A stretch of 64,000 nt of DNA from Lacibacter luteus (GTDB lineage: Bacteria; Bacteroidota; Bacteroidia; Chitinophagales; Chitinophagaceae), in NCBI RefSeq assembly GCF_004118265.1, contig NZ_SDHW01000001.1, positions 1,488,001 through 1,552,000 on the forward strand. Reading direction: 5' to 3'. The position numbers were made by a program, and so were the translations under genes. Below, piece after piece: positions 1 through 64,000 of the stretch. Under the pieces are notes generated by a model. That model saw nothing but the letters and a program-made list of their open reading frames with translations. It did no database searches and had not been told where the DNA came from. The number at the start of each line of letters is the position of its first letter. Positions within the stretch are counted from its first letter, which is position 1.

Positions 1-111
1 TTTTTCTTTTGCTACAAGTCCAGACAAATAACCATTCACCCAAATTAATTCTTCGGCTGAATAGTCTTTTAAGAAAGCATGTAATTCTTTTAATCTTGCT
101 TCGCCAATCAT
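1..111 (-). CDS. cysJ: Sulfite reductase flavoprotein subunit (CysJ-like), N-terminal fragment
   Basis: The frame starts at the ATG at 109-111 and is still open at the window edge after 37 codons. The visible residues include SAEELIWVNGYLSGL, which resembles the N-terminal helix that precedes the flavodoxin domain in assimilatory sulfite reductase flavoproteins (usually S-x-E-Q-L-x-W-L-x-G-Y-L). The protein would pass NADPH electrons through FAD and FMN to the sirohaem subunit that reduces sulfite to sulfide. It starts 17 bases after the stop of the sirohaem-type methyltransferase gene, so the two are almost certainly co-transcribed. The identity is inferred from this short segment and from the sulfur-assimilation context; catalytic domains lie outside the window. 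Confidence 0.65.
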   Translation of the reverse strand, partial: MIGEARLKELHAFLKDYSAEELIWVNGYLSGLVAKEK

Positions 112-128
112 TTTTTTTCTGATTTCTT

Positions 129-938
129 TTATTTAACCGTCACTAATTCATTAAATACAGAGCCTGTTTTGTTTGCTGCATACCAATCAAACTGTTCGTG
201 CAGTTTCACTACATCACCAATAATTACCAGCGATGGTGAACTGAATTGTACAGCTGCAAAATCGCTCTTCACATTTGTAAGTGTTGAAACATGCACACGT
301 TGATGTTCTGTTGTAGCCTGCTCAATAACTGCTAATGCTGTATGTGGTTTCTTTGTGTGACGAAGAAACAACTCAGCCAAACCTTCGAGATTACGTGCAG
401 CCATGTAAAACACCAGTGTATCGGATGACGATGCCCATGCTTTCCATTGCTCACGTGTATAAAAACTGCAGGGATTAAACGTGATGAACTGCACTGCTTT
501 TGCATAACCTCTTGCAGTAAGCGGAATGCCTGCATAAGCCGACGCTCCGGATGCAGCCGTAATACCGGGAATAATTTCAAACGGAATATTTGCTTCGCTC
601 AAACTTTGCAACTCATCGAGCACATTGCTGAAGAAAGCAACATCACCACCTTTTAAACGCAAAACTGTTTTTCCGTTTTGTGCATGACCAACGAGCAGTT
701 TATTAATATCTTCCTGTGCAACCGAACCATCGTGATAACCTTGTTTACCTGTCATGAGCACCAATGCATCAGGACGTGCATACAGATCGGTTATCTCCGG
801 ATTTACCAACCGATCAACAAAAATTACATCTGCTTCTGCTAAACGCTTTTGCAGTTTGATGGTAATAAGCTCAGCATCGCCGGGACCGGCCCCTGCGATG
901 ATCACTTTACCTGGTGTTTGATTGCGTTCGTTTGACAT
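129..938 (-). CDS. cobA: Uroporphyrinogen-III C-methyltransferase (SUMT)
   Basis: A 269-residue SAM-dependent tetrapyrrole methylase that makes precorrin-2, the precursor of the sirohaem needed by sulfite reductase. Family motifs are the N-terminal glycine loop GAGPGDAELIT, the segment GKQGYHDGS, the LKGGDVAFFSN substrate loop, and GITAASGASAYAGIPLTARG. The start is placed at 936-938 rather than ten codons upstream because a good ribosome site (AAGGAG) lies just before this ATG and the protein then begins at the usual place. It sits between cysN and cysJ, which fits a role in sirohaem supply rather than in cobalamin synthesis. A dyad at 957-973, shared with cysD, lies in its leader, and a terminator-like hairpin overlaps the preceding cysN stop, so this gene and cysJ may be expressed at a different level from cysN. 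Confidence 0.92.
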   Translation of the reverse strand: MSNERNQTPGKVIIAGAGPGDAELITIKLQKRLAEADVIFVDRLVNPEITDLYARPDALVLMTGKQGYHDGSVAQEDINKLLVGHAQNGKTVLRLKGGDVAFFSNVLDELQSLSEANIPFEIIPGITAASGASAYAGIPLTARGYAKAVQFITFNPCSFYTREQWKAWASSSDTLVFYMAARNLEGLAELFLRHTKKPHTALAVIEQATTEHQRVHVSTLTNVKSDFAAVQFSSPSLVIIGDVVKLHEQFDWYAANKTGSVFNELVTVK

Positions 939-956
939 ATTTCTTCTCCTTATTAT

Positions 957-973
957 CCTACTCTGCAAGTAGG
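957..973 (-). promoter_or_regulatory. Dyad shared with cysD, upstream of cobA
   Basis: On the reverse strand CCTACT, five bases, AGTAGG forms a 6-bp-arm dyad that ends 18 bases before the cobA ATG and just before the AAGGAG ribosome site. The same 17-base element, with the same arms and similar flanks, precedes cysD at 3259-3275. It could be a DNA operator or an RNA hairpin close to the start codon. No TAnnTTTG promoter box was found between it and cysN. Confidence 0.6.
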
Positions 974-985
974 GTTTAGTTGCAT

Positions 986-1006
986 AAAAAAACCTTTCGG
1001 TTTTTT
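986..1006 (-). terminator. Terminator-like hairpin overlapping the cysN stop
   Basis: On the reverse strand AAAAAACC, loop GAAA, GGTTTTTT gives an 8-bp stem with a GNRA tetraloop followed by U-rich sequence. It overlaps the last bases of cysN. The stem has only two G-C pairs, so partial read-through into cobA and cysJ is likely. Confidence 0.6.
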
Positions 1007-2246
1007 ATTTTATTAAAACAGCAGCTACTGTGCTGTTGCTTGTTTCGTCAATCAATACAGCACTTCCGTTTTCGCTGAGTTTATCGTACGAATCGAAAAC
1101 CAATGGTGATGCAGTTTTAATCACTGCTTTCACCACTTCGTTCAGCTTTACGTTTCCTTCAACAGGTTGTTGCTGTAAACTGTTTACATCGAGCTTGTAC
1201 TCCACCTGCTTAACAACAGAACGCACTAAACGGCTGCCATGCTGTAAGTAATATTTATTTCCGGGAATCAATGCTTTATCGTCCATCCAGCAAAGGATCA
1301 CATCCAGCTCATTGCTTACCTGCGGAAGATTATCCGATTTTACAATAGAATCGCCACGGCTGATGTCGATATCATCTGCCAATTGAATGGTTACGCTTTG
1401 CGGAGCAAATACTTCATCAACTGATTTACCGGCTGCTTCCAATGTGCTGATAGTTGTTTCAATACCCGCAGGCAGCACGGTTACTTTATCGCCTACTTTA
1501 TAGGTACCGCTTGTTACAGTTCCTGCATAACCACGATAGTCGTGCAGATCTTCTGTTTGCGGACGAATAACGAGTTGCACCTGGAAACGTGGATCAGTTA
1601 AATTGATGTCATGATCAATTTCTACTGTTTCCAAAAACTCCAGCAATGGTTTGCCTTCGTACCAGGTAATTGTTTCTGACTTATCTACAATGTTATCGCC
1701 ATTCAATGCACTGATGGGGATATAGGTTACATCGTTCAAACCTAATTGCTTTGCTACCTCGTTGTATTCAATGAGAATGTTGTTGTACACATCCTGCGAA
1801 TATTCAACAAGGTCCATTTTGTTTACAGCAACAACCACGTGCTTTATCTTCAGCAAGGAAGCAATGATAGAGTGGCGACGTGTTTGTTCAACAACACCTT
1901 GTCTTGCATCAATTAAAATAATGATGAGGTTGGCGTTGCTTGCACCTGTGATCATATTTCTTGTGTACTGCACATGACCGGGCGCATCGGCAATAATAAA
2001 CTTACGTTTTGGTGTGGTGAAATAACGGTAAGCCACATCAATGGTAATACCTTGCTCACGCTCTGCACGCAAACCATCTGTTAACAACGCAAGATCAACA
2101 GAACCATCAGCTCTGTTCTTGGTTGATTTTTCCAACGCCTCCAGCTGATCGATGAGAATATTTTTGCTATCGTACAGCAAGCGACCAATGAGGGTACTCT
2201 TACCATCATCTACACTGCCTGCTGTTATGAAACGTAATAAATCCAT
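1005..2246 (-). CDS. cysN: Sulfate adenylyltransferase subunit 1 (GTPase)
   Basis: The 413-residue GTPase subunit of ATP sulfurylase uses GTP hydrolysis to drive formation of adenosine 5'-phosphosulfate (APS) by CysD. The elongation-factor-like G domain shows the P-loop GSVDDGKSTLIGRLLYD, the switch region GITIDVAYRYF, the G3 motif DAPGHVQYTRNM and the G4 motif NKMD. Beta-barrel domains 2 and 3 follow. The protein ends without an APS-kinase (CysC) extension, which fits the APS-type reductase encoded next door. It follows cysD with an 89-base gap that holds a palindromic repeat. Confidence 0.95.
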   Translation of the reverse strand: MDLLRFITAGSVDDGKSTLIGRLLYDSKNILIDQLEALEKSTKNRADGSVDLALLTDGLRAEREQGITIDVAYRYFTTPKRKFIIADAPGHVQYTRNMITGASNANLIIILIDARQGVVEQTRRHSIIASLLKIKHVVVAVNKMDLVEYSQDVYNNILIEYNEVAKQLGLNDVTYIPISALNGDNIVDKSETITWYEGKPLLEFLETVEIDHDINLTDPRFQVQLVIRPQTEDLHDYRGYAGTVTSGTYKVGDKVTVLPAGIETTISTLEAAGKSVDEVFAPQSVTIQLADDIDISRGDSIVKSDNLPQVSNELDVILCWMDDKALIPGNKYYLQHGSRLVRSVVKQVEYKLDVNSLQQQPVEGNVKLNEVVKAVIKTASPLVFDSYDKLSENGSAVLIDETSNSTVAAVLIK

Positions 2247-2261
2247 TTTATCTAAATAAGT

Positions 2262-2335
2262 TTAAAATCAAAAATTGTGAATGGCCAATAGTGAATTGTG
2301 AATAAGCAATAATCATTGACTATTCACCATTCACC
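2262..2335. repeat. Imperfect palindrome built from the word GTGAAT
   Basis: The gap between cysD and cysN contains GTGAATGGCCAATAGTGAAT on the left and its near inverted copy on the right (ACTATTCACCATTCAC). Similar word-based sequence recurs at 30521-30550. It carries no gene and could fold into a long weak hairpin in the cysDN message. Confidence 0.6.
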
Positions 2336-3244
2336 TTAGAAATATCCGTTCTTCTTTCTGTCTTCCATTGCTGCTTCAGTTACCTTATCATCAATACGTG
2401 TTTCACCACGTTCGCTGATGCGTGTTGCAATGATTTCTTCAATTACTTCATCTAAGTTGGTAGCACTTGATTCAACCGCTGCAGTACAGGTCATATCACC
2501 AACGGTACGGTAGCGAACACGTTTGGTGATGATCGTATCATCTGCAGATGGTTGTACAAACTCACTCATTGCAACCAACTGTCCATCGTGTACAATCACT
2601 TCACGGTCGTGTGCGAAATAGATTGAAGGCAGATCGATCTTTTCTTTGCGGATATAATTCCAGATGTCTAATTCTGTCCAGTTGCTGATGGGGAATACAC
2701 GAACGTTTTCGCCTTTGTGTACACGGCCGTTGTAGATATTCCATAATTCAGGACGTTGCAGCTTGGGGTTCCACTGACCAAACTCATCACGTACCGAGAA
2801 GATGCGTTCTTTTGCACGGGCTTTCTCTTCATCTCTGCGGGCACCACCAATACATGCATCAAATGCAAACTCTTCAATGGTATCGAGGAGTGTATACGTT
2901 TGTAACCAGTTGCGGCTTGGGAATTTTCCTTTCGGCTCGGTTAAGCTGCGTTGCTTAATAGTATCTTCTACTTTACGAACTACCAGTGTTGCACCTACTT
3001 CGTTTGCCAGCCAGTCACGAAACTCCAATGCTTCGGGAAAGTTGTGGCCTGTATCAACATGTACTAAAGGGAAAGGAATTTTTCCGGGGGCAAATGCTTT
3101 TTTGGCAAGATGAACCATTACGATGGAATCCTTTCCACCACTGAATAAAAGGGCCGGTTTCTCAAACTGCGCCGCCACTTCACGAAAAATGTGAATGCTC
3201 TCAGCCTCTAATTGCTGTAAATAATCTAAATGATATTGACTCAT
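2336..3244 (-). CDS. cysD: Sulfate adenylyltransferase subunit 2
   Basis: The 302-residue catalytic subunit of ATP sulfurylase transfers the AMP moiety of ATP to sulfate to give APS. It has the PP-loop ATPase motif LFSGGKDSIVM near residue 35, the CIGGARRDEEKARAKERIFS segment, and the usual C-terminal region ending in RKKNGYF; the length is normal for CysD. It forms a heterodimer with CysN, encoded immediately downstream. A promoter box (TATATTTG at 3287-3294) and a dyad at 3259-3275 directly precede it, so cysDN appear able to be transcribed separately from the metY-cysH genes upstream. Confidence 0.96.
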   Translation of the reverse strand: MSQYHLDYLQQLEAESIHIFREVAAQFEKPALLFSGGKDSIVMVHLAKKAFAPGKIPFPLVHVDTGHNFPEALEFRDWLANEVGATLVVRKVEDTIKQRSLTEPKGKFPSRNWLQTYTLLDTIEEFAFDACIGGARRDEEKARAKERIFSVRDEFGQWNPKLQRPELWNIYNGRVHKGENVRVFPISNWTELDIWNYIRKEKIDLPSIYFAHDREVIVHDGQLVAMSEFVQPSADDTIITKRVRYRTVGDMTCTAAVESSATNLDEVIEEIIATRISERGETRIDDKVTEAAMEDRKKNGYF

Positions 3245-3258
3245 GATCGCTTTATTAA

Positions 3259-3275
3259 CCTACTTAGTAAGTAGG
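3259..3275 (-). promoter_or_regulatory. Dyad operator-like site at the cysD transcription start
   Basis: CCTACTTA-G-TAAGTAGG is a perfect dyad with 8-bp arms, ending 14 bases before the cysD ATG. With a TATATTTG box at 3287-3294, transcription would start near 3280, so the dyad would cover about +5 to +21, a typical repressor position. A matching element precedes cobA. The regulator is not visible in the window; the dyad size would suit a dimeric winged-helix or TetR-class repressor. Confidence 0.65.
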
Positions 3276-3286
3276 GTTTTATAATG

Positions 3287-3294
3287 CAAATATA
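3287..3294 (-). promoter_or_regulatory. Promoter -7 box of cysD
   Basis: The reverse strand reads TATATTTG, an exact match to the Bacteroidota -7 consensus TAnnTTTG. No clear TTG was found 19-21 bases upstream, so the promoter may be weak or need an activator. Confidence 0.6.
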
Positions 3295-3335
3295 ATACTC
3301 AAAGTGCCTAACACTTGTTTTTAATCAGGTTTAAT

Positions 3336-3353
3336 TACGCAAACATTTGCGCA
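3336..3353. promoter_or_regulatory. LacI-type operator-like palindrome between cysH and cysD
   Basis: TACGCAAACATTTGCGCA matches the ideal LacI/GalR-type palindrome TGCGCAAACGTTTGCGCA at 16 of 18 positions. It lies just after the cysH stop and about 40 bases upstream of the cysD -7 box. Related sites occur at 30869-30886 and 54372-54410. Regulatory function is inferred from the palindrome only. Confidence 0.4.
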
Positions 3354-3355
3354 AA

Positions 3356-4090
3356 TCAGGATTTGGTAGTTTGTTCTACATCTGTATGCACATGCAACCC
3401 GCATTCTTTGTTGCTTTTATCTTCCCACCACCAGCGGCCGGCACGGAAATCTTCGCCGGGGCGGATGGCTCTTGTACAGGGAGCGCAACCGATACTTACA
3501 AAACCTTTATCGTGTAACACGTTGTAGGGAACATGATTTTCACGGATGAACTGGTTCAGTTCTTCCCATGTCCAGTGTAATATGGGGTGAAATTTGATGA
3601 TCTGATTGCTTTCGTCCCACTCCAGCTGTGTTGTTTGCTGACGATCGGGACTTTGCTCTGCACGCAAGCCGGTAATCCAGATCTGTTTTCCTTTTAATGC
3701 ACGTTTTAACGGCTCAACTTTACGAATGCCGCAACATTGCTTACGGTTATCGGTTGATTCGTAAAATGCATTAGGTCCTTTTTCCGTAACATATTGCTGT
3801 AACGCTTCTGCATTTGGATAATAGGCATGAATAGGTTGATTGTATGCTTCCAGTGTTGAACGCCAGGTGCTGTATGTTTCGGTGAACATACGACCGGTGT
3901 CTAAGGTAAACACATCAACAGGCAACTGCTGGTTGAAGATAAGATGACTGATAGCCTGATCTTCCAAACCAAAGCTGGTTGAAAAAACGATGCTGCCTTT
4001 AAAACGTTCGCTGAGTAATTGAAGAGCCGCTGCAGGGCTTTTATCCTGCAGCAGACTTTCCAGTTCGGTTATCTGTTGTTGTAAACTCAT
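3356..4090 (-). CDS. cysH: Adenylyl-sulfate reductase, [4Fe-4S] type
   Basis: A 244-residue thioredoxin-dependent reductase that converts activated sulfate to sulfite. The N-terminal PP-loop-like nucleotide fold shows FSTSFGLEDQAI and the segment LDTGRMF. The Cys pair in QCCGIRKVEP (near residue 118) and CAPC (near residue 205) are the four ligands typical of the iron-sulfur reductases that use APS rather than PAPS; the catalytic Cys is in the C-terminal KECGLH. The absence of any APS kinase gene or fusion nearby agrees with APS as substrate. It begins two bases after the hom stop codon, so it is translationally linked to the methionine genes. Confidence 0.93.
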   Translation of the reverse strand: MSLQQQITELESLLQDKSPAAALQLLSERFKGSIVFSTSFGLEDQAISHLIFNQQLPVDVFTLDTGRMFTETYSTWRSTLEAYNQPIHAYYPNAEALQQYVTEKGPNAFYESTDNRKQCCGIRKVEPLKRALKGKQIWITGLRAEQSPDRQQTTQLEWDESNQIIKFHPILHWTWEELNQFIRENHVPYNVLHDKGFVSIGCAPCTRAIRPGEDFRAGRWWWEDKSNKECGLHVHTDVEQTTKS

Positions 4091-4092
4091 GA

Positions 4093-5355
4093 TTAATTAA
4101 TGTTTAAACCGGCCAGTTCAAGACTCTTTTTTTTCAATTTGCGGATCTCTACATCTTCAATGATCGGTTCGGGACTCAAAATTAAAGAGGTTCCGTTTTC
4201 ACGCCACCAATTGTTTTGCTTCAGTTCGTTTGCATGTACTACACCTACCAAATATTTACGATCGCTTTCAGCATGCCATTCTTCGATCCATTCCAATTTT
4301 TCTTTTGGAATAAAATCCCAGTCATCAAAGCTGAGATAAACTTTCAGGTAGTAGTCGGTTGTAAGTTCGTTTGGCTGGTGATAATACAACTTCTTGTATT
4401 CGTATTTGTAATCGTAACGCAAAGCAGAAATATCGCTCAACACAGCCGATGCTGTGGGGAACGAACCTGCTCCTTTACCATAGAAGAATTGCTTATCAGC
4501 AAATGAACTTTCTACAACAGCTCCATTGTATTCGTTCTTTACAAAACTTAAATGATCGTCGTGCTTAACAAACTGCGGCAATACAAATGCAGCCACTTTG
4601 CCATTCTGTAATTTCTTTGCCTGGCCTACCAAACGGATCTCCAGGTTCTTTTCACGGCCAACAGTTGCATCTGCACCTTGTATATTTTGAATACCGGTGA
4701 ACAACACATCTTCCACTTTCGATACCACACCATATGCATGCAGTAACAGGATCACCCATTTGTTAACCGCATCCCATCCATCCACATCCAATGTAGGATC
4801 TGCTTCTGCAAAACCTAACTGCTGTGCCTGTAACAATGCCTGTTTGAAATCGAGTTTCTCCTCAAACATTTTTGTAAGGATGTAATTGGTACTTCCGTTT
4901 ACAATACCACGAATACCGTGCAGCAAATCGTTATCGTAATACTCTTCAAGATTGCGGATAACAGGAATAGAAGCACAAGCCGAAGCTTCGTATAAAAATG
5001 AAAGACCGGTTTCTGTTTGCAACTTCAATAACTCAGGCAAATGTTCAGCAATCATTTTCTTGCTTGCACTTACTACTTCTTTACCGTTCTTCAACGCTGT
5101 TGATACAATATAAAAAGCCGGTTCGCTTTCGTTGATCACTTCCACCACTACATTGATCTCAGGATCGTTCAAAATCACATCCCTGTCTGTTGTAAACAAC
5201 TCATCGGGTGCATTACGCTTTTTGTTTGCATTCTTGATACATACTTTCTTAATGCGTGCATTCAATGATTCGGTTTGATGTAACACTTTGTATAAACCCT
5301 CACCTACAACGCCAAAGCCAAAAAGGCCAATTACTAACTGCTTATCGTTTGACAT
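4093..5355 (-). CDS. hom: Homoserine dehydrogenase
   Basis: A 420-residue NAD(P)-dependent enzyme that reduces aspartate semialdehyde to homoserine, the precursor of methionine and threonine. The Rossmann glycine motif GLFGFGVVGEGL is at the N-terminus; the catalytic domain has GSTNYILTKM and AEADPTLDVDGWDAVNKW, both characteristic of the family. It lies one base from metX and two bases from cysH, so homoserine made here can pass straight to MetX acetylation. The final 80 residues or so do not show an ACT domain that I can recognise. Confidence 0.92.
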   Translation of the reverse strand: MSNDKQLVIGLFGFGVVGEGLYKVLHQTESLNARIKKVCIKNANKKRNAPDELFTTDRDVILNDPEINVVVEVINESEPAFYIVSTALKNGKEVVSASKKMIAEHLPELLKLQTETGLSFLYEASACASIPVIRNLEEYYDNDLLHGIRGIVNGSTNYILTKMFEEKLDFKQALLQAQQLGFAEADPTLDVDGWDAVNKWVILLLHAYGVVSKVEDVLFTGIQNIQGADATVGREKNLEIRLVGQAKKLQNGKVAAFVLPQFVKHDDHLSFVKNEYNGAVVESSFADKQFFYGKGAGSFPTASAVLSDISALRYDYKYEYKKLYYHQPNELTTDYYLKVYLSFDDWDFIPKEKLEWIEEWHAESDRKYLVGVVHANELKQNNWWRENGTSLILSPEPIIEDVEIRKLKKKSLELAGLNIN

Positions 5356-5356
5356 A

Positions 5357-6409
5357 TTATTTAATTAACTGTTTCTTTAAATCTGTTTTCTGTGTTTGTT
5401 GTAAAAAGTTGTTGATGGCTTTATTGATCTGATCGTATTCCAGCAGAAATCCATCATGCCCGTAAAAAGATTCAATGCTTTTGAAAGTAGCACCGCTGAT
5501 GGTGTTTGCTAAAAACTGTTGTTCACTGATGGGGAACAGCAGATCGTTGCTGATGCCAATGACCAATGTACGGGCTGTAATTTCTTTCAACGCCAGTTCA
5601 ATAGAAGCACGGCTGCGGCCAACATTGTGCGAATCCATTCCCTTACCAAGAAAATAATAGCTGAATGCATTGTAACGTTTCACCAGTTTATCGCCCTGGT
5701 AACGTTGATACGATTCAGCTTTAAAATCTTCGAGCACATCATTTGTTTCTTCGATCTGGCTGATGCCGTATGCATCATAATGACGGTACGAAAGCAATGC
5801 AATGCTGCGAGCTGCTTTTAAACCAGCCTGCCCTGCGTCTGCACTTTTATTCTTCCAGGTAACATCGGCTTCAATAGCCAATCGTTGCGATGCATTAAAG
5901 GCAACACCCCATGCAGAGTGGTACGCATTTGTTGCAATAGGAATAATGTGTTCGAACAGTTGCGGTTCTTCAATAGCCCATTCGAGCAACTGCTGTCCAC
6001 CCATGCTGCCACCAATACCGATGTGTATTTTTTCAATACCCAATTCTTTGCGCAATGGATCGTAAGCACGAATCATATCCCTTGTAGTAAACCAGGGAAA
6101 TTCGTGATAGTAAGGTTCGTTTGTTAATGGATCTATATCCAACGGACCAATACTTCCATATGCACTGCCGGGCATGTTCACACAAACAATAAAATACTTT
6201 GCCGGATCAAATAACTTTCCTTCGCCTACCAAACCATCCCACCATTCCGATGGATCGCTGTTGGCTGTAAGTGCATGAAAGATCCATACTGCATTGCTCT
6301 TTGTTTCATTCAATTCACCAAAAGTGGTATAAGCTAAATGATATTGATTGAGCAATGCACCCGACTCCAGCCTGAATGGTTTGTTATATGTAAAAACTTT
6401 TGTTGACAT
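5357..6409 (-). CDS. metX: Homoserine O-acetyltransferase
   Basis: A 350-residue alpha/beta-hydrolase-fold acyltransferase that activates homoserine with acetyl-CoA. It shows the nucleophile elbow GIGGSMGGQQLLEW, the acid residue in GISNDLLFPISEQQ and the histidine in YGHDGFLLEY. The first third carries the conserved FHALTANSDPSEWWDGLVG segment. It follows metY with a 31-base gap and directly precedes hom, so acetylhomoserine made here feeds the MetY sulfhydrylase. It is probably on the transcript controlled by the SAM-I riboswitch at 8184-8293. A succinyl donor cannot be ruled out by eye, but the sequence is MetX-like rather than MetA-like. Confidence 0.94.
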   Translation of the reverse strand: MSTKVFTYNKPFRLESGALLNQYHLAYTTFGELNETKSNAVWIFHALTANSDPSEWWDGLVGEGKLFDPAKYFIVCVNMPGSAYGSIGPLDIDPLTNEPYYHEFPWFTTRDMIRAYDPLRKELGIEKIHIGIGGSMGGQQLLEWAIEEPQLFEHIIPIATNAYHSAWGVAFNASQRLAIEADVTWKNKSADAGQAGLKAARSIALLSYRHYDAYGISQIEETNDVLEDFKAESYQRYQGDKLVKRYNAFSYYFLGKGMDSHNVGRSRASIELALKEITARTLVIGISNDLLFPISEQQFLANTISGATFKSIESFYGHDGFLLEYDQINKAINNFLQQTQKTDLKKQLIK

Positions 6410-6440
6410 TACCGTTCTATCGTTATTCTTTATTCTTTTT

Positions 6441-7775
<1,335 letters not shown>

Positions 7776-7821
7776 TTAAATGATGTAAAAAAATTGGACA
7801 GAAAAAAAGAAAGAAACCTAT

Positions 7822-7874
7822 GGGATACCTCCCCGTTAAGGGGTCGGAAATGATATGTATGCCTTACGGCATAC
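7822..7874 (-). promoter_or_regulatory. Hairpins after the Cys-rich leader frame, before metY
   Basis: A 7-bp stem with GTAA loop (arms 7857-7863 and 7868-7874) spans the leader stop codon. A CCCC/GGGG stem (7831-7834 with 7840-7843) and an alternative GGGA/TCCC stem (7822-7825 with 7830-7833) share bases and exclude each other. On the reverse strand they are followed by a pyrimidine-rich stretch (7790-7816). This looks like an attenuator or translation-control region, but the stems are short and no folding was computed. Confidence 0.5.
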
Positions 7875-8040
7875 AACAAATACAACAACACTGCATGCAT
7901 GCAGCAAAAGAAGAGTTTGTGTAATTGTTGTTGTACATAAATGAAGAATGCGTTACAAAAGTAACAGGCTTGTTTTGTTTATACAAATCTGAGTTTGTAA
8001 AAGTTTTGTCAATGCTGTTGTAAACAACTGTTCGTTTCAT
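7864..8040 (-). CDS. Putative leader peptide ending in a Cys-codon run
   Basis: A 58-codon reading frame lies between the riboswitch terminator and metY. It starts at the ATG at 8038-8040, the first ATG after the terminator, and ends CMQCCCICCMP: six Cys and two Met codons among the last eleven. No known domain is visible, and the composition is Asn/Thr/Tyr-rich. A ten-base segment of the frame (reverse complement of 7926-7935) is exactly complementary to the Cys-codon run (7881-7890), with the palindrome CTGCATGCATGCAG beside it, so ribosome position could change the fold. By analogy with amino-acid attenuators the peptide would sense Cys-tRNA supply ahead of the sulfhydrylase gene. Translation is not proven; a longer frame starting at 8124 would overlap the terminator and is unlikely. 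Confidence 0.5.
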   Translation of the reverse strand: MKRTVVYNSIDKTFTNSDLYKQNKPVTFVTHSSFMYNNNYTNSSFAACMQCCCICCMP

Positions 8041-8112
8041 ACTGCTTTCTTTTAATGTTTGTTCTTGTTGGTATCGAAGAAAGCAGGTTACCGGCGGGCT
8101 TTTCTGTAAAAC

Positions 8113-8147
8113 AAAAAAGCTCATCCGATAAGATCAGATGAGCTTTT
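8113..8147 (-). terminator. Riboswitch-controlled intrinsic terminator
   Basis: The reverse strand reads AAAAGCTCATC, an 11-base loop, then GATGAGCTTTTTT: an 11-bp stem with a U-tract. The left arm and loop (8127-8139) can instead pair with the 3' side of the riboswitch P1 stem (8178-8190) with 12 base pairs and one bulge, forming a clear antiterminator. Ligand binding to the aptamer would therefore favour termination. Confidence 0.88.
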
Positions 8148-8183
8148 GCTATGTAAGTGAACATTGTTAAGCTTTGAATCTGA

Positions 8184-8293
8184 CTTATCTACCCACATTG
8201 CTGTGGATGGAATTGGCACCTGTTCTGTCAACTTTCGTTGAGAGAGGTTGCCAAGGCTTCATCGGGCCATTACCCTCTGCCTTTCTTGATAAG
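8184..8293 (-). ncRNA. SAM-I (S-box) riboswitch aptamer
   Basis: The reverse strand carries the canonical S-box blocks in order: CTTATCAAGA (P1 5' side), GGCAGAGGG, GGCCCGATGAAGCC, TTGGCAACC, GGTGCCAATTCC, and the closing GATAAG (P1 3' side). These are the conserved kink-turn, J1/2, P3 and SAM-binding elements. It lies on the transcript leading to metY, metX and hom, which is the expected target set, and is followed by a competing terminator. High SAM should shut the operon off by early termination. Confidence 0.96.
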
Positions 8294-8296
8294 TAG

Positions 8297-8313
8297 TCCC
8301 GCTTTAGGCGGGA
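8297..8313. repeat. Short inverted repeat in the riboswitch leader
   Basis: TCCCGC, loop TTTAG, GCGGGA gives a 6-bp G-C-rich hairpin between the predicted transcription start and the SAM-I aptamer. It may act as a 5' stabilising hairpin. No U-tract follows on the reverse strand. Confidence 0.5.
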
Positions 8314-8330
8314 TTTATAAAGAACTGGCG

Positions 8331-8363
8331 CAAAAGTAGGCAGAAAAAGAGGTATCTGCCAAA
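8331..8363 (-). promoter_or_regulatory. Promoter of the metY-metX-hom-cysH transcript
   Basis: The reverse strand has TTTG (8360-8363), a 21-base spacer, and TACTTTTG (8331-8338), matching the Bacteroidota TTTG...TAnnTTTG promoter. Transcription would start near 8324, about 30 bases upstream of the SAM-I aptamer. Confidence 0.75.
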
Positions 8364-8382
8364 TTTCTTTCACTAACGGTTG

Positions 8383-8841
8383 TTAAAGCACAGGGTTTGC
8401 TTCACGTACCAGAATCAATGCAGCTAATACTGATGGAATCATTGCACGCAGGTGAGCTTTGCGTTCTGTTTCTGTACTGTAAACGGGTTTAATACTTGCC
8501 CGCAGCTGACGATCGGGAACAGCTTCATTTTCCAGCACCACTTCAATGCCATCACCTTCTTCAATACGAAAACGGAACTGATCGTGTTGTTCAGTTGTTG
8601 CCGAACCTTTGATCATTTGTTCATCATCGTACTGAATTTTTCCGAGGTTGTGTCCATATTCATTCCGTACAAACTGGAACAACTTATTAAACATGCGTTT
8701 GCCAATGAAAATACTTCTTCTTATCATACCGCTTTCCAAACGAAAACTTTCCGTAGCCGGACTCAGTTTTACTGTAAAACGATGCTCATCTCTGCCATCG
8801 TTAAAAATCATTGGAACCTCGTTGTAAACTGCTATGCCCAT
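8383..8841 (-). CDS. Conserved-type hypothetical protein, 152 aa
   Basis: I do not recognise this 152-residue protein. It has no signal peptide or membrane segment and looks cytosolic and beta-rich, with the segments RRSIFIGKRMFNKLFQF and RFRIEEGDGIEVVLENE. The C-terminus is hydrophobic and probably helical (SVLAALILVREANPVL). The stop lies about 20 bases upstream of the metY promoter and no clear terminator separates them. A -7-like box TACGTTTG (8900-8907) lies upstream and would give a leader of about 50 bases. It is divergent from uvrA. No function is proposed. Confidence 0.7.
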   Translation of the reverse strand: MGIAVYNEVPMIFNDGRDEHRFTVKLSPATESFRLESGMIRRSIFIGKRMFNKLFQFVRNEYGHNLGKIQYDDEQMIKGSATTEQHDQFRFRIEEGDGIEVVLENEAVPDRQLRASIKPVYSTETERKAHLRAMIPSVLAALILVREANPVL

Positions 8842-8899
8842 ATGTGTAAGTTTTAAAAATGGCGAATCGATCGTACCATTAAGTTAATTGTTAGTTCTG

Positions 8900-8907
8900 C
8901 AAACGTA
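8900..8907 (-). promoter_or_regulatory. Promoter -7 box for the 152-aa protein gene
   Basis: The reverse strand reads TACGTTTG, matching TAnnTTTG, 58 bases upstream of the ATG at 8841. No convincing TTG was seen at the expected upstream distance. Confidence 0.45.
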
Positions 8908-9116
8908 AACCTCCTGAAGGCTTAATTTTCCACATAACAATTATTTAATAAAGCGTTCATTTCAATCCCGTTCGGTATTGAACGAATACAAAATCTGTTC
9001 CGTACTTACCCAAATTCCTGAAAACCATTCAAAGAGATTTTCAAAAACCTAATAACTTTAGTAAACAATTTCACGGTAAATTCGCTTTCCAATCGTAAAA
9101 AAGGCAGGAAAACATT

Positions 9117-11951
9117 ATGAGTGAAGAAATGCATGAGTACATCGATGTTTCAGGGGCAAGGGTACATAACCTGAAAAATATTGATGTACAGATACCCAAA
9201 AACAAACTGGTGGTTATTACCGGTATCAGCGGCAGCGGTAAATCATCGCTGGCATTTGATACTATTTATGCTGAAGGGCAACGTCGTTACATGGAAACCT
9301 TTGGTGCCTATGCCCGCCAGTTTGTAGGCGATATGGAGCGCCCCGATGTTGATAAGATCACCGGCCTTTCTCCTGTTATTTCCATTGAACAAAAAACCAC
9401 CAATAAAAACCCACGTTCAACAGTTGGTACCATTACCGAAGTGTACGATTTTCTGCGTTTGTTGTTTGCACGTGCAAGCGAAGCGTATTCGTACAACACC
9501 GGAAAAAAAATGGTGAAGTGGAGCGAAGAAGAAATTGTTGAGAATATTTACAATCGTTTCGATGGACAAAAAGTTTCGTTACTGGCGCCGTTGGTAAGAG
9601 GCCGTAAAGGCCATTACCGTGAACTGTTTGAAGACATCCGTAAGAAAGGTTTTGTAAAAGTGCGTGTTGATGGAGAGATTGTTGATCTTACTCCAAAGAT
9701 GCAGGTTGACCGTTATAAGATCCACGATATTGAAGTAGTAGTTGATCGTTTAAAAGTGAGTGATGATTTTCGTGTGCGCATCAGCCAGAGTGTACAACAA
9801 ACATTAAGGCTTGGAAAAGATCTGATGTTCATCGATACTGAAAAGAATGGCCTTGTGTCTTACTCCAAACAATTAATGTGTGAAGACACAGGACTTAGTT
9901 ATGAAGAACCATCACCCAATGCGTTTTCCTTTAACTCACCTTATGGTGCATGCCCTACCTGTAAAGGTTTGGGCAATGTGTACACTATCGAAATGGAATC
10001 CATCATTCCCGATGGAAAACTCACTGTTAAAGAAGGCGGTATTGCTCCGCTTGGTGGCGAGCGTGATGCAAGTGTGTACCAACAGGTGACTGCGTTTGCA
10101 AAGAAATACAAGATCAAATTAGATGTGCCTGTTGAAAAACTTTCAAAAGAACATCTTGACCTGTTATTATATGGCGATAAGAATATTAATCCTTCACTTG
10201 AAATTGATGTAAATGATGACACAGTACCGCAGGAATACACCGGCAGTTACGAAGGAATTATTCCGATGCTCAAACGCTGGTTTTCTTCGACACACAGTAC
10301 CGAGAATCTGCGTGAATGGGTTGCCGGATTTACCACATTAAAAACATGCAGCAGTTGTAACGGTGCACGTTTACGCAAGGAAAGTCTTTGGTTTAAAATT
10401 AACGACCGCAATATTGCTGAACTGAGCGAACAAAACCTCGACAATCTTGCTGCATGGTTCGATGGTTTGGAATTGCGCATCAGCAACAAACAGGCAACCA
10501 TTGCAAAAGATGTATTGAAAGAGATAAGAGAGCGTTTGCAGTTTTTGTTAGATGTTGGCTTAACCTATCTCACCTTAAACCGCTCCAGCCGAACATTGAG
10601 CGGAGGTGAAAGTCAGCGTATACGTTTGGCAACACAGATCGGTTCGCAACTGCAGGGCATCACATATATTTTAGATGAACCAAGTATTGGTTTGCATCAA
10701 CGAGATAATCATCGGTTGATTGAAGCGTTGAAAAATCTGCGTGATGTAGGCAACAGTGTATTGGTAGTAGAACACGATAAAGATATTATGCTTGCTGCCG
10801 ATCACTTGATTGATGTTGGGCCGCAGGCAGGAAAACATGGTGGTCAGATTGTATCGGCAGGAACACCGAACGATGTTTTGCAATCGAAAAGTGAAACAGC
10901 ACAATACCTGAATGGCGGTAAAACAATTGCTGTTCCGAAAGAGCGTCGTAAAGGCAATGGAAAGTTTATTGAACTGAAAGGCGCAAACGGCAACAACCTG
11001 AATAACGTAAGCACCAAATTTCCTTTGGGTAAACTGATCGTTGTTACAGGCGTAAGCGGCAGCGGCAAGAGCACACTCATTAATGAAACGCTCTACCCTA
11101 TCCTCAGTAAATATTGTTACGATTCAAAAACCAATCCCATGCCTTACAAAAGCATTAAAGGATTGGAGCATATTGATAAAGTGATTGAGATTGATCAATC
11201 GCCCATTGGACGTACACCTAGAAGCAACCCTGCAACCTATTGCGGTTTCTTTACTGAGATAAGAACATTGTTTGCTGCAGTACCCGAAGCAAAGATCAGA
11301 GGTTACAATGCAGGGCGTTTTTCGTTCAACGTAAAAACAGGCCGTTGCGATGTTTGCGAAGGTGGTGGTATGCGTGTGATTGAAATGAATTTTCTGCCCG
11401 ATGTTTATGTGCATTGCGAAAAGTGTAATGGCAAACGTTACAACCGGGAAACATTAGAGATCCGTTACAAAGGAAAATCGATTGCTGATGTGTTGGATAT
11501 GACGGTGGAAGAAGCAGTTGAGTTTTTCCAGGCAGTTCCTTATCTCTACAGAAAAATTAAAGTGCTGGAAGATGTCGGGCTCGGTTACATAACACTCGGG
11601 CAAAGTGCTGTTACCTTAAGCGGTGGTGAAGCACAGCGTGTAAAATTATCAACTGAGCTTGCGAAGAAAGATACCGGTAAAACATTTTATATTCTTGATG
11701 AACCAACAACCGGTTTGCATTTCCAGGACATTCAGCATTTGCTTGAAGTGTTGAATAAATTAACAGACAGAGGTAATAGTGTTTTGGTAATTGAACACAA
11801 CATGGATGTAATTAAAGTGGCAGACCACATTATCGATCTTGGCCCGGAAGGTGGTGATGGTGGCGGACAGATTTTATTCGAAGGCACGCCTGAAGAACTT
11901 ATCAACTGCAAACAAAGTCACACCGGTCGTTTCCTTAAAACCGAATTATAA
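9117..11951 (+). CDS. uvrA: Excinuclease ABC subunit A
   Basis: The 944-residue DNA-damage recognition ATPase of nucleotide excision repair. Two ABC modules are present: Walker [10 protein letters not shown] near residue 36 and GVSGSGKST near residue 645, with signatures [12 protein letters not shown] and [12 protein letters not shown] and Walker [10 protein letters not shown] and LDEPTTGLH. Zinc-binding cysteines appear in [25 protein letters not shown] and [14 protein letters not shown]. Length is normal for the family. The leader (8842-9116) holds no other gene; TAACTTTA near 9052 is a possible but imperfect -7 box. It is convergent with the barrel-protein gene at 12474. Confidence 0.98.
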
Positions 11952-11960
11952 TTCGCCTGT

Positions 11961-11991
11961 AAAATAAAAGCCCCCCAGACCAATGGGGGGC
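11961..11991 (-). terminator. Intrinsic terminator reading on the reverse strand
   Basis: GCCCCCC, an 8-base loop, GGGGGGC forms a strong 7-bp hairpin. On the reverse strand it is followed by TTTTATTTT, a good U-tract; on the forward strand no U-tract follows, so it fits a reverse transcript coming from the tandem elements at 12023-12290 better than it fits uvrA. Confidence 0.65.
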
Positions 11992-12022
11992 AACAGGATA
12001 GAGTACGGACCAAGAGAAACAA

Positions 12023-12133
12023 AGTAAAGCATGGTGAAATAAATATCAGTCACTGGTTCTCTCTTCTTAGATTTTCACAGGATTGGAAAACATAGAAATA
12101 GGTCTCAGACTAACGTTTACTGCATACTTTACT
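12023..12133. repeat. Tandem structured element, copy 1
   Basis: A 111-base unit bounded by inverted ends AGTAAAGCATG and CATACTTTACT. It is clearly homologous to copy 2 over its whole length, sharing GGTGAAATAAATATC, GATTTTCACAGGATTGG and GACTAACGTTTA. The end arms covary with copy 2 (T12025-A12131 against C12184-G12288), which favours a conserved RNA stem. The one mismatch in the stem on the forward strand (C12030 with A12126) becomes a G-U pair on the reverse strand. No protein is encoded. A small RNA or a MITE-like repeat are both possible. Confidence 0.6.
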
Positions 12134-12181
12134 CAAATAATTGATACTAGTCCTGGTTTACACACGTGGAATTAAGAAATA

Positions 12182-12290
12182 AGCAAAGCATGGTGAAATA
12201 AATATCGGTCTACAGTTCTCTTATCAGATTTTCACAGGATTGGAAAAATAGAGAATAGGGTACGGACTAACGTTTATTGCATACTTTGCT
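12182..12290. repeat. Tandem structured element, copy 2
   Basis: A 109-base unit with inverted ends AGCAAAGCATG and CATACTTTGCT, 48 bases after copy 1 in the same orientation. The remainder of this gap (12291-12473) holds only an 8-bp inverted repeat (TATTACGT at 12332-12339 with ACGTAATA at 12359-12366) and no gene that I can support. Confidence 0.6.
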
Positions 12291-12473
12291 TAAGAAGTTT
12301 ACAGATATAATTTTTTCTTGAAAATGTAGAGTATTACGTACAGGGAAATTAGACCAACACGTAATAACCAAATTGTCAATTCGGGGTTGGCAGTTAATAT
12401 TCTTTCCTTTGTTTTTGGAAATTGAGTTTTCATTTTTTAGGAATTTGGGTATGGATTGAAGGATATTGTTACG

Positions 12474-13466
12474 CTAAAAATATTGCGGACATTTCATTGA
12501 GTTTTTATTTCGGAACCAATCGGCATATACATCGCCTATTTTCCAGGTTAAACGAAATGTGCTTGAAAAATATGAATCATTTTTATCGGGGTTACCACGT
12601 TTCTTACCTATACGATAAGGAGTATAGCCTGGTATGCCCGGATAAAATGAACTTGGATTAGCAAGATATTTTGCCTGTGTTGCCTGAGCAGGTGAAAGAT
12701 ATTGATCGAACAAAGCAGGATCGATATACTTTGTACTCACATCATCTATATAATCACTGCCTGTTTTTCTGTGGATCAATTCAATACCAAAAGTTATGCG
12801 TTCAGTAATATCATATTTAATACCAACGCCCATTGGAATAACATAAGTAAACGTGCTGTATTCGGGAACACCTGTTTCTGCCATTCCTTGTCCTTCAAGA
12901 CGAAGAGGTTTCAGATCAACCCATGATTCATTACCGGCAGCATCTCTGTATAAACCTTGTGGTTTAAAGTTTATACCGCCTACTCCAATAATTCCGTAGG
13001 GACGAAAACGAGGAAGACCTGAACCATTTTTTAAACTGATAAATGCAGTAGGATATAATTCGATACCAACATAAGCTTCGTAAAGTGGAGAACGGAATGT
13101 GAGATTTCTAAACTTTCTTGAACCTTCCCATGTATCGGCAGGTTGCTTTTGTTTAATTAACCTGTCATCACCTTCCATCTGGCCAAGATTAAATGCTCCA
13201 CGGAAACCCAACCATTCTGAAGGATAATAGGAAGCAGAAATACCTCCGATCATATTGGTCATTGGTACGTTATTATCTTTGGGACCAATTGTTCCTTTGC
13301 CACGGTTACCACCGAGGTCGCCAAGGAAATTCATGGGGCCAACATTTAATCCGATTTCGAAACGGGAATTTGCAGTAGAGAGACCAATCTGTGCACTAAC
13401 CGTGTTAGTGGAAAAGATCATCAACAATAAAGCGTACAGGGAGACTTGTAGTGTACGTCTTTTCAT
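12474..13466 (-). CDS. Outer-membrane beta-barrel protein (DUF6089/PorG-like)
   Basis: A 330-residue exported protein. The start at 13464-13466 gives a signal peptide (MKRRTLQVSLYALLLMIFSTN, cut after VSAQ); the open frame extends 38 codons upstream but without signal-like sequence. Alternating hydrophobic strands and the segment TERITFGIELIHRKTGSDY followed by IDDVSTKYIDPALF resemble the DUF6089 barrel family common in Bacteroidota. The C-terminal stretch STFRLTWKIGDVYADWF looks like a final barrel strand. A possible promoter (TTTG, 19 bases, TAATATTG) lies in the 158-base gap upstream. Exact role is unknown; it could be a structural barrel or a secretion accessory. Confidence 0.75.
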   Translation of the reverse strand: MKRRTLQVSLYALLLMIFSTNTVSAQIGLSTANSRFEIGLNVGPMNFLGDLGGNRGKGTIGPKDNNVPMTNMIGGISASYYPSEWLGFRGAFNLGQMEGDDRLIKQKQPADTWEGSRKFRNLTFRSPLYEAYVGIELYPTAFISLKNGSGLPRFRPYGIIGVGGINFKPQGLYRDAAGNESWVDLKPLRLEGQGMAETGVPEYSTFTYVIPMGVGIKYDITERITFGIELIHRKTGSDYIDDVSTKYIDPALFDQYLSPAQATQAKYLANPSSFYPGIPGYTPYRIGKKRGNPDKNDSYFSSTFRLTWKIGDVYADWFRNKNSMKCPQYF

Positions 13467-13624
13467 AGAATTGGATATTTGGTTTTTCTTGTATTGGATA
13501 CGACAAGGCAATATTAGATAACAAATTTTGAAGAACAAAATTTTTTGATTCAGAAATACATGTAAACCCTTGTCCAGCATAGGTTTTAAGCAGTTTTACT
13601 TATGGTGTTTCGTAAAATTACCTA

Positions 13625-14083
13625 TTAGTTTTCAAATTTCCGAACCATTTCTATGTGTTCAATATTATCTTCCAGATATATTTCGCTTGTTTGTACAAAT
13701 CCTAAAGATGAATAGAATTTCAGCAGGTAATACTGCGCTCCTATTTTGATGGGCAAATTGCCAAAAAGCTGTTTACATTGTTCAATTGCATTCTCCATTA
13801 AAATTCTTCCTGTGCCTGTGCCCCTTGCTGCCGGGTTGGTGAGCACTCTGCCAATGGAAGGTTCGTTGTACGAAACACCAGGCGGTAACAGGCGTACATA
13901 AGCCATCAGCATCCCCTCTTCGTTACGGCCCATGTAATGCCAGCCTTTCTGATCTTTATAATCTGCATCTTGGTAAACACAGTTTTGTTCTACCACAAAC
14001 ACTTCGTTACGTAACCACATAATATCATATAACTCGTATGGCGTTAACGCTTCAAACTTTTTTAATGTCCAGTTCATCTTCAT
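13625..14083 (-). CDS. elaA: GNAT-family N-acetyltransferase, ElaA type
   Basis: A 152-residue acetyltransferase. The N-terminal half has the ElaA hallmark IMWLRNEVFVVEQNCVYQDAD, followed by GRVLTNPAARGTGTGRILME, which is the acetyl-CoA pyrophosphate loop (R/Q-x-x-G-x-G/A type). The C-terminal segment KIGAQYYLLKFYSSLGFVQ is also characteristic. Substrate is not known for the family. It starts ten bases after the rarA stop, so the two are probably co-transcribed. The third codon is also ATG and may be the true start. Confidence 0.85.
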   Translation of the reverse strand: MKMNWTLKKFEALTPYELYDIMWLRNEVFVVEQNCVYQDADYKDQKGWHYMGRNEEGMLMAYVRLLPPGVSYNEPSIGRVLTNPAARGTGTGRILMENAIEQCKQLFGNLPIKIGAQYYLLKFYSSLGFVQTSEIYLEDNIEHIEMVRKFEN

Positions 14084-14093
14084 GGCAATAAGT

Positions 14094-15356
14094 CTAGTAG
14101 TTATATTTTTCTTTCCAGAGTTGTTTTAAAAACCGGCGCAGTTCTTCTTCTCTTGCATTTTTACCGGGGTCGTAAAATTTTGTTCCGGTAAGTTTCTCAG
14201 GAAGAAATTCCTGCAATGCAAAATTATTTTCATAATCGTGTGCGTACTGATATCCTTTGCCGTAATCCATATTCTTCATCAACTTTGTTGGCGCATTGCG
14301 AATGTGTAAAGGAACAGACAGGTCGCCATATTGCTGCACTGCCGCCAATGCATTATTAATAGCTACATAAGATGCATTACTTTTTGGCGATGACGCCAGG
14401 TAAACAGTGCATTGCGATAAAATAATTCTTGATTCAGGATAACCGATCTTATTCACAGCTTCAAACGTTGCGTTGGCTAATAACAACGCATTGGGATTTG
14501 CATTGCCGATATCTTCACTTGCCAATATGAGTAAACGCCGTGCAATAAACTTCACATCTTCTCCTCCTTCGATCATACGTGCAAGCCAGTAAACAGCGGC
14601 GTTAGGATCGCTGCCACGAATAGATTTGATAAAAGCTGAAATAATATCGTAATGCTGTTCGCCACTTTTATCGTACAAAGCCATTTTTTGCTGAACAGTA
14701 TTCAGCACCAATTCATCTGTTATCACTAATTTATCAGATACATTGGATGCGTCAGAAACAATCTCTAATAAATTGAGCAGCTTTCTTGCATCGCCACCAC
14801 TTAAACGGATCAACGATTCTGTTTCCTTCAGCTCAATCGTTCTTGTCTTCAACAATTCATCTTCCTGTATCGCTTTCTGCAGCAACTGCACCAGATCTTT
14901 TTCTTCCAATGCTTTTAATACAAACACCTGGCAACGACTCAACAAGGCACTGTTTACTTCAAACGAAGGATTTTCTGTTGTTGCACCAATTAATGTAATG
15001 ATTCCTTTTTCAACAGCACCGAGCAATGCATCTTGCTGGCCTTTGTTGAAACGATGAATTTCATCAATAAACAAAATGGCTTTTGCTTCCTGCTTCGCCT
15101 GTTCAATTACTTCACGTACATCTTTTACGCCGCTGCTGATAGCACTAAGTTGAAAATAACTTGCATCAACAGAATGTGCTATGATATTGGCGATCGTTGT
15201 TTTACCAACGCCGGGAGGTCCCCACAAAATCATACTTGGTATGTTGCCACTGGCAATTGCTTTTTGCAAAATACCACCTGTACCGGAAAGGTGTTGCTGA
15301 CCTACAAGATCGGCAAGTTTATTTGGACGTAAACGTTCGGCTAAAGGCTCTTGCAT
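14094..15356 (-). CDS. rarA: Replication-associated recombination ATPase RarA/MgsA
   Basis: A 420-residue AAA+ ATPase that acts at stalled replication forks, related to clamp-loader proteins and to eukaryotic WRNIP1. It begins with the family signature PLAERLRPNKLADLVGQQHL; Walker A is GPPGVGKTT (residues 46-54), Walker B FIDEIHRFNKGQQDALL, sensor 1 IGATTENPSFEV, and an SGGDARKLLN sensor-2 region. The C-terminal tetramerisation region contains GSDPNAAVYWLARMIEGGED and ASEDIGNANP. Length is normal. It precedes elaA on the same strand. Confidence 0.95.
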   Translation of the reverse strand: MQEPLAERLRPNKLADLVGQQHLSGTGGILQKAIASGNIPSMILWGPPGVGKTTIANIIAHSVDASYFQLSAISSGVKDVREVIEQAKQEAKAILFIDEIHRFNKGQQDALLGAVEKGIITLIGATTENPSFEVNSALLSRCQVFVLKALEEKDLVQLLQKAIQEDELLKTRTIELKETESLIRLSGGDARKLLNLLEIVSDASNVSDKLVITDELVLNTVQQKMALYDKSGEQHYDIISAFIKSIRGSDPNAAVYWLARMIEGGEDVKFIARRLLILASEDIGNANPNALLLANATFEAVNKIGYPESRIILSQCTVYLASSPKSNASYVAINNALAAVQQYGDLSVPLHIRNAPTKLMKNMDYGKGYQYAHDYENNFALQEFLPEKLTGTKFYDPGKNAREEELRRFLKQLWKEKYNY

Positions 15357-15411
15357 AGCGGCAAGTTATTGCAATTCTGCAAACAGGAAAAGAAGGCTTT
15401 TACAAAACAGA

Positions 15412-16254
15412 TCAGGGATTGTATTGTTTGATGAATGTTTCCACTTTTAAAAATGCGTCTGTATAAACAGCCGAAGTCCAATCGCCATGACCTGCACCCG
15501 GATATAACACATATTGATTAGGCACTGAAACACTGTTCAGTTTATCGTGAAGGATTGATGATTGTGAAGCTGCAACAACAACATCATTACTTCCGTGCAG
15601 TAACAAGGTGGGAGAAGCCCCTGCTACAACAAAATTATATGGAGATGATTGCTGATAAATTGCAGAGTTTGACGTAGGCGTACCTCCTGTTACACCGGCA
15701 AGTAATAATGGAATTAAAGGATTCGGCGGATTATTATACATCTGCACCAATTCTGTTGGGCCGAAAAAAGAAACCACTGCTTTTATTTTTACTGGAGAAC
15801 TGTACTTGTACGTATGCAGCAAAGCAAGATGTGCGCCTGCACTTGCGCCTAGCAGAGCGAAATGATTTGAGATTCCGTATTCAGTTTGCTTATTGAAAAT
15901 AAACTCCACCGCTGCTTTTACATCGTTCTCCTGTGCAGGAAATATATTCTGTCCATTTGCTGCCAACCGGTAACTGATGTTGCAGATAGCATAATCGGGC
16001 ATACGGCGTTGAAGTGTATCTACAACCGCATTCAGGTCGCTCCGGCTTCCTTCTGTCCAACCTCCTCCATGTATTAATATCAAAACAGGTGTTGTGGCTG
16101 TGTTTCTGTTTGCAGGCAGATAAATATCCATTGCCTGTCTTACATCTGTACCATACTTTACTTTGAGCATTGTTTTTGCAGCACCAGCATCATCTTTCTT
16201 TTTGCAGGAACCGAATGTTAGCATTGCAAATAAGCAAACAAGTATTGTACGCAT
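15412..16254 (-). CDS. Lipoprotein alpha/beta hydrolase (esterase-like)
   Basis: A 280-residue exported hydrolase. The start at 16254 gives the lipoprotein signal MRTILVCLFAMLTFGSC with a Lys-rich sequence after the Cys; three extra codons are possible upstream. The fold shows the oxyanion motif HGGGW, the nucleophile elbow LLGASAGAHLALL, the acid in LLHGSNDVVV and the histidine in GAGHGDW, which together match the BD-FAE/hormone-sensitive-lipase-like esterases. It probably cleaves an ester on the cell surface or in the periplasm; the substrate is unknown. The gap upstream shows no strong promoter box. Confidence 0.85.
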   Translation of the reverse strand: MRTILVCLFAMLTFGSCKKKDDAGAAKTMLKVKYGTDVRQAMDIYLPANRNTATTPVLILIHGGGWTEGSRSDLNAVVDTLQRRMPDYAICNISYRLAANGQNIFPAQENDVKAAVEFIFNKQTEYGISNHFALLGASAGAHLALLHTYKYSSPVKIKAVVSFFGPTELVQMYNNPPNPLIPLLLAGVTGGTPTSNSAIYQQSSPYNFVVAGASPTLLLHGSNDVVVAASQSSILHDKLNSVSVPNQYVLYPGAGHGDWTSAVYTDAFLKVETFIKQYNP

Positions 16255-16320
16255 ACAAAACATTTGCTTTAGAAACGAAAAAGAAAAGAAAGGATTGTGT
16301 TAACCAGCTTTGAAACCTTG

Positions 16321-16854
16321 TTAACTTTTTGGCTGATCATCGAAAATTGCTGCATACTGTTTCAGATAGCGGAAGGTTGCAGAAATATGATAGCTTAAAA
16401 AGATGGCATAGATAAGCAGGAACCACATGGCAACCTGCATTATTTTTATAAACAACCCAGTAGAGATGGGCGATTTTGTTTGTTGTGCTGCAGTAAATTC
16501 ATTTATGGCGGTAGTAAGTGCAGAAGGATCGACAATAACCACCAGCGATTGAACAATATTCATTACAGCAAACACAATTGACACATACGCATTCACTTTG
16601 ATAAAATCACGCAGTTTGTTTTTAAGTTTTTGTTTGCCATCAATCCCATTGTGTAAAAACAAAAAACTTGCAACAGAATACAATACTACTGCTACCACAA
16701 CAAATACACTTATCAATAGCGCAGGATTTGCAAGTGCAATAAGTAATGTAAACAATGCCGCAATGCCAAGAATAACGGCAACTACTAATAGAAAATAAGA
16801 AACGATGCGATAAAAACCCATAAGTCGTTTTTTAAAGTAAATCCGATGTTTCAA
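16321..16854 (-). CDS. Four-helix membrane protein, hypothetical
   Basis: A 177-residue protein that I do not recognise. Four hydrophobic segments are visible: IVSYFLLVVAVILGIAALFTL, the adjoining ALANPALLISVFVVVAVVLY, a segment around YVSIVFAVMNIVQSLVVIV, and MQVAMWFLLIYAIFLSY near the C-terminus. The first ATG overlaps the previous gene by 23 bases; the Met at codon 12 (MGFYRIVSYF) would remove the overlap and is an equally good start. It is transcribed after a similar-sized membrane protein, suggesting a pair. Confidence 0.6.
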   Translation of the reverse strand: MKHRIYFKKRLMGFYRIVSYFLLVVAVILGIAALFTLLIALANPALLISVFVVVAVVLYSVASFLFLHNGIDGKQKLKNKLRDFIKVNAYVSIVFAVMNIVQSLVVIVDPSALTTAINEFTAAQQTKSPISTGLFIKIMQVAMWFLLIYAIFLSYHISATFRYLKQYAAIFDDQPKS

Positions 16855-17350
16855 CTAAAGAATCACGATAATTCTTTCGAATCTCTTTTATCAGTCGAAA
16901 CCCATTTACCTGCGTGTAAACTAAAGACGAAATTTTAATTAGAACAAAAGCAAAAAAAAGTAATACAGGAAATAAATCTTCAGACATTTCAAACTCTGAT
17001 ACAATCGGTTCGATTGTAAAAAAAAGATCTATAAAATTGTATAGCCAAGCCAAATAGACAACTATACCAAAAACAGATAAATACGCAAGAATTAAAAAAA
17101 TGTATTGAATTCTTATCGACAATGCCCTAGATGGATAATACAGCCTGACTAACCTAAATACAGTTATAACAAGAAGTATGTCTGAAATAACAAACAACCA
17201 CTTCAGGTACACTAAATAATTTTCAGGTATCGTTCCAGAATAAACGGTATAACCTGTGATCAATAAAATCTCAATAACACTTAAAATGAGCGTAATAATT
17301 GCGAAGAACCGTAATTGACGCACTCTTTTTGAAACTACTAAATCGCTCAT
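16832..17350 (-). CDS. Four-helix membrane protein, hypothetical
   Basis: A 172-residue protein, not recognised. It has four predicted membrane segments: FFAIITLILSVIEILLITGY, YLKWLFVISDILLVITVF, YIFLILAYLSVFGIVVYLAWL and LFPVLLFFAFVLIKISSLVY. The N-terminus is basic and the C-terminus charged (RKNYRDSLVETSDLL). It starts nine bases after the aspS stop and runs into the next membrane-protein gene, so all three may share a transcript. Its base composition looks more A/T-rich than its neighbours, an impression not a measurement. Confidence 0.65.
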   Translation of the reverse strand: MSDLVVSKRVRQLRFFAIITLILSVIEILLITGYTVYSGTIPENYLVYLKWLFVISDILLVITVFRLVRLYYPSRALSIRIQYIFLILAYLSVFGIVVYLAWLYNFIDLFFTIEPIVSEFEMSEDLFPVLLFFAFVLIKISSLVYTQVNGFRLIKEIRKNYRDSLVETSDLL

Positions 17351-17359
17351 AATTGGACT

Positions 17360-19204
17360 TTACTTCAAATCCAGCTTTATCTGCAATTCATCAAACTGTT
17401 TGTTGCCAATTTCACTTGGTGCATCCAGCATTACATCTCTTCCTGAGTTGTTTTTCGGGAAGGCAATAAAATCACGAATGCTTTCGCTACCGCCAAGAAT
17501 TGAACACAAACGATCGAAACCGAATGCAATACCACCATGCGGCGGTGCACCATATTCAAATGCACCTAACAGGAATCCGAATTTGTGTTGCTGCTCTTCT
17601 GCATCCATCCCCAACGCTGCAAACATTTTTTCCTGCAGCTCACGTTGATAGATACGGATAGACCCGCCACCAATTTCATTTCCGTTCAACACCATATCAT
17701 AAGCATTGGCTTTGATGTTGGCATAAGGATGCTCCAGGTATTTATCGAGATCATCAACTTTTGGATTGTTGTTGATCATTGTTTCAATATGCGATGGCTT
17801 TGGACTGGTGAACGGATGATGTCTTGCTACCCAACGGCCTGCGCCACCACCATCCTGGTCTTCCAATGCAAATTCAAACAAAGGAAAATCAAGCACCCAC
17901 AATAATTTAAACTCATCTTCTTTTCGCAAGCCCAAACGTTTCCCCATTTCCAAACGCAGTTCACTTGTTGCTTTACGTGTACGTTCTTCTGCACCTGCAA
18001 GGATCAAAACAAGATCACCTGCTTTTGCATTGGCCGCATCCGCAATGGCTTTTAATTTTTCTTCGCTGTAAAATTTATCGACGCTGCTTTTATAAGTACC
18101 ATCTGCATTGCACTTGATGAACACCAAACCTTTCATGCCGATCTGCGGACGTTTCACCCACTCTGTTATTTCATCAGTTTGCTTGCGTGTGTATTCACTG
18201 CAACCGGGCACCGCAATTGCCAGCACGGTTTCAGCGTCATCAAACACTTTAAAATCCACACCATCAATTAATGCACTTTGACTTTCTTTTGTTGGGAATG
18301 TGTGAGCAGGAAACTTGATGTTGCACACCTTCATACCAAAACGAATATCAGGCTTGTCGTTTCCGTATTGCCACATGGCTTCTTCCCATGTCATGCGTTC
18401 AACAGCTTCGGTATAATCAATGTTCTTAACTTCTTTGAAGATGGATTTGATCATTCCTTCAAACATGTTGAGAATATCTTCCTGCTCTACAAATGCCATT
18501 TCACAATCGATCTGTGTAAACTCCGGCTGACGATCGGCACGCAGATCCTCATCACGAAAACATTTCACCACCTGATAGTAACGATCGTAACCACTTACCA
18601 TCAACAACTGTTTAAATGTTTGTGGCGATTGTGGTAATGCATAAAACTGTCCGGGATTCATTCGTGAAGGAACCACAAAATCTCTTGCACCTTCAGGAGT
18701 AGATTTAATTAAGAACGGTGTTTCAATATCCATAAAACCATTGCCATGCAGGTAATTTCTTGCAGCACGGTTTACAGCATAACGCAATTCAAGATTTCTT
18801 TTCACTGCATTACGACGCAGATCGAGGAATCGGTATTTCATACGCAGATCATCGCCACCATCTGTATCGTCCTGGATGGTGAAAGGAGGAACTGCAGATT
18901 TATTCAGGATCTTAAATTCTGAAACAAGCAATTCAATATCACCTGTGGCAATGTTGGGATTTTTATTACTGCGTTCGTTAACAGTACCTGTTGCCTGCAA
19001 TACAAACTCACGACCAATCGGATTTTCATCCAACACTTTATTCAGTTCTTCACCAAATAATAGCTGAGTAATGCCGTAGCGATCACGCAGATCAACAAAC
19101 GTAATGCTTCCGAACTTACGAACAGTTTGCACCCAGCCTGCAAGGGTTACAGTTGTGCCGGCATGATTACTTCTTAATTCGCCACAAGTATGAGAACGAT
19201 ACAT
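17360..19204 (-). CDS. aspS: Aspartate--tRNA ligase
   Basis: A 614-residue class II aminoacyl-tRNA synthetase of the bacterial type. The start at 19204 is chosen because the protein then begins [16 protein letters not shown] as usual; the frame is open for 16 more codons upstream. An N-terminal OB-fold anticodon domain ([21 protein letters not shown]) is followed by motif 1 around [16 protein letters not shown], motif 2 [18 protein letters not shown], the GAD insertion, and motif 3 [10 protein letters not shown] -7 box TATCTTTG at 19292-19299 gives a leader of about 80 bases. Confidence 0.97.
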
Positions 19205-19291
19205 AACTAAATTTAAAATTGAAGGTTGAAAGTGAAAAGTAGGACAAGTCAATACTTAACAGCTTCAACATAAACGGTTTGCTAAGGAGCG

Positions 19292-19299
19292 CAAAGATA
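19292..19299 (-). promoter_or_regulatory. Promoter -7 box of aspS
   Basis: The reverse strand reads TATCTTTG, matching TAnnTTTG. A TTC rather than TTG lies about 21 bases upstream. Confidence 0.55.
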
Positions 19300-19329
19300 A
19301 CTATTGAGCGGTAACTGGCCGAAGCAGAT

Positions 19330-19779
19330 TCAAGCTGATTTTTCTTTTGGTTGGTGACTGCGTTCTTTATTCAATACTTCCTCCGTTTGTGCGATATTTC
19401 TTTCTCTGAAATTTCGATTGGTGTAGTAAAGAATATAATACACTGCAAGTATCAAAAGCCCGGCACCGAATGGGATGAGCGCCATTCTCCGTAGCCCCAT
19501 CGGTCCTTCATCCCAGCCATAAAACTCGCCGATCATCCAGGTGCAGTTGGCAATAATCCAAAATACTACAGCCAGGTTGTGCACCAGTTCGGAAATGATC
19601 TTACGTGTTTGCCATGCAATGATCACAGCTGCAAGCACGGTGGGAATGATCATGATCATTCCTAAAAAACGGAAGTTCAATGCCCAGCAAGTGTCTTTGA
19701 TCAACCATAAAAGAATATGCAGGTTTTCAATACGACGGAAACGTGCCGGAATTGAATAGATAGGATTGTTGTTGCTCAT
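19330..19779 (-). CDS. Integral membrane protein, hypothetical
   Basis: A 149-residue protein, function not recognised. Four hydrophobic segments are seen: a first one around LWLIKDTCWALNFRFLG, then IIPTVLAAVIIAWQT, LAVVFWIIANCTWMIGEFYGW and ALIPFGAGLLILAVYYILYY. A conserved-looking WDEGPMGLRR loop separates the last two helices. The C-terminal tail is charged and cytosolic-looking (NKERSHQPKEKSA). It stands between aspS and dnaJ on the same strand, after the dnaJ terminator at 19861-19894, so it probably has its own promoter. Confidence 0.65.
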   Translation of the reverse strand: MSNNNPIYSIPARFRRIENLHILLWLIKDTCWALNFRFLGMIMIIPTVLAAVIIAWQTRKIISELVHNLAVVFWIIANCTWMIGEFYGWDEGPMGLRRMALIPFGAGLLILAVYYILYYTNRNFRERNIAQTEEVLNKERSHQPKEKSA

Positions 19780-19821
19780 GTTTGCGAAAAGATTGGGAAG
19801 GCATAAAAATAAGGAATGAAT

Positions 19822-19858
19822 GGGTGAGTCACCCGCTGTATTCCGGGGTGGCTCACCC
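19822..19858. repeat. Palindromic repeat GGGTGAG...CTCACCC
   Basis: GGGTGAGTCACCC and GGGTGGCTCACCC form a 13-position inverted repeat with one T-G pair and an 11-base loop. No U-tract follows on either strand, so it is not an ordinary terminator. It resembles the dispersed palindromes seen elsewhere in this window. Confidence 0.6.
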
Positions 19859-19860
19859 GC

Positions 19861-19894
19861 AAAAAAAGAGGCGAGTATTAAATACTCGCCTCTT
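19861..19894 (-). terminator. Terminator of the grpE-dnaJ operon
   Basis: AGAGGCGAGTATT and AATACTCGCCTCT form an almost uninterrupted dyad, 22 bases after the dnaJ stop. On the reverse strand it is followed by seven T residues. Confidence 0.85.
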
Positions 19895-19915
19895 ACTATT
19901 TTCTACTAACTCATT

Positions 19916-21082
19916 TTAGCTAAACATCTCTCTCACCCGTTCAAAGAAACCCTTCTCTCCTTTTTCAGGTTTGGGTTGAAAGTTTTGGCTCTGCTGCAAT
20001 TTCTCCAGCACCGCTTTTTCATCCGATGTTAAATGCTGGGGTGTCCACACATTTACATATATCAACTGATCGCCTTTTTCATAACTCTGTACCGCAGGAA
20101 AACCTTTGCCTTTCAATCGGAATACTTTACCGCTTTGCGTGCCCGGTGGAATTTTGATTTTTGCACGACCATCGATGGTGGGCACTTCGGCCTGAATACC
20201 AAAAACCGCATCAGGGAAAGAAATATGCAGATCATACGCCACATTCAATCCATCACGGTGCAATTGTGGGTGTGCTTCTTCTTCGATCAAAACAATGAGA
20301 TCACCGGCAGGACCTCCACGCTCTCCTGTATTACCACGACCACTTACATTCAACTGCATACCTTCCTGTACACCTGCAGGAATATCAATTGTGATATTTT
20401 CTTCACCATACACACGGCCTTCGCCTTTACATGCAGTGCATTTATTTGCAATAGTTGAACCTTCCCCATTACAGGTTGGACAGGTTGTTACTGTTTGCAT
20501 CTGTCCGAGGAAAGTATTTTGTACCCGTCTTACCTGGCCGCTGCCACCACAGGTACCGCAGGTTTGCATACTGCTTTTATCTTTTGCACCGGTGCTGCCA
20601 CAAGTATTGCAGCCTACATATTTTTTTACTTTGATTGTTTTGCTGGCGCCTTTTGCAATTTCCTCGTAATTGAGTTTAATGCGCACACGCAGATTGCTTC
20701 CACGAACACCTCTTGTTTTACCACCACCTCTGCGTTGACCGCCACCGCCAAAGAAACTTCCGAACGGACTGTCATCGCCAAAAATATCACCGAACTGGCT
20801 GAAGATATCATCCATGTTCATGTGATGACCGCCACCGCCAAAGCCACCACGTCCATTACCGCTTACACCCGCATGTCCGTAACGATCGTACTGGGCTTTT
20901 TTATCTGCATCGCTTAAAATCTCGTAAGCCTCTGCCGCTTCTTTGAATTTCTCTTCAGCTTCTTTGTTTCCCGGGTTACGGTCGGGGTGAAATTGCATGG
21001 CCACTTTGCGATAAGCTTTTTTGATCTCATCGGCAGAAGCGCCTTTGGCTACACCCAATATTTCGTAAAAATCTCTCTTCAT
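19916..21082 (-). CDS. dnaJ: Chaperone DnaJ
   Basis: A 388-residue type I Hsp40 co-chaperone that stimulates DnaK ATPase and delivers unfolded proteins. The J domain has the HPD motif at residues 32-34; a Gly/Phe-rich linker follows (residues about 75-120, GGFGGGGHH and similar). Four CxxCxGxG zinc repeats are present: [24 protein letters not shown] and CTACKGEG. The C-terminal substrate-binding domain is complete. It lies 76 bases downstream of grpE, the gap being occupied by a perfect 17-bp inverted repeat. A strong terminator follows. Confidence 0.97.
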
Positions 21083-21086
21083 AATG

Positions 21087-21139
21087 TGAGAATTTGAAAA
21101 TTTGAAAATGTGCTAATGCCTGAAATTTTCAAATTCTCA
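21087..21139. repeat. Perfect 17-bp inverted repeat between grpE and dnaJ
   Basis: TGAGAATTTGAAAATTT (21087-21103) is exactly inverted at 21123-21139, with a 19-base loop. The sequence is a reiteration of the word AATTTGAAAA and extends imperfectly towards grpE. It would form a long A-U hairpin in the grpE-dnaJ message. Confidence 0.8.
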
Positions 21140-21158
21140 AATTGAATTAATTTTCAAA

Positions 21159-21731
21159 TTATTTTCCTACCACCACTTTTGCAAAGCGGATGATCTTATC
21201 GTTGAGCAAATAACCTTTTTCAATCTCATCAATCACTTTTCCTTTCAACGCATCTGTTGCTGCAGGAATTTCAGTGATGGCTTCATGCTTATCGGCATCA
21301 AAATCCTGGCCTTTTGTTTCCATGAGTTTAAGGCCACGGTTTTGCAATGAAGAACGGAGTTTATGAAAAACCAGTTTCACACCTTCGTCCACCCCACCTG
21401 CTTTCGCCAGTTCGGCTTCTGCACGGTCGGCATCGTCCAGCACTTCCAGAAGGGAAACAATCACTTCTTTACCGGCAGTCTGCATCTGCTCCACTCTTTC
21501 TTTTGCTGTGCGGCGGCGGAAATTGTCGAACTCGGCCATGAGGTAGAGGTATTTTTTCTTTTCTTCCTCCAAAGCTTCCTTAAGCTTTTCCAGCTCGCTT
21601 TCTTCAGCAATCTGTTCGTTCAGATGGTTAACACCGGCGATGTTTTCATCTGTATTAATATCTGCACTGAAAGCAGTATTATTTATGTCTGCTGCGTTTT
21701 GTTCTGTCATTTCGTTCGTCTTTTGATCCAT
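21159..21731 (-). CDS. grpE: Nucleotide exchange factor GrpE
   Basis: A 190-residue DnaK co-chaperone that releases ADP. The start is set at 21731 (MDQKTNEMTEQ) because the promoter lies only 20-50 bases upstream and the longer frame would begin upstream of the predicted transcription start. The N-terminal tail is acidic; a long coiled coil follows (LEKLKEALEEEKKKYLYLMA), then the conserved EFDNFRRRTAKERVEQ and the C-terminal beta domain with GYLLNDKIIRFAKVVV. It is co-transcribed with dnaJ. Confidence 0.95.
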   Translation of the reverse strand: MDQKTNEMTEQNAADINNTAFSADINTDENIAGVNHLNEQIAEESELEKLKEALEEEKKKYLYLMAEFDNFRRRTAKERVEQMQTAGKEVIVSLLEVLDDADRAEAELAKAGGVDEGVKLVFHKLRSSLQNRGLKLMETKGQDFDADKHEAITEIPAATDALKGKVIDEIEKGYLLNDKIIRFAKVVVGK

Positions 21732-21749
21732 AAATGGTAAAATTGTCGG

Positions 21750-21779
21750 CAAAGGTAAGCTGGTCAAGAATATTGCCAA
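21750..21779 (-). promoter_or_regulatory. Promoter of grpE-dnaJ
   Basis: The reverse strand has TTG (21777-21779), a 19-base spacer and TACCTTTG (21750-21757), a full match to the Bacteroidota consensus. The predicted leader is only about 12 bases. No CIRCE-type heat-shock dyad was seen. Confidence 0.75.
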
Positions 21780-21821
21780 TGGTTCAATTGGGACAAATTG
21801 TCTCTTTCATCCATCCAAAAT

Positions 21822-21845
21822 AAAAAAGCACCCGTTGCCGGATGC
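21822..21845 (-). terminator. Intrinsic terminator after the 119-aa lipoprotein gene
   Basis: On the reverse strand GCATCCG, loop GCAA (a GNRA tetraloop), CGGGTGC and a run of six T form a compact terminator 27 bases after the stop at 21872. Confidence 0.8.
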
Positions 21846-21871
21846 CTAACCTAATATTTAAACATAAAAAA

Positions 21872-22231
21872 CTACCTGATTACCTTAATACTTCGCTTCA
21901 AGGGTGGCGTTTCCATATAACCATCACAAACAGCACAATTATCCTGCTCGGGAAGTTCAATAACAGTTGCCATAAATGACTCGCCCGCTTTCAAACCCAG
22001 TTTCATAAAATCGCATGTATTCGCCACAGTAAACACATTTGGATAAGATGTCCCGGCACTATTCGTCCAATTCATCCCCCAATAGGTCCCGTGGCCATCT
22101 TCTACCTGAACAATATGATAGCCACAAAAAGAAGCAAGCAACCGAGCTTTAAAGCTGCGTTCCGGTAAACAAGGCTTGCGGCAAGAACTGATAAGAATGA
22201 TTGCGAAAAGAATAAGATGATAAGGTTTCAT
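21872..22231 (-). CDS. Small lipoprotein, hypothetical
   Basis: A 119-residue protein starting at 22231, with the lipoprotein signal MKPYHLILFAIILISSC. The mature part contains six further cysteines, including CAVCDGYM, which suggests disulfides or a metal site after export. I do not recognise the family. It is divergent from the rlmI-type gene at 22309 and separated from grpE by a terminator-bearing gap. Likely location is the periplasmic face of a membrane. The frame is open for eight codons upstream, but the later Met gives a normal signal. Confidence 0.65.
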   Translation of the reverse strand: MKPYHLILFAIILISSCRKPCLPERSFKARLLASFCGYHIVQVEDGHGTYWGMNWTNSAGTSYPNVFTVANTCDFMKLGLKAGESFMATVIELPEQDNCAVCDGYMETPPLKRSIKVIR

Positions 22232-22294
22232 AGCTCTTTTCCTGTTTGACCCCAACCCGGATGTTTTCGTTGCACGAAACTCAATTTTTAAAAA

Positions 22295-22302
22295 TACCTT
22301 TG
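22295..22302 (+). promoter_or_regulatory. Promoter -7 box of the rlmI-type gene
   Basis: TACCTTTG matches TAnnTTTG exactly and ends six bases before the ATG at 22309, with a TTG about 22 bases upstream. The message would be nearly or fully leaderless. Confidence 0.65.
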
Positions 22303-22308
22303 CCCGCT

Positions 22309-23481
22309 ATGACGAAGATTACGCTCAACAGAAAAATAGGTCAACGTGTTTTAAACGGTCATCCCTGGGTATTTGCCAACGAAGTAAACCGTGTAGAAGG
22401 AAATGCAGAAGCAGGCGCTATTGTGGATGTGCATACGCATGATGATAAATTTTTGGGAAGAGGGTATTTCAATCCAAAATCGCAGATACTGGTGCGTATT
22501 CTTACAAGAAAGAAGAATGAAGAGATCAACGATGATTTCTTTTTACGCAAGTTGAGTGAAGCATGGAAGCATCGTCAACAAATGGGTTACAAAGAAAACT
22601 GCCGACTTATTTTTGGTGAAGCTGATGGCTTGCCGCAATTGATCATTGATAAGTTTAACGACTATCTCGTTTTGCAAACACTTGCATTAGGGATTGATGT
22701 CTGGAAAGATTCTATTGTAAAAGCCATTCAACAGATCTTTCAACCAAAAGGCATTTACGAACGTAACGACGTACCTATCCGTGAATTGGAAGGCATGGAG
22801 CAGAAGAAAGGTTTCTTGAGTGAACCATTCGACACCAATATCATCATCAATGAAAACGGGTTAAAGTTTCATGTGGATATTGCCAACGGACAAAAGACTG
22901 GCTATTTCCTCGATCAACAAGATAACCGCCGCCACATTCAGCATATTGTGAAAGATGCCGAAGTGTTGGGTGCATTTACATATACCGGCACATTTGAAAT
23001 TCATGCAGCAAAGTATGGCGCAAAGAGTGTGCATGGCCTGGATATTTCGGAAAGTGCTATTGCCATGTGTAATAAAAATGCAGAATTGAATGGCGTTGCT
23101 GATAAATGCAAGTTTGAATGTGTAAACGCATTTGATGTGTTGAAAACATGGGTGAAGGAAGGAAAGCAATACGATGTAGTGATGCTTGATCCGCCTTCGT
23201 TCACTAAATCGAGAGCAACGATTCAAAAAGCAATTACAGGTTATAAAGAAATTAACCTGCGTGGAATGAAGCTGGTGAAGCCCGGTGGTTTTTTAGTAAC
23301 ATCATCCTGTACCAATCTTGTGCAGCCGGATCTGTTTTTAGAGATCATTCAAATGGCAGCGAAAGATGCCCGCCGGCAATTACGCCAGGTTACGTTTCAA
23401 ACACAAAGCTCCGATCACCCGATTGTTTGGGGTTGGGAGAATACACACTATTTGAAGTTTCTAATTGTGCAAGTGTTGTAA
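22309..23481 (+). CDS. rlmI: 23S rRNA (cytosine-C5)-methyltransferase, RlmI type
   Basis: A 390-residue class I SAM-dependent RNA methyltransferase. The start at 22309 gives the usual MTKITLNRKIGQRVLNGHPW; an upstream in-frame ATG exists but lies before the promoter. The PUA domain occupies about residues 1-75 (HPWVFANEV, GRGYFNPKSQI). The Rossmann domain has AFTYTGTFEIHAAKYGA (motif I), LDISESAI (post I), LDPPSFTKSR (motif IV) and the catalytic-type cysteine in SSCTN. It most resembles RlmI/YccW; the exact rRNA position methylated is inferred from the family. Confidence 0.9.
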   Translation: MTKITLNRKIGQRVLNGHPWVFANEVNRVEGNAEAGAIVDVHTHDDKFLGRGYFNPKSQILVRILTRKKNEEINDDFFLRKLSEAWKHRQQMGYKENCRLIFGEADGLPQLIIDKFNDYLVLQTLALGIDVWKDSIVKAIQQIFQPKGIYERNDVPIRELEGMEQKKGFLSEPFDTNIIINENGLKFHVDIANGQKTGYFLDQQDNRRHIQHIVKDAEVLGAFTYTGTFEIHAAKYGAKSVHGLDISESAIAMCNKNAELNGVADKCKFECVNAFDVLKTWVKEGKQYDVVMLDPPSFTKSRATIQKAITGYKEINLRGMKLVKPGGFLVTSSCTNLVQPDLFLEIIQMAAKDARRQLRQVTFQTQSSDHPIVWGWENTHYLKFLIVQVL

Positions 23482-23499
23482 AATACATTTAAGAGGTAC

Positions 23500-23624
23500 A
23501 AAGGAAAACAGTTGCTGGTTTCTGGTTACAGGTTATTGGCAAAATGCTGACTAATAGTCGGCATAGCAATTCAATCGGGTACCACCCAGAAACAAGAAAC
23601 TTGAAACCAGAAACAAAAGAGAAA
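23500..23624. repeat. Imperfect palindrome of the word CCAGAAAC
   Basis: GGTTTCTGGTTACAGG on the left is answered by reiterated GAAAC words on the right (CCAGAAACAAGAAACTTG, AACCAGAAAC). It fills the convergent gap between the rlmI-type gene and the T9SS-domain gene, holds no gene, and could form a long irregular hairpin. Confidence 0.55.
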
Positions 23625-24032
23625 CTACTTCACCACCTGGAACTTACCGCTTTCCACAACTTTACCGCTGCGGTCGGTTAACTGGAAGATGTACACGCCA
23701 CGGAAATAATCGTTAAGGTTAATAACTGTACGTGGAGTAAGATTGTTGATTTCGAGAACTTTCTTTCCAATAAAGTTGAACACTTTGAAAGAGTAATTGG
23801 AAACTGCAATGTCTTTAAACTCGAAATTGATAAAAGCTGAAGCTGGATTGGGATAAAAACGAACAACTTTAACCACGTTTTCAGCACCTGCAGACGAAGG
23901 TCGATCGCTCTGTGCAAAGGTTGCTGTGGCTATCAGGAGGATAAAGGCGGTTATGGTTAAAATCCGTTTCAACGAAACAAAACTAATTTTATTATTGACA
24001 ATATACAAGCTTTTTTTCACAATTCTTAACAT
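23625..24032 (-). CDS. Small exported protein with type IX secretion C-terminal domain
   Basis: A 135-residue protein starting at 24032. A long N-terminal basic stretch leads into the hydrophobic signal ILTITAFILLIATATFAQ. The remainder is essentially only a type A T9SS sorting domain: FYPNPASAFINFEF, a central FNFIGKKVLEI, and the closing GVYIFQLTDRSGKVVESGKFQVVK. Such domains normally follow a large passenger; here almost no passenger exists, so it may be a minimal cargo or a surface-anchored domain. Its promoter lies at the end of the upstream peroxiredoxin gene. The function is unknown. Confidence 0.75.
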   Translation of the reverse strand: MLRIVKKSLYIVNNKISFVSLKRILTITAFILLIATATFAQSDRPSSAGAENVVKVVRFYPNPASAFINFEFKDIAVSNYSFKVFNFIGKKVLEINNLTPRTVINLNDYFRGVYIFQLTDRSGKVVESGKFQVVK

Positions 24033-24074
24033 AAACAAGACGGATTTCAGAAAAATCCATCTGCTTATTTTTGT

Positions 24075-24106
24075 CAAAGTTATCTTAATTGAGTCCCGAT
24101 AAGCAA
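24075..24106 (-). promoter_or_regulatory. Promoter of the T9SS-domain gene
   Basis: The reverse strand has TTG (24104-24106), a 21-base spacer and TAACTTTG (24075-24082), a full consensus match that overlaps the last codons of the peroxiredoxin gene. The leader would be about 35 bases. Confidence 0.7.
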
Positions 24107-24555
24107 TTGTTAATCGCTTCAAAATCAGGCACAGCATCCTTGGTTTCAACCAGTTCGGCATATTGTACCACCCCTTCTCCATCAATCACAAAAGCACTTC
24201 TTTTAGAAACCCCTTTCATTTCCAGTATCCAGTTCTCATACAACGAATCGTAAGCAGCTGATACTTCTTTATTAAAATCGCTGAGCAGCGGAAAGTTGTA
24301 GCCCTGTTCCTCTTTGTAACGCTTCAGGGTAAAAACCGAATCAACCGAAATGCCCAACACCTGAGCATTGGCATTGTTATACCGGGCAATATCGTCCCTT
24401 ACTTCACAAAGTTCACGGGTGCAGGTACTGGAAAAAGCCATGGGGTAAAATAAGATCAATACATTCTTTCCCCTAAAATCGGAAAGACCTACTTTTTTTC
24501 TTTCTGTATCGAATAGTGAAAAATCCGGCGCTTTTTGTCCAACTTGAATATTCAT
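24085..24555 (-). CDS. Peroxiredoxin (AhpC/TSA family)
   Basis: A 156-residue thiol peroxidase starting at 24555 (MNIQVGQKAPDFSLFDTE), the normal N-terminus for the family. The peroxidatic cysteine is in FYPMAFSSTCTRELC, with the conserved Pro/Thr/Cys arrangement and a second Cys five residues later. The C-terminal part has KRSAFVIDGEGVVQY. It is closest in appearance to AhpE/BCP-like single-domain peroxiredoxins; the resolving cysteine is uncertain. It follows leuB after a terminator, so it probably has its own promoter near the CTTTTTGTTTAACAAAAAG palindrome at 24592-24610. Confidence 0.9.
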   Translation of the reverse strand: MNIQVGQKAPDFSLFDTERKKVGLSDFRGKNVLILFYPMAFSSTCTRELCEVRDDIARYNNANAQVLGISVDSVFTLKRYKEEQGYNFPLLSDFNKEVSAAYDSLYENWILEMKGVSKRSAFVIDGEGVVQYAELVETKDAVPDFEAINNCLSGLN

Positions 24556-24605
24556 ACGTTTTAGTTTAGTTACACTACTACAATTGTAGCCACTTTTTGT
24601 TAAAC

Positions 24606-24628
24606 AAAAAGGGAGCATTTCTGCCCCC
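24606..24628 (-). terminator. Terminator of the leu operon
   Basis: On the reverse strand GGGGGCA, loop GAAA, TGCTCCC then TTTTTG: a 7-bp stem with one G-U pair and a GNRA tetraloop, 21 bases after the leuB stop. Confidence 0.8.
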
Positions 24629-24648
24629 TCTGTCCTTACAGTTTCCTT

Positions 24649-25722
24649 TTAAATATGGAGCAGGACCTGCTCACCCATAGCAGCCGTTCCGAGAATTTTA
24701 TCAGCCGGTGTTGTTGCATCGGCAATATCACGTGAACGGAAACCATTTTTCAATACTTTATCTACAGCGTTAATGACCGCTTCTGATTCTTCTTTCATAC
24801 CAAATGAAATATCAAGCAGCAAAGCAGCTGATAAAACCGATGCCAACGGATTAGCTACACCTTTACCGGTAATATCATGTGCCGAACCGTGGATTGGTTC
24901 ATATACACCGGTTCCATCGCCGATAGATGCACTTGCCAGCATCCCCATTGAACCGGCGATCTGCGATGCTTCATCGGTTAAGATGTCACCAAACAGATTT
25001 GCAGTAACTACCACATCAAAACGACGTGGATCTTTAATGAGCAACATGGCTGTTGCATCAACAAACTGGTGTTCCACCTGCACATCAGGATATTCCAATG
25101 CTACTTTCTGAATCACCTCTCTCCACAAACGTGATGTTTCAATTACGTTCGCTTTATCAACCGAACATAATTTTTTACCACGTGTGCGAGCAGCTTCAAA
25201 TGCTTTGCGTGCAATACGCTCTACTTCGTAACGACTGTACTCTGCAATATCGTAAGCTGTATCGCCATCGTTCTTACGTCCCTTTTCGCCGAAGTAAATA
25301 TCACCGGTCAGTTCACGGAAGAAGAGGATATCTGCACCTTTTAAAATTTCGGGTTTGATGCTTGATGCACCTAATAACTCATCAAACAATTTAATGGGAC
25401 GAAGATTGGCATACAGTCCAAGTTCTTTACGCATCTTCAGCAAACCTTGTTCAGGACGAACTTTTGCAGAAGGATCGTTATCGTATTTCGGATGACCAAC
25501 AGCGCCGAACAATACTGCATCTGATTTACGCATTTTCTCCAATGACTCATCAGGCAAAGGAACACCTGTTGCTTCAATCGCCACATGGCCGATTAATGCT
25601 TCATCGTAGGTAAATGTATGACCATACTTTGCAGCGATCTTATCCAATACCAATTTACCAACTGCTGTTACTTCCTGTCCGATACCATCGCCCGGAACAA
25701 TTAAAATGTGTTTTGTTGCCAT
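24649..25722 (-). CDS. leuB: 3-isopropylmalate dehydrogenase
   Basis: A 357-residue NAD-dependent decarboxylating dehydrogenase of leucine synthesis. The start at 25722 gives MATKHILIVPGDGIGQEV. Family motifs are the substrate loop LLKMRKELGLYANLRP, the catalytic Tyr/Lys region FRELTGDIYFGEKG and CSVDKANVIETSRLW, and the metal-binding NLFGDILTDEASQIAGSMGML followed by EPIHGSAHDITGKGVANP. It is the last gene of the leuC-leuD-leuA-like-leuB operon, with a palindrome in the gap before it and a terminator after it. Confidence 0.96.
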   Translation of the reverse strand: MATKHILIVPGDGIGQEVTAVGKLVLDKIAAKYGHTFTYDEALIGHVAIEATGVPLPDESLEKMRKSDAVLFGAVGHPKYDNDPSAKVRPEQGLLKMRKELGLYANLRPIKLFDELLGASSIKPEILKGADILFFRELTGDIYFGEKGRKNDGDTAYDIAEYSRYEVERIARKAFEAARTRGKKLCSVDKANVIETSRLWREVIQKVALEYPDVQVEHQFVDATAMLLIKDPRRFDVVVTANLFGDILTDEASQIAGSMGMLASASIGDGTGVYEPIHGSAHDITGKGVANPLASVLSAALLLDISFGMKEESEAVINAVDKVLKNGFRSRDIADATTPADKILGTAAMGEQVLLHI

Positions 25723-25779
25723 TGTTATTCTACTTGAACTTCTTTTTGTTTGAGAATGAATTGTCTGTTGTGGTATTCT

Positions 25780-25814
25780 AACCGCCGACAGGGTTTGCAA
25801 CCGCTGTCGGGGTT
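25780..25814. repeat. Nested palindrome between the leuA-like gene and leuB
   Basis: CCGACAG and CTGTCGG enclose GGTTTGCAACC, and AACC/GGTT flank the whole, so two dyads are nested and the two halves are also near direct repeats. It would form a stable hairpin within the operon message. No U-tract follows. Confidence 0.65.
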
Positions 25815-25822
25815 CCCACTCA

Positions 25823-27346
25823 CTATATTATATTCAACATTTTTTGCGTTGCCTTAATAGCTGATACTGTCTGATCGCTATCAAGACCTCTTGTTTTAAA
25901 TTCTTTGTTATTGTAACTCCATGTGATGATCGTTTCACACAACGCATCACTTTTACCACCGGGAGGAATGCGCACAGCATAATCGGTGAGCTGCGGCAAT
26001 TCCATTTTCTTTTGCTTGTAAATTTTCTTCAATGCATTCATGAAGGCATCATACTGTCCATCACCTTGTGCATGCTCTTCAAATGTTTCTCCATTAACAG
26101 CCAGACGAAGTGTTACCGACGGACGTAATTCCTTTGAATGTGTGAGTACATAATTCTCCACCTTCACTTTATCCTGGATAGAATTACTATCTAAAATATC
26201 AGAGATGATGTACGGAAGATCGGCCTGAGTAACCATCTCTTTTTTATCTCCCAATTCAATAATGCGTTGCGTTACTTTTTTAAGATCAGCATCACTCAAC
26301 TGAATACCTAACTGTGCAAGGTTGTTTTCAATATTTGCTTTGCCGCTGGTTTTGCCCAATGCATATTTACGCTGACGACCGAAACGCTCCGGCATCAGAT
26401 CACTAAAATAAAGTTTGTTCTTTTTATCACCATCGGCATGGATGCCTGCAGTTTGTGTAAACACATTTTCGCCTACGACCGGTTTGTTTGCCGGAATGCG
26501 GATGCCTGAAAATGTTTCCACCAAACGACTGATGCGATACAATGATTTTTCTACTACTGATGATTTAATGTTCGGCATAAAATCATTCATCACCGCAATA
26601 GCACTTGCCAACGGTGCATTACCTGCACGTTCGCCCATACCATTTACCGTTAAGTGCAAACCATGTGCTCCTGCACGCAATGCTTCCATTACATTGGCTG
26701 TTCCGAGATCGTAATCATTATGACCATGAAAATCGAAATGAGTAGTTGGGTAACGTTGTACGATCTCCGAAATGAAATCATATACTTCAACAGGTGTTAA
26801 GATGCCCAATGTATCGGGCAACATTACACGCTTCACCGGTTGCTTCACAATAAAATCGAGGTATTGAAAAACATACGCTTTTGAATGGCGCATACCATTG
26901 CTCCAGTCTTCGAGATATACATTTGTTTCAATGCCTTTCTTTTTTGCCAGATTAATCACTTCTGCAATTTCAGCAAAGTGTTGTTCGGGTTTTTTCTTGA
27001 GTTGATGTGTCAGATGATTGAGCGAACCTTTAGTTAAAAGATTCGCCACTTTTGCACCGGCTTTGATCATCCAGTCAATCGACACATCTCCATCTACAAA
27101 CGTGAGCACTTCTACCCTGTTGAGCATTCCGTTTGTCTTTGCCCATTTGGTAATTTTTTTCACTGCATCAAACTCTCCTTCCGATACACGGGCCGAAGCA
27201 ATTTCAATACGATCAACTTTCACTTCTGTTAAGAGCGATTGTGCGATCGTTAATTTCTCCGATGCAGAAAAAGATACCCCGCTGGTTTGTTCACCATCAC
27301 GGAGCGTGGTATCCATTATTTCAATGTAACGTTGATTGTTGGGCAT
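25823..27346 (-). CDS. 2-isopropylmalate synthase / citramalate synthase family enzyme
   Basis: A 507-residue DRE-TIM metallolyase. The barrel begins with the signature MDTTLRDGEQTSGVSFSASEK; metal ligands appear in DFHGHNDYDLGTANV, and the GIHADGD region follows. The C-terminal 130 residues form a LeuA dimerisation/regulatory-type domain (VENYVLTHSKELRPSVTLRL). By position in the leuCD-leuB operon it should make 2-isopropylmalate from ketoisovalerate, but it belongs to the long subgroup that includes citramalate synthases, and a separate classical leuA may exist elsewhere in the genome. Substrate choice cannot be settled here. It starts 21 bases after leuD. Confidence 0.82.
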   Translation of the reverse strand: MPNNQRYIEIMDTTLRDGEQTSGVSFSASEKLTIAQSLLTEVKVDRIEIASARVSEGEFDAVKKITKWAKTNGMLNRVEVLTFVDGDVSIDWMIKAGAKVANLLTKGSLNHLTHQLKKKPEQHFAEIAEVINLAKKKGIETNVYLEDWSNGMRHSKAYVFQYLDFIVKQPVKRVMLPDTLGILTPVEVYDFISEIVQRYPTTHFDFHGHNDYDLGTANVMEALRAGAHGLHLTVNGMGERAGNAPLASAIAVMNDFMPNIKSSVVEKSLYRISRLVETFSGIRIPANKPVVGENVFTQTAGIHADGDKKNKLYFSDLMPERFGRQRKYALGKTSGKANIENNLAQLGIQLSDADLKKVTQRIIELGDKKEMVTQADLPYIISDILDSNSIQDKVKVENYVLTHSKELRPSVTLRLAVNGETFEEHAQGDGQYDAFMNALKKIYKQKKMELPQLTDYAVRIPPGGKSDALCETIITWSYNNKEFKTRGLDSDQTVSAIKATQKMLNII

Positions 27347-27367
27347 GGTTGCTTAAGGGATCAGAAC

Positions 27368-27964
27368 TTAGTATAAACTTTTTTCTGCGAATGCCTGGAT
27401 ATCGCTTTTCATTGATTGCAGGTAGTCGATATCATCGAAACCATTCGTCATGTTATGTTTTTTATAACCGTTGATATCGAATGATTCTTTCTCGCCTGTT
27501 GCAACAATGCTGATCGTTTGCTCAGGAAGATTTACTTCCAGTTCAGCTTTCGGATCGGCTTCAATAGCTTTGAAGATCTTATCTAAGAATTCAGGACTAA
27601 CTGTTACAGGCAAAATACCGATGTTGAGTGCATTGCCTTTAAAGATATCAGCAAAGAAACTTGATACCACACAACGGAAACCGTAATCGTAAATAGCCCA
27701 TGCAGCATGTTCACGGCTGCTGCCGCTACCGAAGTTCTTACCTCCAACTAAAATTTTACCGGAGTAAATAGGATTGTTCAAAACGAAATCCTGTTTCGGG
27801 GTATCGTCGCCGTTATAACGCCAGTCACGGAAAAGATTATCGCCAAAACCTTCACGCTTGGTTGCTTTTAAGAAACGTGCGGGAATAATTTGGTCTGTGT
27901 CCACATTCTCGATCGGCATGGGAACCGCTGTGCTTGTGAGGACTGTAAATTTATCGTATGCCAT
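27368..27964 (-). CDS. leuD: 3-isopropylmalate dehydratase small subunit
   Basis: A 198-residue swivel-domain subunit of isopropylmalate isomerase. It contains the typical [14 protein letters not shown] near the N-terminus and [20 protein letters not shown], the substrate-recognition loop. With LeuC it isomerises 2- to 3-isopropylmalate. It follows leuC after a 115-base gap filled by an imperfect palindrome. Length is normal. Confidence 0.96.
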
Positions 27965-27968
27965 AAGT

Positions 27969-28076
27969 TTATGTCTGATTTCTGATGTAGGATGTATGAT
28001 TTAAAAACATCCTGATTATTGTTAAGTTTTACCGGAGTTCGGACATCCTAAATCAGACATCCTACATCCGACATTG
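27969..28076. repeat. Imperfect palindrome of the word GATGTAGGATGT
   Basis: TCTGATTTCTGATGTAGGATG near leuD is answered by an inverted set (CATCCTAAATCAGACATCC, TACATCCGACA) next to leuC. It fills the leuC-leuD gap and would give a long irregular hairpin inside the operon message. No gene is present. Confidence 0.6.
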
Positions 28077-28079
28077 TAT

Positions 28080-29486
28080 TTATGCAATCAGCTCTCTCGG
28101 ATCAGTTACTACGCCTGTAACAGCAGCTGCAGCAGCAACCAACGGACTTGCGAGCAATGTTCTTGCACCGGGACCCTGGCGACCTTCGAAGTTTCTGTTA
28201 CTTGTACTTACAGCGTATTTACCGGCAGGAATTTTGTCATCGTTCATTGCCAGACATGCAGAGCAACCGGGCTGACGTAACTGGAAACCAGCTTCCGTCA
28301 ACACATCAAGAATACCTTCTTCTTTAATCTGTTGTTCAACAATATGTGAGCCGGGTACTAACCATGCTGTAATATTATCTGCTTTCTTTCTTCCTTTTAC
28401 AATACTTGCAAATGCTCTGAAATCTTCAATACGTCCGTTGGTACAGCTACCTAAGAACACATAATCAACCTGCTTGCCAATGATCTTTTCATTTTCTGCA
28501 AAGCCCATGTAAGCGAGTGATTTTTTGTAAGAAGCTTCACCATCTTTTACTTCAGCAGCAACAGGAATTGTATGTGTAATACCTGTACCCAAGCCAGGAT
28601 TTGTACCATACGTAATTTGTGGTTCGATCTGATCAGCACTAAAATTCAATTCAAGATCAAACTTCGCATCAGCATCAGTCTTTAATGTTTTCCAGTAAGC
28701 CAATGCTTTATCCCAAGCCTCGCCTTTTGGAGCAAGGTCTCTTCCATTCAGATAATTAAATGTTGTTTCATCGGGCGCAACCATACCACCACGTGCACCC
28801 ATTTCAATCGAAAGGTTACAAACCGTCATACGGCCTTCCATGCTCATATTTTCAAACACTTCACCAGCAAATTCAATGAAATAACCGGTTGCACCACTTG
28901 CAGAAATCTGCGATAAGATAAATAAAGGCACATCCTTCGGCACAACGCCTTTACCCAATTTACCATTGATGGTGATGCGCATTTTCTTTGGCTTCGGCTG
29001 CATGATACATTGAGATGATAATACCATCTCAACTTCTGAAGTGCCAATACCAAATGCAATGGCGCCAAATGCACCATGTGTTGATGTATGTGAATCACCA
29101 CATACGATCGTCATACCCGGAAGTGTAATACCATTTTCGGGACCAACTACGTGTACGATACCATTTTTTGGATTACCCAACCCCCAATGCGAAATACCAT
29201 ACTTCGCAGCATTTGTTTCCAACGCTTTCAATTGATTCGCAGACAGCGGATCCTGCACCGGTAAATGCTGGTTGATAGTTGGTGTGTTGTGATCGGCGGT
29301 TGCAAATGTCTTTTCGGGGAACATCACTTTCAACCCACGGCTTTCCAAACCCAAAAATGCAACCGGGCTTGTTACTTCATGAATAAAATGACGATCGATA
29401 AAAAACACATCGGGACCATCTTCGATCTTGCGGACTACATGCGAATCCCAAACCTTATCGAACAATGTTGTTGGCGTATGACTCAT
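28080..29486 (-). CDS. leuC: 3-isopropylmalate dehydratase large subunit
   Basis: A 468-residue aconitase-family subunit that carries the [4Fe-4S] cluster. Cluster ligands are the Cys in [15 protein letters not shown] and the two in [13 protein letters not shown]. Other family segments are [16 protein letters not shown] and [26 protein letters not shown]. It is the first gene of the leu operon and is transcribed away from a LysR-type regulator, with a shared 152-base control region that contains promoter boxes and dyads. Confidence 0.97.
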
Positions 29487-29514
29487 ATATTTTGTATTAG
29501 AGGTTGTAAAAATT

Positions 29515-29589
29515 ATCGGGTTAAGGTTGGCAACCTTATCTCTGCTCGTTTTTAAGAAAGGCCAAATTTAACCCGATTCCCTAAATTTG
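29515..29589. promoter_or_regulatory. Divergent leuC / LysR control region
   Basis: Back-to-back -7 boxes are present: TAAATTTG on the reverse strand (29563-29570, for leuC) and on the forward strand (29582-29589, for the regulator). ATCGGGTTAA at 29515-29524 is exactly inverted at 29568-29577, overlapping the leuC box; centres are 53 bp apart, about five helical turns. A tighter dyad AAGGTTG-G-CAACCTT sits at 29523-29537. These are candidate sites for the adjacent LysR protein. Confidence 0.55.
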
Positions 29590-29638
29590 TATAACCTTAT
29601 TTTTCTATTACATCCATTGATAAAACCGATTTAGAAAC

Positions 29639-30514
29639 ATGGAACTCCGTCAGCTGCGCTACTTTATTAAATCGGCTGAGCTGCTCAATTTTACCGTGGC
29701 AGCTCACAACCTGTACATCAGCCAGAGTACGCTCAGTCAGCAGATCAAGCAACTGGAAGATGAGCTGGGTATGCCGCTTTTTGATCGTATTGGCAAACGG
29801 GTGCGGTTAACGGAAGCTGGCAGCCAGTTTCTCCCCTTTGCCCGTTTAACCCTGAGTGATGCGGAAAGCGGCCGGGCTGTAATTGATGATTTAAAGGGAT
29901 TGAAAACAGGTGAACTGCGGATTGGTGTAACGTATGGTTTGTCTACTTTGCTCACGCCGGTGCTGGTGCAGTTTTCGGCACAATACCCCGAAGTGAAAAT
30001 TATTGTTGAGTTTGGCACATCGGAAGATCTGCTGGACAAACTCAAATCGACAAGAGTTGATTTCCTGCTTTCATTTTTGGAGTTGCAGGATAACGATATG
30101 TTTATTTCACAACGGTTGTATGAATCACCATTAACATTGGTGGTACATCCATCGAACCCGGTTGCTGATAAAAAATCAATTGCTATTAAAGACTTAAAAG
30201 ATATTCCGTTGGTATTGCCAGCAAAAGGATTTCATACAAGGCATTTTCTGAATCAGGCACTGGCAGAAAACAACGTGCAACCAAATATTAAAATGGAGTT
30301 GAATGATATTAATACATTGCTGCAATTGGTTGAAACAGGAAACTTTTGTACGATCATGACGGTTGCTGCTGCCAAAGGAAGACAGACGTTGAAAACGATT
30401 CCTATTAAAGGATTAAACGTGATCAGTCAGGCGTCGATTACATGGCCGAAGGATAGCTATCGAAAAAAAGCAGCGCTGGTTTTTACGGAGATGATTAAGA
30501 AGCAGATGAAGTGA
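29639..30514 (+). CDS. LysR-family transcriptional regulator
   Basis: A 291-residue regulator. The N-terminal winged helix-turn-helix is typical (MELRQLRYFIKSAELLNFTV, then STLSQQIKQLEDELGMPLFDR), followed by a periplasmic-binding-protein-like effector domain (GELRIGVTYGLSTLLTPVLV). LysR proteins often control the gene transcribed away from them, so the leuCD-leuA-like-leuB operon is the obvious candidate target, with an effector such as a pathway intermediate. This is inference from position. The protein resembles the CynR/BenM-like subgroup in appearance but no specific orthology is claimed. Confidence 0.88.
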   Translation: MELRQLRYFIKSAELLNFTVAAHNLYISQSTLSQQIKQLEDELGMPLFDRIGKRVRLTEAGSQFLPFARLTLSDAESGRAVIDDLKGLKTGELRIGVTYGLSTLLTPVLVQFSAQYPEVKIIVEFGTSEDLLDKLKSTRVDFLLSFLELQDNDMFISQRLYESPLTLVVHPSNPVADKKSIAIKDLKDIPLVLPAKGFHTRHFLNQALAENNVQPNIKMELNDINTLLQLVETGNFCTIMTVAAAKGRQTLKTIPIKGLNVISQASITWPKDSYRKKAALVFTEMIKKQMK

Positions 30515-30550
30515 GGAAGGTGAATGGTGAGTGCTGAATAGTGAATGGTA

Positions 30551-30600
30551 GTCCTGAGCGTAGTCGAAGGACGGGTCAGCCAATCGAGCGGAGTCGAGAT
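30551..30600. repeat. Two short dispersed-type palindromes
   Basis: GTCCTGAGCGTAGTCGAAGG (30551-30570) and ATCGAGCGGAGTCGAGAT (30583-30600) are small G-C-rich dyads of a kind dispersed in intergenic DNA of many bacteria. They follow the GTGAATGGTGA word sequence at 30521-30550, just after the LysR gene. Confidence 0.5.
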
Positions 30601-30657
30601 AGGCGTTTACTTTATGCATCTACTTTCTCTGCGATGAAAATAATTAATGAGGATTGG

Positions 30658-30816
30658 CTACTTACGCTGCATTTCCATCGCTTCTAACTTTCCTGCTTTC
30701 TTACCTAAACGATAAGCGATGATAACAGGAATAATAATGAATAAGCCAAGTGAAAGTATAATAGACAAAAGGATGATCAATTCCTGTGTGCCTAATACGC
30801 CTAAGAGTTTAAACAT
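30658..30816 (-). CDS. Small single-span membrane protein, 52 aa
   Basis: A 52-residue reading frame from the ATG at 30814-30816 to TAG at 30658. It has a short amphipathic start (MFKLLGVLGTQEL), one long hydrophobic helix (IILLSIILSLGLFIIIPVII) and a basic tail (AYRLGKKAGKLEAMEMQRK), a plausible inner-membrane peptide with cytosolic C-terminus. A consensus-like promoter lies 18-48 bases upstream with a LacI-type palindrome directly behind it, which supports its being a real gene. It has no recognisable family. It stands alone between the LysR gene and oxyR. Confidence 0.65.
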   Translation of the reverse strand: MFKLLGVLGTQELIILLSIILSLGLFIIIPVIIAYRLGKKAGKLEAMEMQRK

Positions 30817-30833
30817 GGTTATTTTTTAATGAA

Positions 30834-30864
30834 TAAAAATAACAGCATTGCATAACAAGTCCAA
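30834..30864 (-). promoter_or_regulatory. Promoter of the 52-aa membrane protein gene
   Basis: The reverse strand has TTG (30862-30864), a 20-base spacer and TATTTTTA (30834-30841), one base off the TAnnTTTG box. The leader would be about ten bases. Confidence 0.5.
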
Positions 30865-30868
30865 GTTT

Positions 30869-30886
30869 TGCGCAACCGTTTCCGCA
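30869..30886. promoter_or_regulatory. LacI-type operator-like palindrome
   Basis: TGCGCAACCGTTTCCGCA on the forward strand (TGCGGAAACGGTTGCGCA on the reverse) matches the ideal TGCGCAAACGTTTGCGCA at 16 of 18 positions. It lies four bases upstream of the promoter -33 element of the 52-aa gene, a position that suits an activator or a repressor. Confidence 0.45.
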
Positions 30887-30950
30887 TGCATTGTTGTAGC
30901 GTCGCCCGTTGGATGAACAGACAACATTGGTGACGGCTCATCGCAAAGAA

Positions 30951-31892
30951 CTACACCGGCACAATCGTCTGTGCTTTTTTCTTTTTCAGCTTTTCCGGCA
31001 CAGCAGCAATGATCTCTTCTTTCAATGCCTGCTTCAACCGCTTCTTCATAAAATCCCGATGCACCACCATGCTTACTTCACGTGCAGGTGCAGGGCTTTG
31101 AAAACGACGTAACAGTTTTTGTTGGTCGGCCGTCATATCCAATGTAGAAAGTTCGGGCATAATCGTTATTCCATCGTTCATCTCCACCATGCGGCGTAAT
31201 GTTTCAATACTGCCTGCTTCGTATTCAAACTGTGTACTTAGTTCACTTGCTTTTTTCAGCTCGCATAAATTAACGATCTGCGAACGGAAACAATGTCCTT
31301 CTTCCAGTAACCACAATTTCTGTGGCTCAATATCTTTCGCCAGTACATATTTCTTTTTGTACGCTTCATTTTTGGGCGACACATACACCAGCAACTCTTC
31401 ATAAAACAGCACTTCTTCTTTAATACCATTCTCCTGCAAAGGTGTTACCAGCAGTCCTGCATCAATACGTCCTTCACGCAGACGACGAATGATGTACTCC
31501 GTCATCATTTCATGCACGATGAGTTTTACAGATGGATATTTTTCGTTGAAACTTTTGGCGAACAAAGGCAGCAGATAAGGCGCCAGTGTTGGAATAATGC
31601 CGATCCGCAATTCACCTGTAAGCACACCTTTTTTATTCTGTGCAATTTCACTGATGAGGTTTCGCTCCTGCAGAATTTTACGGGCCTGCTCAATAATTTC
31701 GATGCCGGCATCGGTAGGTATCACCGGCTGTTTACTTCTGTCGAACAGTTTAATGCCTAATTCTTCTTCCAGTTTCTGTATCTGCATACTTAACGTGGGC
31801 TGGGTTACAAAACAATGCGAGGCGGCTGTTGCAAAATGGCGGTAAGTATCTACCGCAACGAGGTATTCAAGCTGAGTCAATGTCATAGTCAA
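30951..31892 (-). CDS. oxyR: Hydrogen-peroxide sensor OxyR
   Basis: A 313-residue LysR-family regulator of oxidative-stress genes. The helix-turn-helix domain includes HFATAASHCFVTQPTLSMQI. The redox pair is visible as GHCFRSQIVNLC near residues 200-209, matching the peroxidatic and resolving cysteines of OxyR, which form a disulfide on H2O2 exposure. The effector domain otherwise is typical (GELRIGIIPTLAPYLLP). The C-terminus ends in a Lys-rich tail. It is not next to a catalase or ahpC here, so targets lie elsewhere. The start may be at the first or third codon. Confidence 0.92.
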   Translation of the reverse strand: MTMTLTQLEYLVAVDTYRHFATAASHCFVTQPTLSMQIQKLEEELGIKLFDRSKQPVIPTDAGIEIIEQARKILQERNLISEIAQNKKGVLTGELRIGIIPTLAPYLLPLFAKSFNEKYPSVKLIVHEMMTEYIIRRLREGRIDAGLLVTPLQENGIKEEVLFYEELLVYVSPKNEAYKKKYVLAKDIEPQKLWLLEEGHCFRSQIVNLCELKKASELSTQFEYEAGSIETLRRMVEMNDGITIMPELSTLDMTADQQKLLRRFQSPAPAREVSMVVHRDFMKKRLKQALKEEIIAAVPEKLKKKKAQTIVPV

Positions 31893-32090
31893 AATCTATC
31901 GGCTCATAAAATTAATTGATTTGCTTTATTAATTGAGTCTTTGCATTTTTGAAGAGCAAAACGATCATCTTTTATTCCCGAACAATCACCAACCGTTATT
32001 GCAAAGAATGCCCTTTAACTTTTTGAGTTATAAATGAGAACAAGGAAAGGCGCTTCCATTTGGGGGCGCTTTTAGTTTGTGCGGCAGTAA

Positions 32091-32516
32091 TTATTTTTTG
32101 CGAAGCTCCAGGGTAAAGAGTGTACCATTGATGGTTTGCTGGGCTTTTACCCAGGTCCAGTTACTGTCTTTTAATTTCCAGTTACCATCAAGGCGTTGTA
32201 AAGTAACAGCAGCAGAAACCGGGTAATCGGCAATGATGGCAATATTTACTTTATCCTCGTTCCATGTGCCGGTTGCTTCTGTTGCGGAGTTTTTAATAGC
32301 GTCTACAGTACGGTCGGTTTTAAACTGAAATTCATAACCGTCAAATTCGCTCTTGTAATCAGTTGTTCCGTCTGTATAAACGGTCACGGTCCAACGGCCA
32401 TCCGTAATTGCTTTTACAATTAAGGTTTCGGCCGTTTCTTCCTGTATTTTTTTGATGGTCTTTTTACAACCACCTAACATTACTGCCACTACAAAAAGAA
32501 AAATGAACTGTTTCAT
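32091..32516 (-). CDS. Small lipoprotein, lipocalin-like
   Basis: A 141-residue lipoprotein with signal MKQFIFLFVVAVMLGGCKK. The mature part reads like a small beta-barrel domain: GRWTVTVYTDGTTDY, then YEFQFKTDRTV, ATGTWNEDKVNIAI and ending LFTLELRKK, which resembles the lipocalin-like lipoproteins that are abundant in Bacteroidota. No ligand can be proposed. It is divergent from the Nif3-type gene at 32672. A hairpin downstream near 32046-32076 could act as a terminator on the forward strand only. Confidence 0.7.
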   Translation of the reverse strand: MKQFIFLFVVAVMLGGCKKTIKKIQEETAETLIVKAITDGRWTVTVYTDGTTDYKSEFDGYEFQFKTDRTVDAIKNSATEATGTWNEDKVNIAIIADYPVSAAVTLQRLDGNWKLKDSNWTWVKAQQTINGTLFTLELRKK

Positions 32517-32671
32517 GTAATTCTGTTTTCAGGTTATTTCATAGATTTTTTCAAAGTATGAAATTACAATTAGTTTTCGGAACTGCTAACAGTAGAAGTA
32601 CGTAAAACAAAACCGTGAGGTTTTACCGCTTGCAACCCGATCGCCCTGCCGAATTATCCTATTTTTACAGC

Positions 32672-33769
32672 ATGCAAATCGGCGATATTATCCGTTTTCT
32701 CGAAACACTCGCTCCCCCTTCTTTACAGGAGAGCTACGACAATGCAGGCTTACTCACCGGGTCGGCGGCATGGAAATGTACAGACATACTAGTAAGCCTC
32801 GATGCAACAGAAGAGGTTATTCTAGAAGCCAAACAAAAAGGCTGCAACCTGGTAGTGGCACATCACCCGATCGTTTTTGGCGGACTGAAAAAGATCACCG
32901 GCAAAAACTATGTAGAGCGTGCTGTAATAGCTTCTATAAAAAATGATGTGGCACTTTATGCCATTCATACCAATCTCGATAACGTTATAACAGGAGTTAA
33001 TGCAAAAATGGCCGAACGGCTCGGGCTTGTTAACTGCAAAATTCTGCAGCCTAAAAGCGGGTTACTGAAGAAGCTCTTCTGCTTTGTTCCTGTTTCGCAT
33101 GCAGAGTTTGTAAGGGCCGCTATTTTTGATGCGGGTGGCGGACATATCGGTAATTACAGCGAATGCAGTTTTTCTGCAGCCGGTAAAGGAACGTTTAAGG
33201 CGGCAGATGGCAGCAATCCTTTTGTTGGGGAGATTGGGAAACGACATGAAGAGGAGGAATTAAAGATCGAAGTGATTTTCCCCGCCTGGCAGGAGCATTC
33301 CATTCTTTCGGCCATGATCAAGGCGCATCCTTATGAGGAAGTGGCCTACGATGTAGTTAGTCTTGATAATCGTTTACAAACAACAGGTTCGGGTTTGATC
33401 GGTGAATTGCCGAAACCGCTAATACCCAACGATTTCCTGCAACTACTTAAAGATCAATTCAATTTGACTGTCATTAAACATACCATTCCACCTGCAAAAT
33501 CCATTCATCGAGTAGCGTTATGTGGCGGTGCCGGCAGCTTTTTAACCAAAACCGCCCTGGCTTCGGGAGCCGATGCCTATGTTACCGGCGATGTGAAATA
33601 CCACGAGTTCTTCGATGCTGAAAACCGTCTCTTGCTGGCCGACATCGGACATTGGGAAAGCGAGCAGTTTACGATAGATTTACTGGCCGATCATTTGCAG
33701 GATAAATTCCCTACCTTTGCCGTCCTTAAAACTGCTGTGAAAACGAACCCGGTTGAGTATTTTAAGTAA
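32672..33769 (+). CDS. Nif3-like dinuclear metal-centre protein
   Basis: A 365-residue member of the NIF3/DUF34 family. The start at 32672 (MQIGDIIRFLETLAP) is preferred over an upstream frame opening because it gives the standard N-terminus. Metal-binding motifs are VVAHHPIVFGGLK, YAIHTNLDN and, in the C-terminal half, TGDVKYHEFFDAENR and DIGHWESEQF. The middle part carries the extra domain found in long family members. Proposed roles include GTP cyclohydrolase I type 2-like or metal-handling activities, but the family function is unsettled. It is followed 41 bases later by the zinc-ribbon protein gene, a pairing often seen in this phylum. Confidence 0.92.
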   Translation: MQIGDIIRFLETLAPPSLQESYDNAGLLTGSAAWKCTDILVSLDATEEVILEAKQKGCNLVVAHHPIVFGGLKKITGKNYVERAVIASIKNDVALYAIHTNLDNVITGVNAKMAERLGLVNCKILQPKSGLLKKLFCFVPVSHAEFVRAAIFDAGGGHIGNYSECSFSAAGKGTFKAADGSNPFVGEIGKRHEEEELKIEVIFPAWQEHSILSAMIKAHPYEEVAYDVVSLDNRLQTTGSGLIGELPKPLIPNDFLQLLKDQFNLTVIKHTIPPAKSIHRVALCGGAGSFLTKTALASGADAYVTGDVKYHEFFDAENRLLLADIGHWESEQFTIDLLADHLQDKFPTFAVLKTAVKTNPVEYFK

Positions 33770-33810
33770 TCGCAGCTTGAGGAACATTCAAAAAAACTTC
33801 AAACAACAAT

Positions 33811-34563
33811 ATGGCTACTACAAAAGAGTATTCTGTAGAAGAAAAACTGAAGGCACTTATTCGTGTGCAAAAGATCGAAAGCAAACTGGATGAAATTCAG
33901 ATTCTGAAGGGTGAATTGCCTATGGAAGTAAAAGACCTCGAAGATGAAATTGAAGGTTTGAATGCACGCAAAAACCGTATTGAAGAAGAGATCAACGGTA
34001 TCCAGGATTTTGTACAAAGTAAGAAAGATGCAATTATTGAATCGCAGGCTTTACTTGTTAAGTACGAAAAACAAAGTGAGAATGTAAAGAACAACCGTGA
34101 GTTCGAAGCAATCAATAAAGAAATTGAAATGCAGGGCTTAGAGATCAAACTTTCTGAAAAGCATATTAAAGATGCAAACGAAGAGTTGGTTGACAAAAGC
34201 GAAGTGTTGGAAAAAGCGAAGAAAGCCATTGCCAATAAAGAAAAGAACTTAGAGCATAAAAAAGGCGAACTCGATAAGATCATTGCTGAAACTGAAAAAG
34301 AAGAAAACCAATTACGTTCTTTTGTAAACGGTGCAAGAGAAGCAGTAGAAGAGCGTTTACTCGCAAGCTTCGACCGCATCCGTAAAAGCTACCGCAACGG
34401 TTTATCGGTAGTGCCTATTGAGCGTGAAAGCTGTGGCGGTTGCTTTAACACCATTCCTCCTCAACGCCAAAGCGAAATTAAACAACACAAAAAAATCATT
34501 GTGTGTGAAAACTGCGGTCGTATTCTTGTTGATGCCGACCTGAATGATTCAGTTGAACCATAA
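33811..34563 (+). CDS. Coiled-coil protein with C-terminal zinc ribbon
   Basis: A 250-residue protein. Residues about 10-200 form a long charged coiled-coil hairpin (IESKLDEIQILKGELPMEV, and many Glu/Lys heptads). The C-terminus is a C4 zinc ribbon with CGGCFNTIPPQ and CENCGRIL. This matches the CT398/CdsZ-like zinc-ribbon family, whose role is not clear (partners reported in other phyla include secretion and RNA-related proteins). It is in an apparent operon with the Nif3-like gene and is followed by a strong terminator. Confidence 0.88.
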   Translation: MATTKEYSVEEKLKALIRVQKIESKLDEIQILKGELPMEVKDLEDEIEGLNARKNRIEEEINGIQDFVQSKKDAIIESQALLVKYEKQSENVKNNREFEAINKEIEMQGLEIKLSEKHIKDANEELVDKSEVLEKAKKAIANKEKNLEHKKGELDKIIAETEKEENQLRSFVNGAREAVEERLLASFDRIRKSYRNGLSVVPIERESCGGCFNTIPPQRQSEIKQHKKIIVCENCGRILVDADLNDSVEP

Positions 34564-34581
34564 TTGATTTGAATGTTATAC

Positions 34582-34612
34582 AAAAGCCGCAATGATTGTC
34601 ATTGCGGCTTTT
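34582..34612 (+). terminator. Terminator of the Nif3/zinc-ribbon operon
   Basis: AAAAGCCGCAATGA, loop TTG, TCATTGCGGCTTTTTT: a 14-bp stem with a U-tract, 19 bases after the stop codon. Confidence 0.9.
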
Positions 34613-34642
34613 TTGTTTTGCTACTTGTTCATCACTTTTCTA

Positions 34643-34678
34643 AAAAACAAAAGCGCCTCCGGTAACCAGAGACGCTTT
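34643..34678 (-). terminator. Terminator of the surface-nutrient locus
   Basis: On the reverse strand GAAAGCGTCTC, a 9-base loop, GAGGCGCTTT and a U-rich tract form a 10-bp stem with one G-U pair, 21 bases after the stop of the last lipoprotein gene of the locus. Confidence 0.75.
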
Positions 34679-34699
34679 CAAAAAATCAACTATTCCTGA

Positions 34700-36424
34700 T
34701 TATAACTTTACAAATTCCTGTTCATAAGGTTCAAGCCATTTGCTTCCTTCAAGCCCCCACACCGGAAGGATATTCATCTTTAACCAATACAAACTCGTTA
34801 CCGTAACATCTACCGATTTCATAAATAAAGCAGACTTTCCTGCTACAGGCTGAAAAGGAGTTATGCTGCAAGGCACTTCTGCATAATTATCCCATGTAAA
34901 TGCACCCTGCAATACAAAATCCTTATTTACCGCACCAGGAGCTTTATTCAGAAATCGACCACCAAATCCATCACTGCAAGGCCAGTAACCAATGAGATTT
35001 GCATACCGAGGATGCTGAGTAATATCTTTCGAACATTGCAATGCTGCAACTTCTGCATCAGACAATGCTGTATTAAAGATCATGCAATCAGCAAAGCTTA
35101 CTGTAACAGCACCCATCCCCTGATCTGTTGCCCAGCCCATGGTTAACGGCGATGTACTTGTAACTGAACCCCTTGCCGTAATATCTGTATGATCAATGCG
35201 TTTATCATCGGTATAACGTACCAGCCAACGCTTGCTTGCACTATCCATAAATTTAAATGTAACAGTATGCCATTTATCATCAAACACTACAGGCGTTGTT
35301 CCCTGAATGCGTGACTCGCCTGAACCAATTACGCTGATACACCATATGCCACTTGAGTTTGTAAACAGCGACCAACCGGTAGTGCTTGCAAACTTGTCCA
35401 TTTTAGAAAAGAAATGCGGGTATTGTGTTTTTGTTGGCGATTTCATTTTAACTGAAATTGTTTGCTGTGCTGAACCGGGGTTGTAAAGCCCGCCATCATC
35501 AGGTATGCGTGCACGGATTACCGAACTACCTGTGCCTTTCATTGCCACACCCGAAAAACCTGAGCGTACAAATTCCAGTGGCTTAAACTTCTCATGATAG
35601 AAAACAGAAAATGCATTTACTTCAGCAGATGATGGTCCTCCGTAACTGTTACCTATACCACCATGTGTACTTGTAACAATCACGAGCCATTCCTCGGATT
35701 TATCATAACCGGGTCTTGCTTTCAATGCGGTTAATAACTCGCCGATATATGCATCTACTTTTACAGCTGCATCTTTATACAATGTATTATCGGCAAGAAA
35801 TGCACCTGCTTTGCCTGCTATGGCTACAGAATTAAACTGCAACACCATAAAATCGGGATTGCCGGTTTTAATACGCTTGAGTGCTGAATCTTTTACGGCT
35901 ACATCATCTGCTGCAACAACAGGATCCTGTACTTCCGGAACCAGTTTCTCAACCATTGTTCTCCACGACGATATAACTGTTGTGCGCATATCGCTTTTTG
36001 GAGAAGATAAGATGTAAGAGAAGATTGACGGGTAATTGGGAACAGATGAATGCTGCGGATCGTTGATACCCTGCGTATAAATAAACGAACTGTCTTTGAT
36101 CTTATGACGTGAATAAGAAACACCACTCATTAATGTTTTCCACGTTGCAGCGTCGGTACTTACTTCGTCCGACACACCTTCCCACGTGTACTTACTTTTC
36201 GATAACATATTTTGTAAAACAGGCAAGCCCATTTTTTTGTATTCGCCGGCTGCTGCACCATCAATGGCAATCAGTAGCACTTTTCTTGATGCAGGCCGAG
36301 TTGTATCTCCCGGCTCTTCAAAATAAAGTGGAGGATCAACATAACGTTTGCAGGACGCAAACAATAAAATCATCACCCCTATCGAAGCAACTAACAAACG
36401 GGTAAGTTGTTTATCTCTTTTCAT
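34700..36424 (-). CDS. Phosphatase-fold / LamG lipoprotein (DUF4983-like), copy A
   Basis: A 574-residue lipoprotein (signal ending MILLFASCKR). The first 280 residues have the alkaline-phosphatase/phosphodiesterase superfamily pattern: KVLLIAIDGAAAGEY, then STDAATWKTLMSGVSYSRHKI and EEWLVIVTSTHGG. Several usual metal ligands are replaced: SDHG reads STHG, and the D-x-x-x-H segment reads SVAIAGKAG. Residues about 300-500 form a LamG/concanavalin-like domain (GWSLFTNSSGIWCISVIG). The C-terminal segment resembles DUF4983. It is a paralogue of the protein at 38525-40285, and they flank the M60 peptidase gene. It could bind rather than hydrolyse its ligand. Confidence 0.75.
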   Translation of the reverse strand: MKRDKQLTRLLVASIGVMILLFASCKRYVDPPLYFEEPGDTTRPASRKVLLIAIDGAAAGEYKKMGLPVLQNMLSKSKYTWEGVSDEVSTDAATWKTLMSGVSYSRHKIKDSSFIYTQGINDPQHSSVPNYPSIFSYILSSPKSDMRTTVISSWRTMVEKLVPEVQDPVVAADDVAVKDSALKRIKTGNPDFMVLQFNSVAIAGKAGAFLADNTLYKDAAVKVDAYIGELLTALKARPGYDKSEEWLVIVTSTHGGIGNSYGGPSSAEVNAFSVFYHEKFKPLEFVRSGFSGVAMKGTGSSVIRARIPDDGGLYNPGSAQQTISVKMKSPTKTQYPHFFSKMDKFASTTGWSLFTNSSGIWCISVIGSGESRIQGTTPVVFDDKWHTVTFKFMDSASKRWLVRYTDDKRIDHTDITARGSVTSTSPLTMGWATDQGMGAVTVSFADCMIFNTALSDAEVAALQCSKDITQHPRYANLIGYWPCSDGFGGRFLNKAPGAVNKDFVLQGAFTWDNYAEVPCSITPFQPVAGKSALFMKSVDVTVTSLYWLKMNILPVWGLEGSKWLEPYEQEFVKL

Positions 36425-36450
36425 ATTATTCGTTTATCGCTGATGGAAGA

Positions 36451-38478
36451 TTAAGGTCTTACAATATTTATTTCTGACAATGCTGAGCTGTTACCAGTTG
36501 GATCGTTGTCGGATGTAGCCGAAATAACGTAACGGAAATATCTTGCTGTAATATTTGCAGTGAGATTAAAGCTTTGCAATCCTTGTACATTTACAAGCGT
36601 AAATGCACCTGCAATTGTACTTGCTCCTGTAACAAACGTAACCGGTGTCCAGCTGATATTATCATCGCTCACCTGTACACGTATGTTTTTAACACGGGTA
36701 GTTGTTCCTGTTCCGCTCTGACGCAATGCAGCTGCAAATCCTTTAATCGTTGTTGGCACAGCCATATCTACAGTAATGGTGTACTGTGGAGCTGTTGGTC
36801 CTGTTCCGGTTCCATAATTACTATGCCAGTAAGTTGTAAACGAACCATCAAAAGCATGTGTAATAACTCCACCACTTGTACCTTCATTCGTTGCCCAAGA
36901 GTTAACAGTAGGCACCCAAACGCTGCGAGGATCGGCCTGTGTATCGCCACCGGTTTTTGTTAACGGATTATACTTCCATATTTCCTGAAATGATAACGGA
37001 TAAATCGCTCCCATTTTATTCAACGATATGTTGCTGATGGTAATACCCCATGCTCTGAAGAAAGCACGCATATCTCTTCTTGTAAATTCGCATAAGGTTT
37101 CATACACAAAGTCACGCTTGTTCTGATCAGTTAATGAAATACGATTTGAACGACGTGTTTTTTTGTACAGCTCTGTTATAAAACTCCAGCCATCGGGCTG
37201 ACCGGGATAACCCCAGTTAGCAGGGATCTTACTCATGATCTGCACAAAAGGTGTTAAGCGTGCAAACGGATCATTGATCGCAGCATCTGTACCATCAAAA
37301 TTTCTTGTACCAACTGCAGATGATGCCCAAGTAATTGCAGCAGGTATTGCTGTTGCTAAAGCAGGATGTTTAGGAGGCCATGCCGATGGCGTTGTTGCAC
37401 TAATTCGGTTTGCAACTTTAAAGGAGAAGAAGTTACAGGTAGTTTCACCTAATGTACTCCAGCTCCAGTAAGTGCCTTGTTGGTTATTGTGACCAACTTC
37501 GTGAAACACACCCCAGTTACCTCCGCCGTTAATAGCACTCACGTTTCCAATACCATCAAACCAACTGTAATCGTTTTGCACAACAATAGGAAAGCCTGAG
37601 TGACCATAACCAACAACCGGTTTAATATCCATCACTACTCTCCACGGAAGCAATGGTGCTTTGTCAATTGCTTCTGCAGGAGTTGCACTTAACCCTTCCC
37701 ATTGGTAATAATCAAGATTAATGATATCATCCCAATCCTGCATTGCTTTTTGAATATCTGCAAACGGACGATCGATACAATACTGGCGGGGAACAACAAA
37801 GATCATGTTCGCACTACGCAACTCAAGCCAGGGTACACAAGAAGAACGGATCTGTGTTTGCCACGCTGCATTATCTGTTTGGCCGAATACATAATCGGGC
37901 GACTTGAGCACATTTGTAAACGACAAGTTTACCGGAGTTGCAATTGGACGGCCTGCGAAAATATAAATATGTCCACCGTATAAATTCCGGAGATAGTTAC
38001 GTCCGGGATTTAATTGGCTGCGTGTGTAAATAACAGGATCACGTGGTGCGTTTTGAATTACAGAAAGATTATCGGTCCATGCACCAATTTGTACAGACAA
38101 TGAATATTCATTCTGCGGCACATCAATAATCACCAACTCGCCCGGTGCAGCATAAAGTCCTGTACTAAACTGTGGACTTGGTGGAACAGAAATACGCAAT
38201 TCATCCTGTACATTGTTATAATTCAAATTCATTGCAAGATCAACTTTTACCCTTGGCTCCGAAGCACACACCAATCCGGGAAATACTCTTGCCTGTGCAT
38301 ATTTACTTGCATCAACATTTTTAATACTGGTATCAATGGTAATACTTGCAACACTTGCACCATCGCCGGGAGTACCATCTTCAAAATCGTATGCGTACTT
38401 TTTTCTGCAGGCTGTTACCGCTACTGTGAGTAACAGCAAACAAACCGATAAACGCTTAACAAGCATAACAGAATTCAT
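36451..38478 (-). CDS. M60-family (enhancin-like) zinc metallopeptidase lipoprotein
   Basis: A 675-residue surface-type lipoprotein (signal ending TVAVTACRKK). Residues about 130-520 form an M60-like peptidase, with the gluzincin motif FHEVGHNNQ near residue 326 and the downstream Glu in TLGETTCNFF, giving HExxH...E. The upstream region with AGRPIATPVNLSFTNV is also typical. The C-terminal 150 residues form a discoidin (F5/8 type C)-like carbohydrate-binding domain (YTITVDMAVPTTIKGFAAAL, IRVQVSDDNISW). Members of this family cleave mucin-type O-glycoproteins, so the locus may serve glycoprotein use. It is in line with the SusCD genes upstream and lies between two phosphatase-fold lipoproteins. 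Confidence 0.88.
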   Translation of the reverse strand: MNSVMLVKRLSVCLLLLTVAVTACRKKYAYDFEDGTPGDGASVASITIDTSIKNVDASKYAQARVFPGLVCASEPRVKVDLAMNLNYNNVQDELRISVPPSPQFSTGLYAAPGELVIIDVPQNEYSLSVQIGAWTDNLSVIQNAPRDPVIYTRSQLNPGRNYLRNLYGGHIYIFAGRPIATPVNLSFTNVLKSPDYVFGQTDNAAWQTQIRSSCVPWLELRSANMIFVVPRQYCIDRPFADIQKAMQDWDDIINLDYYQWEGLSATPAEAIDKAPLLPWRVVMDIKPVVGYGHSGFPIVVQNDYSWFDGIGNVSAINGGGNWGVFHEVGHNNQQGTYWSWSTLGETTCNFFSFKVANRISATTPSAWPPKHPALATAIPAAITWASSAVGTRNFDGTDAAINDPFARLTPFVQIMSKIPANWGYPGQPDGWSFITELYKKTRRSNRISLTDQNKRDFVYETLCEFTRRDMRAFFRAWGITISNISLNKMGAIYPLSFQEIWKYNPLTKTGGDTQADPRSVWVPTVNSWATNEGTSGGVITHAFDGSFTTYWHSNYGTGTGPTAPQYTITVDMAVPTTIKGFAAALRQSGTGTTTRVKNIRVQVSDDNISWTPVTFVTGASTIAGAFTLVNVQGLQSFNLTANITARYFRYVISATSDNDPTGNSSALSEINIVRP

Positions 38479-38524
38479 TTTGTTCGTTTTATTGTAACTA
38501 GTTTAATGAGTCGTTGTTCTTTGT

Positions 38525-40285
38525 TTAACCTCCGCTTACATCGCTGTAAGTAGGTATCCAGTTTTTTCCATCCAATTTCCAGGTGCCCGGCACAGCAATA
38601 CCAAACCATGCATAGATCTGCACTGCAACATCTACCGAGTTAGGAACTGTTTTGTATACAGGCTCTGTAATTGGTGGACAAACATTTGCAGTAAGATCGT
38701 TGAAGCTGCCGGGTGAATAACTATCAAGCACCATATCGTTTTGATAACTGCTGAAATCTTTCATTTTAAACACACCGTTGTCGTTTACAACCGGGAAGCC
38801 GGGCCAGAAACCAAGCAGGTTACCATAATATTGATTGGATGGTTCGATGCTTGTTGTACAATACGTATTGGCAATATATGCATCGGGCAGCGCTACATTG
38901 TAATAACGGATATCGGTAATCTGAAAGTTGCCAAGATTGGTTACGTTATCGGGAGGAAGATTACCAACTGTAAGTGGTTGCGGACTGTTGAGATTTCCAT
39001 AGCTGGTAATATCTCTTGTTGCTGCAGAAATACCGCTGTTATAAAGTACACCATCTGTATACGTGTATACATTTCGTGCAGCACCTTCTTTGCGTACTAC
39101 AACTGTAAGCGTATGCCACAAACCATCGGAAATTACATGACCACGAATCTGGCGATTACCTAAACCTGTCTGGCCAAAGTTGACCATCCAGTAATTGGCT
39201 TCCATAAAAAATACCCAACCAACAACACCACCGGAAAAAGAAGCACGTTTTGAAAGAAATGCAGGATAATAATAATTACCTGCTGGAACTTTCACTTTGC
39301 ACTGCACCGTCATTTCATTTGCAGAACCCATATCAAACAAACTACCTGCAGTAACAGCTTTCGCTCTTCTGTTTTGCGATTGTGTACCTGAAAATTGCGG
39401 AGCTGTTCCTGTATAAGGAATTAATGCACCCGGTTTCGAAAGTGCTTTACTGTTGAAGCGTGGGTTAAAGCAAAAGAAGAATGTATTATGACGTGTATCT
39501 TCAAAAGCCGACCATGAACCTGATGGATTGTAAACGGTATTGCTTCCTTTATTTGAAGTAATAATCACCATCCAGTTTTCTGAACTGTATGTTGAACGGC
39601 TTTTTAAAGCAGTTAAGATTTCACCAATATAACTGTCAACACGTAAGATCGCATCTCTGTATGTTGTTGAATTGTTGCTGTACGATGAGGCTGCACCGGC
39701 TTTATCAACATCATGAAACTGTGCAAATACAAGATCAGCATTTTGTGTACGCAATTCTGCTTTCACTGCTTCTTTTACAGCAGCATCATCTTCGTTGTAC
39801 GATTGTTTAATGGTTGCATCTGCAGCAAGTGTTTCTGCAATGCCGTTCGATGAAAAGAAAGCTGTTGTACGTAAGCCCGGCTTTTCCTGTTTCATGCGTG
39901 TAAACAAAGATGGATAATCTGCAAAACGATTGTTGCTGAAATCGGCACCGGTAACATTATGTTTATTTACTCTTACGCCGGTAAGCAGGTTTGCCCACCC
40001 AAGATTATTTGTAACAGGTACATTGTCGTAATCGTTCAATGCATCCCACGAAAAAATGGAATAATCAACAAGGCTGCCGAGCACCGGAGGATTTGCCACC
40101 TGCACCTGTGTTCCAACTGCACCATCTACAACAATTACCAATGTCTTTGGATTGATGACTTTATTTCCATTTCCTCCCGTTGTATTTGCATCCAATGGGT
40201 TTGGAAAAGATTTATTACAGCTTGCTGCAAAATATCCTGCACCCGCAAAGAGTAAAAAGATCTTCAGATATTTTAAACGTTTCAT
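38525..40285 (-). CDS. Phosphatase-fold / LamG lipoprotein (DUF4983-like), copy B
   Basis: A 586-residue paralogue of the protein at 34700-36424 (lipoprotein signal ending AGAGYFAASCNK). The N-terminal superfamily pattern is KTLVIVVDGAVGTQV, then WANLLTGVRVNKHNV, FAQFHDVDKAGAA and ENWMVIITSNKGSN. Compared with active enzymes the SDHG motif has become SNKG and the second His is lost, so catalysis is doubtful. A LamG-like domain follows (SLFDMGSANEMTVQCKVKV, VGWVFFMEANYW), then a DUF4983-like end with DVAVQIYAWFGIAVPGTWKL. The closing sequence resembles that of copy A (VDVTVTSLYWLKMNI, WGLEGSKW), which supports common descent. Confidence 0.75.
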   Translation of the reverse strand: MKRLKYLKIFLLFAGAGYFAASCNKSFPNPLDANTTGGNGNKVINPKTLVIVVDGAVGTQVQVANPPVLGSLVDYSIFSWDALNDYDNVPVTNNLGWANLLTGVRVNKHNVTGADFSNNRFADYPSLFTRMKQEKPGLRTTAFFSSNGIAETLAADATIKQSYNEDDAAVKEAVKAELRTQNADLVFAQFHDVDKAGAASSYSNNSTTYRDAILRVDSYIGEILTALKSRSTYSSENWMVIITSNKGSNTVYNPSGSWSAFEDTRHNTFFFCFNPRFNSKALSKPGALIPYTGTAPQFSGTQSQNRRAKAVTAGSLFDMGSANEMTVQCKVKVPAGNYYYPAFLSKRASFSGGVVGWVFFMEANYWMVNFGQTGLGNRQIRGHVISDGLWHTLTVVVRKEGAARNVYTYTDGVLYNSGISAATRDITSYGNLNSPQPLTVGNLPPDNVTNLGNFQITDIRYYNVALPDAYIANTYCTTSIEPSNQYYGNLLGFWPGFPVVNDNGVFKMKDFSSYQNDMVLDSYSPGSFNDLTANVCPPITEPVYKTVPNSVDVAVQIYAWFGIAVPGTWKLDGKNWIPTYSDVSGG

Positions 40286-40352
40286 GTATTACTGTTTTAT
40301 AAGATTGGGGCAATCCTGCATCAACAATTGCCGGTTGATTTTTAGTGAACGG

Positions 40353-42023
40353 TTAATTTTCCAATTTGATTTTTATAATATCGCCTACCGCTTTTCCATC
40401 AAACCGGTCGAAGTCGCCAACAAGAATAACAGCAGGTTTAAGATCGGTTGAAGTACCTTCTACCATATCGTTGATAATACCTCTGAACAATCCTGTGTTG
40501 TTATAACCAAGCGCCAGCGATCCGTTACTTTCCAGCACCATAAAGCCAGGCCGTACAACAGATTTATCGGGTGTAGTGAGGTAGTTGTAATTGTAATGGC
40601 TGAATGTACCTGCAACAATGACTCTTCCATTATTCAATTGCGCTGCAAACTCAGGCACACCTCCGGTTAATTTTCCAAAACGGAAACTTGCATCAACAGT
40701 GCCATCTGCATTAAGCAAGGCCACACCATTAACTTCCTGGTTATTGTATTTTTTAAATGCACCAACAATTAAAATTCTATTGGTAACAGCGTTGTATCTT
40801 ATTTTATTGATGGCTCCGTCGGCACCAACGCCACCCGGATTAAATGTTGCATCGATCAACCCGTTTGTTGGGTTAATACGTGCAATGTAGTTTGCTGTTG
40901 TACCGTTATAAGTTGTAAAGTTGCCTGCAACAATGATCTTACCATCGTTGAGCTGAACAGCATCATAAATAAATCCATTACCACCTTCGTAACCTTCTTT
41001 TGTTGCAAAGTTGAAATTGAATGTAGAGTCGAATGCACCTGTTGATTTCATGCGGATAAGCTGACGCACTTTAACCACATCAACCAACGGTCCTGTTTTT
41101 GTTGATCGTTCATAAAACGTACTTAAATGACTGGTGAAGTTTCCTACAACAGTTATATCGCCTGTTGTTGAGCTTACAAACATTTTGGTAATGCCACCCG
41201 ATGTTCCGCCGTTTAAGGAAGGCACAATTGCTTGTCCGTCGTTAGGAAAACCAACGGGATCGGGATTGATCAGATCTACCACTTGCGTTTCTAATACACC
41301 TGCCGATGTTAACCGTGTAATATTGTTGATACCGTTTGTTGTATCGTAACTGCCGAAGGAACCTGCAAGCAAATACTGTCCACTCGCTTGTTGTATTACA
41401 CTGCTTAAACTTCCACCCACACCTGTTTTACCAACTTTCATTTGATCGGCAACCGGGCGGTAAGCACAGTTAAGATCAACAACTGCCATATTCGTGATAG
41501 GGTTTGCAACTGTTGCACTGCTTTGATAATTGCTGAAGCGACCATAAATGAAGTATGTACTATTATCTGAACGACGGAAAATGCCTTTGATCTCACCATT
41601 TGAAACATAGGCATCGGTATTAAACGAAGCATCGATCGACAATTTCCCCTTAATAACAAAGGTTGGTCCAAAATAATATTCGCCATTAATGAGTACGTTG
41701 GCAGCACCTGTACTTGCACCCAACGGCACTTTTACGGTGATGGCATTTTCTTCAACAGAAATGATTTCGGCTTCGGTAAGGTGTACAAAAAACTTAAACT
41801 GCCCTTCCTTGCCTTTTAAACCTGTAACGTTAAACTTAACAACAGAACCTTCGCTGCCGGTAGCAGGATAAGGACCGCCCTCAAGGAACTTTACCAATAT
41901 TGCAGGAGGATCGGGATAAACATCAACCGGTTCTATTTGTTTTTTTGTGCATGCACCTAATAGTACAGCTATCAAAAAACAATTGATAACCGCAAGAGTT
42001 ATTTGCCTCTTCTTTTTTATCAT
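40353..42023 (-). CDS. Lipoprotein with TIG-like domain and delta-60-type repeats (DUF5008-like)
   Basis: A protein of about 556 residues. The start at 42023 (MIKKKRQITLAVINCFLI, lipobox LLGAC) is chosen; an ATG 11 codons upstream is possible. Residues about 30-120 look like an IPT/TIG immunoglobulin-like domain (SEGSVVKFNVTGLKG, GAANVLINGEYYFGP). The rest contains a propeller of repeats with the pattern GKIIVAGNFTTYNG, NRILIVGAFKKYNN, GRVIVAGTFSHYNY and VILVGDFDRFDG, each about 50-60 residues. Such proteins recur beside SusCD pairs in Bacteroidota and are presumed surface glycan or protein binders. Function is not established. Confidence 0.72.
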   Translation of the reverse strand: MIKKKRQITLAVINCFLIAVLLGACTKKQIEPVDVYPDPPAILVKFLEGGPYPATGSEGSVVKFNVTGLKGKEGQFKFFVHLTEAEIISVEENAITVKVPLGASTGAANVLINGEYYFGPTFVIKGKLSIDASFNTDAYVSNGEIKGIFRRSDNSTYFIYGRFSNYQSSATVANPITNMAVVDLNCAYRPVADQMKVGKTGVGGSLSSVIQQASGQYLLAGSFGSYDTTNGINNITRLTSAGVLETQVVDLINPDPVGFPNDGQAIVPSLNGGTSGGITKMFVSSTTGDITVVGNFTSHLSTFYERSTKTGPLVDVVKVRQLIRMKSTGAFDSTFNFNFATKEGYEGGNGFIYDAVQLNDGKIIVAGNFTTYNGTTANYIARINPTNGLIDATFNPGGVGADGAINKIRYNAVTNRILIVGAFKKYNNQEVNGVALLNADGTVDASFRFGKLTGGVPEFAAQLNNGRVIVAGTFSHYNYNYLTTPDKSVVRPGFMVLESNGSLALGYNNTGLFRGIINDMVEGTSTDLKPAVILVGDFDRFDGKAVGDIIKIKLEN

Positions 42024-42078
42024 TGCTGAAAAATTTTTAATCGTTTGCTTTATCATGAAAAACGCTTCTGCTTTTTAA

Positions 42079-42792
42079 CTAATAAACTATGCCTTTGTCA
42101 ATTACATCTTCAATAAACTGAATGATGCCAAATCCGAAAAAGTGATACTGGTAGTTGAGTACATGTACGTAACCGTTAGTGGGTGCCACGTTTACAGAAG
42201 CCACAATTGCCGGGTACCAGCTGTTATAGTCTCTCGGTGCAGAAACAGATGGTATAAAAGAAATAATTAACTGCCTGTAGCCAGCATACTTTACACCACC
42301 TGCATCGTTATAGATCACACCAATATTCATAATATCTCCCTGGTAAGAACTGTATATCTGGCCTGGATAAGCAGAAAGGTTACCCGGATCAAGCTGAGGA
42401 TAATCGTTCATAGAACGGGCACCTTTAAACAAGTAACGGCTTAACTGCCTTCTCCACACTTCCGGCTTAATTTGCGTAAGGCTTGTTACACGACGCTGAC
42501 CTCTTGAATCAAGGTATAGATTCAATGCTCTCATGATAAGTGTAATACTTGAATCGGCAGGAGCAAAAAAGGTGATCTTCTCATTCTTAAACACATTCTC
42601 CATACCTGCAATACGAATGACCTTTACCAACGAGTCAAACATTTGCGGTTTTGCTTGCAAATACTCGTATACATTACCCTGGAAATTGGGTGTATGTTTT
42701 CCCGTGTCTGTGAAATAATCTTTTTTCTGACAACCAAACGAAATGGTTGTAATGATAACAGCGATGATGATGGAACGATTCATATAGTTCAT
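42079..42792 (-). CDS. Fasciclin-domain lipoprotein, copy 1
   Basis: A lipoprotein of about 237 residues (MNYMNRSIIIAVIITTISFG then Cys). A fasciclin (FAS1)-like domain is visible: YEYLQAKPQMFDSLVKVIRI, the H1-type motif EKITFFAPADSSITL, and a later VNVAPTNGYVHVLNY in place of the usual H2 box. FAS1 domains mediate adhesion or binding; here the product is probably a surface accessory of the SusCD pair directly upstream. It shares design with the fasciclin lipoprotein at 48717-49403. The start could also be three codons later. Confidence 0.82.
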   Translation of the reverse strand: MNYMNRSIIIAVIITTISFGCQKKDYFTDTGKHTPNFQGNVYEYLQAKPQMFDSLVKVIRIAGMENVFKNEKITFFAPADSSITLIMRALNLYLDSRGQRRVTSLTQIKPEVWRRQLSRYLFKGARSMNDYPQLDPGNLSAYPGQIYSSYQGDIMNIGVIYNDAGGVKYAGYRQLIISFIPSVSAPRDYNSWYPAIVASVNVAPTNGYVHVLNYQYHFFGFGIIQFIEDVIDKGIVY

Positions 42793-42809
42793 CTGCTTTG
42801 TTTTAAATG

Positions 42810-44366
42810 TTATTGCCAATACAGGTTTAATGTCATGCCCGGATTATTGATCAATGCCGATGAATGAATAGGCCATGTCCATGCACCTGCTTTAAATTGT
42901 TCTACCGTACAATGGTATCCGAACTTGTAAGATGGGTCGATGATGCGCTTTGTTCTCACTACATCAAACCAATAATGTCCTTCGCCCAATAATTCACGGC
43001 AACGCTCATAGAAAATATCTGTTTTCAATTCTGAGCCTGTACTTGTTATCGGTGCGGCGGCTGCCCTAGTTCTTACAATGTTTAATTTTTCTTTTGCCTT
43101 TGTATCGTTACCAATATTTGCCAATGCTTCTGCATGCAATAAAATAGCATCGGTGTAGCGAAAAATGATCTGGCTTGCATCGAACGAAGTGCCATCAACC
43201 GAATTCGGATCACGGTTTACAAAAAACTTCAGCATTTTAAAACTCCTGTTGCCGGCATACATGGTTGAAACATCAAACCAGTAATCCGTACGTTTATCTG
43301 CCTGCCCAACAGGATAAATGGTTTCCATAAACTTTGTATCGTAACTGATATAAGGATGTGTAGGATCGGGAGCAAGACGGTTATAATAAACCAGATCGTA
43401 GTAATAAGACCAACCGAACGATTCGCCATAGTTTGCATTCTGCGGTACTTCAAACAATCCTTCTTTCGAACGGCCTTTAAAAATTTCGCCATTACGTTCC
43501 AATGGTAATAATGCATATGCGCCACCATTTTCGTTATACAGTTCATCACCCAATACATCCACTGCTTCGTAATAAGCTTTTTCGTTACCGGTATCAAATC
43601 CTGCAAGCCACATGTTAATATGCATCAGTAATGCAAGTGCCGAACCACGCATACCACGCACCGCAACAAATACAGGATCCTTATAAGTCCATGGCAAATC
43701 ATCTTTCACTGCCATCAGATCTTCACGGCATTTCTTTAATACTTCAACCATTGCCATACGCTTTAGTGGAGCACTGTGGTAAGCATCAGTATAATAAGCA
43801 ACATCACCCCACTGACGAACCATCAGGAAATAAGCCATGTTACGGATGAAGATCGCTTCCGCTTTGTATTGCTTTTTTTCTTCGGCAGTTAATGATGGAT
43901 CGGATACACCATCAACACGATCTACCGCAATATTTGCTGCAGCAATTACTTTGTAAAAATTATCCCATTGGCTAAAACGGATCATGTTAAACACACGATA
44001 CCAGTTGTTACCACCACTTGGTGCATCAACAAATAATGCCTTAATATTATTGTTCGACAAGTTGGCTACATATGTACGTCCCCAACCTATTTCTGTATTC
44101 TCCTTTGCCATACCACCTCTTAAATCGCCGGAGAAAGCAAAGAAGGGAAAGTTGAAAGAGCTGGCATCTGCTTTCATATCGAGCCTTGCAACCGATTTGC
44201 GCAGCAACTCATACATTCCATTGGTATAATTTTCAACATCGGTTTTCGACTTCCAGAAATTATTACCCGAAAGCGCATTTGGCGGATCAAGACTTAAATA
44301 TTTTTTGCAACCACTGCCAAATAAGATCAGTGCTGTAATTGCAAGTATGCTGATAATACATTTCAT
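42810..44366 (-). CDS. SusD/RagB-family nutrient-binding lipoprotein, copy 1
   Basis: A protein of about 518 residues starting at 44366 (MKCIISILAITALILFGSGC, lipobox). It has the SusD pattern: YLSLDPPNALSGNNFWKSKT near the N-terminus, TPR-like helices with EAIFIRNMAYFLMVRQWGDV, and the C-terminal LLHAEALANIGNDTKAKEKL, NIVRTRAAAA and ERCRELLGEGHYWFDVVRTK. It forms the lid on the SusC partner encoded immediately upstream (22-base gap) and captures the imported oligomer. The substrate is not predictable from sequence. Confidence 0.95.
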   Translation of the reverse strand: MKCIISILAITALILFGSGCKKYLSLDPPNALSGNNFWKSKTDVENYTNGMYELLRKSVARLDMKADASSFNFPFFAFSGDLRGGMAKENTEIGWGRTYVANLSNNNIKALFVDAPSGGNNWYRVFNMIRFSQWDNFYKVIAAANIAVDRVDGVSDPSLTAEEKKQYKAEAIFIRNMAYFLMVRQWGDVAYYTDAYHSAPLKRMAMVEVLKKCREDLMAVKDDLPWTYKDPVFVAVRGMRGSALALLMHINMWLAGFDTGNEKAYYEAVDVLGDELYNENGGAYALLPLERNGEIFKGRSKEGLFEVPQNANYGESFGWSYYYDLVYYNRLAPDPTHPYISYDTKFMETIYPVGQADKRTDYWFDVSTMYAGNRSFKMLKFFVNRDPNSVDGTSFDASQIIFRYTDAILLHAEALANIGNDTKAKEKLNIVRTRAAAAPITSTGSELKTDIFYERCRELLGEGHYWFDVVRTKRIIDPSYKFGYHCTVEQFKAGAWTWPIHSSALINNPGMTLNLYWQ

Positions 44367-44388
44367 CTTTTTCGTTTTTCTTTTACAA

Positions 44389-47300
44389 TTAAAACTGAAC
44401 ATTTAAACCAACTGCATAGCTCCTTGCATTTGGATAACCACCTGAGTTATCTCTTCCCAACTGTGTAACCAATTCAGGATCGGGGCCGCTGTAATTCGAA
44501 AATGTAAATACGTTATTGGCTGTTAATGTGAGCCTGCACGAGGTCATCTTAAAACGTGCGATCAATTTCCTGTCGAGGTTATAAGCCAATACAATGTTGT
44601 TGATCTTCCAGTATGAACCATCTTCGAGGAACAATGTTTGGTTGCTGCGGAAAGGTTGCATAACACCTGCTCTTCTGAAATCAAATGGATTTGGATATTG
44701 TGCATTCACTGTACCGCTTCCTTTGTCTGTAGATGATGGTTTCCAGTAATTGTATTGATCAATTGGTACAAGCGCTGTCGGCTGCAAACGTTCGCCATTT
44801 GGACCAATTGCTGCGGGGTTGCCAAAGTTTTGCATCGTCTTCGATAAAGAAGCATTCAGCAGATCACGAAACAGTGTGCACGATACGTTGATGTTTAACT
44901 GAAAGCCTTTAAACTGCATTTGCGAAAGAATACCACCTGTTACTTTCGGAATGGGATTACCAATTGGCAACAGATCTTTTTCATCTATGATATAATCGCC
45001 ATTCACATCTGTCCAACGTGGATCACCACCCTGGAAATAATACCCAGTACCAGAACCTAATTGTTGACGACGACCTGTTGCTATATTCACCGGCACATCA
45101 CCTGTGCTTGCATAAATGCCCTGTGTATGATAAATAAGATTTGAAATAGCATTACGTCCTATGCGGTAAATAACCGGCACATCACTACCATTGTCTTTTA
45201 TCTGCTTTGTCATCTGGCGAAGATTTTCAGGAAGCTGCGTCAATATCTCCCTGTTCAATGCACCGTTTACACTAAGTGTCCATTGAAATGGTTTGCTTTG
45301 TTTGAACATGCGTACGGTAGCAGTCCATTCCATTCCATAGTTTACAAGACTAACTGCATTTGTTTGCAACTCAGCAAAACCACTGGTATTCGCCAGTTTA
45401 ATTTCCATAATCTGGTTATCGATGGATCTGTAATAAGTCTCATAAGTTAACTGGAGTGCATTATTAAAGAGTCCTAATTCAATACCGGCGTTGGTACTTG
45501 TTTGTGTTTCGGGTAAAAAGTTTTCGTTAGGAATGGTTGCATAATCGATGGTAACGGTCGGGTTGTTATTGTAAGGCAGCCCTACAATGTAACGACCATA
45601 GGTATCAAAGATGTCGCCGGTTGGGCGTATGTTACGTCCCCACGATGCTCTTGCTGAACCATAACTTAACCAGGTAACTTTCTCCAACCATTTTTCCCTG
45701 TTGAAGTTCCATCTTGCACTAACAGCAGGATTTTTTGAATAAGGTTGTTTTGACCCTGTATTGGATGTTCCATCAAAACGGAATGTGAAATCAATTACAT
45801 ATTTGCGATCGAAGTTGTATGAGAACGAACCGCCGTAACCATGTTGTCTTCTTTCAGTAATATTATTTAATGTGCCTCCACGTGAAGCTCCCCATCCATA
45901 ACCAATAGGCCCTGTTATCTGATCGTTAGCTGTGCGATCTAAACGAACTGCGTTTGCACGAAAACCGTTTGTGTTGATCTCGTTAAACACATACGCATTA
46001 AAGTTGTGAAGATTGCGTAGCGTGGTGGTGTAGTTAATGATCGAACGGTTGTTCAACTGATAGCTCCTGTCGTTATAGCTATATGATTCAGAAGAACCAT
46101 TACTTAGAAACGATGGCGTAAACCGATCAGTTGTTCCTGAATTGAAATTATAGCTGATAAGATTTCCAAGACGTAATCCTTTCAGTGGTTCATAAGATGC
46201 ATCAAGACTTGTAAGGATGTTTGCCGTTTTATTATTATTGGTGACTCTTGCCGCCGCTAATGCGCTGTTATTTTCAGAGAACATCGATGGCGATGGCAGT
46301 AATGAAGATGAAGATCCACCACTTGCCACACCTGTTTGTATTAAACCAACACCACTACCGTTTTGCTTTTGACCCAGCTGACTTGAAAGGCTTACCAGCA
46401 CACGCAACTGATTAGTAGGTGCATACTGTGCATTCATACTAAGACCATAACGCTTAAAGCCTGTGTTCTGCACAATACCATTTTCCTGGTAATAGTTCAG
46501 GTTGGTTTTATAATTGAACCTGTCATCACCACCACGAATACTCAGGTTATGTTGTTGGTTATAAGTAGTGCGGTAAAAATAATCCTGCCAGTTTGTTGAG
46601 TTATTGAAATAAGGATTCAAACTGTCTGACAAGAAAGGTGTTTGATTGATCAATGCCTGCGCTGCTGCATAGGAAGTATCATAATCAAGAATGGTGCGTA
46701 TGCGGAGTAAACGTTCTTCTTTACCACCGATCACTTCACGTAAGCGTGGCGGTGCCTTCACAAAAAAGTTTGTTGAATATTGTACAACAGGCACTTTCGA
46801 TTTACCTCTACGTGTAGTAACGATAATCACCCCATACGCTGCTCTTGCACCATATACCGATGTTGCTGCTGCATCACGCAACACTTCCATTTGCTCTATA
46901 TCTTCTGGTGGTATTAATGCCAATGGATTGATACCTGCCCCACCACCCTGGAATCCGTATTCATAATTTGTATTTACATCAACAGGCACACCATCGATCA
47001 CAAACAAGGGCGATGTCGGTGTTAAGAAACCATCGCTGCTGATATTAATATTTGAAATACCACGCAGGTTAATTGTGCCCATACCACCAGGTGAGCCGGA
47101 GTTGTTCTGCACATTCAAACCTGCTACTTTACCCTGCAATAATTCTACAACATTTGATACAGGTACATCCTGCAACGCTTTACCATTTACAACAGTACTT
47201 GAACCGGTAGCAGTTTCTTTTGTTTTTTGCCGGAACCCCTGGATCACTACTTCCTGCATAGCATTATCTTTTACAGAAAGAGAAATAGTTACAGATGAAT

Positions 47301-47574
47301 TGCTCGACATAAATGTTTTACGTACCGCAGTAAAACCGGAGTGTGTAAAAACCAATTCAGTTCCTGCATCAATGGTTACAGTAAAAGCACCATTCGCATC
47401 GGTTGTTGCAATTGTTTTTGAAGGTTTAACTGTTGATACTGTTACACCCTGCATACCCGTTTGCTGTGCATTGTCTTTTACAACACCTTTTACAGTTATC
47501 TTATTCTGTGCATAGGTATGCACAGCATTAAAAAGCATGCAAGCCAATATTCCTATACAGGGTAACCATCTCAT
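44389..47574 (-). CDS. SusC/RagA-family TonB-linked outer-membrane transporter, copy 1
   Basis: A protein of about 1061 residues. The start at 47574 (MRWLPCIGILACMLFNAVHT) gives a signal peptide cut after TYAQ. A carboxypeptidase-D-like N-terminal domain follows (KITVKGVVKDNAQQTGMQGV), then the plug with the SusC hallmarks VELLQGKVAGLNVQNNSGSPG and LRGISNINIS and MEVLRDAAATSVYGARAAYG, and a 22-strand-type barrel ending GYPNARSYAVGLNVQF. It forms the importing pair with the SusD directly downstream and depends on TonB-ExbBD energy. It begins 48 bases after the DUF5007-like gene, so it is likely transcribed from the promoter at 54319-54350. Confidence 0.96.
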   Translation of the reverse strand: MRWLPCIGILACMLFNAVHTYAQNKITVKGVVKDNAQQTGMQGVTVSTVKPSKTIATTDANGAFTVTIDAGTELVFTHSGFTAVRKTFMSSNSSVTISLSVKDNAMQEVVIQGFRQKTKETATGSSTVVNGKALQDVPVSNVVELLQGKVAGLNVQNNSGSPGGMGTINLRGISNINISSDGFLTPTSPLFVIDGVPVDVNTNYEYGFQGGGAGINPLALIPPEDIEQMEVLRDAAATSVYGARAAYGVIIVTTRRGKSKVPVVQYSTNFFVKAPPRLREVIGGKEERLLRIRTILDYDTSYAAAQALINQTPFLSDSLNPYFNNSTNWQDYFYRTTYNQQHNLSIRGGDDRFNYKTNLNYYQENGIVQNTGFKRYGLSMNAQYAPTNQLRVLVSLSSQLGQKQNGSGVGLIQTGVASGGSSSSLLPSPSMFSENNSALAAARVTNNNKTANILTSLDASYEPLKGLRLGNLISYNFNSGTTDRFTPSFLSNGSSESYSYNDRSYQLNNRSIINYTTTLRNLHNFNAYVFNEINTNGFRANAVRLDRTANDQITGPIGYGWGASRGGTLNNITERRQHGYGGSFSYNFDRKYVIDFTFRFDGTSNTGSKQPYSKNPAVSARWNFNREKWLEKVTWLSYGSARASWGRNIRPTGDIFDTYGRYIVGLPYNNNPTVTIDYATIPNENFLPETQTSTNAGIELGLFNNALQLTYETYYRSIDNQIMEIKLANTSGFAELQTNAVSLVNYGMEWTATVRMFKQSKPFQWTLSVNGALNREILTQLPENLRQMTKQIKDNGSDVPVIYRIGRNAISNLIYHTQGIYASTGDVPVNIATGRRQQLGSGTGYYFQGGDPRWTDVNGDYIIDEKDLLPIGNPIPKVTGGILSQMQFKGFQLNINVSCTLFRDLLNASLSKTMQNFGNPAAIGPNGERLQPTALVPIDQYNYWKPSSTDKGSGTVNAQYPNPFDFRRAGVMQPFRSNQTLFLEDGSYWKINNIVLAYNLDRKLIARFKMTSCRLTLTANNVFTFSNYSGPDPELVTQLGRDNSGGYPNARSYAVGLNVQF

Positions 47575-47622
47575 TGCAGTTATTTTTTTGCGTGTGTATA
47601 TACTTAACATGTGTGTCCTGTA

Positions 47623-48675
47623 TTAATCGTTGGTGAATTTTGGATTATCGTTTTTAAACGCAAATACTATTTCCCAATCGCCGGGTTCATAAATTGCAAA
47701 GTCGAGACCTAGTGTAGCAATTTCTCTTCCACCATTAAAACCAATGCGTGAATAGCTGAATCTGGCTATTGCACGACGACCATCGGAAGTAGTGTACCGT
47801 GTTGGAATTTCCACAGCAGGAATGGGGTAAGCCATTTTATAGGTAACACCTGTTGCGGTTACTTGCTTTTCGAAACCATGTACAACATTGTTCCAATCTG
47901 TTTCTGCAAACTTTGCAGGATCGATCGGGTTGTATAACGTATCGAGAAAACGGAAGGTTAATGTGTTGGTTGAAGGCACACCTGCTTTTACCACTTTGCG
48001 TATGTACACATCAATATCGTTGTACGAAAGATAGCGGTTGGTATTGGCGCCTTTGATGTTTGTAATAACAGAAGCATACACACCATTTGTAACAGGCTGC
48101 CCGGTTGATGCATTATAGTTTGAAGGTTCGTACGGACGTTCCTTTAAAGGCATCAGTTTAATATTGCGGTAATACCTGCGGCCTCCTGAGTTTGATAATT
48201 CCACATCAAACAAATAACCGGAGTCGGGCTGCGAACGTACAAAAGCTGAACGTGCTTCTGCCCACATGGTAAATGCACCGGAGTGTGGTCCTATCTCAAA
48301 TAATGGGCGATATTGCTTTTCACGTTTTGCTTCAATCTCTGCAATGGATCTTTCATTTCCATCATATGCTTTTTTCCAAACCATCACCGGGAAAACATCT
48401 GTCAGTTCTGGTGCAGGATCACCGTTTCTTCTGCGTGGATTTACAATTTTAAAATCGGAAGGATAAGTTGTACTACCCTGGTAGAAATTATCAGTAAAAA
48501 ATGTTGTACGCCCCAACACCGGCTGATACGTATCGATGGTGTATTGCGAATCGACCCCTACTGTTTCCCTTTCTTTTGGAAGGTATTTTTTACAGGCACT
48601 TGCTGCAAGCAGCACAGCAACTGCAAGAATGTAGTATCGGCGTTTGCGCACAACTTTTTGTATTTTTTTGTTCAT
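47623..48675 (-). CDS. DUF5007-like lipoprotein
   Basis: A 350-residue lipoprotein (MNKKIQKVVRKRRYYILAVA, lipobox ASAC). The mature start YLPKERETVGVDSQYTIDTY and LGRTTFFTDNFYQGSTTYP resembles the DUF5007 proteins that accompany SusCD pairs. It is beta-rich, and no catalytic motif is apparent. It stands at the same relative place after the first SusC-SusD-fasciclin set as the DUF5008-like protein does after the second, suggesting equivalent accessory roles, probably in surface binding. Function is unknown. Confidence 0.78.
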   Translation of the reverse strand: MNKKIQKVVRKRRYYILAVAVLLAASACKKYLPKERETVGVDSQYTIDTYQPVLGRTTFFTDNFYQGSTTYPSDFKIVNPRRRNGDPAPELTDVFPVMVWKKAYDGNERSIAEIEAKREKQYRPLFEIGPHSGAFTMWAEARSAFVRSQPDSGYLFDVELSNSGGRRYYRNIKLMPLKERPYEPSNYNASTGQPVTNGVYASVITNIKGANTNRYLSYNDIDVYIRKVVKAGVPSTNTLTFRFLDTLYNPIDPAKFAETDWNNVVHGFEKQVTATGVTYKMAYPIPAVEIPTRYTTSDGRRAIARFSYSRIGFNGGREIATLGLDFAIYEPGDWEIVFAFKNDNPKFTND

Positions 48676-48716
48676 CGTTATCTTCTGTTTAAAAGAAAAT
48701 GAGATTTAAATAGAAC

Positions 48717-49403
48717 CTATCGTTTATTCACTCGTTTGATAAAATCGTTTCCAAATCCAAAATCATGACCTGTTGGCAACAGATGCACAATTCCGTTTGT
48801 GGTTTTAATATCAACCGTAATGGTATTTACCCTTACCCAGTTGCGTGTAAAAATGGAATTACGTGGATCGCTGAAAGTGATCGTCTTTGGTCCGCCACCT
48901 AAAAAACCCGATGCGTTGGTTGCTACATACTGCAGCTGCATATTGTAATCGTAACGGAAGGAGGCATACAGCTTACCATCGGTAAAACCTTTCAAACTAT
49001 CTGTATGTTGTAAGCCGGGAATAATGTAGCGGCAAACAAATGTGTCGAGCAAAGCCGAATCAATTGTTGCAAGCGATACCTGCGGCATTGCAGGAATAGA
49101 ATCTTTGCGGGCCTGGTTAATGTTAAAGAGTGCCAGTTCGAAACTTCTGTTATTGGCTGCAAACAATGTAATGTTGCCTGTTTTAAGTGCAGCCGACAAC
49201 CCTGTTAAACGGCCTGCAACAAACAAAAGCGAATCGTAAACACCTGTTTGTGCAGTAAGATATTCGTAAGTAGATCCTTTAAATGTTCCTGCTGTGTTTG
49301 AATAATTGTAATATCCTTTATCGTTCTTGCTGCAGCCAACCAATGCTGCAACAATCAGTACACATACTGCAATCAACAAATAATTTTTTCTGATGAAGCT
49401 CAT
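48717..49403 (-). CDS. Fasciclin-domain lipoprotein, copy 2
   Basis: A 228-residue lipoprotein (MSFIRKNYLLIAVCVLIVAA, lipobox ALVGC). The FAS1-like features are YEYLTAQTGVYDSLLFVAGR, the H1-type NITLFAANNRSFELAL, FVCRYIIPGL and TVDIKTTNGIVHLLPTGHDF. It resembles the copy at 42079-42792 in length, order and gene position, directly after a susD gene. A surface-exposed accessory role for the SusCD complex is inferred. Confidence 0.82.
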   Translation of the reverse strand: MSFIRKNYLLIAVCVLIVAALVGCSKNDKGYYNYSNTAGTFKGSTYEYLTAQTGVYDSLLFVAGRLTGLSAALKTGNITLFAANNRSFELALFNINQARKDSIPAMPQVSLATIDSALLDTFVCRYIIPGLQHTDSLKGFTDGKLYASFRYDYNMQLQYVATNASGFLGGGPKTITFSDPRNSIFTRNWVRVNTITVDIKTTNGIVHLLPTGHDFGFGNDFIKRVNKR

Positions 49404-49454
49404 TCGTTACATTTTTACTTTTGCTGAAAACGTTTCGTTTATACCACAGCCGGC

Positions 49455-51032
49455 TTATTGCCAGTAGGCATTTTGTGTAATCTTTGAATTTCTGTTCAAC
49501 ACTTCCTGTGCAATGGGCCAGTAAATACCACCTTTATCAATCAACATGTTAAAAGCAGGGTTTGTGCGTTTTAATTTATTGAAGCGAACCAGGTCGTACC
49601 ATCGCCAGCCTTCGCCCATTAATTCTCTTCTGCGTTCTGCAAATATTTCTGTTAACAGATCACGTGATGGTGCAGGAGAAACAGATGCAAGACCTCTTAC
49701 ACCTCTTACAGCATTTAACTCCTGGTAAGCAGCATCGGTTTGGCCCAATACAGCCAACGCTTCTGCACGCAACAGTTTAATTTCTTCGAGGCGTGTAAAC
49801 ACAATGGAAGAGTTGAACACCGCAAACTGTCCGGCGTTACCAACATTACCATCAACCACACGAATCTTTTTAAACACAGGAACAGCTGCACTGTAGTTTT
49901 CGAAATAGTTGGTATAAATAGTTTGTTGTACCGATGCAGGATCTACACCAAAGCGTTGATCGGTTCCGCCATTACTTCTGGGAAACGCTGATGCAATAGA
50001 ATCTTTCGGCACATATATTTCCGGTAACGGTTTCGACATTGGATACAAGGTTGTATTTGCCAACGTGAGTTGTTCAATATGCCCTTCAGAAGTTGTTTCG
50101 CCCACGTTGCGGTTAAAGCTGAAACCAAGCAGTTGATTGTAGTTATTATTAACACCGCTGTTAAACAATGTTGTTACCAGGTTGGTAGTGCTTACTAAAG
50201 TGAGATTACTTTTTGATGCGTTGTTAACAATATACTCTGTGTAAACAGCTGCATCGATATAACGACCCTGCCACGCTGCAATATGTGCAAGTGTTGCATA
50301 AGCTGCCAGGCGTGTTACCGGAGCATTTAACCATTGTGAAGAGTTGTACCCGTAATAATTGTTCGGATAAATCTGTGCAGGATCAACCCCTGAATAAAGA
50401 AACGGAAGATTAGGTGCTACCTGTACCAACTCCTGTTCTGCAAACGAAAGCACAGCGTTTTGATTGGTGCGTGGCAATTCTTCAAAACTGCCCTCTTTCG
50501 TAGCAGTGATCAATGGAACATCGCCCCATATTCTTGCTATATAGAAATAAGTAAATGCACGAATAGCTCTTGCCTGTGCTACATCGAGTTTGTAATACGA
50601 CTCCGTATAACGTTGATCTGCCTTACAACCTGCAACACGTTCAATAAACAGGTTACTTGCATTGATAACTGCATAAAACCTGCGCCAGTTAGTTGCAGCT
50701 TCAATAGTTGGAAACGATGCGTTGAGTTTACCATCAATCACTGCTTTAAGATCGGTTCTGTACACCGAAAGAAAATCGCCGTTACGCAACTCTCCCCACA
50801 TCCAATGCGCATTGTTATCTGCAAGCGCTGCACGAAGCAAACCATACAAGCCCATCAAACCGCTTCTTGCATCTTCGTACGAATCCCAATGCCCTTGTTC
50901 ATCGGCCTGGCGTGACGATTTAATGTCTAATTGTTTATTACAAGCTCCCATGAAAAGCATCAATACGGTAGCAAGCAACAGTTTTTTTCCAACGCTCATT
51001 ACTTTGTTTGTTGCTGTTAAAGTCATCTTCAT
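49455..51032 (-). CDS. SusD/RagB-family nutrient-binding lipoprotein, copy 2
   Basis: A 525-residue protein with lipobox LMLFMGAC; the Met at codon 12 (MSVGKKLLLATVLMLF) could be the true start. It has the SusD features WDSYEDARSGLMGLYGLLRA, LDVAQARAIRAFTYFYIARI, IWGDVPLIT and the C-terminal LLRAEALAVLGQTDAAYQEL, NAVRGVRG and ERRRELMGEGWRWYDLVRFN. It pairs with the SusC encoded immediately upstream (25-base gap). Substrate is unknown. Confidence 0.95.
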   Translation of the reverse strand: MKMTLTATNKVMSVGKKLLLATVLMLFMGACNKQLDIKSSRQADEQGHWDSYEDARSGLMGLYGLLRAALADNNAHWMWGELRNGDFLSVYRTDLKAVIDGKLNASFPTIEAATNWRRFYAVINASNLFIERVAGCKADQRYTESYYKLDVAQARAIRAFTYFYIARIWGDVPLITATKEGSFEELPRTNQNAVLSFAEQELVQVAPNLPFLYSGVDPAQIYPNNYYGYNSSQWLNAPVTRLAAYATLAHIAAWQGRYIDAAVYTEYIVNNASKSNLTLVSTTNLVTTLFNSGVNNNYNQLLGFSFNRNVGETTSEGHIEQLTLANTTLYPMSKPLPEIYVPKDSIASAFPRSNGGTDQRFGVDPASVQQTIYTNYFENYSAAVPVFKKIRVVDGNVGNAGQFAVFNSSIVFTRLEEIKLLRAEALAVLGQTDAAYQELNAVRGVRGLASVSPAPSRDLLTEIFAERRRELMGEGWRWYDLVRFNKLKRTNPAFNMLIDKGGIYWPIAQEVLNRNSKITQNAYWQ

Positions 51033-51057
51033 GTTTACTGATTAGTTTAAATGATTT

Positions 51058-54012
51058 TTATAATTCAATTCTAACACCTGCAATAACTGTTCGTGAAAGT
51101 GGCAATCCATAGCCTGTATAGATGCCATTATAATTCACCAGCTCAGGATCATCGCCTTTAAATGACGTTATTGTAAAAAGGTTGGTACCTGTTATATAAA
51201 ACAAGCAACTGCGGAGCGATTTGTTTTTGCTGTTTGCCTTTGCCAGTTCGTAACTGAGTGTTATGGAGCGAAGCTTTAAAAACGAAGCGTTATCGAGGAA
51301 CAAGCTTTGATCGAGACGGTAAGGCACTACCGAACTCCACGGATTGTACATGGGATAACCCGACAGATCCATTTTCTTTTCCCAGAAAGTGATTTCTTTT
51401 ACAGAGTTGATATTGTTGCTTGCTTCTACATTAATAAAATCGAGACGTGAGGAAGCATATTGGTTCAACACCTGGTGACCCAATGCTGTATAAAACTGCA
51501 TATCGAGACTGAATGCCTTGTACGCAAGCGTTGTACTAAACCCGCCGGTAACTTTTGGCAAATAATTTCCTGTTACCAGTTTATCATCATCATTAATACG
51601 GTAATCGCCGTTAAGATCTAACCACCAGGGGTCGCCTAATGTAATGGGTACACCACGATAGTTAAGCGCTACACCGGTTTGCGGATTAACCGTGATCTGA
51701 TTTTGACGTTTGTAGTTGCCGAAATTTTTCAACAACCAAAATGCATCAATGCGTTTTCCAACAACCAGTTTGTTATTGCCAATAATAAGTTCATCCAATC
51801 CGCCCGGTAATGCAACGAGTTTATTTTTATTGTAGTTGAAGTTTGCAGAAACGCTCCAACTCAGCTCATGCTTATCCTCAGGAAGAATGTTTGCAAACAT
51901 GGTAAAGTCGATACCGTTGTTGCGTACATGTAAGCCCGACTTGTAGGCACCTGTATACCCCCATTCTGTTGGTACAGGCACAGGCAACAGCATTTGTTTG
52001 TCTTCCCTGTTATAAACATCAATACCAAATTTGAGATTACCGTTTAAGAAACCCATGCGTACAGCAAGATTTGCCTGTTCGCTGTAAGCCCATGGAATAC
52101 CATAACCAACCCATCCGCTGGTATATGGTCTTGATATGCCCGGAATACCTGCATAAGAACCCAATGTTGGTTCGTTACCCCAGCCCATATCTACACGGTA
52201 TTGTGCACCTGCATTAAACCTGTCGTCGTTCAACAATTTTCCTAAACGTGCCCACGATGCGTTAACCGAAAATGCATTGAAGTCTTTTAATGCATCGCCA
52301 TAATGTTTTTTAACATCCCACTCAATGCCTCCGGAAAAATTAGTTGTCCAGCGATTGTCGGGTTGCATGTTTGATGAGCCGTCTCTGCTTACAACAGCAT
52401 GCAGTTTCAACACATCATCAAACGAGTAAGTTGCCTTGCCCGAAAACGAAGCAAGTGCCGAACGCATTTTGCTTGGGAAATAATAAACACGGAAAGCAGC
52501 AGGCAACAGATAGTCCGCTGCATTGGGGTCGCCATTCACCACATTGATCTTTACAAAATCGTTAGGCCCGTTGTATGCATATGCATAATCATACTTATAA
52601 GTATCGGCCATAAAGTTCTGACCAGCCTCAAGCATTAATTTTTGCCTGCGGTTTACATCTATCTGATAGGATGCGGTATTGCTTACAACCATGCGTTGGT
52701 TGTACCCGAAGTAGTTGGATACAAAATTGTTTTTTTCTAATAAAGTGGTAGGCCAGAAAACATCACGGATGCCTTCGTTGTAATCAAATGCAATTCTGCC
52801 ACGATAACTGAATTTGTTGAGGTTGGCCGATAAAGCAAAATATCCCTGGATAACATTCGATGTATTATCGTCGATTACTTTATCGAATTCATTCAGGTAA
52901 GAACTGTACACGTTTTTATTCGGCGTAAGCGGGTTAGTTAAATCGGGAATATAACGTTGCTCTGCCAGGCGGTCACGAATATTGCGGTTACGTGTACGCT
53001 CTAAACGATTATAGTTTAACATGCTCGATACCGTTAACCATTTAATAGGCGAAGCATTAATAAAGAACGAACCTGTGTAACGGTTAATAGCTGTACGGTC
53101 GGCACTTGATGCATTTTTGGTTGCACTGCCGAAGAAACGGAAATTAGCACGCTCCGATCCTCCGGTTAAACTCAAATCAAGATTGTACAAAGCTGCATTT
53201 TCATAATACTTATCGCCCCAGTTTGCAGGACCATAATAATCTGCATTGGTAGAATCTCTTAAGTAAGGAGGATAATTCAAACGATCTGCAAGCGTTCCAA
53301 AGCGATCGTAAAATGGTTTGCGAAAACTATTCTCATACGCAGCATTAACCGGTGTAACTGAAGGCTTCAATGCATAACCATAATAACTGTTTACTGCTAT
53401 TTCCCTGTAACCTGAATGTGCATTTTTTGTAGTTATCCAGATAGCACCATTTGTTGCAACAGGTCCAAGGGCGGCAAGTGTTAACGGATCCTTTATTACT
53501 TCAATAGATTCGATATTATCGGGATTGATCGCTGCAAGCAAATTGGTAGCCGGACCAATGCGGTTAAAATCGTACTTCTGTATTTCGTAAGCAAATGGAT
53601 TATCCTGCGCAAGTGGAATGCCGTTGAGAAAGATCGCTGCCTGCTGATCGAATAGCTCACGTTTACTAAGCAATGGTGAAGAAATACCACGGATAAAAAT
53701 ATTCTGTTCGCTGCCTGGTTCTCCGCTTGGCTCCTGCACATGTACACCCGCTGCATTTCCTTTTACTATCTGCTGCAACGAAATAACCGGCTGCTTAAGC
53801 ACATATCGCAAGGGCACAAAACTGATTTCTTTAAACCCTGCTGTTGCAGTTTCTACCTTAACGCCATTTGTAACAGACATGATTGCTGTATCGCTCTTGG
53901 AGGAGGTTGAAGTTGTATCGGACTGAGCGTTTGCATTACCAACGAAAGAAAACAGCAATGCAGTAACAATAAGCTTCTGTGCTGTCGCAGACAGAATCAT
54001 TCGCTTCTTCAT
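51058..54012 (-). CDS. SusC/RagA-family TonB-linked outer-membrane transporter, copy 2, lacking the N-terminal CPD domain
   Basis: A 984-residue transporter starting at 54012 (MKKRMILSATAQKLIVTALL, signal cut after NANAQ). Unlike copy 1 there is no carboxypeptidase-D-like domain: after a Ser/Thr-rich linker of some 50 residues the plug begins at once (LQQIVKGNAAGVHVQEPSGE, IFIRGISSPLLSKRE, IESIEVIKDPLTLAALGPV). The barrel is complete and ends GYGLPLSRTVIAGVRIEL. It is the first gene of the whole 20-kb locus and lies about 300 bases downstream of the predicted transcription start. Confidence 0.95.
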   Translation of the reverse strand: MKKRMILSATAQKLIVTALLFSFVGNANAQSDTTSTSSKSDTAIMSVTNGVKVETATAGFKEISFVPLRYVLKQPVISLQQIVKGNAAGVHVQEPSGEPGSEQNIFIRGISSPLLSKRELFDQQAAIFLNGIPLAQDNPFAYEIQKYDFNRIGPATNLLAAINPDNIESIEVIKDPLTLAALGPVATNGAIWITTKNAHSGYREIAVNSYYGYALKPSVTPVNAAYENSFRKPFYDRFGTLADRLNYPPYLRDSTNADYYGPANWGDKYYENAALYNLDLSLTGGSERANFRFFGSATKNASSADRTAINRYTGSFFINASPIKWLTVSSMLNYNRLERTRNRNIRDRLAEQRYIPDLTNPLTPNKNVYSSYLNEFDKVIDDNTSNVIQGYFALSANLNKFSYRGRIAFDYNEGIRDVFWPTTLLEKNNFVSNYFGYNQRMVVSNTASYQIDVNRRQKLMLEAGQNFMADTYKYDYAYAYNGPNDFVKINVVNGDPNAADYLLPAAFRVYYFPSKMRSALASFSGKATYSFDDVLKLHAVVSRDGSSNMQPDNRWTTNFSGGIEWDVKKHYGDALKDFNAFSVNASWARLGKLLNDDRFNAGAQYRVDMGWGNEPTLGSYAGIPGISRPYTSGWVGYGIPWAYSEQANLAVRMGFLNGNLKFGIDVYNREDKQMLLPVPVPTEWGYTGAYKSGLHVRNNGIDFTMFANILPEDKHELSWSVSANFNYNKNKLVALPGGLDELIIGNNKLVVGKRIDAFWLLKNFGNYKRQNQITVNPQTGVALNYRGVPITLGDPWWLDLNGDYRINDDDKLVTGNYLPKVTGGFSTTLAYKAFSLDMQFYTALGHQVLNQYASSRLDFINVEASNNINSVKEITFWEKKMDLSGYPMYNPWSSVVPYRLDQSLFLDNASFLKLRSITLSYELAKANSKNKSLRSCLFYITGTNLFTITSFKGDDPELVNYNGIYTGYGLPLSRTVIAGVRIEL

Positions 54013-54318
54013 AATTAAGTCAGTTAGTTTAGGTTTATACCCAGGATACACCACAGCGTTAACCACAGTAATCCTTATTTATCGAAATCAATCTTCGCCT
54101 TAACGGCTCTTGATCAAATTGTCATCAATCTTCTAATCGGGCTGCACTTGAATAATCACATTCTACACACTTCTGTTTTTATTTATATGGCTTTATGGCA
54201 AACAGAATAATGGATCATCAAATTTGAATTCAGCAATCGTTTTTCTCATCCTTGCTACATCAACAACTGTATCGAAATGTTATGTTGTTGTGATGTAATT
54301 ATCATCTCTTCGTTAAAC

Positions 54319-54350
54319 CAAATTTATATGGGTGATGTTATCTCTCCAAA
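54319..54350 (-). promoter_or_regulatory. Promoter of the SusCD surface-nutrient locus
   Basis: The reverse strand has TTTG (54347-54350), a 20-base spacer and TAAATTTG (54319-54326), a full consensus match. Transcription would start near 54312, giving a leader of about 300 bases before the susC ATG at 54012. That leader (54013-54312) holds no gene I can support. Confidence 0.7.
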
Positions 54351-54371
54351 AGCCCCGAAACCCTTTGCACT

Positions 54372-54410
54372 TGCGCAAACGGTTGAAAAACCTGCGCAAA
54401 CGGTTGTTCT
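54372..54410. promoter_or_regulatory. Two LacI-type operator-like sites 21 bp apart
   Basis: TGCGCAAACGGTTG occurs at 54372-54385 and again at 54393-54406, a period of 21 bp, that is two helical turns. Each extended 18-mer matches the ideal TGCGCAAACGTTTGCGCA at 14 positions. They sit 22-60 bases upstream of the susC promoter -33 element, a typical activator position. The other side faces recN about 190 bases away. Confidence 0.55.
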
Positions 54411-54580
54411 ATTTTTTCAGGAAATCTTTGGCACAGATCATTTGAGCCTTGTTGGGGCTTTACCGTAAAAAAACAAACCCGTTTTATACATCTGTTTTTA
54501 TTTCAGCAGGTAATTTTTAAATCACTTTTTAAGCGATTTGCCCCCTTTAAACAGCTTTCGCAGATTTGCCCTATTTCATT

Positions 54581-54588
54581 TAGTTTTG
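54581..54588 (+). promoter_or_regulatory. Promoter -7 box of recN
   Basis: TAGTTTTG matches TAnnTTTG and ends eight bases before the recN ATG at 54597, so the message would be nearly leaderless. The upstream element is weak (TTTCG near 54557). Confidence 0.5.
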
Positions 54589-54596
54589 AGCTGCTT

Positions 54597-56249
54597 ATGT
54601 TGCTACAGTTATCCATACAGAATTTTGCGATCATAGATGAGCTTCGTGTTGATTTTCAGCAGGGACTGAACATTATCACCGGCGAAACAGGTGCAGGTAA
54701 ATCCATTTTATTAGGTGCACTCGGATTGGTGCTTGGCAACAGGGCCGATAGTTCTGTACTTCGTTTGCCAGATAAGAAATGTGTGGTGGAGGCAATTTTT
54801 GGCAGCAGCAAAAAACAATTGCAGCAATGGCTGACACAAAACGATATTGATGCAGATGAAGAACTTATTCTGCGCAGGGAAATTGCTGCAACGGGAAAAT
54901 CGAGAGCATTTATTAATGATACACCTGTAACAATTGCACAACTGAAAGAACTTACTTCTGCTTTGGTTGATCTGCACCAGCAGTTCGACACCCTGGAATT
55001 GGGTGAAGAAGATTTTCAGCGTGAAGTGTTAGATGCTTTGGCAGGTTGTACTGAAGCTGTGGAGCTGTATCGCTCACAATACCTCGGCTTTGCACGTTTA
55101 CAAAAAGAACTTGAGCAGCTGAAACAACAACAGCTGCAACAACAAAAAGAACAGGATTATAAACAGTTTTTACTCGACGAACTGGAACAGGCTTCATTTA
55201 AACCAAACGAACTGGAAGAAGCTGAGCAGGAACTAAAACTGTTGAACAACGCTGAAAGCATTGCAGCTGTATTAACCGATTCAGTTGCATTTTTAAAAGA
55301 AGGCGACACACCGGTTGTGCAACAGTTAAAAATTATATTGCAGCGTTTGCAGCAATATAAAGATGTACACGCCGATATCAGCAACATCAGCGAACGTTTA
55401 TTGAGTGCTCAAATTGAGCTGAGCGATATTGCATCGGAACTCGATCATTTGCAAAACAACATCAGCATTGATGAAGCACGCATGCAACAGTTGAACGAAC
55501 GGATGGAGATCGGCTACAAGCTGCAGAAAAAACATGGACTGCATGCTACCAACGAATTGCTTGCCTTACAGCAACAACTCGAAAAGGAATTGCAGGCTGT
55601 TGCAGAAGCAGACAACAATATTGCTGCAAAAGAAAAAGAAGCCGAGCAATTAAAACTTCAACTGGAAAAAGAAGCAAAAAACATTCATCAGTTACGAAGC
55701 AAACAAACCGAGCCGTTTGTAAAACAGGTGAACGCATTGCTTGCCCGTGTTGGCATGCCAAATGCACAATTAAAAGTTGAACTTACTACCGGCATGTTAC
55801 ATGCTTACGGAATCGATAAAATAAATTTCCTGTTCGATGCAAATAAAAGCAACCGCTTCGAACCCATCAGTAAAGTTGCAAGTGGTGGCGAATTAAGCAG
55901 ACTGATGCTGTGCATAAAATCGTTGGTGGCCGAACGTATTTCGTTATCAACAATGTTATTTGATGAAATTGATACAGGCATCAGCGGCGAAGCTGCAAAA
56001 CAGGTTGGTGTTTTATTGAAGGAGTTGGCAAACCGTCAACAGGTAATTACCATTACACATTTGCCACAGATAGCTGCAAAAGCCGAAGCCCATTATTTTG
56101 TTTACAAACAGGATGAAAAATCGGTTATTAAAACAAAGATCCGCCGATTGACAAAAGATGAGCAGATAGAAGCTGTTGCAAAAATGCTCAGCGGCGAAAG
56201 ACCAACCGACTCTTCGCTTGTAACTGCAAGAGAAATGGTAACGGGTTAA
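54597..56249 (+). CDS. recN: DNA repair protein RecN
   Basis: A 550-residue SMC-like ATPase of double-strand-break repair. Walker A is GETGAGKSILLGALGLVLGN near residue 30, followed by the Q-loop region LVDLHQQFDTLELGEEDFQ. Two long coiled-coil arms rich in Gln and Glu occupy about residues 160-370 (LKQQQLQQQKEQDYKQ and similar). The C-terminal ATPase half has the signature VASGGELSRLMLCIKSL, Walker B LFDEIDTGISGEAAKQVG and ITHLPQIAAKA. Length is normal. Confidence 0.97.
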   Translation: MLLQLSIQNFAIIDELRVDFQQGLNIITGETGAGKSILLGALGLVLGNRADSSVLRLPDKKCVVEAIFGSSKKQLQQWLTQNDIDADEELILRREIAATGKSRAFINDTPVTIAQLKELTSALVDLHQQFDTLELGEEDFQREVLDALAGCTEAVELYRSQYLGFARLQKELEQLKQQQLQQQKEQDYKQFLLDELEQASFKPNELEEAEQELKLLNNAESIAAVLTDSVAFLKEGDTPVVQQLKIILQRLQQYKDVHADISNISERLLSAQIELSDIASELDHLQNNISIDEARMQQLNERMEIGYKLQKKHGLHATNELLALQQQLEKELQAVAEADNNIAAKEKEAEQLKLQLEKEAKNIHQLRSKQTEPFVKQVNALLARVGMPNAQLKVELTTGMLHAYGIDKINFLFDANKSNRFEPISKVASGGELSRLMLCIKSLVAERISLSTMLFDEIDTGISGEAAKQVGVLLKELANRQQVITITHLPQIAAKAEAHYFVYKQDEKSVIKTKIRRLTKDEQIEAVAKMLSGERPTDSSLVTAREMVTG

Positions 56250-56255
56250 TTGCGG

Positions 56256-56684
56256 CTATGGCATCATCAGCAACGCACTTCCAAACAGGTGATTGTATTG
56301 CTGGCAATGTATCAGGGCATACTTATACTCAGCAAAATCGGGCATGCCGTTAATTGAATATACTTGTGTACCCATGGTTGCTTTTAATTTTCCTAAACTG
56401 ATAAAATTAACCGGTTGTATTTCTTTCGAAAGATAAACGTACAGATCCGGACCGTTTGAAATTGTTACGCTGTCCAGAACCAATGAAAACTGTCCGTTAT
56501 ATGCCTGGCTGATAATTGCTTTGCCACTCACTCTTCCCCAAGGGCCATTCATAAAAACACCGGTATATTTCAGTTTTGCTGTTGTATCTGCAGCATCGTT
56601 AAGTGTTACCTCGGGTGTTCGTTGTTTTACACAGGAAGAAAAGAATATAAAAAATACAGTTACTGTAAGAACGACAGGTTTCAT
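56256..56684 (-). CDS. DM13-domain lipoprotein
   Basis: A protein of about 142 residues starting at 56684 (MKPVVLTVTVFFIFFSSC, lipobox). The mature region is a DM13 domain: YTGVFMNGPWGRVSGKAIIS, LVLDSVTISNGPDLYVYLS, LGKLKATMGTQVYSI, and the conserved cysteine in YKYALIHCQQYNHLFGSA. DM13 has been suggested to act in redox or electron transfer because of that Cys; this is not proven. It is convergent with recN, with only six bases between the stops. Confidence 0.88.
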   Translation of the reverse strand: MKPVVLTVTVFFIFFSSCVKQRTPEVTLNDAADTTAKLKYTGVFMNGPWGRVSGKAIISQAYNGQFSLVLDSVTISNGPDLYVYLSKEIQPVNFISLGKLKATMGTQVYSINGMPDFAEYKYALIHCQQYNHLFGSALLMMP

Positions 56685-56785
56685 ACAAACTCGGTTTAGC
56701 TTTTTCAATTATGAACTATACGAAACTACTGTGCCGTTCGGTTTTAAATTGTCGCTTAAAAGACATTCCTTTCCGTAAAACACAT

Positions 56786-56819
56786 AAAAAAATCCTCTTC
56801 GTACTGAAGAGGATTTTTT
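56786..56819. terminator. Bidirectional terminator after xylA
   Basis: AAAATCCTCTTC, loop GTACT, GAAGAGGATTTT forms a 12-bp stem with A/T tracts on both sides, 17 bases after the xylA stop. Confidence 0.85.
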
Positions 56820-56836
56820 ATAGAAAAGCCGCCCGT

Positions 56837-58165
56837 TTAAATAAAACGGTTGATCAGGTTTTCGAGATATTCCTGTTTACCGCTTGTTACAGCTGGCTCG
56901 CCATTTTCAACTGCATATGCACGCAGATCTTCCAGTGTTAATTTACCTTCTTCAAATTCTTTTCCTTTACCACTGTCGAACGAAGCATAACGGTTGCTGC
57001 GGATCGTTTTGTAATCCGATTTCTGCAAAATATTTTCCGCAATAACCAGCGAACGTGCAAATGCATCCATACCGCCGATGTGTGCATAAAACAGGTCTTC
57101 CATATCGGTACTGTTTCTGCGGATCTTTGCATCGAAGTTGATGCCACCACCTGTAAAACCACCTGCTTCCACAATTACCAGCATTGCTTCAACCAGTTCG
57201 TTGATGTTGTTCGGGAACTGATCGGTATCCCAGCCATTCTGGTAATCGCCACGGTTTGCGTCCATACTGCCGAGCAAACCTGCATCTGCTGCAACTTGTA
57301 ATTCGTGCTGGAAAGTATGCCCTGCTAATGTTGCATGGTTTACTTCAATATTCAAACTGAAATCGTTGAGCAAATCGTATTGACGAAGGAAACCAATTAC
57401 CGTTTCGCAATCGTAATCGTATTGATGTTTGCTTGGCTCGCAAGGCTTTGGTTCAATAAAGAATTTTCCTTTGAAGCCGTTTTTGCGTGCATAATCTTTT
57501 GCTGTATGCAGGAAACGTGCAAGATGTTCTTTTTCACGTTTCATGTTTGTGTTGAGCAAACTCATGTAACCTTCACGTCCGCCCCAGAACACATAGTTTT
57601 CACCTCCGAGAGCAATGGTAGCATCCAATGCGGCTTTCACTTGTGCACCACCGTGAGCAAGCACATGAAAATCCGGATTGGTTGAAGCGCCATTCATATA
57701 ACGTCTGTTCGAAAATAAATTCGCTGTGCCCCACAAAAGCTTCACACCGCTTGCCGTTTGCTTTTCGGCAAGGTAGGCTGTAACAGCCTGTAAACGTTTA
57801 TCATTTTCATTTACATCGTTGGTATAATCAACAACATCCACATCATGAAAACAATAGTAAGGTAAGCCCAACTTGGTCATAAATTCAAATGCAGCATCAG
57901 CTTTATCTTTTGCACGTTCAACAGCATCTGCTTTTACATCCCATGGAAAAATATGCGTTGGTTCGCCAAACGGATCTGCACCGCTTCCTACAAAACTGTG
58001 CCAATACGCACAGGCAAAACGTAACCATTCTTTCATGGTTTTTCCTGCAACTACCCTGTTCTCTTCATACCAGCGGAACGCAAGAGGATTATCACTACCA
58101 CTTCCTTCAAACTTAATTTGAGGAATGCCTTTAAAAAATTCTGTTTGTCCTGTTACTATACTCAT
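56837..58165 (-). CDS. xylA: Xylose isomerase
   Basis: A 442-residue metal-dependent TIM-barrel enzyme converting D-xylose to D-xylulose. It has the family signatures [19 protein letters not shown] and [17 protein letters not shown], the catalytic His/Asp region [12 protein letters not shown], and [16 protein letters not shown] with [19 protein letters not shown] for metal binding. Length is normal for class II xylose isomerases. It follows xylB by 53 bases and ends the sugar operon at a terminator. Confidence 0.97.
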
Positions 58166-58218
58166 GGTTGTTTTATTTAACTGCTTTTCTGCAGCAGTGT
58201 TATCGAATGTTTACTTTT

Positions 58219-59697
58219 TCAGTTTATCTGTTTGCTCAGCAAGGTATTCCATTCTGCATACAACTCATCATACAACTTACCTGTACCATCCGGCTCAATT
58301 ACAGCCAAAGGTTTTGTATTGCTGAAGGCTTCTTTTGCGTGTTTATAAATTCCTGCTCCAATACCTGCTCCTAATGCAGCACCAACACTGCCATCGCAAT
58401 TGTGTAATTCAACAGGTATGTTGAGTGTGTTGACAAATGCTTTTGTAAACACATCACTTAAAAACATATTGGCCTTACCTGCACGTATTACCGAAGGATT
58501 CATTTTGTTCTCACGCATAATATCTAACCCGTAACGGAAAGCAAATGCAATACCTTCCTGCGATGCACGGTATAAATGCGCCTGTGTATGTGTATTGAAA
58601 TCGAGCCCCTGTATATGTGCGCCGGCCATTTTATTTTCCAGCATACGTTCTGCACCATTGCCAAACGGCAAAACAAATACGCCATCGCTGCCAATGGAAA
58701 CAGCTGTAGCTGCATCATTCATTGCCTGGTACGATCCGTTGCCGGTAATTGTTTTCATCCAGCGGTTAAGAATACCTGTACCGTTGATGCATAACAAAAC
58801 ACCGATACGCTTTTGCTCAGCTGTATGATTCACGTGTGCAAAACTGTTGATACGTGATTGCGGATCGAATGTTAATTCATCACTCACGCCATAGATCACA
58901 CCACTTGTTCCTGCAGTTGCTGCTACTTCACCTGCTTCGAGTACATTTAACGAGAATGCATTGTTTGGTTGATCGCCTGCTTTATACGAAACAGGAATAC
59001 CTTGCTGCAACGAAAGTTTATTGGCAACCTCTTCACTCAATCGGCCATGTTCTGCAAATACATTTCTTATTTCGGGAATTGATGCTTCATTAAATCCATA
59101 ATAACCGAACACATCTTTCGACAGTTCGTTATTTACAAAATCCCAGAAAACGCCTTCGGACAATGCTGAAATACTTGTTGTAACCATACCGCTCAGCTTC
59201 ATCGCAATATAATCGCCGGGAAGCATTACATGTTTTACCTGATGGTATAACTGCGGCTCGTTTTGTTTTACCCAGGCGAGTTTACTTGCAGTAAAATTTC
59301 CCGGAGAGTTTAATAAATGCTGTAAAGATTTTGATGGACCTATTGTATCAAAAGCTGCATTACCAATTTCAACCGCACGACTGTCGCACCAGATAATACT
59401 ATCACGCAAAATCTGATCGTTCTTATCTGTAATCACCAATCCATGCATCTGGTACGAAATACCAATGGCCGCAATTTCCTTTGGGTTATACAAACCTGTT
59501 ACGTTTGCTTTTTGAATGGCCAGTTGTGTATGTTCCCACCAGACATCGGGATTCTGCTCTGCCCAACCCGGTTGTTTCGATATAATTTCAGTTTCTGTTT
59601 CGGGATAACTCACCGACACAATTCTTTGCTGCGTTTGTGCATCAACCACCGATACTTTGATTGACGATGTTCCAATATCAATTCCTAATAATAGCAT
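58219..59697 (-). CDS. xylB: Xylulokinase (FGGY family)
   Basis: A 492-residue carbohydrate kinase that phosphorylates D-xylulose. The start at 59697 (MLLLGIDIGTSSIKVSVVDA) gives the standard ATPase-fold N-terminus; the frame is open for 24 more codons but these cross a terminator hairpin. Other motifs are QMHGLVITDKNDQIL, the catalytic Asp region AGDQPNNAFSLNVLEAG, and GSVGAALGAGIGAGIY near the C-terminus. It is followed by xylA. A strong terminator-like hairpin ends 17 bases upstream of its start codon. Confidence 0.94.
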   Translation of the reverse strand: MLLLGIDIGTSSIKVSVVDAQTQQRIVSVSYPETETEIISKQPGWAEQNPDVWWEHTQLAIQKANVTGLYNPKEIAAIGISYQMHGLVITDKNDQILRDSIIWCDSRAVEIGNAAFDTIGPSKSLQHLLNSPGNFTASKLAWVKQNEPQLYHQVKHVMLPGDYIAMKLSGMVTTSISALSEGVFWDFVNNELSKDVFGYYGFNEASIPEIRNVFAEHGRLSEEVANKLSLQQGIPVSYKAGDQPNNAFSLNVLEAGEVAATAGTSGVIYGVSDELTFDPQSRINSFAHVNHTAEQKRIGVLLCINGTGILNRWMKTITGNGSYQAMNDAATAVSIGSDGVFVLPFGNGAERMLENKMAGAHIQGLDFNTHTQAHLYRASQEGIAFAFRYGLDIMRENKMNPSVIRAGKANMFLSDVFTKAFVNTLNIPVELHNCDGSVGAALGAGIGAGIYKHAKEAFSNTKPLAVIEPDGTGKLYDELYAEWNTLLSKQIN

Positions 59698-59713
59698 TCT
59701 TCCTGTTTTGTTT

Positions 59714-59743
59714 AAAAAAAGGGGGAACGAGAAGCATTCCCCC
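59714..59743 (-). terminator. Terminator hairpin between the GH2 gene and xylB
   Basis: On the reverse strand GGGGGAA, a 9-base loop, TTCCCCC and seven T form a strong 7-bp terminator, placed only 17 bases before the xylB ATG. There is no room for a promoter between them. Confidence 0.8.
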
Positions 59744-59794
59744 GTGCTGTTAATTATGACCCTAAACAAACTAACATGAGAATATTTTAATCTG

Positions 59795-62515
59795 TTATTT
59801 CGTTTTTATTTCAACAACTGCAGCTGTTAAACCCGGTGCAGATGCTTTAAGTTTTATTACACCCGGCATGCCCGCTTTCGAACGTACAATTACCAGCACG
59901 AATCCAAAATATGCTTCCCGCTCTTTCGATGCAAAAGAAACAAGATTTGCCGGATCTCCGTTATCTGTCGCTACAATTTCTCCCACACCTTCTATACTAA
60001 AGCCGATATTGTTATTTGCCACAGGCACTGTTGCTCCATTTTTATCGGTAACACTTACAGTAATAAATGAAAGATCATACCCATCTGCATCAATCATTGT
60101 GCGGTCTGCTTGCAGTTTTAATTGCGCAGCAGCACCGGTTGTTTGTATCGTTTCTTCAGCCCACTTCTTTCCATTTTTATAGGCTACTGCTTTTACTGTG
60201 CCCGGTTCATACAACACATCATCCCAACGTAAACGATATTCGTAGGCAGCTTTTTTCTTTTTCCCAAGCGAACGGCCATTCAAAAACAATTCCACTTCAT
60301 CGCCGGAAGTAAAAATATGGATGGGTGTAATTTGTCCAATACGATCGGGCCAGTTCCAATGCGGTAAAATATGTACCATTGGAAGATTGGAACGCCAACG
60401 TGATTGATACAAATAGAAACGATCTTTCTTAAATCCGGCGAGATCAATAATACCCGAATAAGAACTGCGTGCAGAATAGTAAGGTGTTGGTTCTCCTAAA
60501 TAATCCCAACCACTCCAAACAAACTCACCTGCAACAAACGGATGTTTATCCTGCGATGCAAACACTTTATCGGGCGATGCACCAAACTGAGCCGTGTACA
60601 ACTCGTATGCACTTACATATTTATTTACCGGATCACCACCTGTGGTATCGCTTACCGGTGCACTGTTGCCACTTGTTACCGGAAAAACATACGAACCACG
60701 TGTGCTTAATGCAGAAGCCGTTTCGCTGCTTACAATTAATTTATCCGGAAACTTTTCATGAAATGCAGGATACAATGGTGATGTACGGATGCCTCTGAGA
60801 TGTGCATAAGCCGGAGCATCACGAATACCTTCGCCCTGGTAATTTAAACTGAGCATATCCATTACTGCAGGAAAAGGCATGTTTGGTTTTGCATAGTTCA
60901 TCGATGCAGTTGCAGGCCGTGTATTGTCTTCTTCTTTTACAATGTTGTACAGTTTTTTTGAAACAAGCGCACCTGTATCTGCCGTGTATTGTTCACCAAC
61001 TTCGTTACCGTAACTCCATGCTATAACGGATGGATGATTACGATCTCTGCGAATGAACGATCTGGTATCTGCTTCATACCAATCGGGAAAGATCAAATGA
61101 AAGTCGAGTGCTGTTTTCTTACGCTCCCAACTATCGAATATTTCATCGATCACTAAAAAACCCATCCGATCGGTTAACTCCAGTAACTCAGGTGCAGGTG
61201 GATTATGTGCCAAACGAATTGCATTGCAACCCATCTCATGCAGCATTTCCAATTGACGTTCTGCTGCACGCACATTAAATGCTGCACCTAATGCACCAAG
61301 GTCGTGGTGTTGATTAACGCCCTGGAAACGCACCGGCTTTCCATTTACAAAAAGTCCTTTTTCTGCATCAAAGGTTAGTGAACGGATGCCAAACGGCGTT
61401 TGATATTCATCCACTACTTTCCCGTTTGCAAGCAAGTGTGTAACAGCAATGTATAAGTTTGGTTTTTGTGCAGGAAGAGGTCCCCACAACAGCGGATTCT
61501 TTAGTATAATACTTTTTCCAATTTTACTGTTTGTTCCGGCAGTTGCAACAATAGTTGCTGCAGGAAACGAAGCAACCTTTGCTCCTTTCTTTTTCAACTT
61601 AGTATCAAACAAAAAAACTTCGGTAACAACCTGTATGTTTTGATTGGCTGTTGATTTATTTTCAATCTGCACTGCAAGATCAATTGTTGCCGCAGCTGCA
61701 GATACATTTTTCGTAGTAATAAAAGTACCCCAATGTGCTACATGCACAGGGTTTACTTTCGTAAGCCATACATTGCGGTAAATACCTGCACCGGGATACC
61801 AACGTGCAGAGTTTGTTGGATTATCGATGCGGATCGCAATTTGATTATCACTGCCTGGCTTAACATACGGTGTAAGATCTAAACGAAACGAATTGTAACC
61901 ATAAGGCCATCCTCCAACAAGATTACCGTTACACCAAACAACAGTGTACGACATTGCACCATCGATGTCGAGATAAATCGATTTGTTTTTATCGGCTGCT
62001 GTAATATTTATTTTTTTCCTGTACCAACCAATACCCTGTACAGGCAAACGTCCCATACCACCGCCAACTATTGCATTGGCTTCTTTATAAAACGGCCCAT
62101 TAATAGCCCAGTCGTGCGGAAGAGTAATTTTCTCCCATTCGCTATCGTTGAAATTTGTTTGTACAAAAGCTACATCTGCACCGGGATTACCTGCAGGTCG
62201 CTGATGTTGCTTTGTTGCATCTTTAATAAATCTATTTGCAGAAGGAAGTATCCATTTTTTTAATACTGTATCTGCTGCTTTAACTGCAACTCCTTCTGTT
62301 GGTTTTGAATCGGCCACAACATTATCATTTCTGTCTGTAACATCGGGACGCACATCGTACGACAAACCGTTTGTACCGGCAGGATCGCCTTTATGAAAAC
62401 GCCAGCCATCATTGATCAAAACACGATGCGAACTGTATTGCGCAGACGCAACACTTACAACAAACGCTAATAAACCAGTGAAACAAAAATGACGATATCG
62501 CTGAAAAAAAACCAT
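59795..62515 (-). CDS. GH2 family beta-galactosidase-type glycoside hydrolase
   Basis: A 906-residue exported enzyme (signal peptide ending FVVSVASAQ). It has the GH2 order: jelly-roll sugar-binding domain (LPHDWAINGPFYKE, GWYRKKINI), immunoglobulin-like domain, then the TIM barrel with GVNQHHDLGALGAA, the acid/base Glu in WSYGNEVGEQ near residue 503 and the nucleophile Glu in GEFVWSGWDYLGEP near residue 663. C-terminal domains include a DUF4982-like segment (WNWPDRIGQITPIHIFTSGD) and a Big-type domain (FITVSVTDKNGATVPVANNN). Probably removes beta-galactosyl or related residues in the periplasm or at the surface; the exact sugar is not decided. It lies between a susD gene and xylB. Confidence 0.93.
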   Translation of the reverse strand: MVFFQRYRHFCFTGLLAFVVSVASAQYSSHRVLINDGWRFHKGDPAGTNGLSYDVRPDVTDRNDNVVADSKPTEGVAVKAADTVLKKWILPSANRFIKDATKQHQRPAGNPGADVAFVQTNFNDSEWEKITLPHDWAINGPFYKEANAIVGGGMGRLPVQGIGWYRKKINITAADKNKSIYLDIDGAMSYTVVWCNGNLVGGWPYGYNSFRLDLTPYVKPGSDNQIAIRIDNPTNSARWYPGAGIYRNVWLTKVNPVHVAHWGTFITTKNVSAAAATIDLAVQIENKSTANQNIQVVTEVFLFDTKLKKKGAKVASFPAATIVATAGTNSKIGKSIILKNPLLWGPLPAQKPNLYIAVTHLLANGKVVDEYQTPFGIRSLTFDAEKGLFVNGKPVRFQGVNQHHDLGALGAAFNVRAAERQLEMLHEMGCNAIRLAHNPPAPELLELTDRMGFLVIDEIFDSWERKKTALDFHLIFPDWYEADTRSFIRRDRNHPSVIAWSYGNEVGEQYTADTGALVSKKLYNIVKEEDNTRPATASMNYAKPNMPFPAVMDMLSLNYQGEGIRDAPAYAHLRGIRTSPLYPAFHEKFPDKLIVSSETASALSTRGSYVFPVTSGNSAPVSDTTGGDPVNKYVSAYELYTAQFGASPDKVFASQDKHPFVAGEFVWSGWDYLGEPTPYYSARSSYSGIIDLAGFKKDRFYLYQSRWRSNLPMVHILPHWNWPDRIGQITPIHIFTSGDEVELFLNGRSLGKKKKAAYEYRLRWDDVLYEPGTVKAVAYKNGKKWAEETIQTTGAAAQLKLQADRTMIDADGYDLSFITVSVTDKNGATVPVANNNIGFSIEGVGEIVATDNGDPANLVSFASKEREAYFGFVLVIVRSKAGMPGVIKLKASAPGLTAAVVEIKTK

Positions 62516-62555
62516 GTTGATTAAAGAGTAAGTCGATCTATAGAAAGTTAAGTGT

Positions 62556-62593
62556 AATGAAAAGGAGAAATGAATTCATCTCTCCTTTTCATT
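62556..62593. repeat. 19-bp inverted repeat between susD and the GH2 gene
   Basis: AATGAAAAGGAGAAATGAA and its inverted copy (62575-62593) match at 18 of 19 positions with no loop, centred on GAATTC. No U-tract follows on the reverse strand, so it looks like an intercistronic hairpin rather than a terminator. Confidence 0.75.
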
Positions 62594-62605
62594 ATTAAGA
62601 TAGAA

Positions 62606-64000
62606 TTAATAGCCGGGGTTTTGTGTTAATACTGCTCCTGTGTTTCTTTCAATTTCACCAAAAGGAATAGCCCAAAGATTAAAATGCGGTTGCATGTTAA
62701 CACCATAAAACGAGTTATGCTTTTTCACCCTGTCGTACAGTTTACCTAAGCGCATCAGAGTGAGCATACGTTTTTCTTCAACACCAAATTCTCTCATACG
62801 TTCATCAAGAATGTAATCGATAGTAGCTTGTGCCGGAGTAATAATGCTTGCATTTGCTCTGCCACGAACTACATTAATATCTGCAGCAGCTGAAGCGGTA
62901 TTACCCAATCCTACATAAGCTTCTGCTCTCAGCAAATAGGTTTCTGCCAATCTGAACATGTACTGATCTGCATATGTACCACCGGCCGATGCTTTCAATT
63001 CATATTTCAATGTAGGATCTGATGAACCGGGGTTTACATACAAACCGGCAGGATGATCGGCAATAGTTGTAGCCTTTGCCTGGTATGGATAAAAAACCCT
63101 TGATGGATATGTTACACCTGAACCGGGAGGAGGATTTTGTGTAGATACTGTTTGGCCGTATAAAGGACTGGCTGGATTTGTAACAGGTATTACTCTGATG
63201 AAATTATGATTGGCATTTCTGATATCGTTATTGAAATCGCTTGCCCATACTGTATCAGCAAAGTAACGTGAAGGCTGCATAAACCCTACACCACGACCAC
63301 CTGTATAATCGCTCACAGGCCAACGAAACTGGGCAACACCATTTACACGAAAATCTCTGAACAAGGGAACATGTACCCTTTCCATTTGAAAAGAACCTGC
63401 CATTGCAGTAGAAACTGCACCACCGCCGGGCACATCCGTTTCAAACTGAATTACCCAAAGACCCTCTCTGTTGTTTGCACTTTTTCTGTTTTGATTTTTT
63501 GCCTGGAAAAGATCCCAATACACATCGCCGGGATTAACAGCAGAACGTGAACCAAAACGACTCAACATTAAATCTGTTGCAGGATCGTTAATTACAACAG
63601 TAGCAGCATCAACTGCATTTTGATTTTGACCTGCTGCAAGATAAACTTCTGCTAAAAGATGTTGTGCAACAAGGTTCGAAATTTCCCCGTCTTTAACAGC
63701 TGTAATACCAGGAAGATTTGCTGCAGCAAATTTCAGATCTTCAATTACCTGGTTTAAAATTTCCTGTTTTGTAGCTCTTTTAAAATCTGTTTTCTCCGAA
63801 ACGATCTCTTCTGTAATAAGCGGCACACCACCCCACAAATAAGCAAGTGTACGATATCCAAATGCACGGAAGAAACGACCCTTTGCTTCAAATGCTACTT
63901 TATCTGTTGCAGAAAGAGAAGAAGAAGGAATACGGCTGATGATTGTATTTGCTTCTGCTACAATTTTCCAGATTTGTGCCCAGTGATTATTCGCAAGCGT
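62606..64000 (-). CDS. SusD/RagB-family nutrient-binding lipoprotein, partial (copy 3)
   Basis: The C-terminal 464 codons of a SusD protein; the frame is open to the window edge, so the N-terminus and its SusC partner lie outside. Family features are NHWAQIWKIVAEANTIISRI, FRAFGYRTLAYLWGGVPL, the C-terminal LLRAEAYVGLGNTASAAADI, NVVRGRANAS, and DERMREFGVEEKRMLTLMRL. It differs clearly from copies 1 and 2 and leads the GH2-xylB-xylA genes, suggesting capture of a galactose- or xylose-containing oligosaccharide. Confidence 0.93.
   Translation of the reverse strand, partial: TLANNHWAQIWKIVAEANTIISRIPSSSLSATDKVAFEAKGRFFRAFGYRTLAYLWGGVPLITEEIVSEKTDFKRATKQEILNQVIEDLKFAAANLPGITAVKDGEISNLVAQHLLAEVYLAAGQNQNAVDAATVVINDPATDLMLSRFGSRSAVNPGDVYWDLFQAKNQNRKSANNREGLWVIQFETDVPGGGAVSTAMAGSFQMERVHVPLFRDFRVNGVAQFRWPVSDYTGGRGVGFMQPSRYFADTVWASDFNNDIRNANHNFIRVIPVTNPASPLYGQTVSTQNPPPGSGVTYPSRVFYPYQAKATTIADHPAGLYVNPGSSDPTLKYELKASAGGTYADQYMFRLAETYLLRAEAYVGLGNTASAAADINVVRGRANASIITPAQATIDYILDERMREFGVEEKRMLTLMRLGKLYDRVKKHNSFYGVNMQPHFNLWAIPFGEIERNTGAVLTQNPGY

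Follow-up and report, generated by a model that had tools for sequence, protein, structure and literature searches.

A putative cysteine-responsive leader peptide ahead of the metY operon in Lacibacter luteus and its association with SAM-I riboswitches in Bacteroidia

Introduction

In Lacibacter luteus, a small open reading frame that ends in a run of cysteine codons lies between a SAM-I riboswitch and metY, the first gene of a presumed operon. This arrangement raises the question of whether the run senses cysteine, how such a signal would reach metY, and how it would be combined with the SAM signal read by the riboswitch. A first-pass annotation of the window (the whole stretch of 64,000 nucleotides analyzed here) proposed a ribosome-stalling cysteine sensor placed in series with SAM-I on a single transcript. 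Comparison with related loci indicates that the element is very probably a cysteine-responsive leader-peptide attenuator of the metY-metX-hom-cysH-cysD-cysN-cobA operon for sulfate assimilation and homocysteine. Cysteine-codon attenuators are described in Actinobacteria only, among the literature matches listed. A spread over many Bacteroidia families would mean that such a device had also arisen or persisted in a second phylum, and would give a hint of how these bacteria control sulfur assimilation. The parts are of known kinds, while their combination and the phylum are new as far as the literature searched shows.

The metY locus of the window

All features of the window described here lie on the minus strand unless stated otherwise. 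metY (6441-7763) encodes O-acetylhomoserine sulfhydrylase and matches TIGR01326 with 690.4 bits, where the cut-off is 495.1. NCBIfam matches and open reading frames place the remaining presumed operon at 129-6409, comprising metX, homoserine dehydrogenase, cysH, cysD, cysN and uroporphyrinogen-III methyltransferase; the match that identifies metX is strong (E 5e-99), yet below its curated cut-off. The end products of this pathway are presumably cysteine and SAM, which would fit the function of the operon.

The SAM-I aptamer at 8182-8295 (Rfam RF00162, 80.2 bits against a gathering score of 44.4) is the sole one found in the genome. It is preceded by a promoter-like pair, P1, at 8331-8363, which consists of TTTG (8363-8360), 21 nt and TACTTTTG (8338-8331), and it is followed at about 8113-8144 by a terminator-like hairpin with a U run (AGCTCATC..GATGAGCTTTTTTG). 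A terminator scan finds a terminator 240-420 nt before metY in 11 of the 13 loci of the genus, pointing to a transcriptional expression platform behind the aptamer in these loci. Upstream of the SAM-I promoter is a gene for a 152-aa protein (8383-8841, minus strand) without an NCBIfam match, and the gene that follows at 9117-11951 on the plus strand is presumably uvrA-like.

The leader frame has 58 codons (7864-8040), ends with CMQCCCICCMP before a stop about 100 nt ahead of metY, and continues open upstream as far as an ATG at 8124. A shorter version of 24 codons, MYNNNYTNSSFAACMQCCCICCMP (7864-7938), is supported by the genus alignment and by pN/pS. Its cysteine codons form the run TGT TGT TGT ATT TGT TGT at 7873-7890. 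The segment UACAACAACA at 7926-7935 pairs with these codons in both the consensus fold and the fold of the window RNA; on the plus strand, TACAACAACA (7881-7890) and TGTTGTTGTA (7926-7935) are exact complements. The 14-base palindrome CTGCATGCATGCAG is present at 7891-7904, and within the genus it takes the form CTGCA-NNNN-TGCAG, all five pairs being kept in 10 of 12 loci. The frame ahead of metY, its Cys-rich end, the coordinates, the complementarities and the palindrome are thus as the first-pass annotation had described them.

Cysteine leaders before metY in Bacteroidia

Four sets of metY loci were compared. The genus set comprises 14 genomes, 13 of which have a near full-length metY match; the named set holds the best 80 named metY loci among the matches listed; the family set covers 80 of 128 metY loci from the rest of the family; and the class set takes 40 of 42 loci from other families, the two left out being the weakest matches. 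A Cys leader was defined as an ORF that begins with ATG, stops 60-240 nt before metY and carries at least four Cys in eight residues within its last 14. By this rule leaders occur at 12/13 genus, 38/80 named and 18/40 class loci; for these three sets the reverse strand has none, and dinucleotide shuffles yield no more than 0.05 per set. With identical upstream stretches reduced to one, the counts become 12/13 (genus), 35/77 (named), 27/67 (family) and 18/39 (class), or 92 of 196 distinct Bacteroidia metY loci, against 1 on the reverse strand and a shuffle mean of 0.0. When all 20 amino acids are scanned over the 196 loci, the runner-up to Cys is Leu with 7 (reverse strand 6, shuffles 4.0). The codon run is therefore selected, and it is selected for cysteine; codons for an end product are clustered in the short ORF before the operon, and the cluster is specific to Cys. 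On these comparisons the predicted leader is more than a chance observation and is conserved by selection. Alignment of the metY upstream regions of relatives, which the first-pass annotation had pointed to as one way to judge its proposal, finds the Cys run kept in 12 of the 13 genus loci and beyond; L020 is the one metY locus of the genus without it.

The rule detects no leader at the other 104 of the 196 loci. Among the loci that it misses are L150, which has three Cys, and L156, in which the Cys run falls short of the very end. L172 (ending HCCIKP) and L190 (ending VCCMP) carry minimal two-Cys leaders that escape the count as well, and L174 and L222 have the promoter-like box of the leader but no Cys ORF, which gives the impression of a lost leader. 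The number and spacing of the Cys residues vary, and the remainder of the peptide is unlike between families. The exact pattern CCCxCCMP occurs 15 times among 294 family genomes, distributed over 14 of them; 13 occurrences stand before metY and two elsewhere (L037, L051).

Two possible starts for the same cysteine codons

Between the two versions of the leader, the short one shows some signs of a coding sequence. Its pN/pS, taken over 7 relatives of equal length, is 0.46 in frame vs 0.98 and 0.58 in the other frames, consistent with some protein selection. Upstream of the short ATG, pN/pS of the long frame is 0.86, vs 0.67 and 0.70 in the other frames, so protein selection is not seen on this part. 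At a single locus an open frame of the length of the long leader is not rare, occurring in 0.05-0.32 of shuffles. Across the 12 genus loci, the other two frames contain stops in 11 and 12.

A second promoter-like pair, P2, lies inside the long frame at 7956-7987. It is made of TTTG (7987-7984), 20 nt and TACTTTTG (7963-7956), and it is followed by a predicted RNA start at about 7951. In the genus alignment the TA and TTTG of its second box are invariant in 12/12 loci, variation being confined to the nn letters, and the upstream TTTG lies at 20 nt in 10/12. In Flavobacterium, the reported sigma-A consensus is TAnnTTTG at -12 to -5 (PMC9723704). With the genus, named and family sets taken together, a TAnnTTT(G/A) box with an in-frame ATG 2-46 nt further on accompanies 56 of 74 leaders, compared with 4.0 in shuffles; T(T/G)G at the -33 spacing is found in 37 of these 56, a raw count without a shuffle baseline. 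Among the 12 named leaders whose family is another one or unclear, 11 lack the box. By comparison, then, the leader of Chitinophagaceae has a conserved promoter-like pair of its own. The distance from the predicted RNA start to the ATG is 13 nt in 14 of the 56 boxed leaders, the window included, and 3-6 nt in 12.

Since P2 lies inside the 58-codon frame, a second transcript from about 7951 would escape the SAM-I switch and encode the 24-codon leader, and a leader of this kind that bypasses SAM-I is likely. As the sole leader, the 58-codon frame is weakened by this internal promoter-like pair and by the pN/pS of 0.86, but it is still retained because all 12 genus loci keep it open and 11 of them place its ATG 34 codons ahead of the short ATG. 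Both starts may be used, by transcripts of two promoters. A transcript from P1 would have to pass the SAM-I terminator first and could then translate the 58-codon frame; a transcript from P2 would start beyond the switch and translate the 24-codon frame, and the two would share the same Cys codons. The proposal of one transcript that integrates SAM and cysteine in series is not supported for the window in this form, given the second transcript predicted from P2. The idea is better realised in families in which SAM-I abuts the start codon of the leader.

A conserved hairpin at the end of the leader

The leader of the window ends in a hairpin, H1 (7857-7874), GUAUGCC-GUAA-GGCAUAC, whose tetraloop contains the stop codon; it is identified by conservation and by the consensus and window folds. 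In Chitinophagaceae generally, the Cys codons run into UAUGCC-loop-GGCAUA, with the general form UAUGCC-GNAA-GGCAUA. The motif TGCC..GGCA occurs near the stop in 56 of 87 leaders, counting leaders with four or three Cys and excluding the class set, and the loop of these 56 is GTAA in 31 and GCAA in 11 (together 42/56), both of which we take to be GNRA tetraloops. Setting aside 12 leaders of another or unclear family and three doubtful ones leaves 72, and 47 of these form all six H1 pairs; the corresponding figure is 5/72 for sequence taken 40 nt further downstream and 7.2 of 72 after shuffling. For five of six pairs the separation is weaker (64/72 vs 34/72 downstream and 46.2 in shuffles). Compensatory forms are seen in TATGTC/GACATA (L090), GTATGT/ACATAC (L093) and TATGGC/GCCATA (L211). 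The end of the ORF shifts between MP, MPQGI and CRKA while the RNA hairpin persists; in 4 of the 56 leaders H1 is read in the alternative frame, giving CRKA and not MP, so it is the RNA that is kept and not the peptide. What comparison across loci thus shows is a predicted short ORF, shortly ahead of metY, whose last codons form a Cys run and whose end is overlapped by a conserved hairpin.

A covariance model of the Cys run and the hairpin, searched in 117 family genomes with stricter filters for 40 of them, has matches in 20, one in each, of which 17 lie directly before metY. In the genome of the window the match is unique (E 2.9e-7; next 1.6). Because the model was made from metY leaders, its matches show where the element is located and do not imply an independent discovery. 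The three matches that are not before metY are in G089, on a short contig apart from the metY piece, in G054 and in G097; those at G054:C60:10429-10468 (E 0.021) and G097:C1:1939280-1939321 (E 0.049), away from metY, are among the three weakest of the model.

Possible routes from cysteine supply to metY expression

In the proposed attenuator, a scarcity of Cys-tRNA would cause the ribosome to stall on the Cys codons. The stall would either allow the RNA around the stop to refold or hold the ribosome between Rho and RNA polymerase, and transcription would proceed into metY. With ample cysteine, the ribosome would reach the stop and leave, and transcription would end in the C-rich spacer, most likely by Rho.

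The RNA at the end of the leader is structured. The predicted transcript from 7951 to 7765 folds at z = -3.25 (200 shuffles), and the consensus fold of the genus contains three stems, namely an N-run paired with the Cys run, H1 and a post-stop stem. The last of these, CC..CCCC/GGGG..GG at 7828-7847, includes the stem 7831-7843 of the first-pass annotation and has two pairs that are changed on both sides in the genus, with a small total covariation term (-0.26). The first-pass annotation had this stem (CCCC/GGGG) and another at 7822-7833 (GGGA/TCCC) exclude one another. In the window the two are indeed mutually exclusive because they share bases, and the first is part of the genus fold; the second is present in 2/12 genus loci, the window included, and it was rejected as a conserved switch. 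What stands of the ribosome-stalling cysteine sensor is the conserved Cys-codon leader with structured RNA at its end, whereas the exclusive pair of stems is not conserved and terminators before metY occur at chance level. Long-range pairing of the 5' end of the leader RNA with a segment past H1, seemingly covarying, was convincing by eye but was rejected after a permutation test, in which the mean was -8.6 kcal/mol for own and -8.8 kcal/mol for swapped partners, own partners were better in 15/37, and 12426 of 20000 permutations were as good.

Between the leader stop and metY, an intrinsic terminator is found at 0/12 genus loci with the stricter setting and at 2/12 with the looser one, where 1.35 are expected; over all leaders the count is 5/92 vs 3.4 expected, although the same scan recovers the SAM-I terminator at 11/13 loci. 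Allowing longer loops gives 4/92 vs 4.4 at threshold 16 and 1/92 vs 0.2 at threshold 18. As a general mechanism the intrinsic terminator was rejected, as these counts do not rise above chance. The spacer between the post-stop hairpin and metY (7764-7827) is C-rich and G-poor and is a candidate Rho loading region. Spacers have a C content of 0.24 and a G content of 0.10-0.15; C minus G per 90 nt before metY is 11.1 with a leader and 7.0 without one; ahead of 19 other genes in the window it is about 1 per 100 nt. The C-richness that would serve Rho is thus partly present even where the leader is lacking. Rho is favored because an intrinsic terminator is not seen and the spacer is C-rich and G-poor, and, judged from base composition alone, it most likely ends transcription in the spacer.

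A different outcome of the stall is possible, if unlikely: the stalled ribosome could alter folding so that metY is translated, with transcription running on regardless. The chance-level terminator counts fit such translational attenuation, as do mycobacterial polycysteine leaders described as regulating downstream translation (PMC9031893). However, the start of metY lies about 100 nt past the leader in a region that is A/U-rich and unstructured in the genus consensus fold, so nothing obvious hides it.

Classical attenuation, in which the scan would have missed an intrinsic terminator and the switch would consist of the stems 7831-7843 and 7822-7833, is improbable for the window. The two stems do exclude each other there, a U-rich stretch comes next, and the looser setting returns the 2/12 genus loci mentioned above; yet the second stem is limited to 2/12 genus loci, and the stricter setting that returns none before metY is set against recovery of the SAM-I terminator in 11/13. 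In the genus of the window, no terminator with a competing antiterminator is found between leader and gene at the stricter setting, and the element may work like an attenuator without being of the classical intrinsic-terminator type. One other family does have terminators: in L150, L152 and L156, a strong hairpin with a U run, read by eye and in L152 also found by the scan, stands between the Cys-run ORF and metY, and the classical form of attenuation is likely in that family. In L152 a competing GAGAAAGCCCC segment lies ahead of the terminator. Leaders of the Cytophagales type have a conserved CAGCAACA after the stop that is able to pair with the Cys codons; its consensus fold over 7 sequences has changes on both sides in 6 of 27 pairs. 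In L109, L110, L111, L116, L119, L123 and L131, CAGCAACA is followed by a conserved hairpin around GTGAC.

It is very improbable that the small Cys-rich protein itself does the work, for instance by binding metal or in redox chemistry, with codon sensing absent. Its Cys-rich end is conserved across families and a copper-responsive upstream ORF has been reported elsewhere (PMC9426467), but the number and spacing of Cys vary, the rest of the peptide differs between families, and the element is tied to metY (17 of 20 genome matches). The end of the ORF moves while H1 stays, and a small protein acting in trans is unlikely because the frame through the hairpin changes while the hairpin is retained. 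That chance Cys codons in an AT-rich spacer were kept by recent common descent only has a negligible probability: sequences of one genus are closely related, but leaders with different peptides stand at 18 of 40 class loci from other families, and reverse strand and shuffles yield 0-1.

The proposed cysteine-responsive attenuator has its closest known counterparts in Actinobacteria. Predictions for Mycobacterium, Propionibacterium and Bifidobacterium include leader ORFs with Cys runs but lacking conserved terminators, together with a weak case for Rho (PMC1262725); one polycysteine leader ORF is visible in ribosome profiles (PMC4633059), and PMC9031893 and PMC9094748 credit Canestrari 2020 with reporting a cysteine response in M. 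smegmatis. As described, these polycysteine short ORFs (Seliverstov 2005; Shell 2015; Canestrari 2020) likewise carry the Cys run near the stop, ahead of cysteine genes, and likewise have no conserved terminator, Rho being suggested with reserve. The predicted RNA start 3-6 nt before the ATG in the 12 of 56 boxed leaders noted above, in some Chitinophagaceae, may be a further likeness, to the leaderless sORFs of mycobacteria. The leader described here differs in its phylum, in its target (the metY operon), in the hairpin across its end and in the SAM-I that precedes or abuts it. Attenuators of the trp type likewise encode a leader peptide in which the regulated amino acid is concentrated towards the end, and L150, L152 and L156 share with them a terminator before the first gene; unlike them, the window has no intrinsic terminator between leader and metY. 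For Bacteroidota, the matching texts mention leader-peptide attenuation in general terms for F. psychrophilum (PMC9723704) and report sORFs of B. thetaiotaomicron that are unvalidated (PMC7366714). No cysteine leader before metY in Bacteroidota was found among the literature matches listed, which covered few subscription papers; this agrees with the statement of the first-pass annotation that no such case was known to it.

SAM-I and the leader as separable or possibly composite sensors

In Chitinophagaceae the riboswitch and the leader occur independently of each other. SAM-I calls made by regular expression were redone with Rfam for 60 of the 67 distinct family loci, within 700 nt upstream, and SAM-I is present in 33 of the 60. 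The 27 loci with a Cys leader divide into 11 with SAM-I and 16 without, while 22 of the 33 loci that lack the leader have SAM-I. From these counts, SAM-I and the Cys leader are modules. In family loci with both, the end of SAM-I is at least 96 nt before the first in-frame ATG of the leader. In the window, the ATG of the 58-codon frame lies about 140 nt past the aptamer and the in-frame ATG at 8124 lies 57 nt past it, inside the terminator; the aptamer P1 is not beside the start codon of a small ORF there.

A different layout is found in other families. An Rfam scan of 40 loci outside Chitinophagaceae, picked mostly for a leader already noticed, finds SAM-I in 34. In all 31 loci with both elements (30 distinct genomes, L112 and L134 being one contig as judged by length and match), the 3' end of the aptamer lies 1-15 nt before the leader ATG. 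The ATG was taken as the first in frame after the aptamer, a rule that favors short distances, and the family loci give at least 96 nt under the same rule. The P1 strand at the end of the aptamer reads TATAAA in 22 of the 31. Examples of the abutting arrangement are L108-L112, L116, L118, L119, L122, L123, L126 and L131 and, among the class loci, L132, L137, L151, L154, L157 and L158. SAM-I stands without a Cys leader in L139, L141 and L153; no SAM-I match was obtained in L143, L146, L150, L152, L155 and L156, although the rule does assign a leader to L152 and L155. In each of four genomes with the abutting layout, the metY SAM-I sits directly against a Cys leader (4/4). The same genomes contain 8 SAM-I aptamers before other genes, none of which has the start of a Cys-run ORF within 60 nt and none of which ends in TATAAA.

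With 1-15 nt to the ATG there is little room, and the abutting aptamer could therefore hardly act except on translation of the leader. Outside Chitinophagaceae it probably gates the translation of a cysteine-sensing leader. In the simplest reading of these loci, SAM would block translation of the leader and cysteine would permit its full run, and either would end transcription. The balance of evidence tips, by a modest degree, towards a composite RNA in several Bacteroidia families, in which the P1 of SAM-I covers the ribosome-binding stretch of the leader and the whole forms a NOR gate on SAM and cysteine, the two sensors being separated in Chitinophagaceae, the window included. In such an RNA, the level of SAM would set whether the leader is translated and the level of cysteine whether the ribosome stalls, and the operon would be transcribed only when both are low. 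In Chitinophagaceae the sensors would have come apart, with a terminator belonging to SAM-I and a separate promoter belonging to the leader. If true, nature would here provide an RNA device with two inputs, the riboswitch controlling whether a leader that senses an amino acid is read.

Several described systems share features with the composite arrangement. SAM-I riboswitches in which the 3' strand of P1 contains the ribosome-binding site are described as a case of direct translation attenuation (PMC2258182), and the placement of the metY aptamers outside Chitinophagaceae fits this description; the start codon served, however, is that of the Cys leader and not that of a biosynthetic gene. In M. 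tuberculosis, riboswitches act with an upstream ORF in the cases of B12 (metE, ppe2) and Mbox (pe20) (PMC11260477, PMC12810186). Here too a switch and a small ORF work together, and the Mbox is described as controlling the small ORF, with Rho ending transcription. The abstracts give these ORFs no amino-acid-sensor role, and the ORF of Bacteroidia differs in its Cys run, through which a second metabolite would be read. Another example is Pelagibacter, with SAM-II and SAM-V in one spacer before bhmt and SAM-V before metY (PMC2704228); this is likewise a case of two sensors in one spacer, but both read SAM, and the available parts of the report do not mention a leader peptide. A SAM-I aptamer abutting a cysteine leader was not found among the literature matches listed.

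Some loci of the abutting kind differ in distance or number of elements. In L134/L112 (-612), L148 (-459) and L149 (-545), the Cys leader that abuts SAM-I lies 459-612 nt before metY, and a second SAM-I (L108:555-666) is located about 1.4 kb upstream of the SAM-I before metY in L108.
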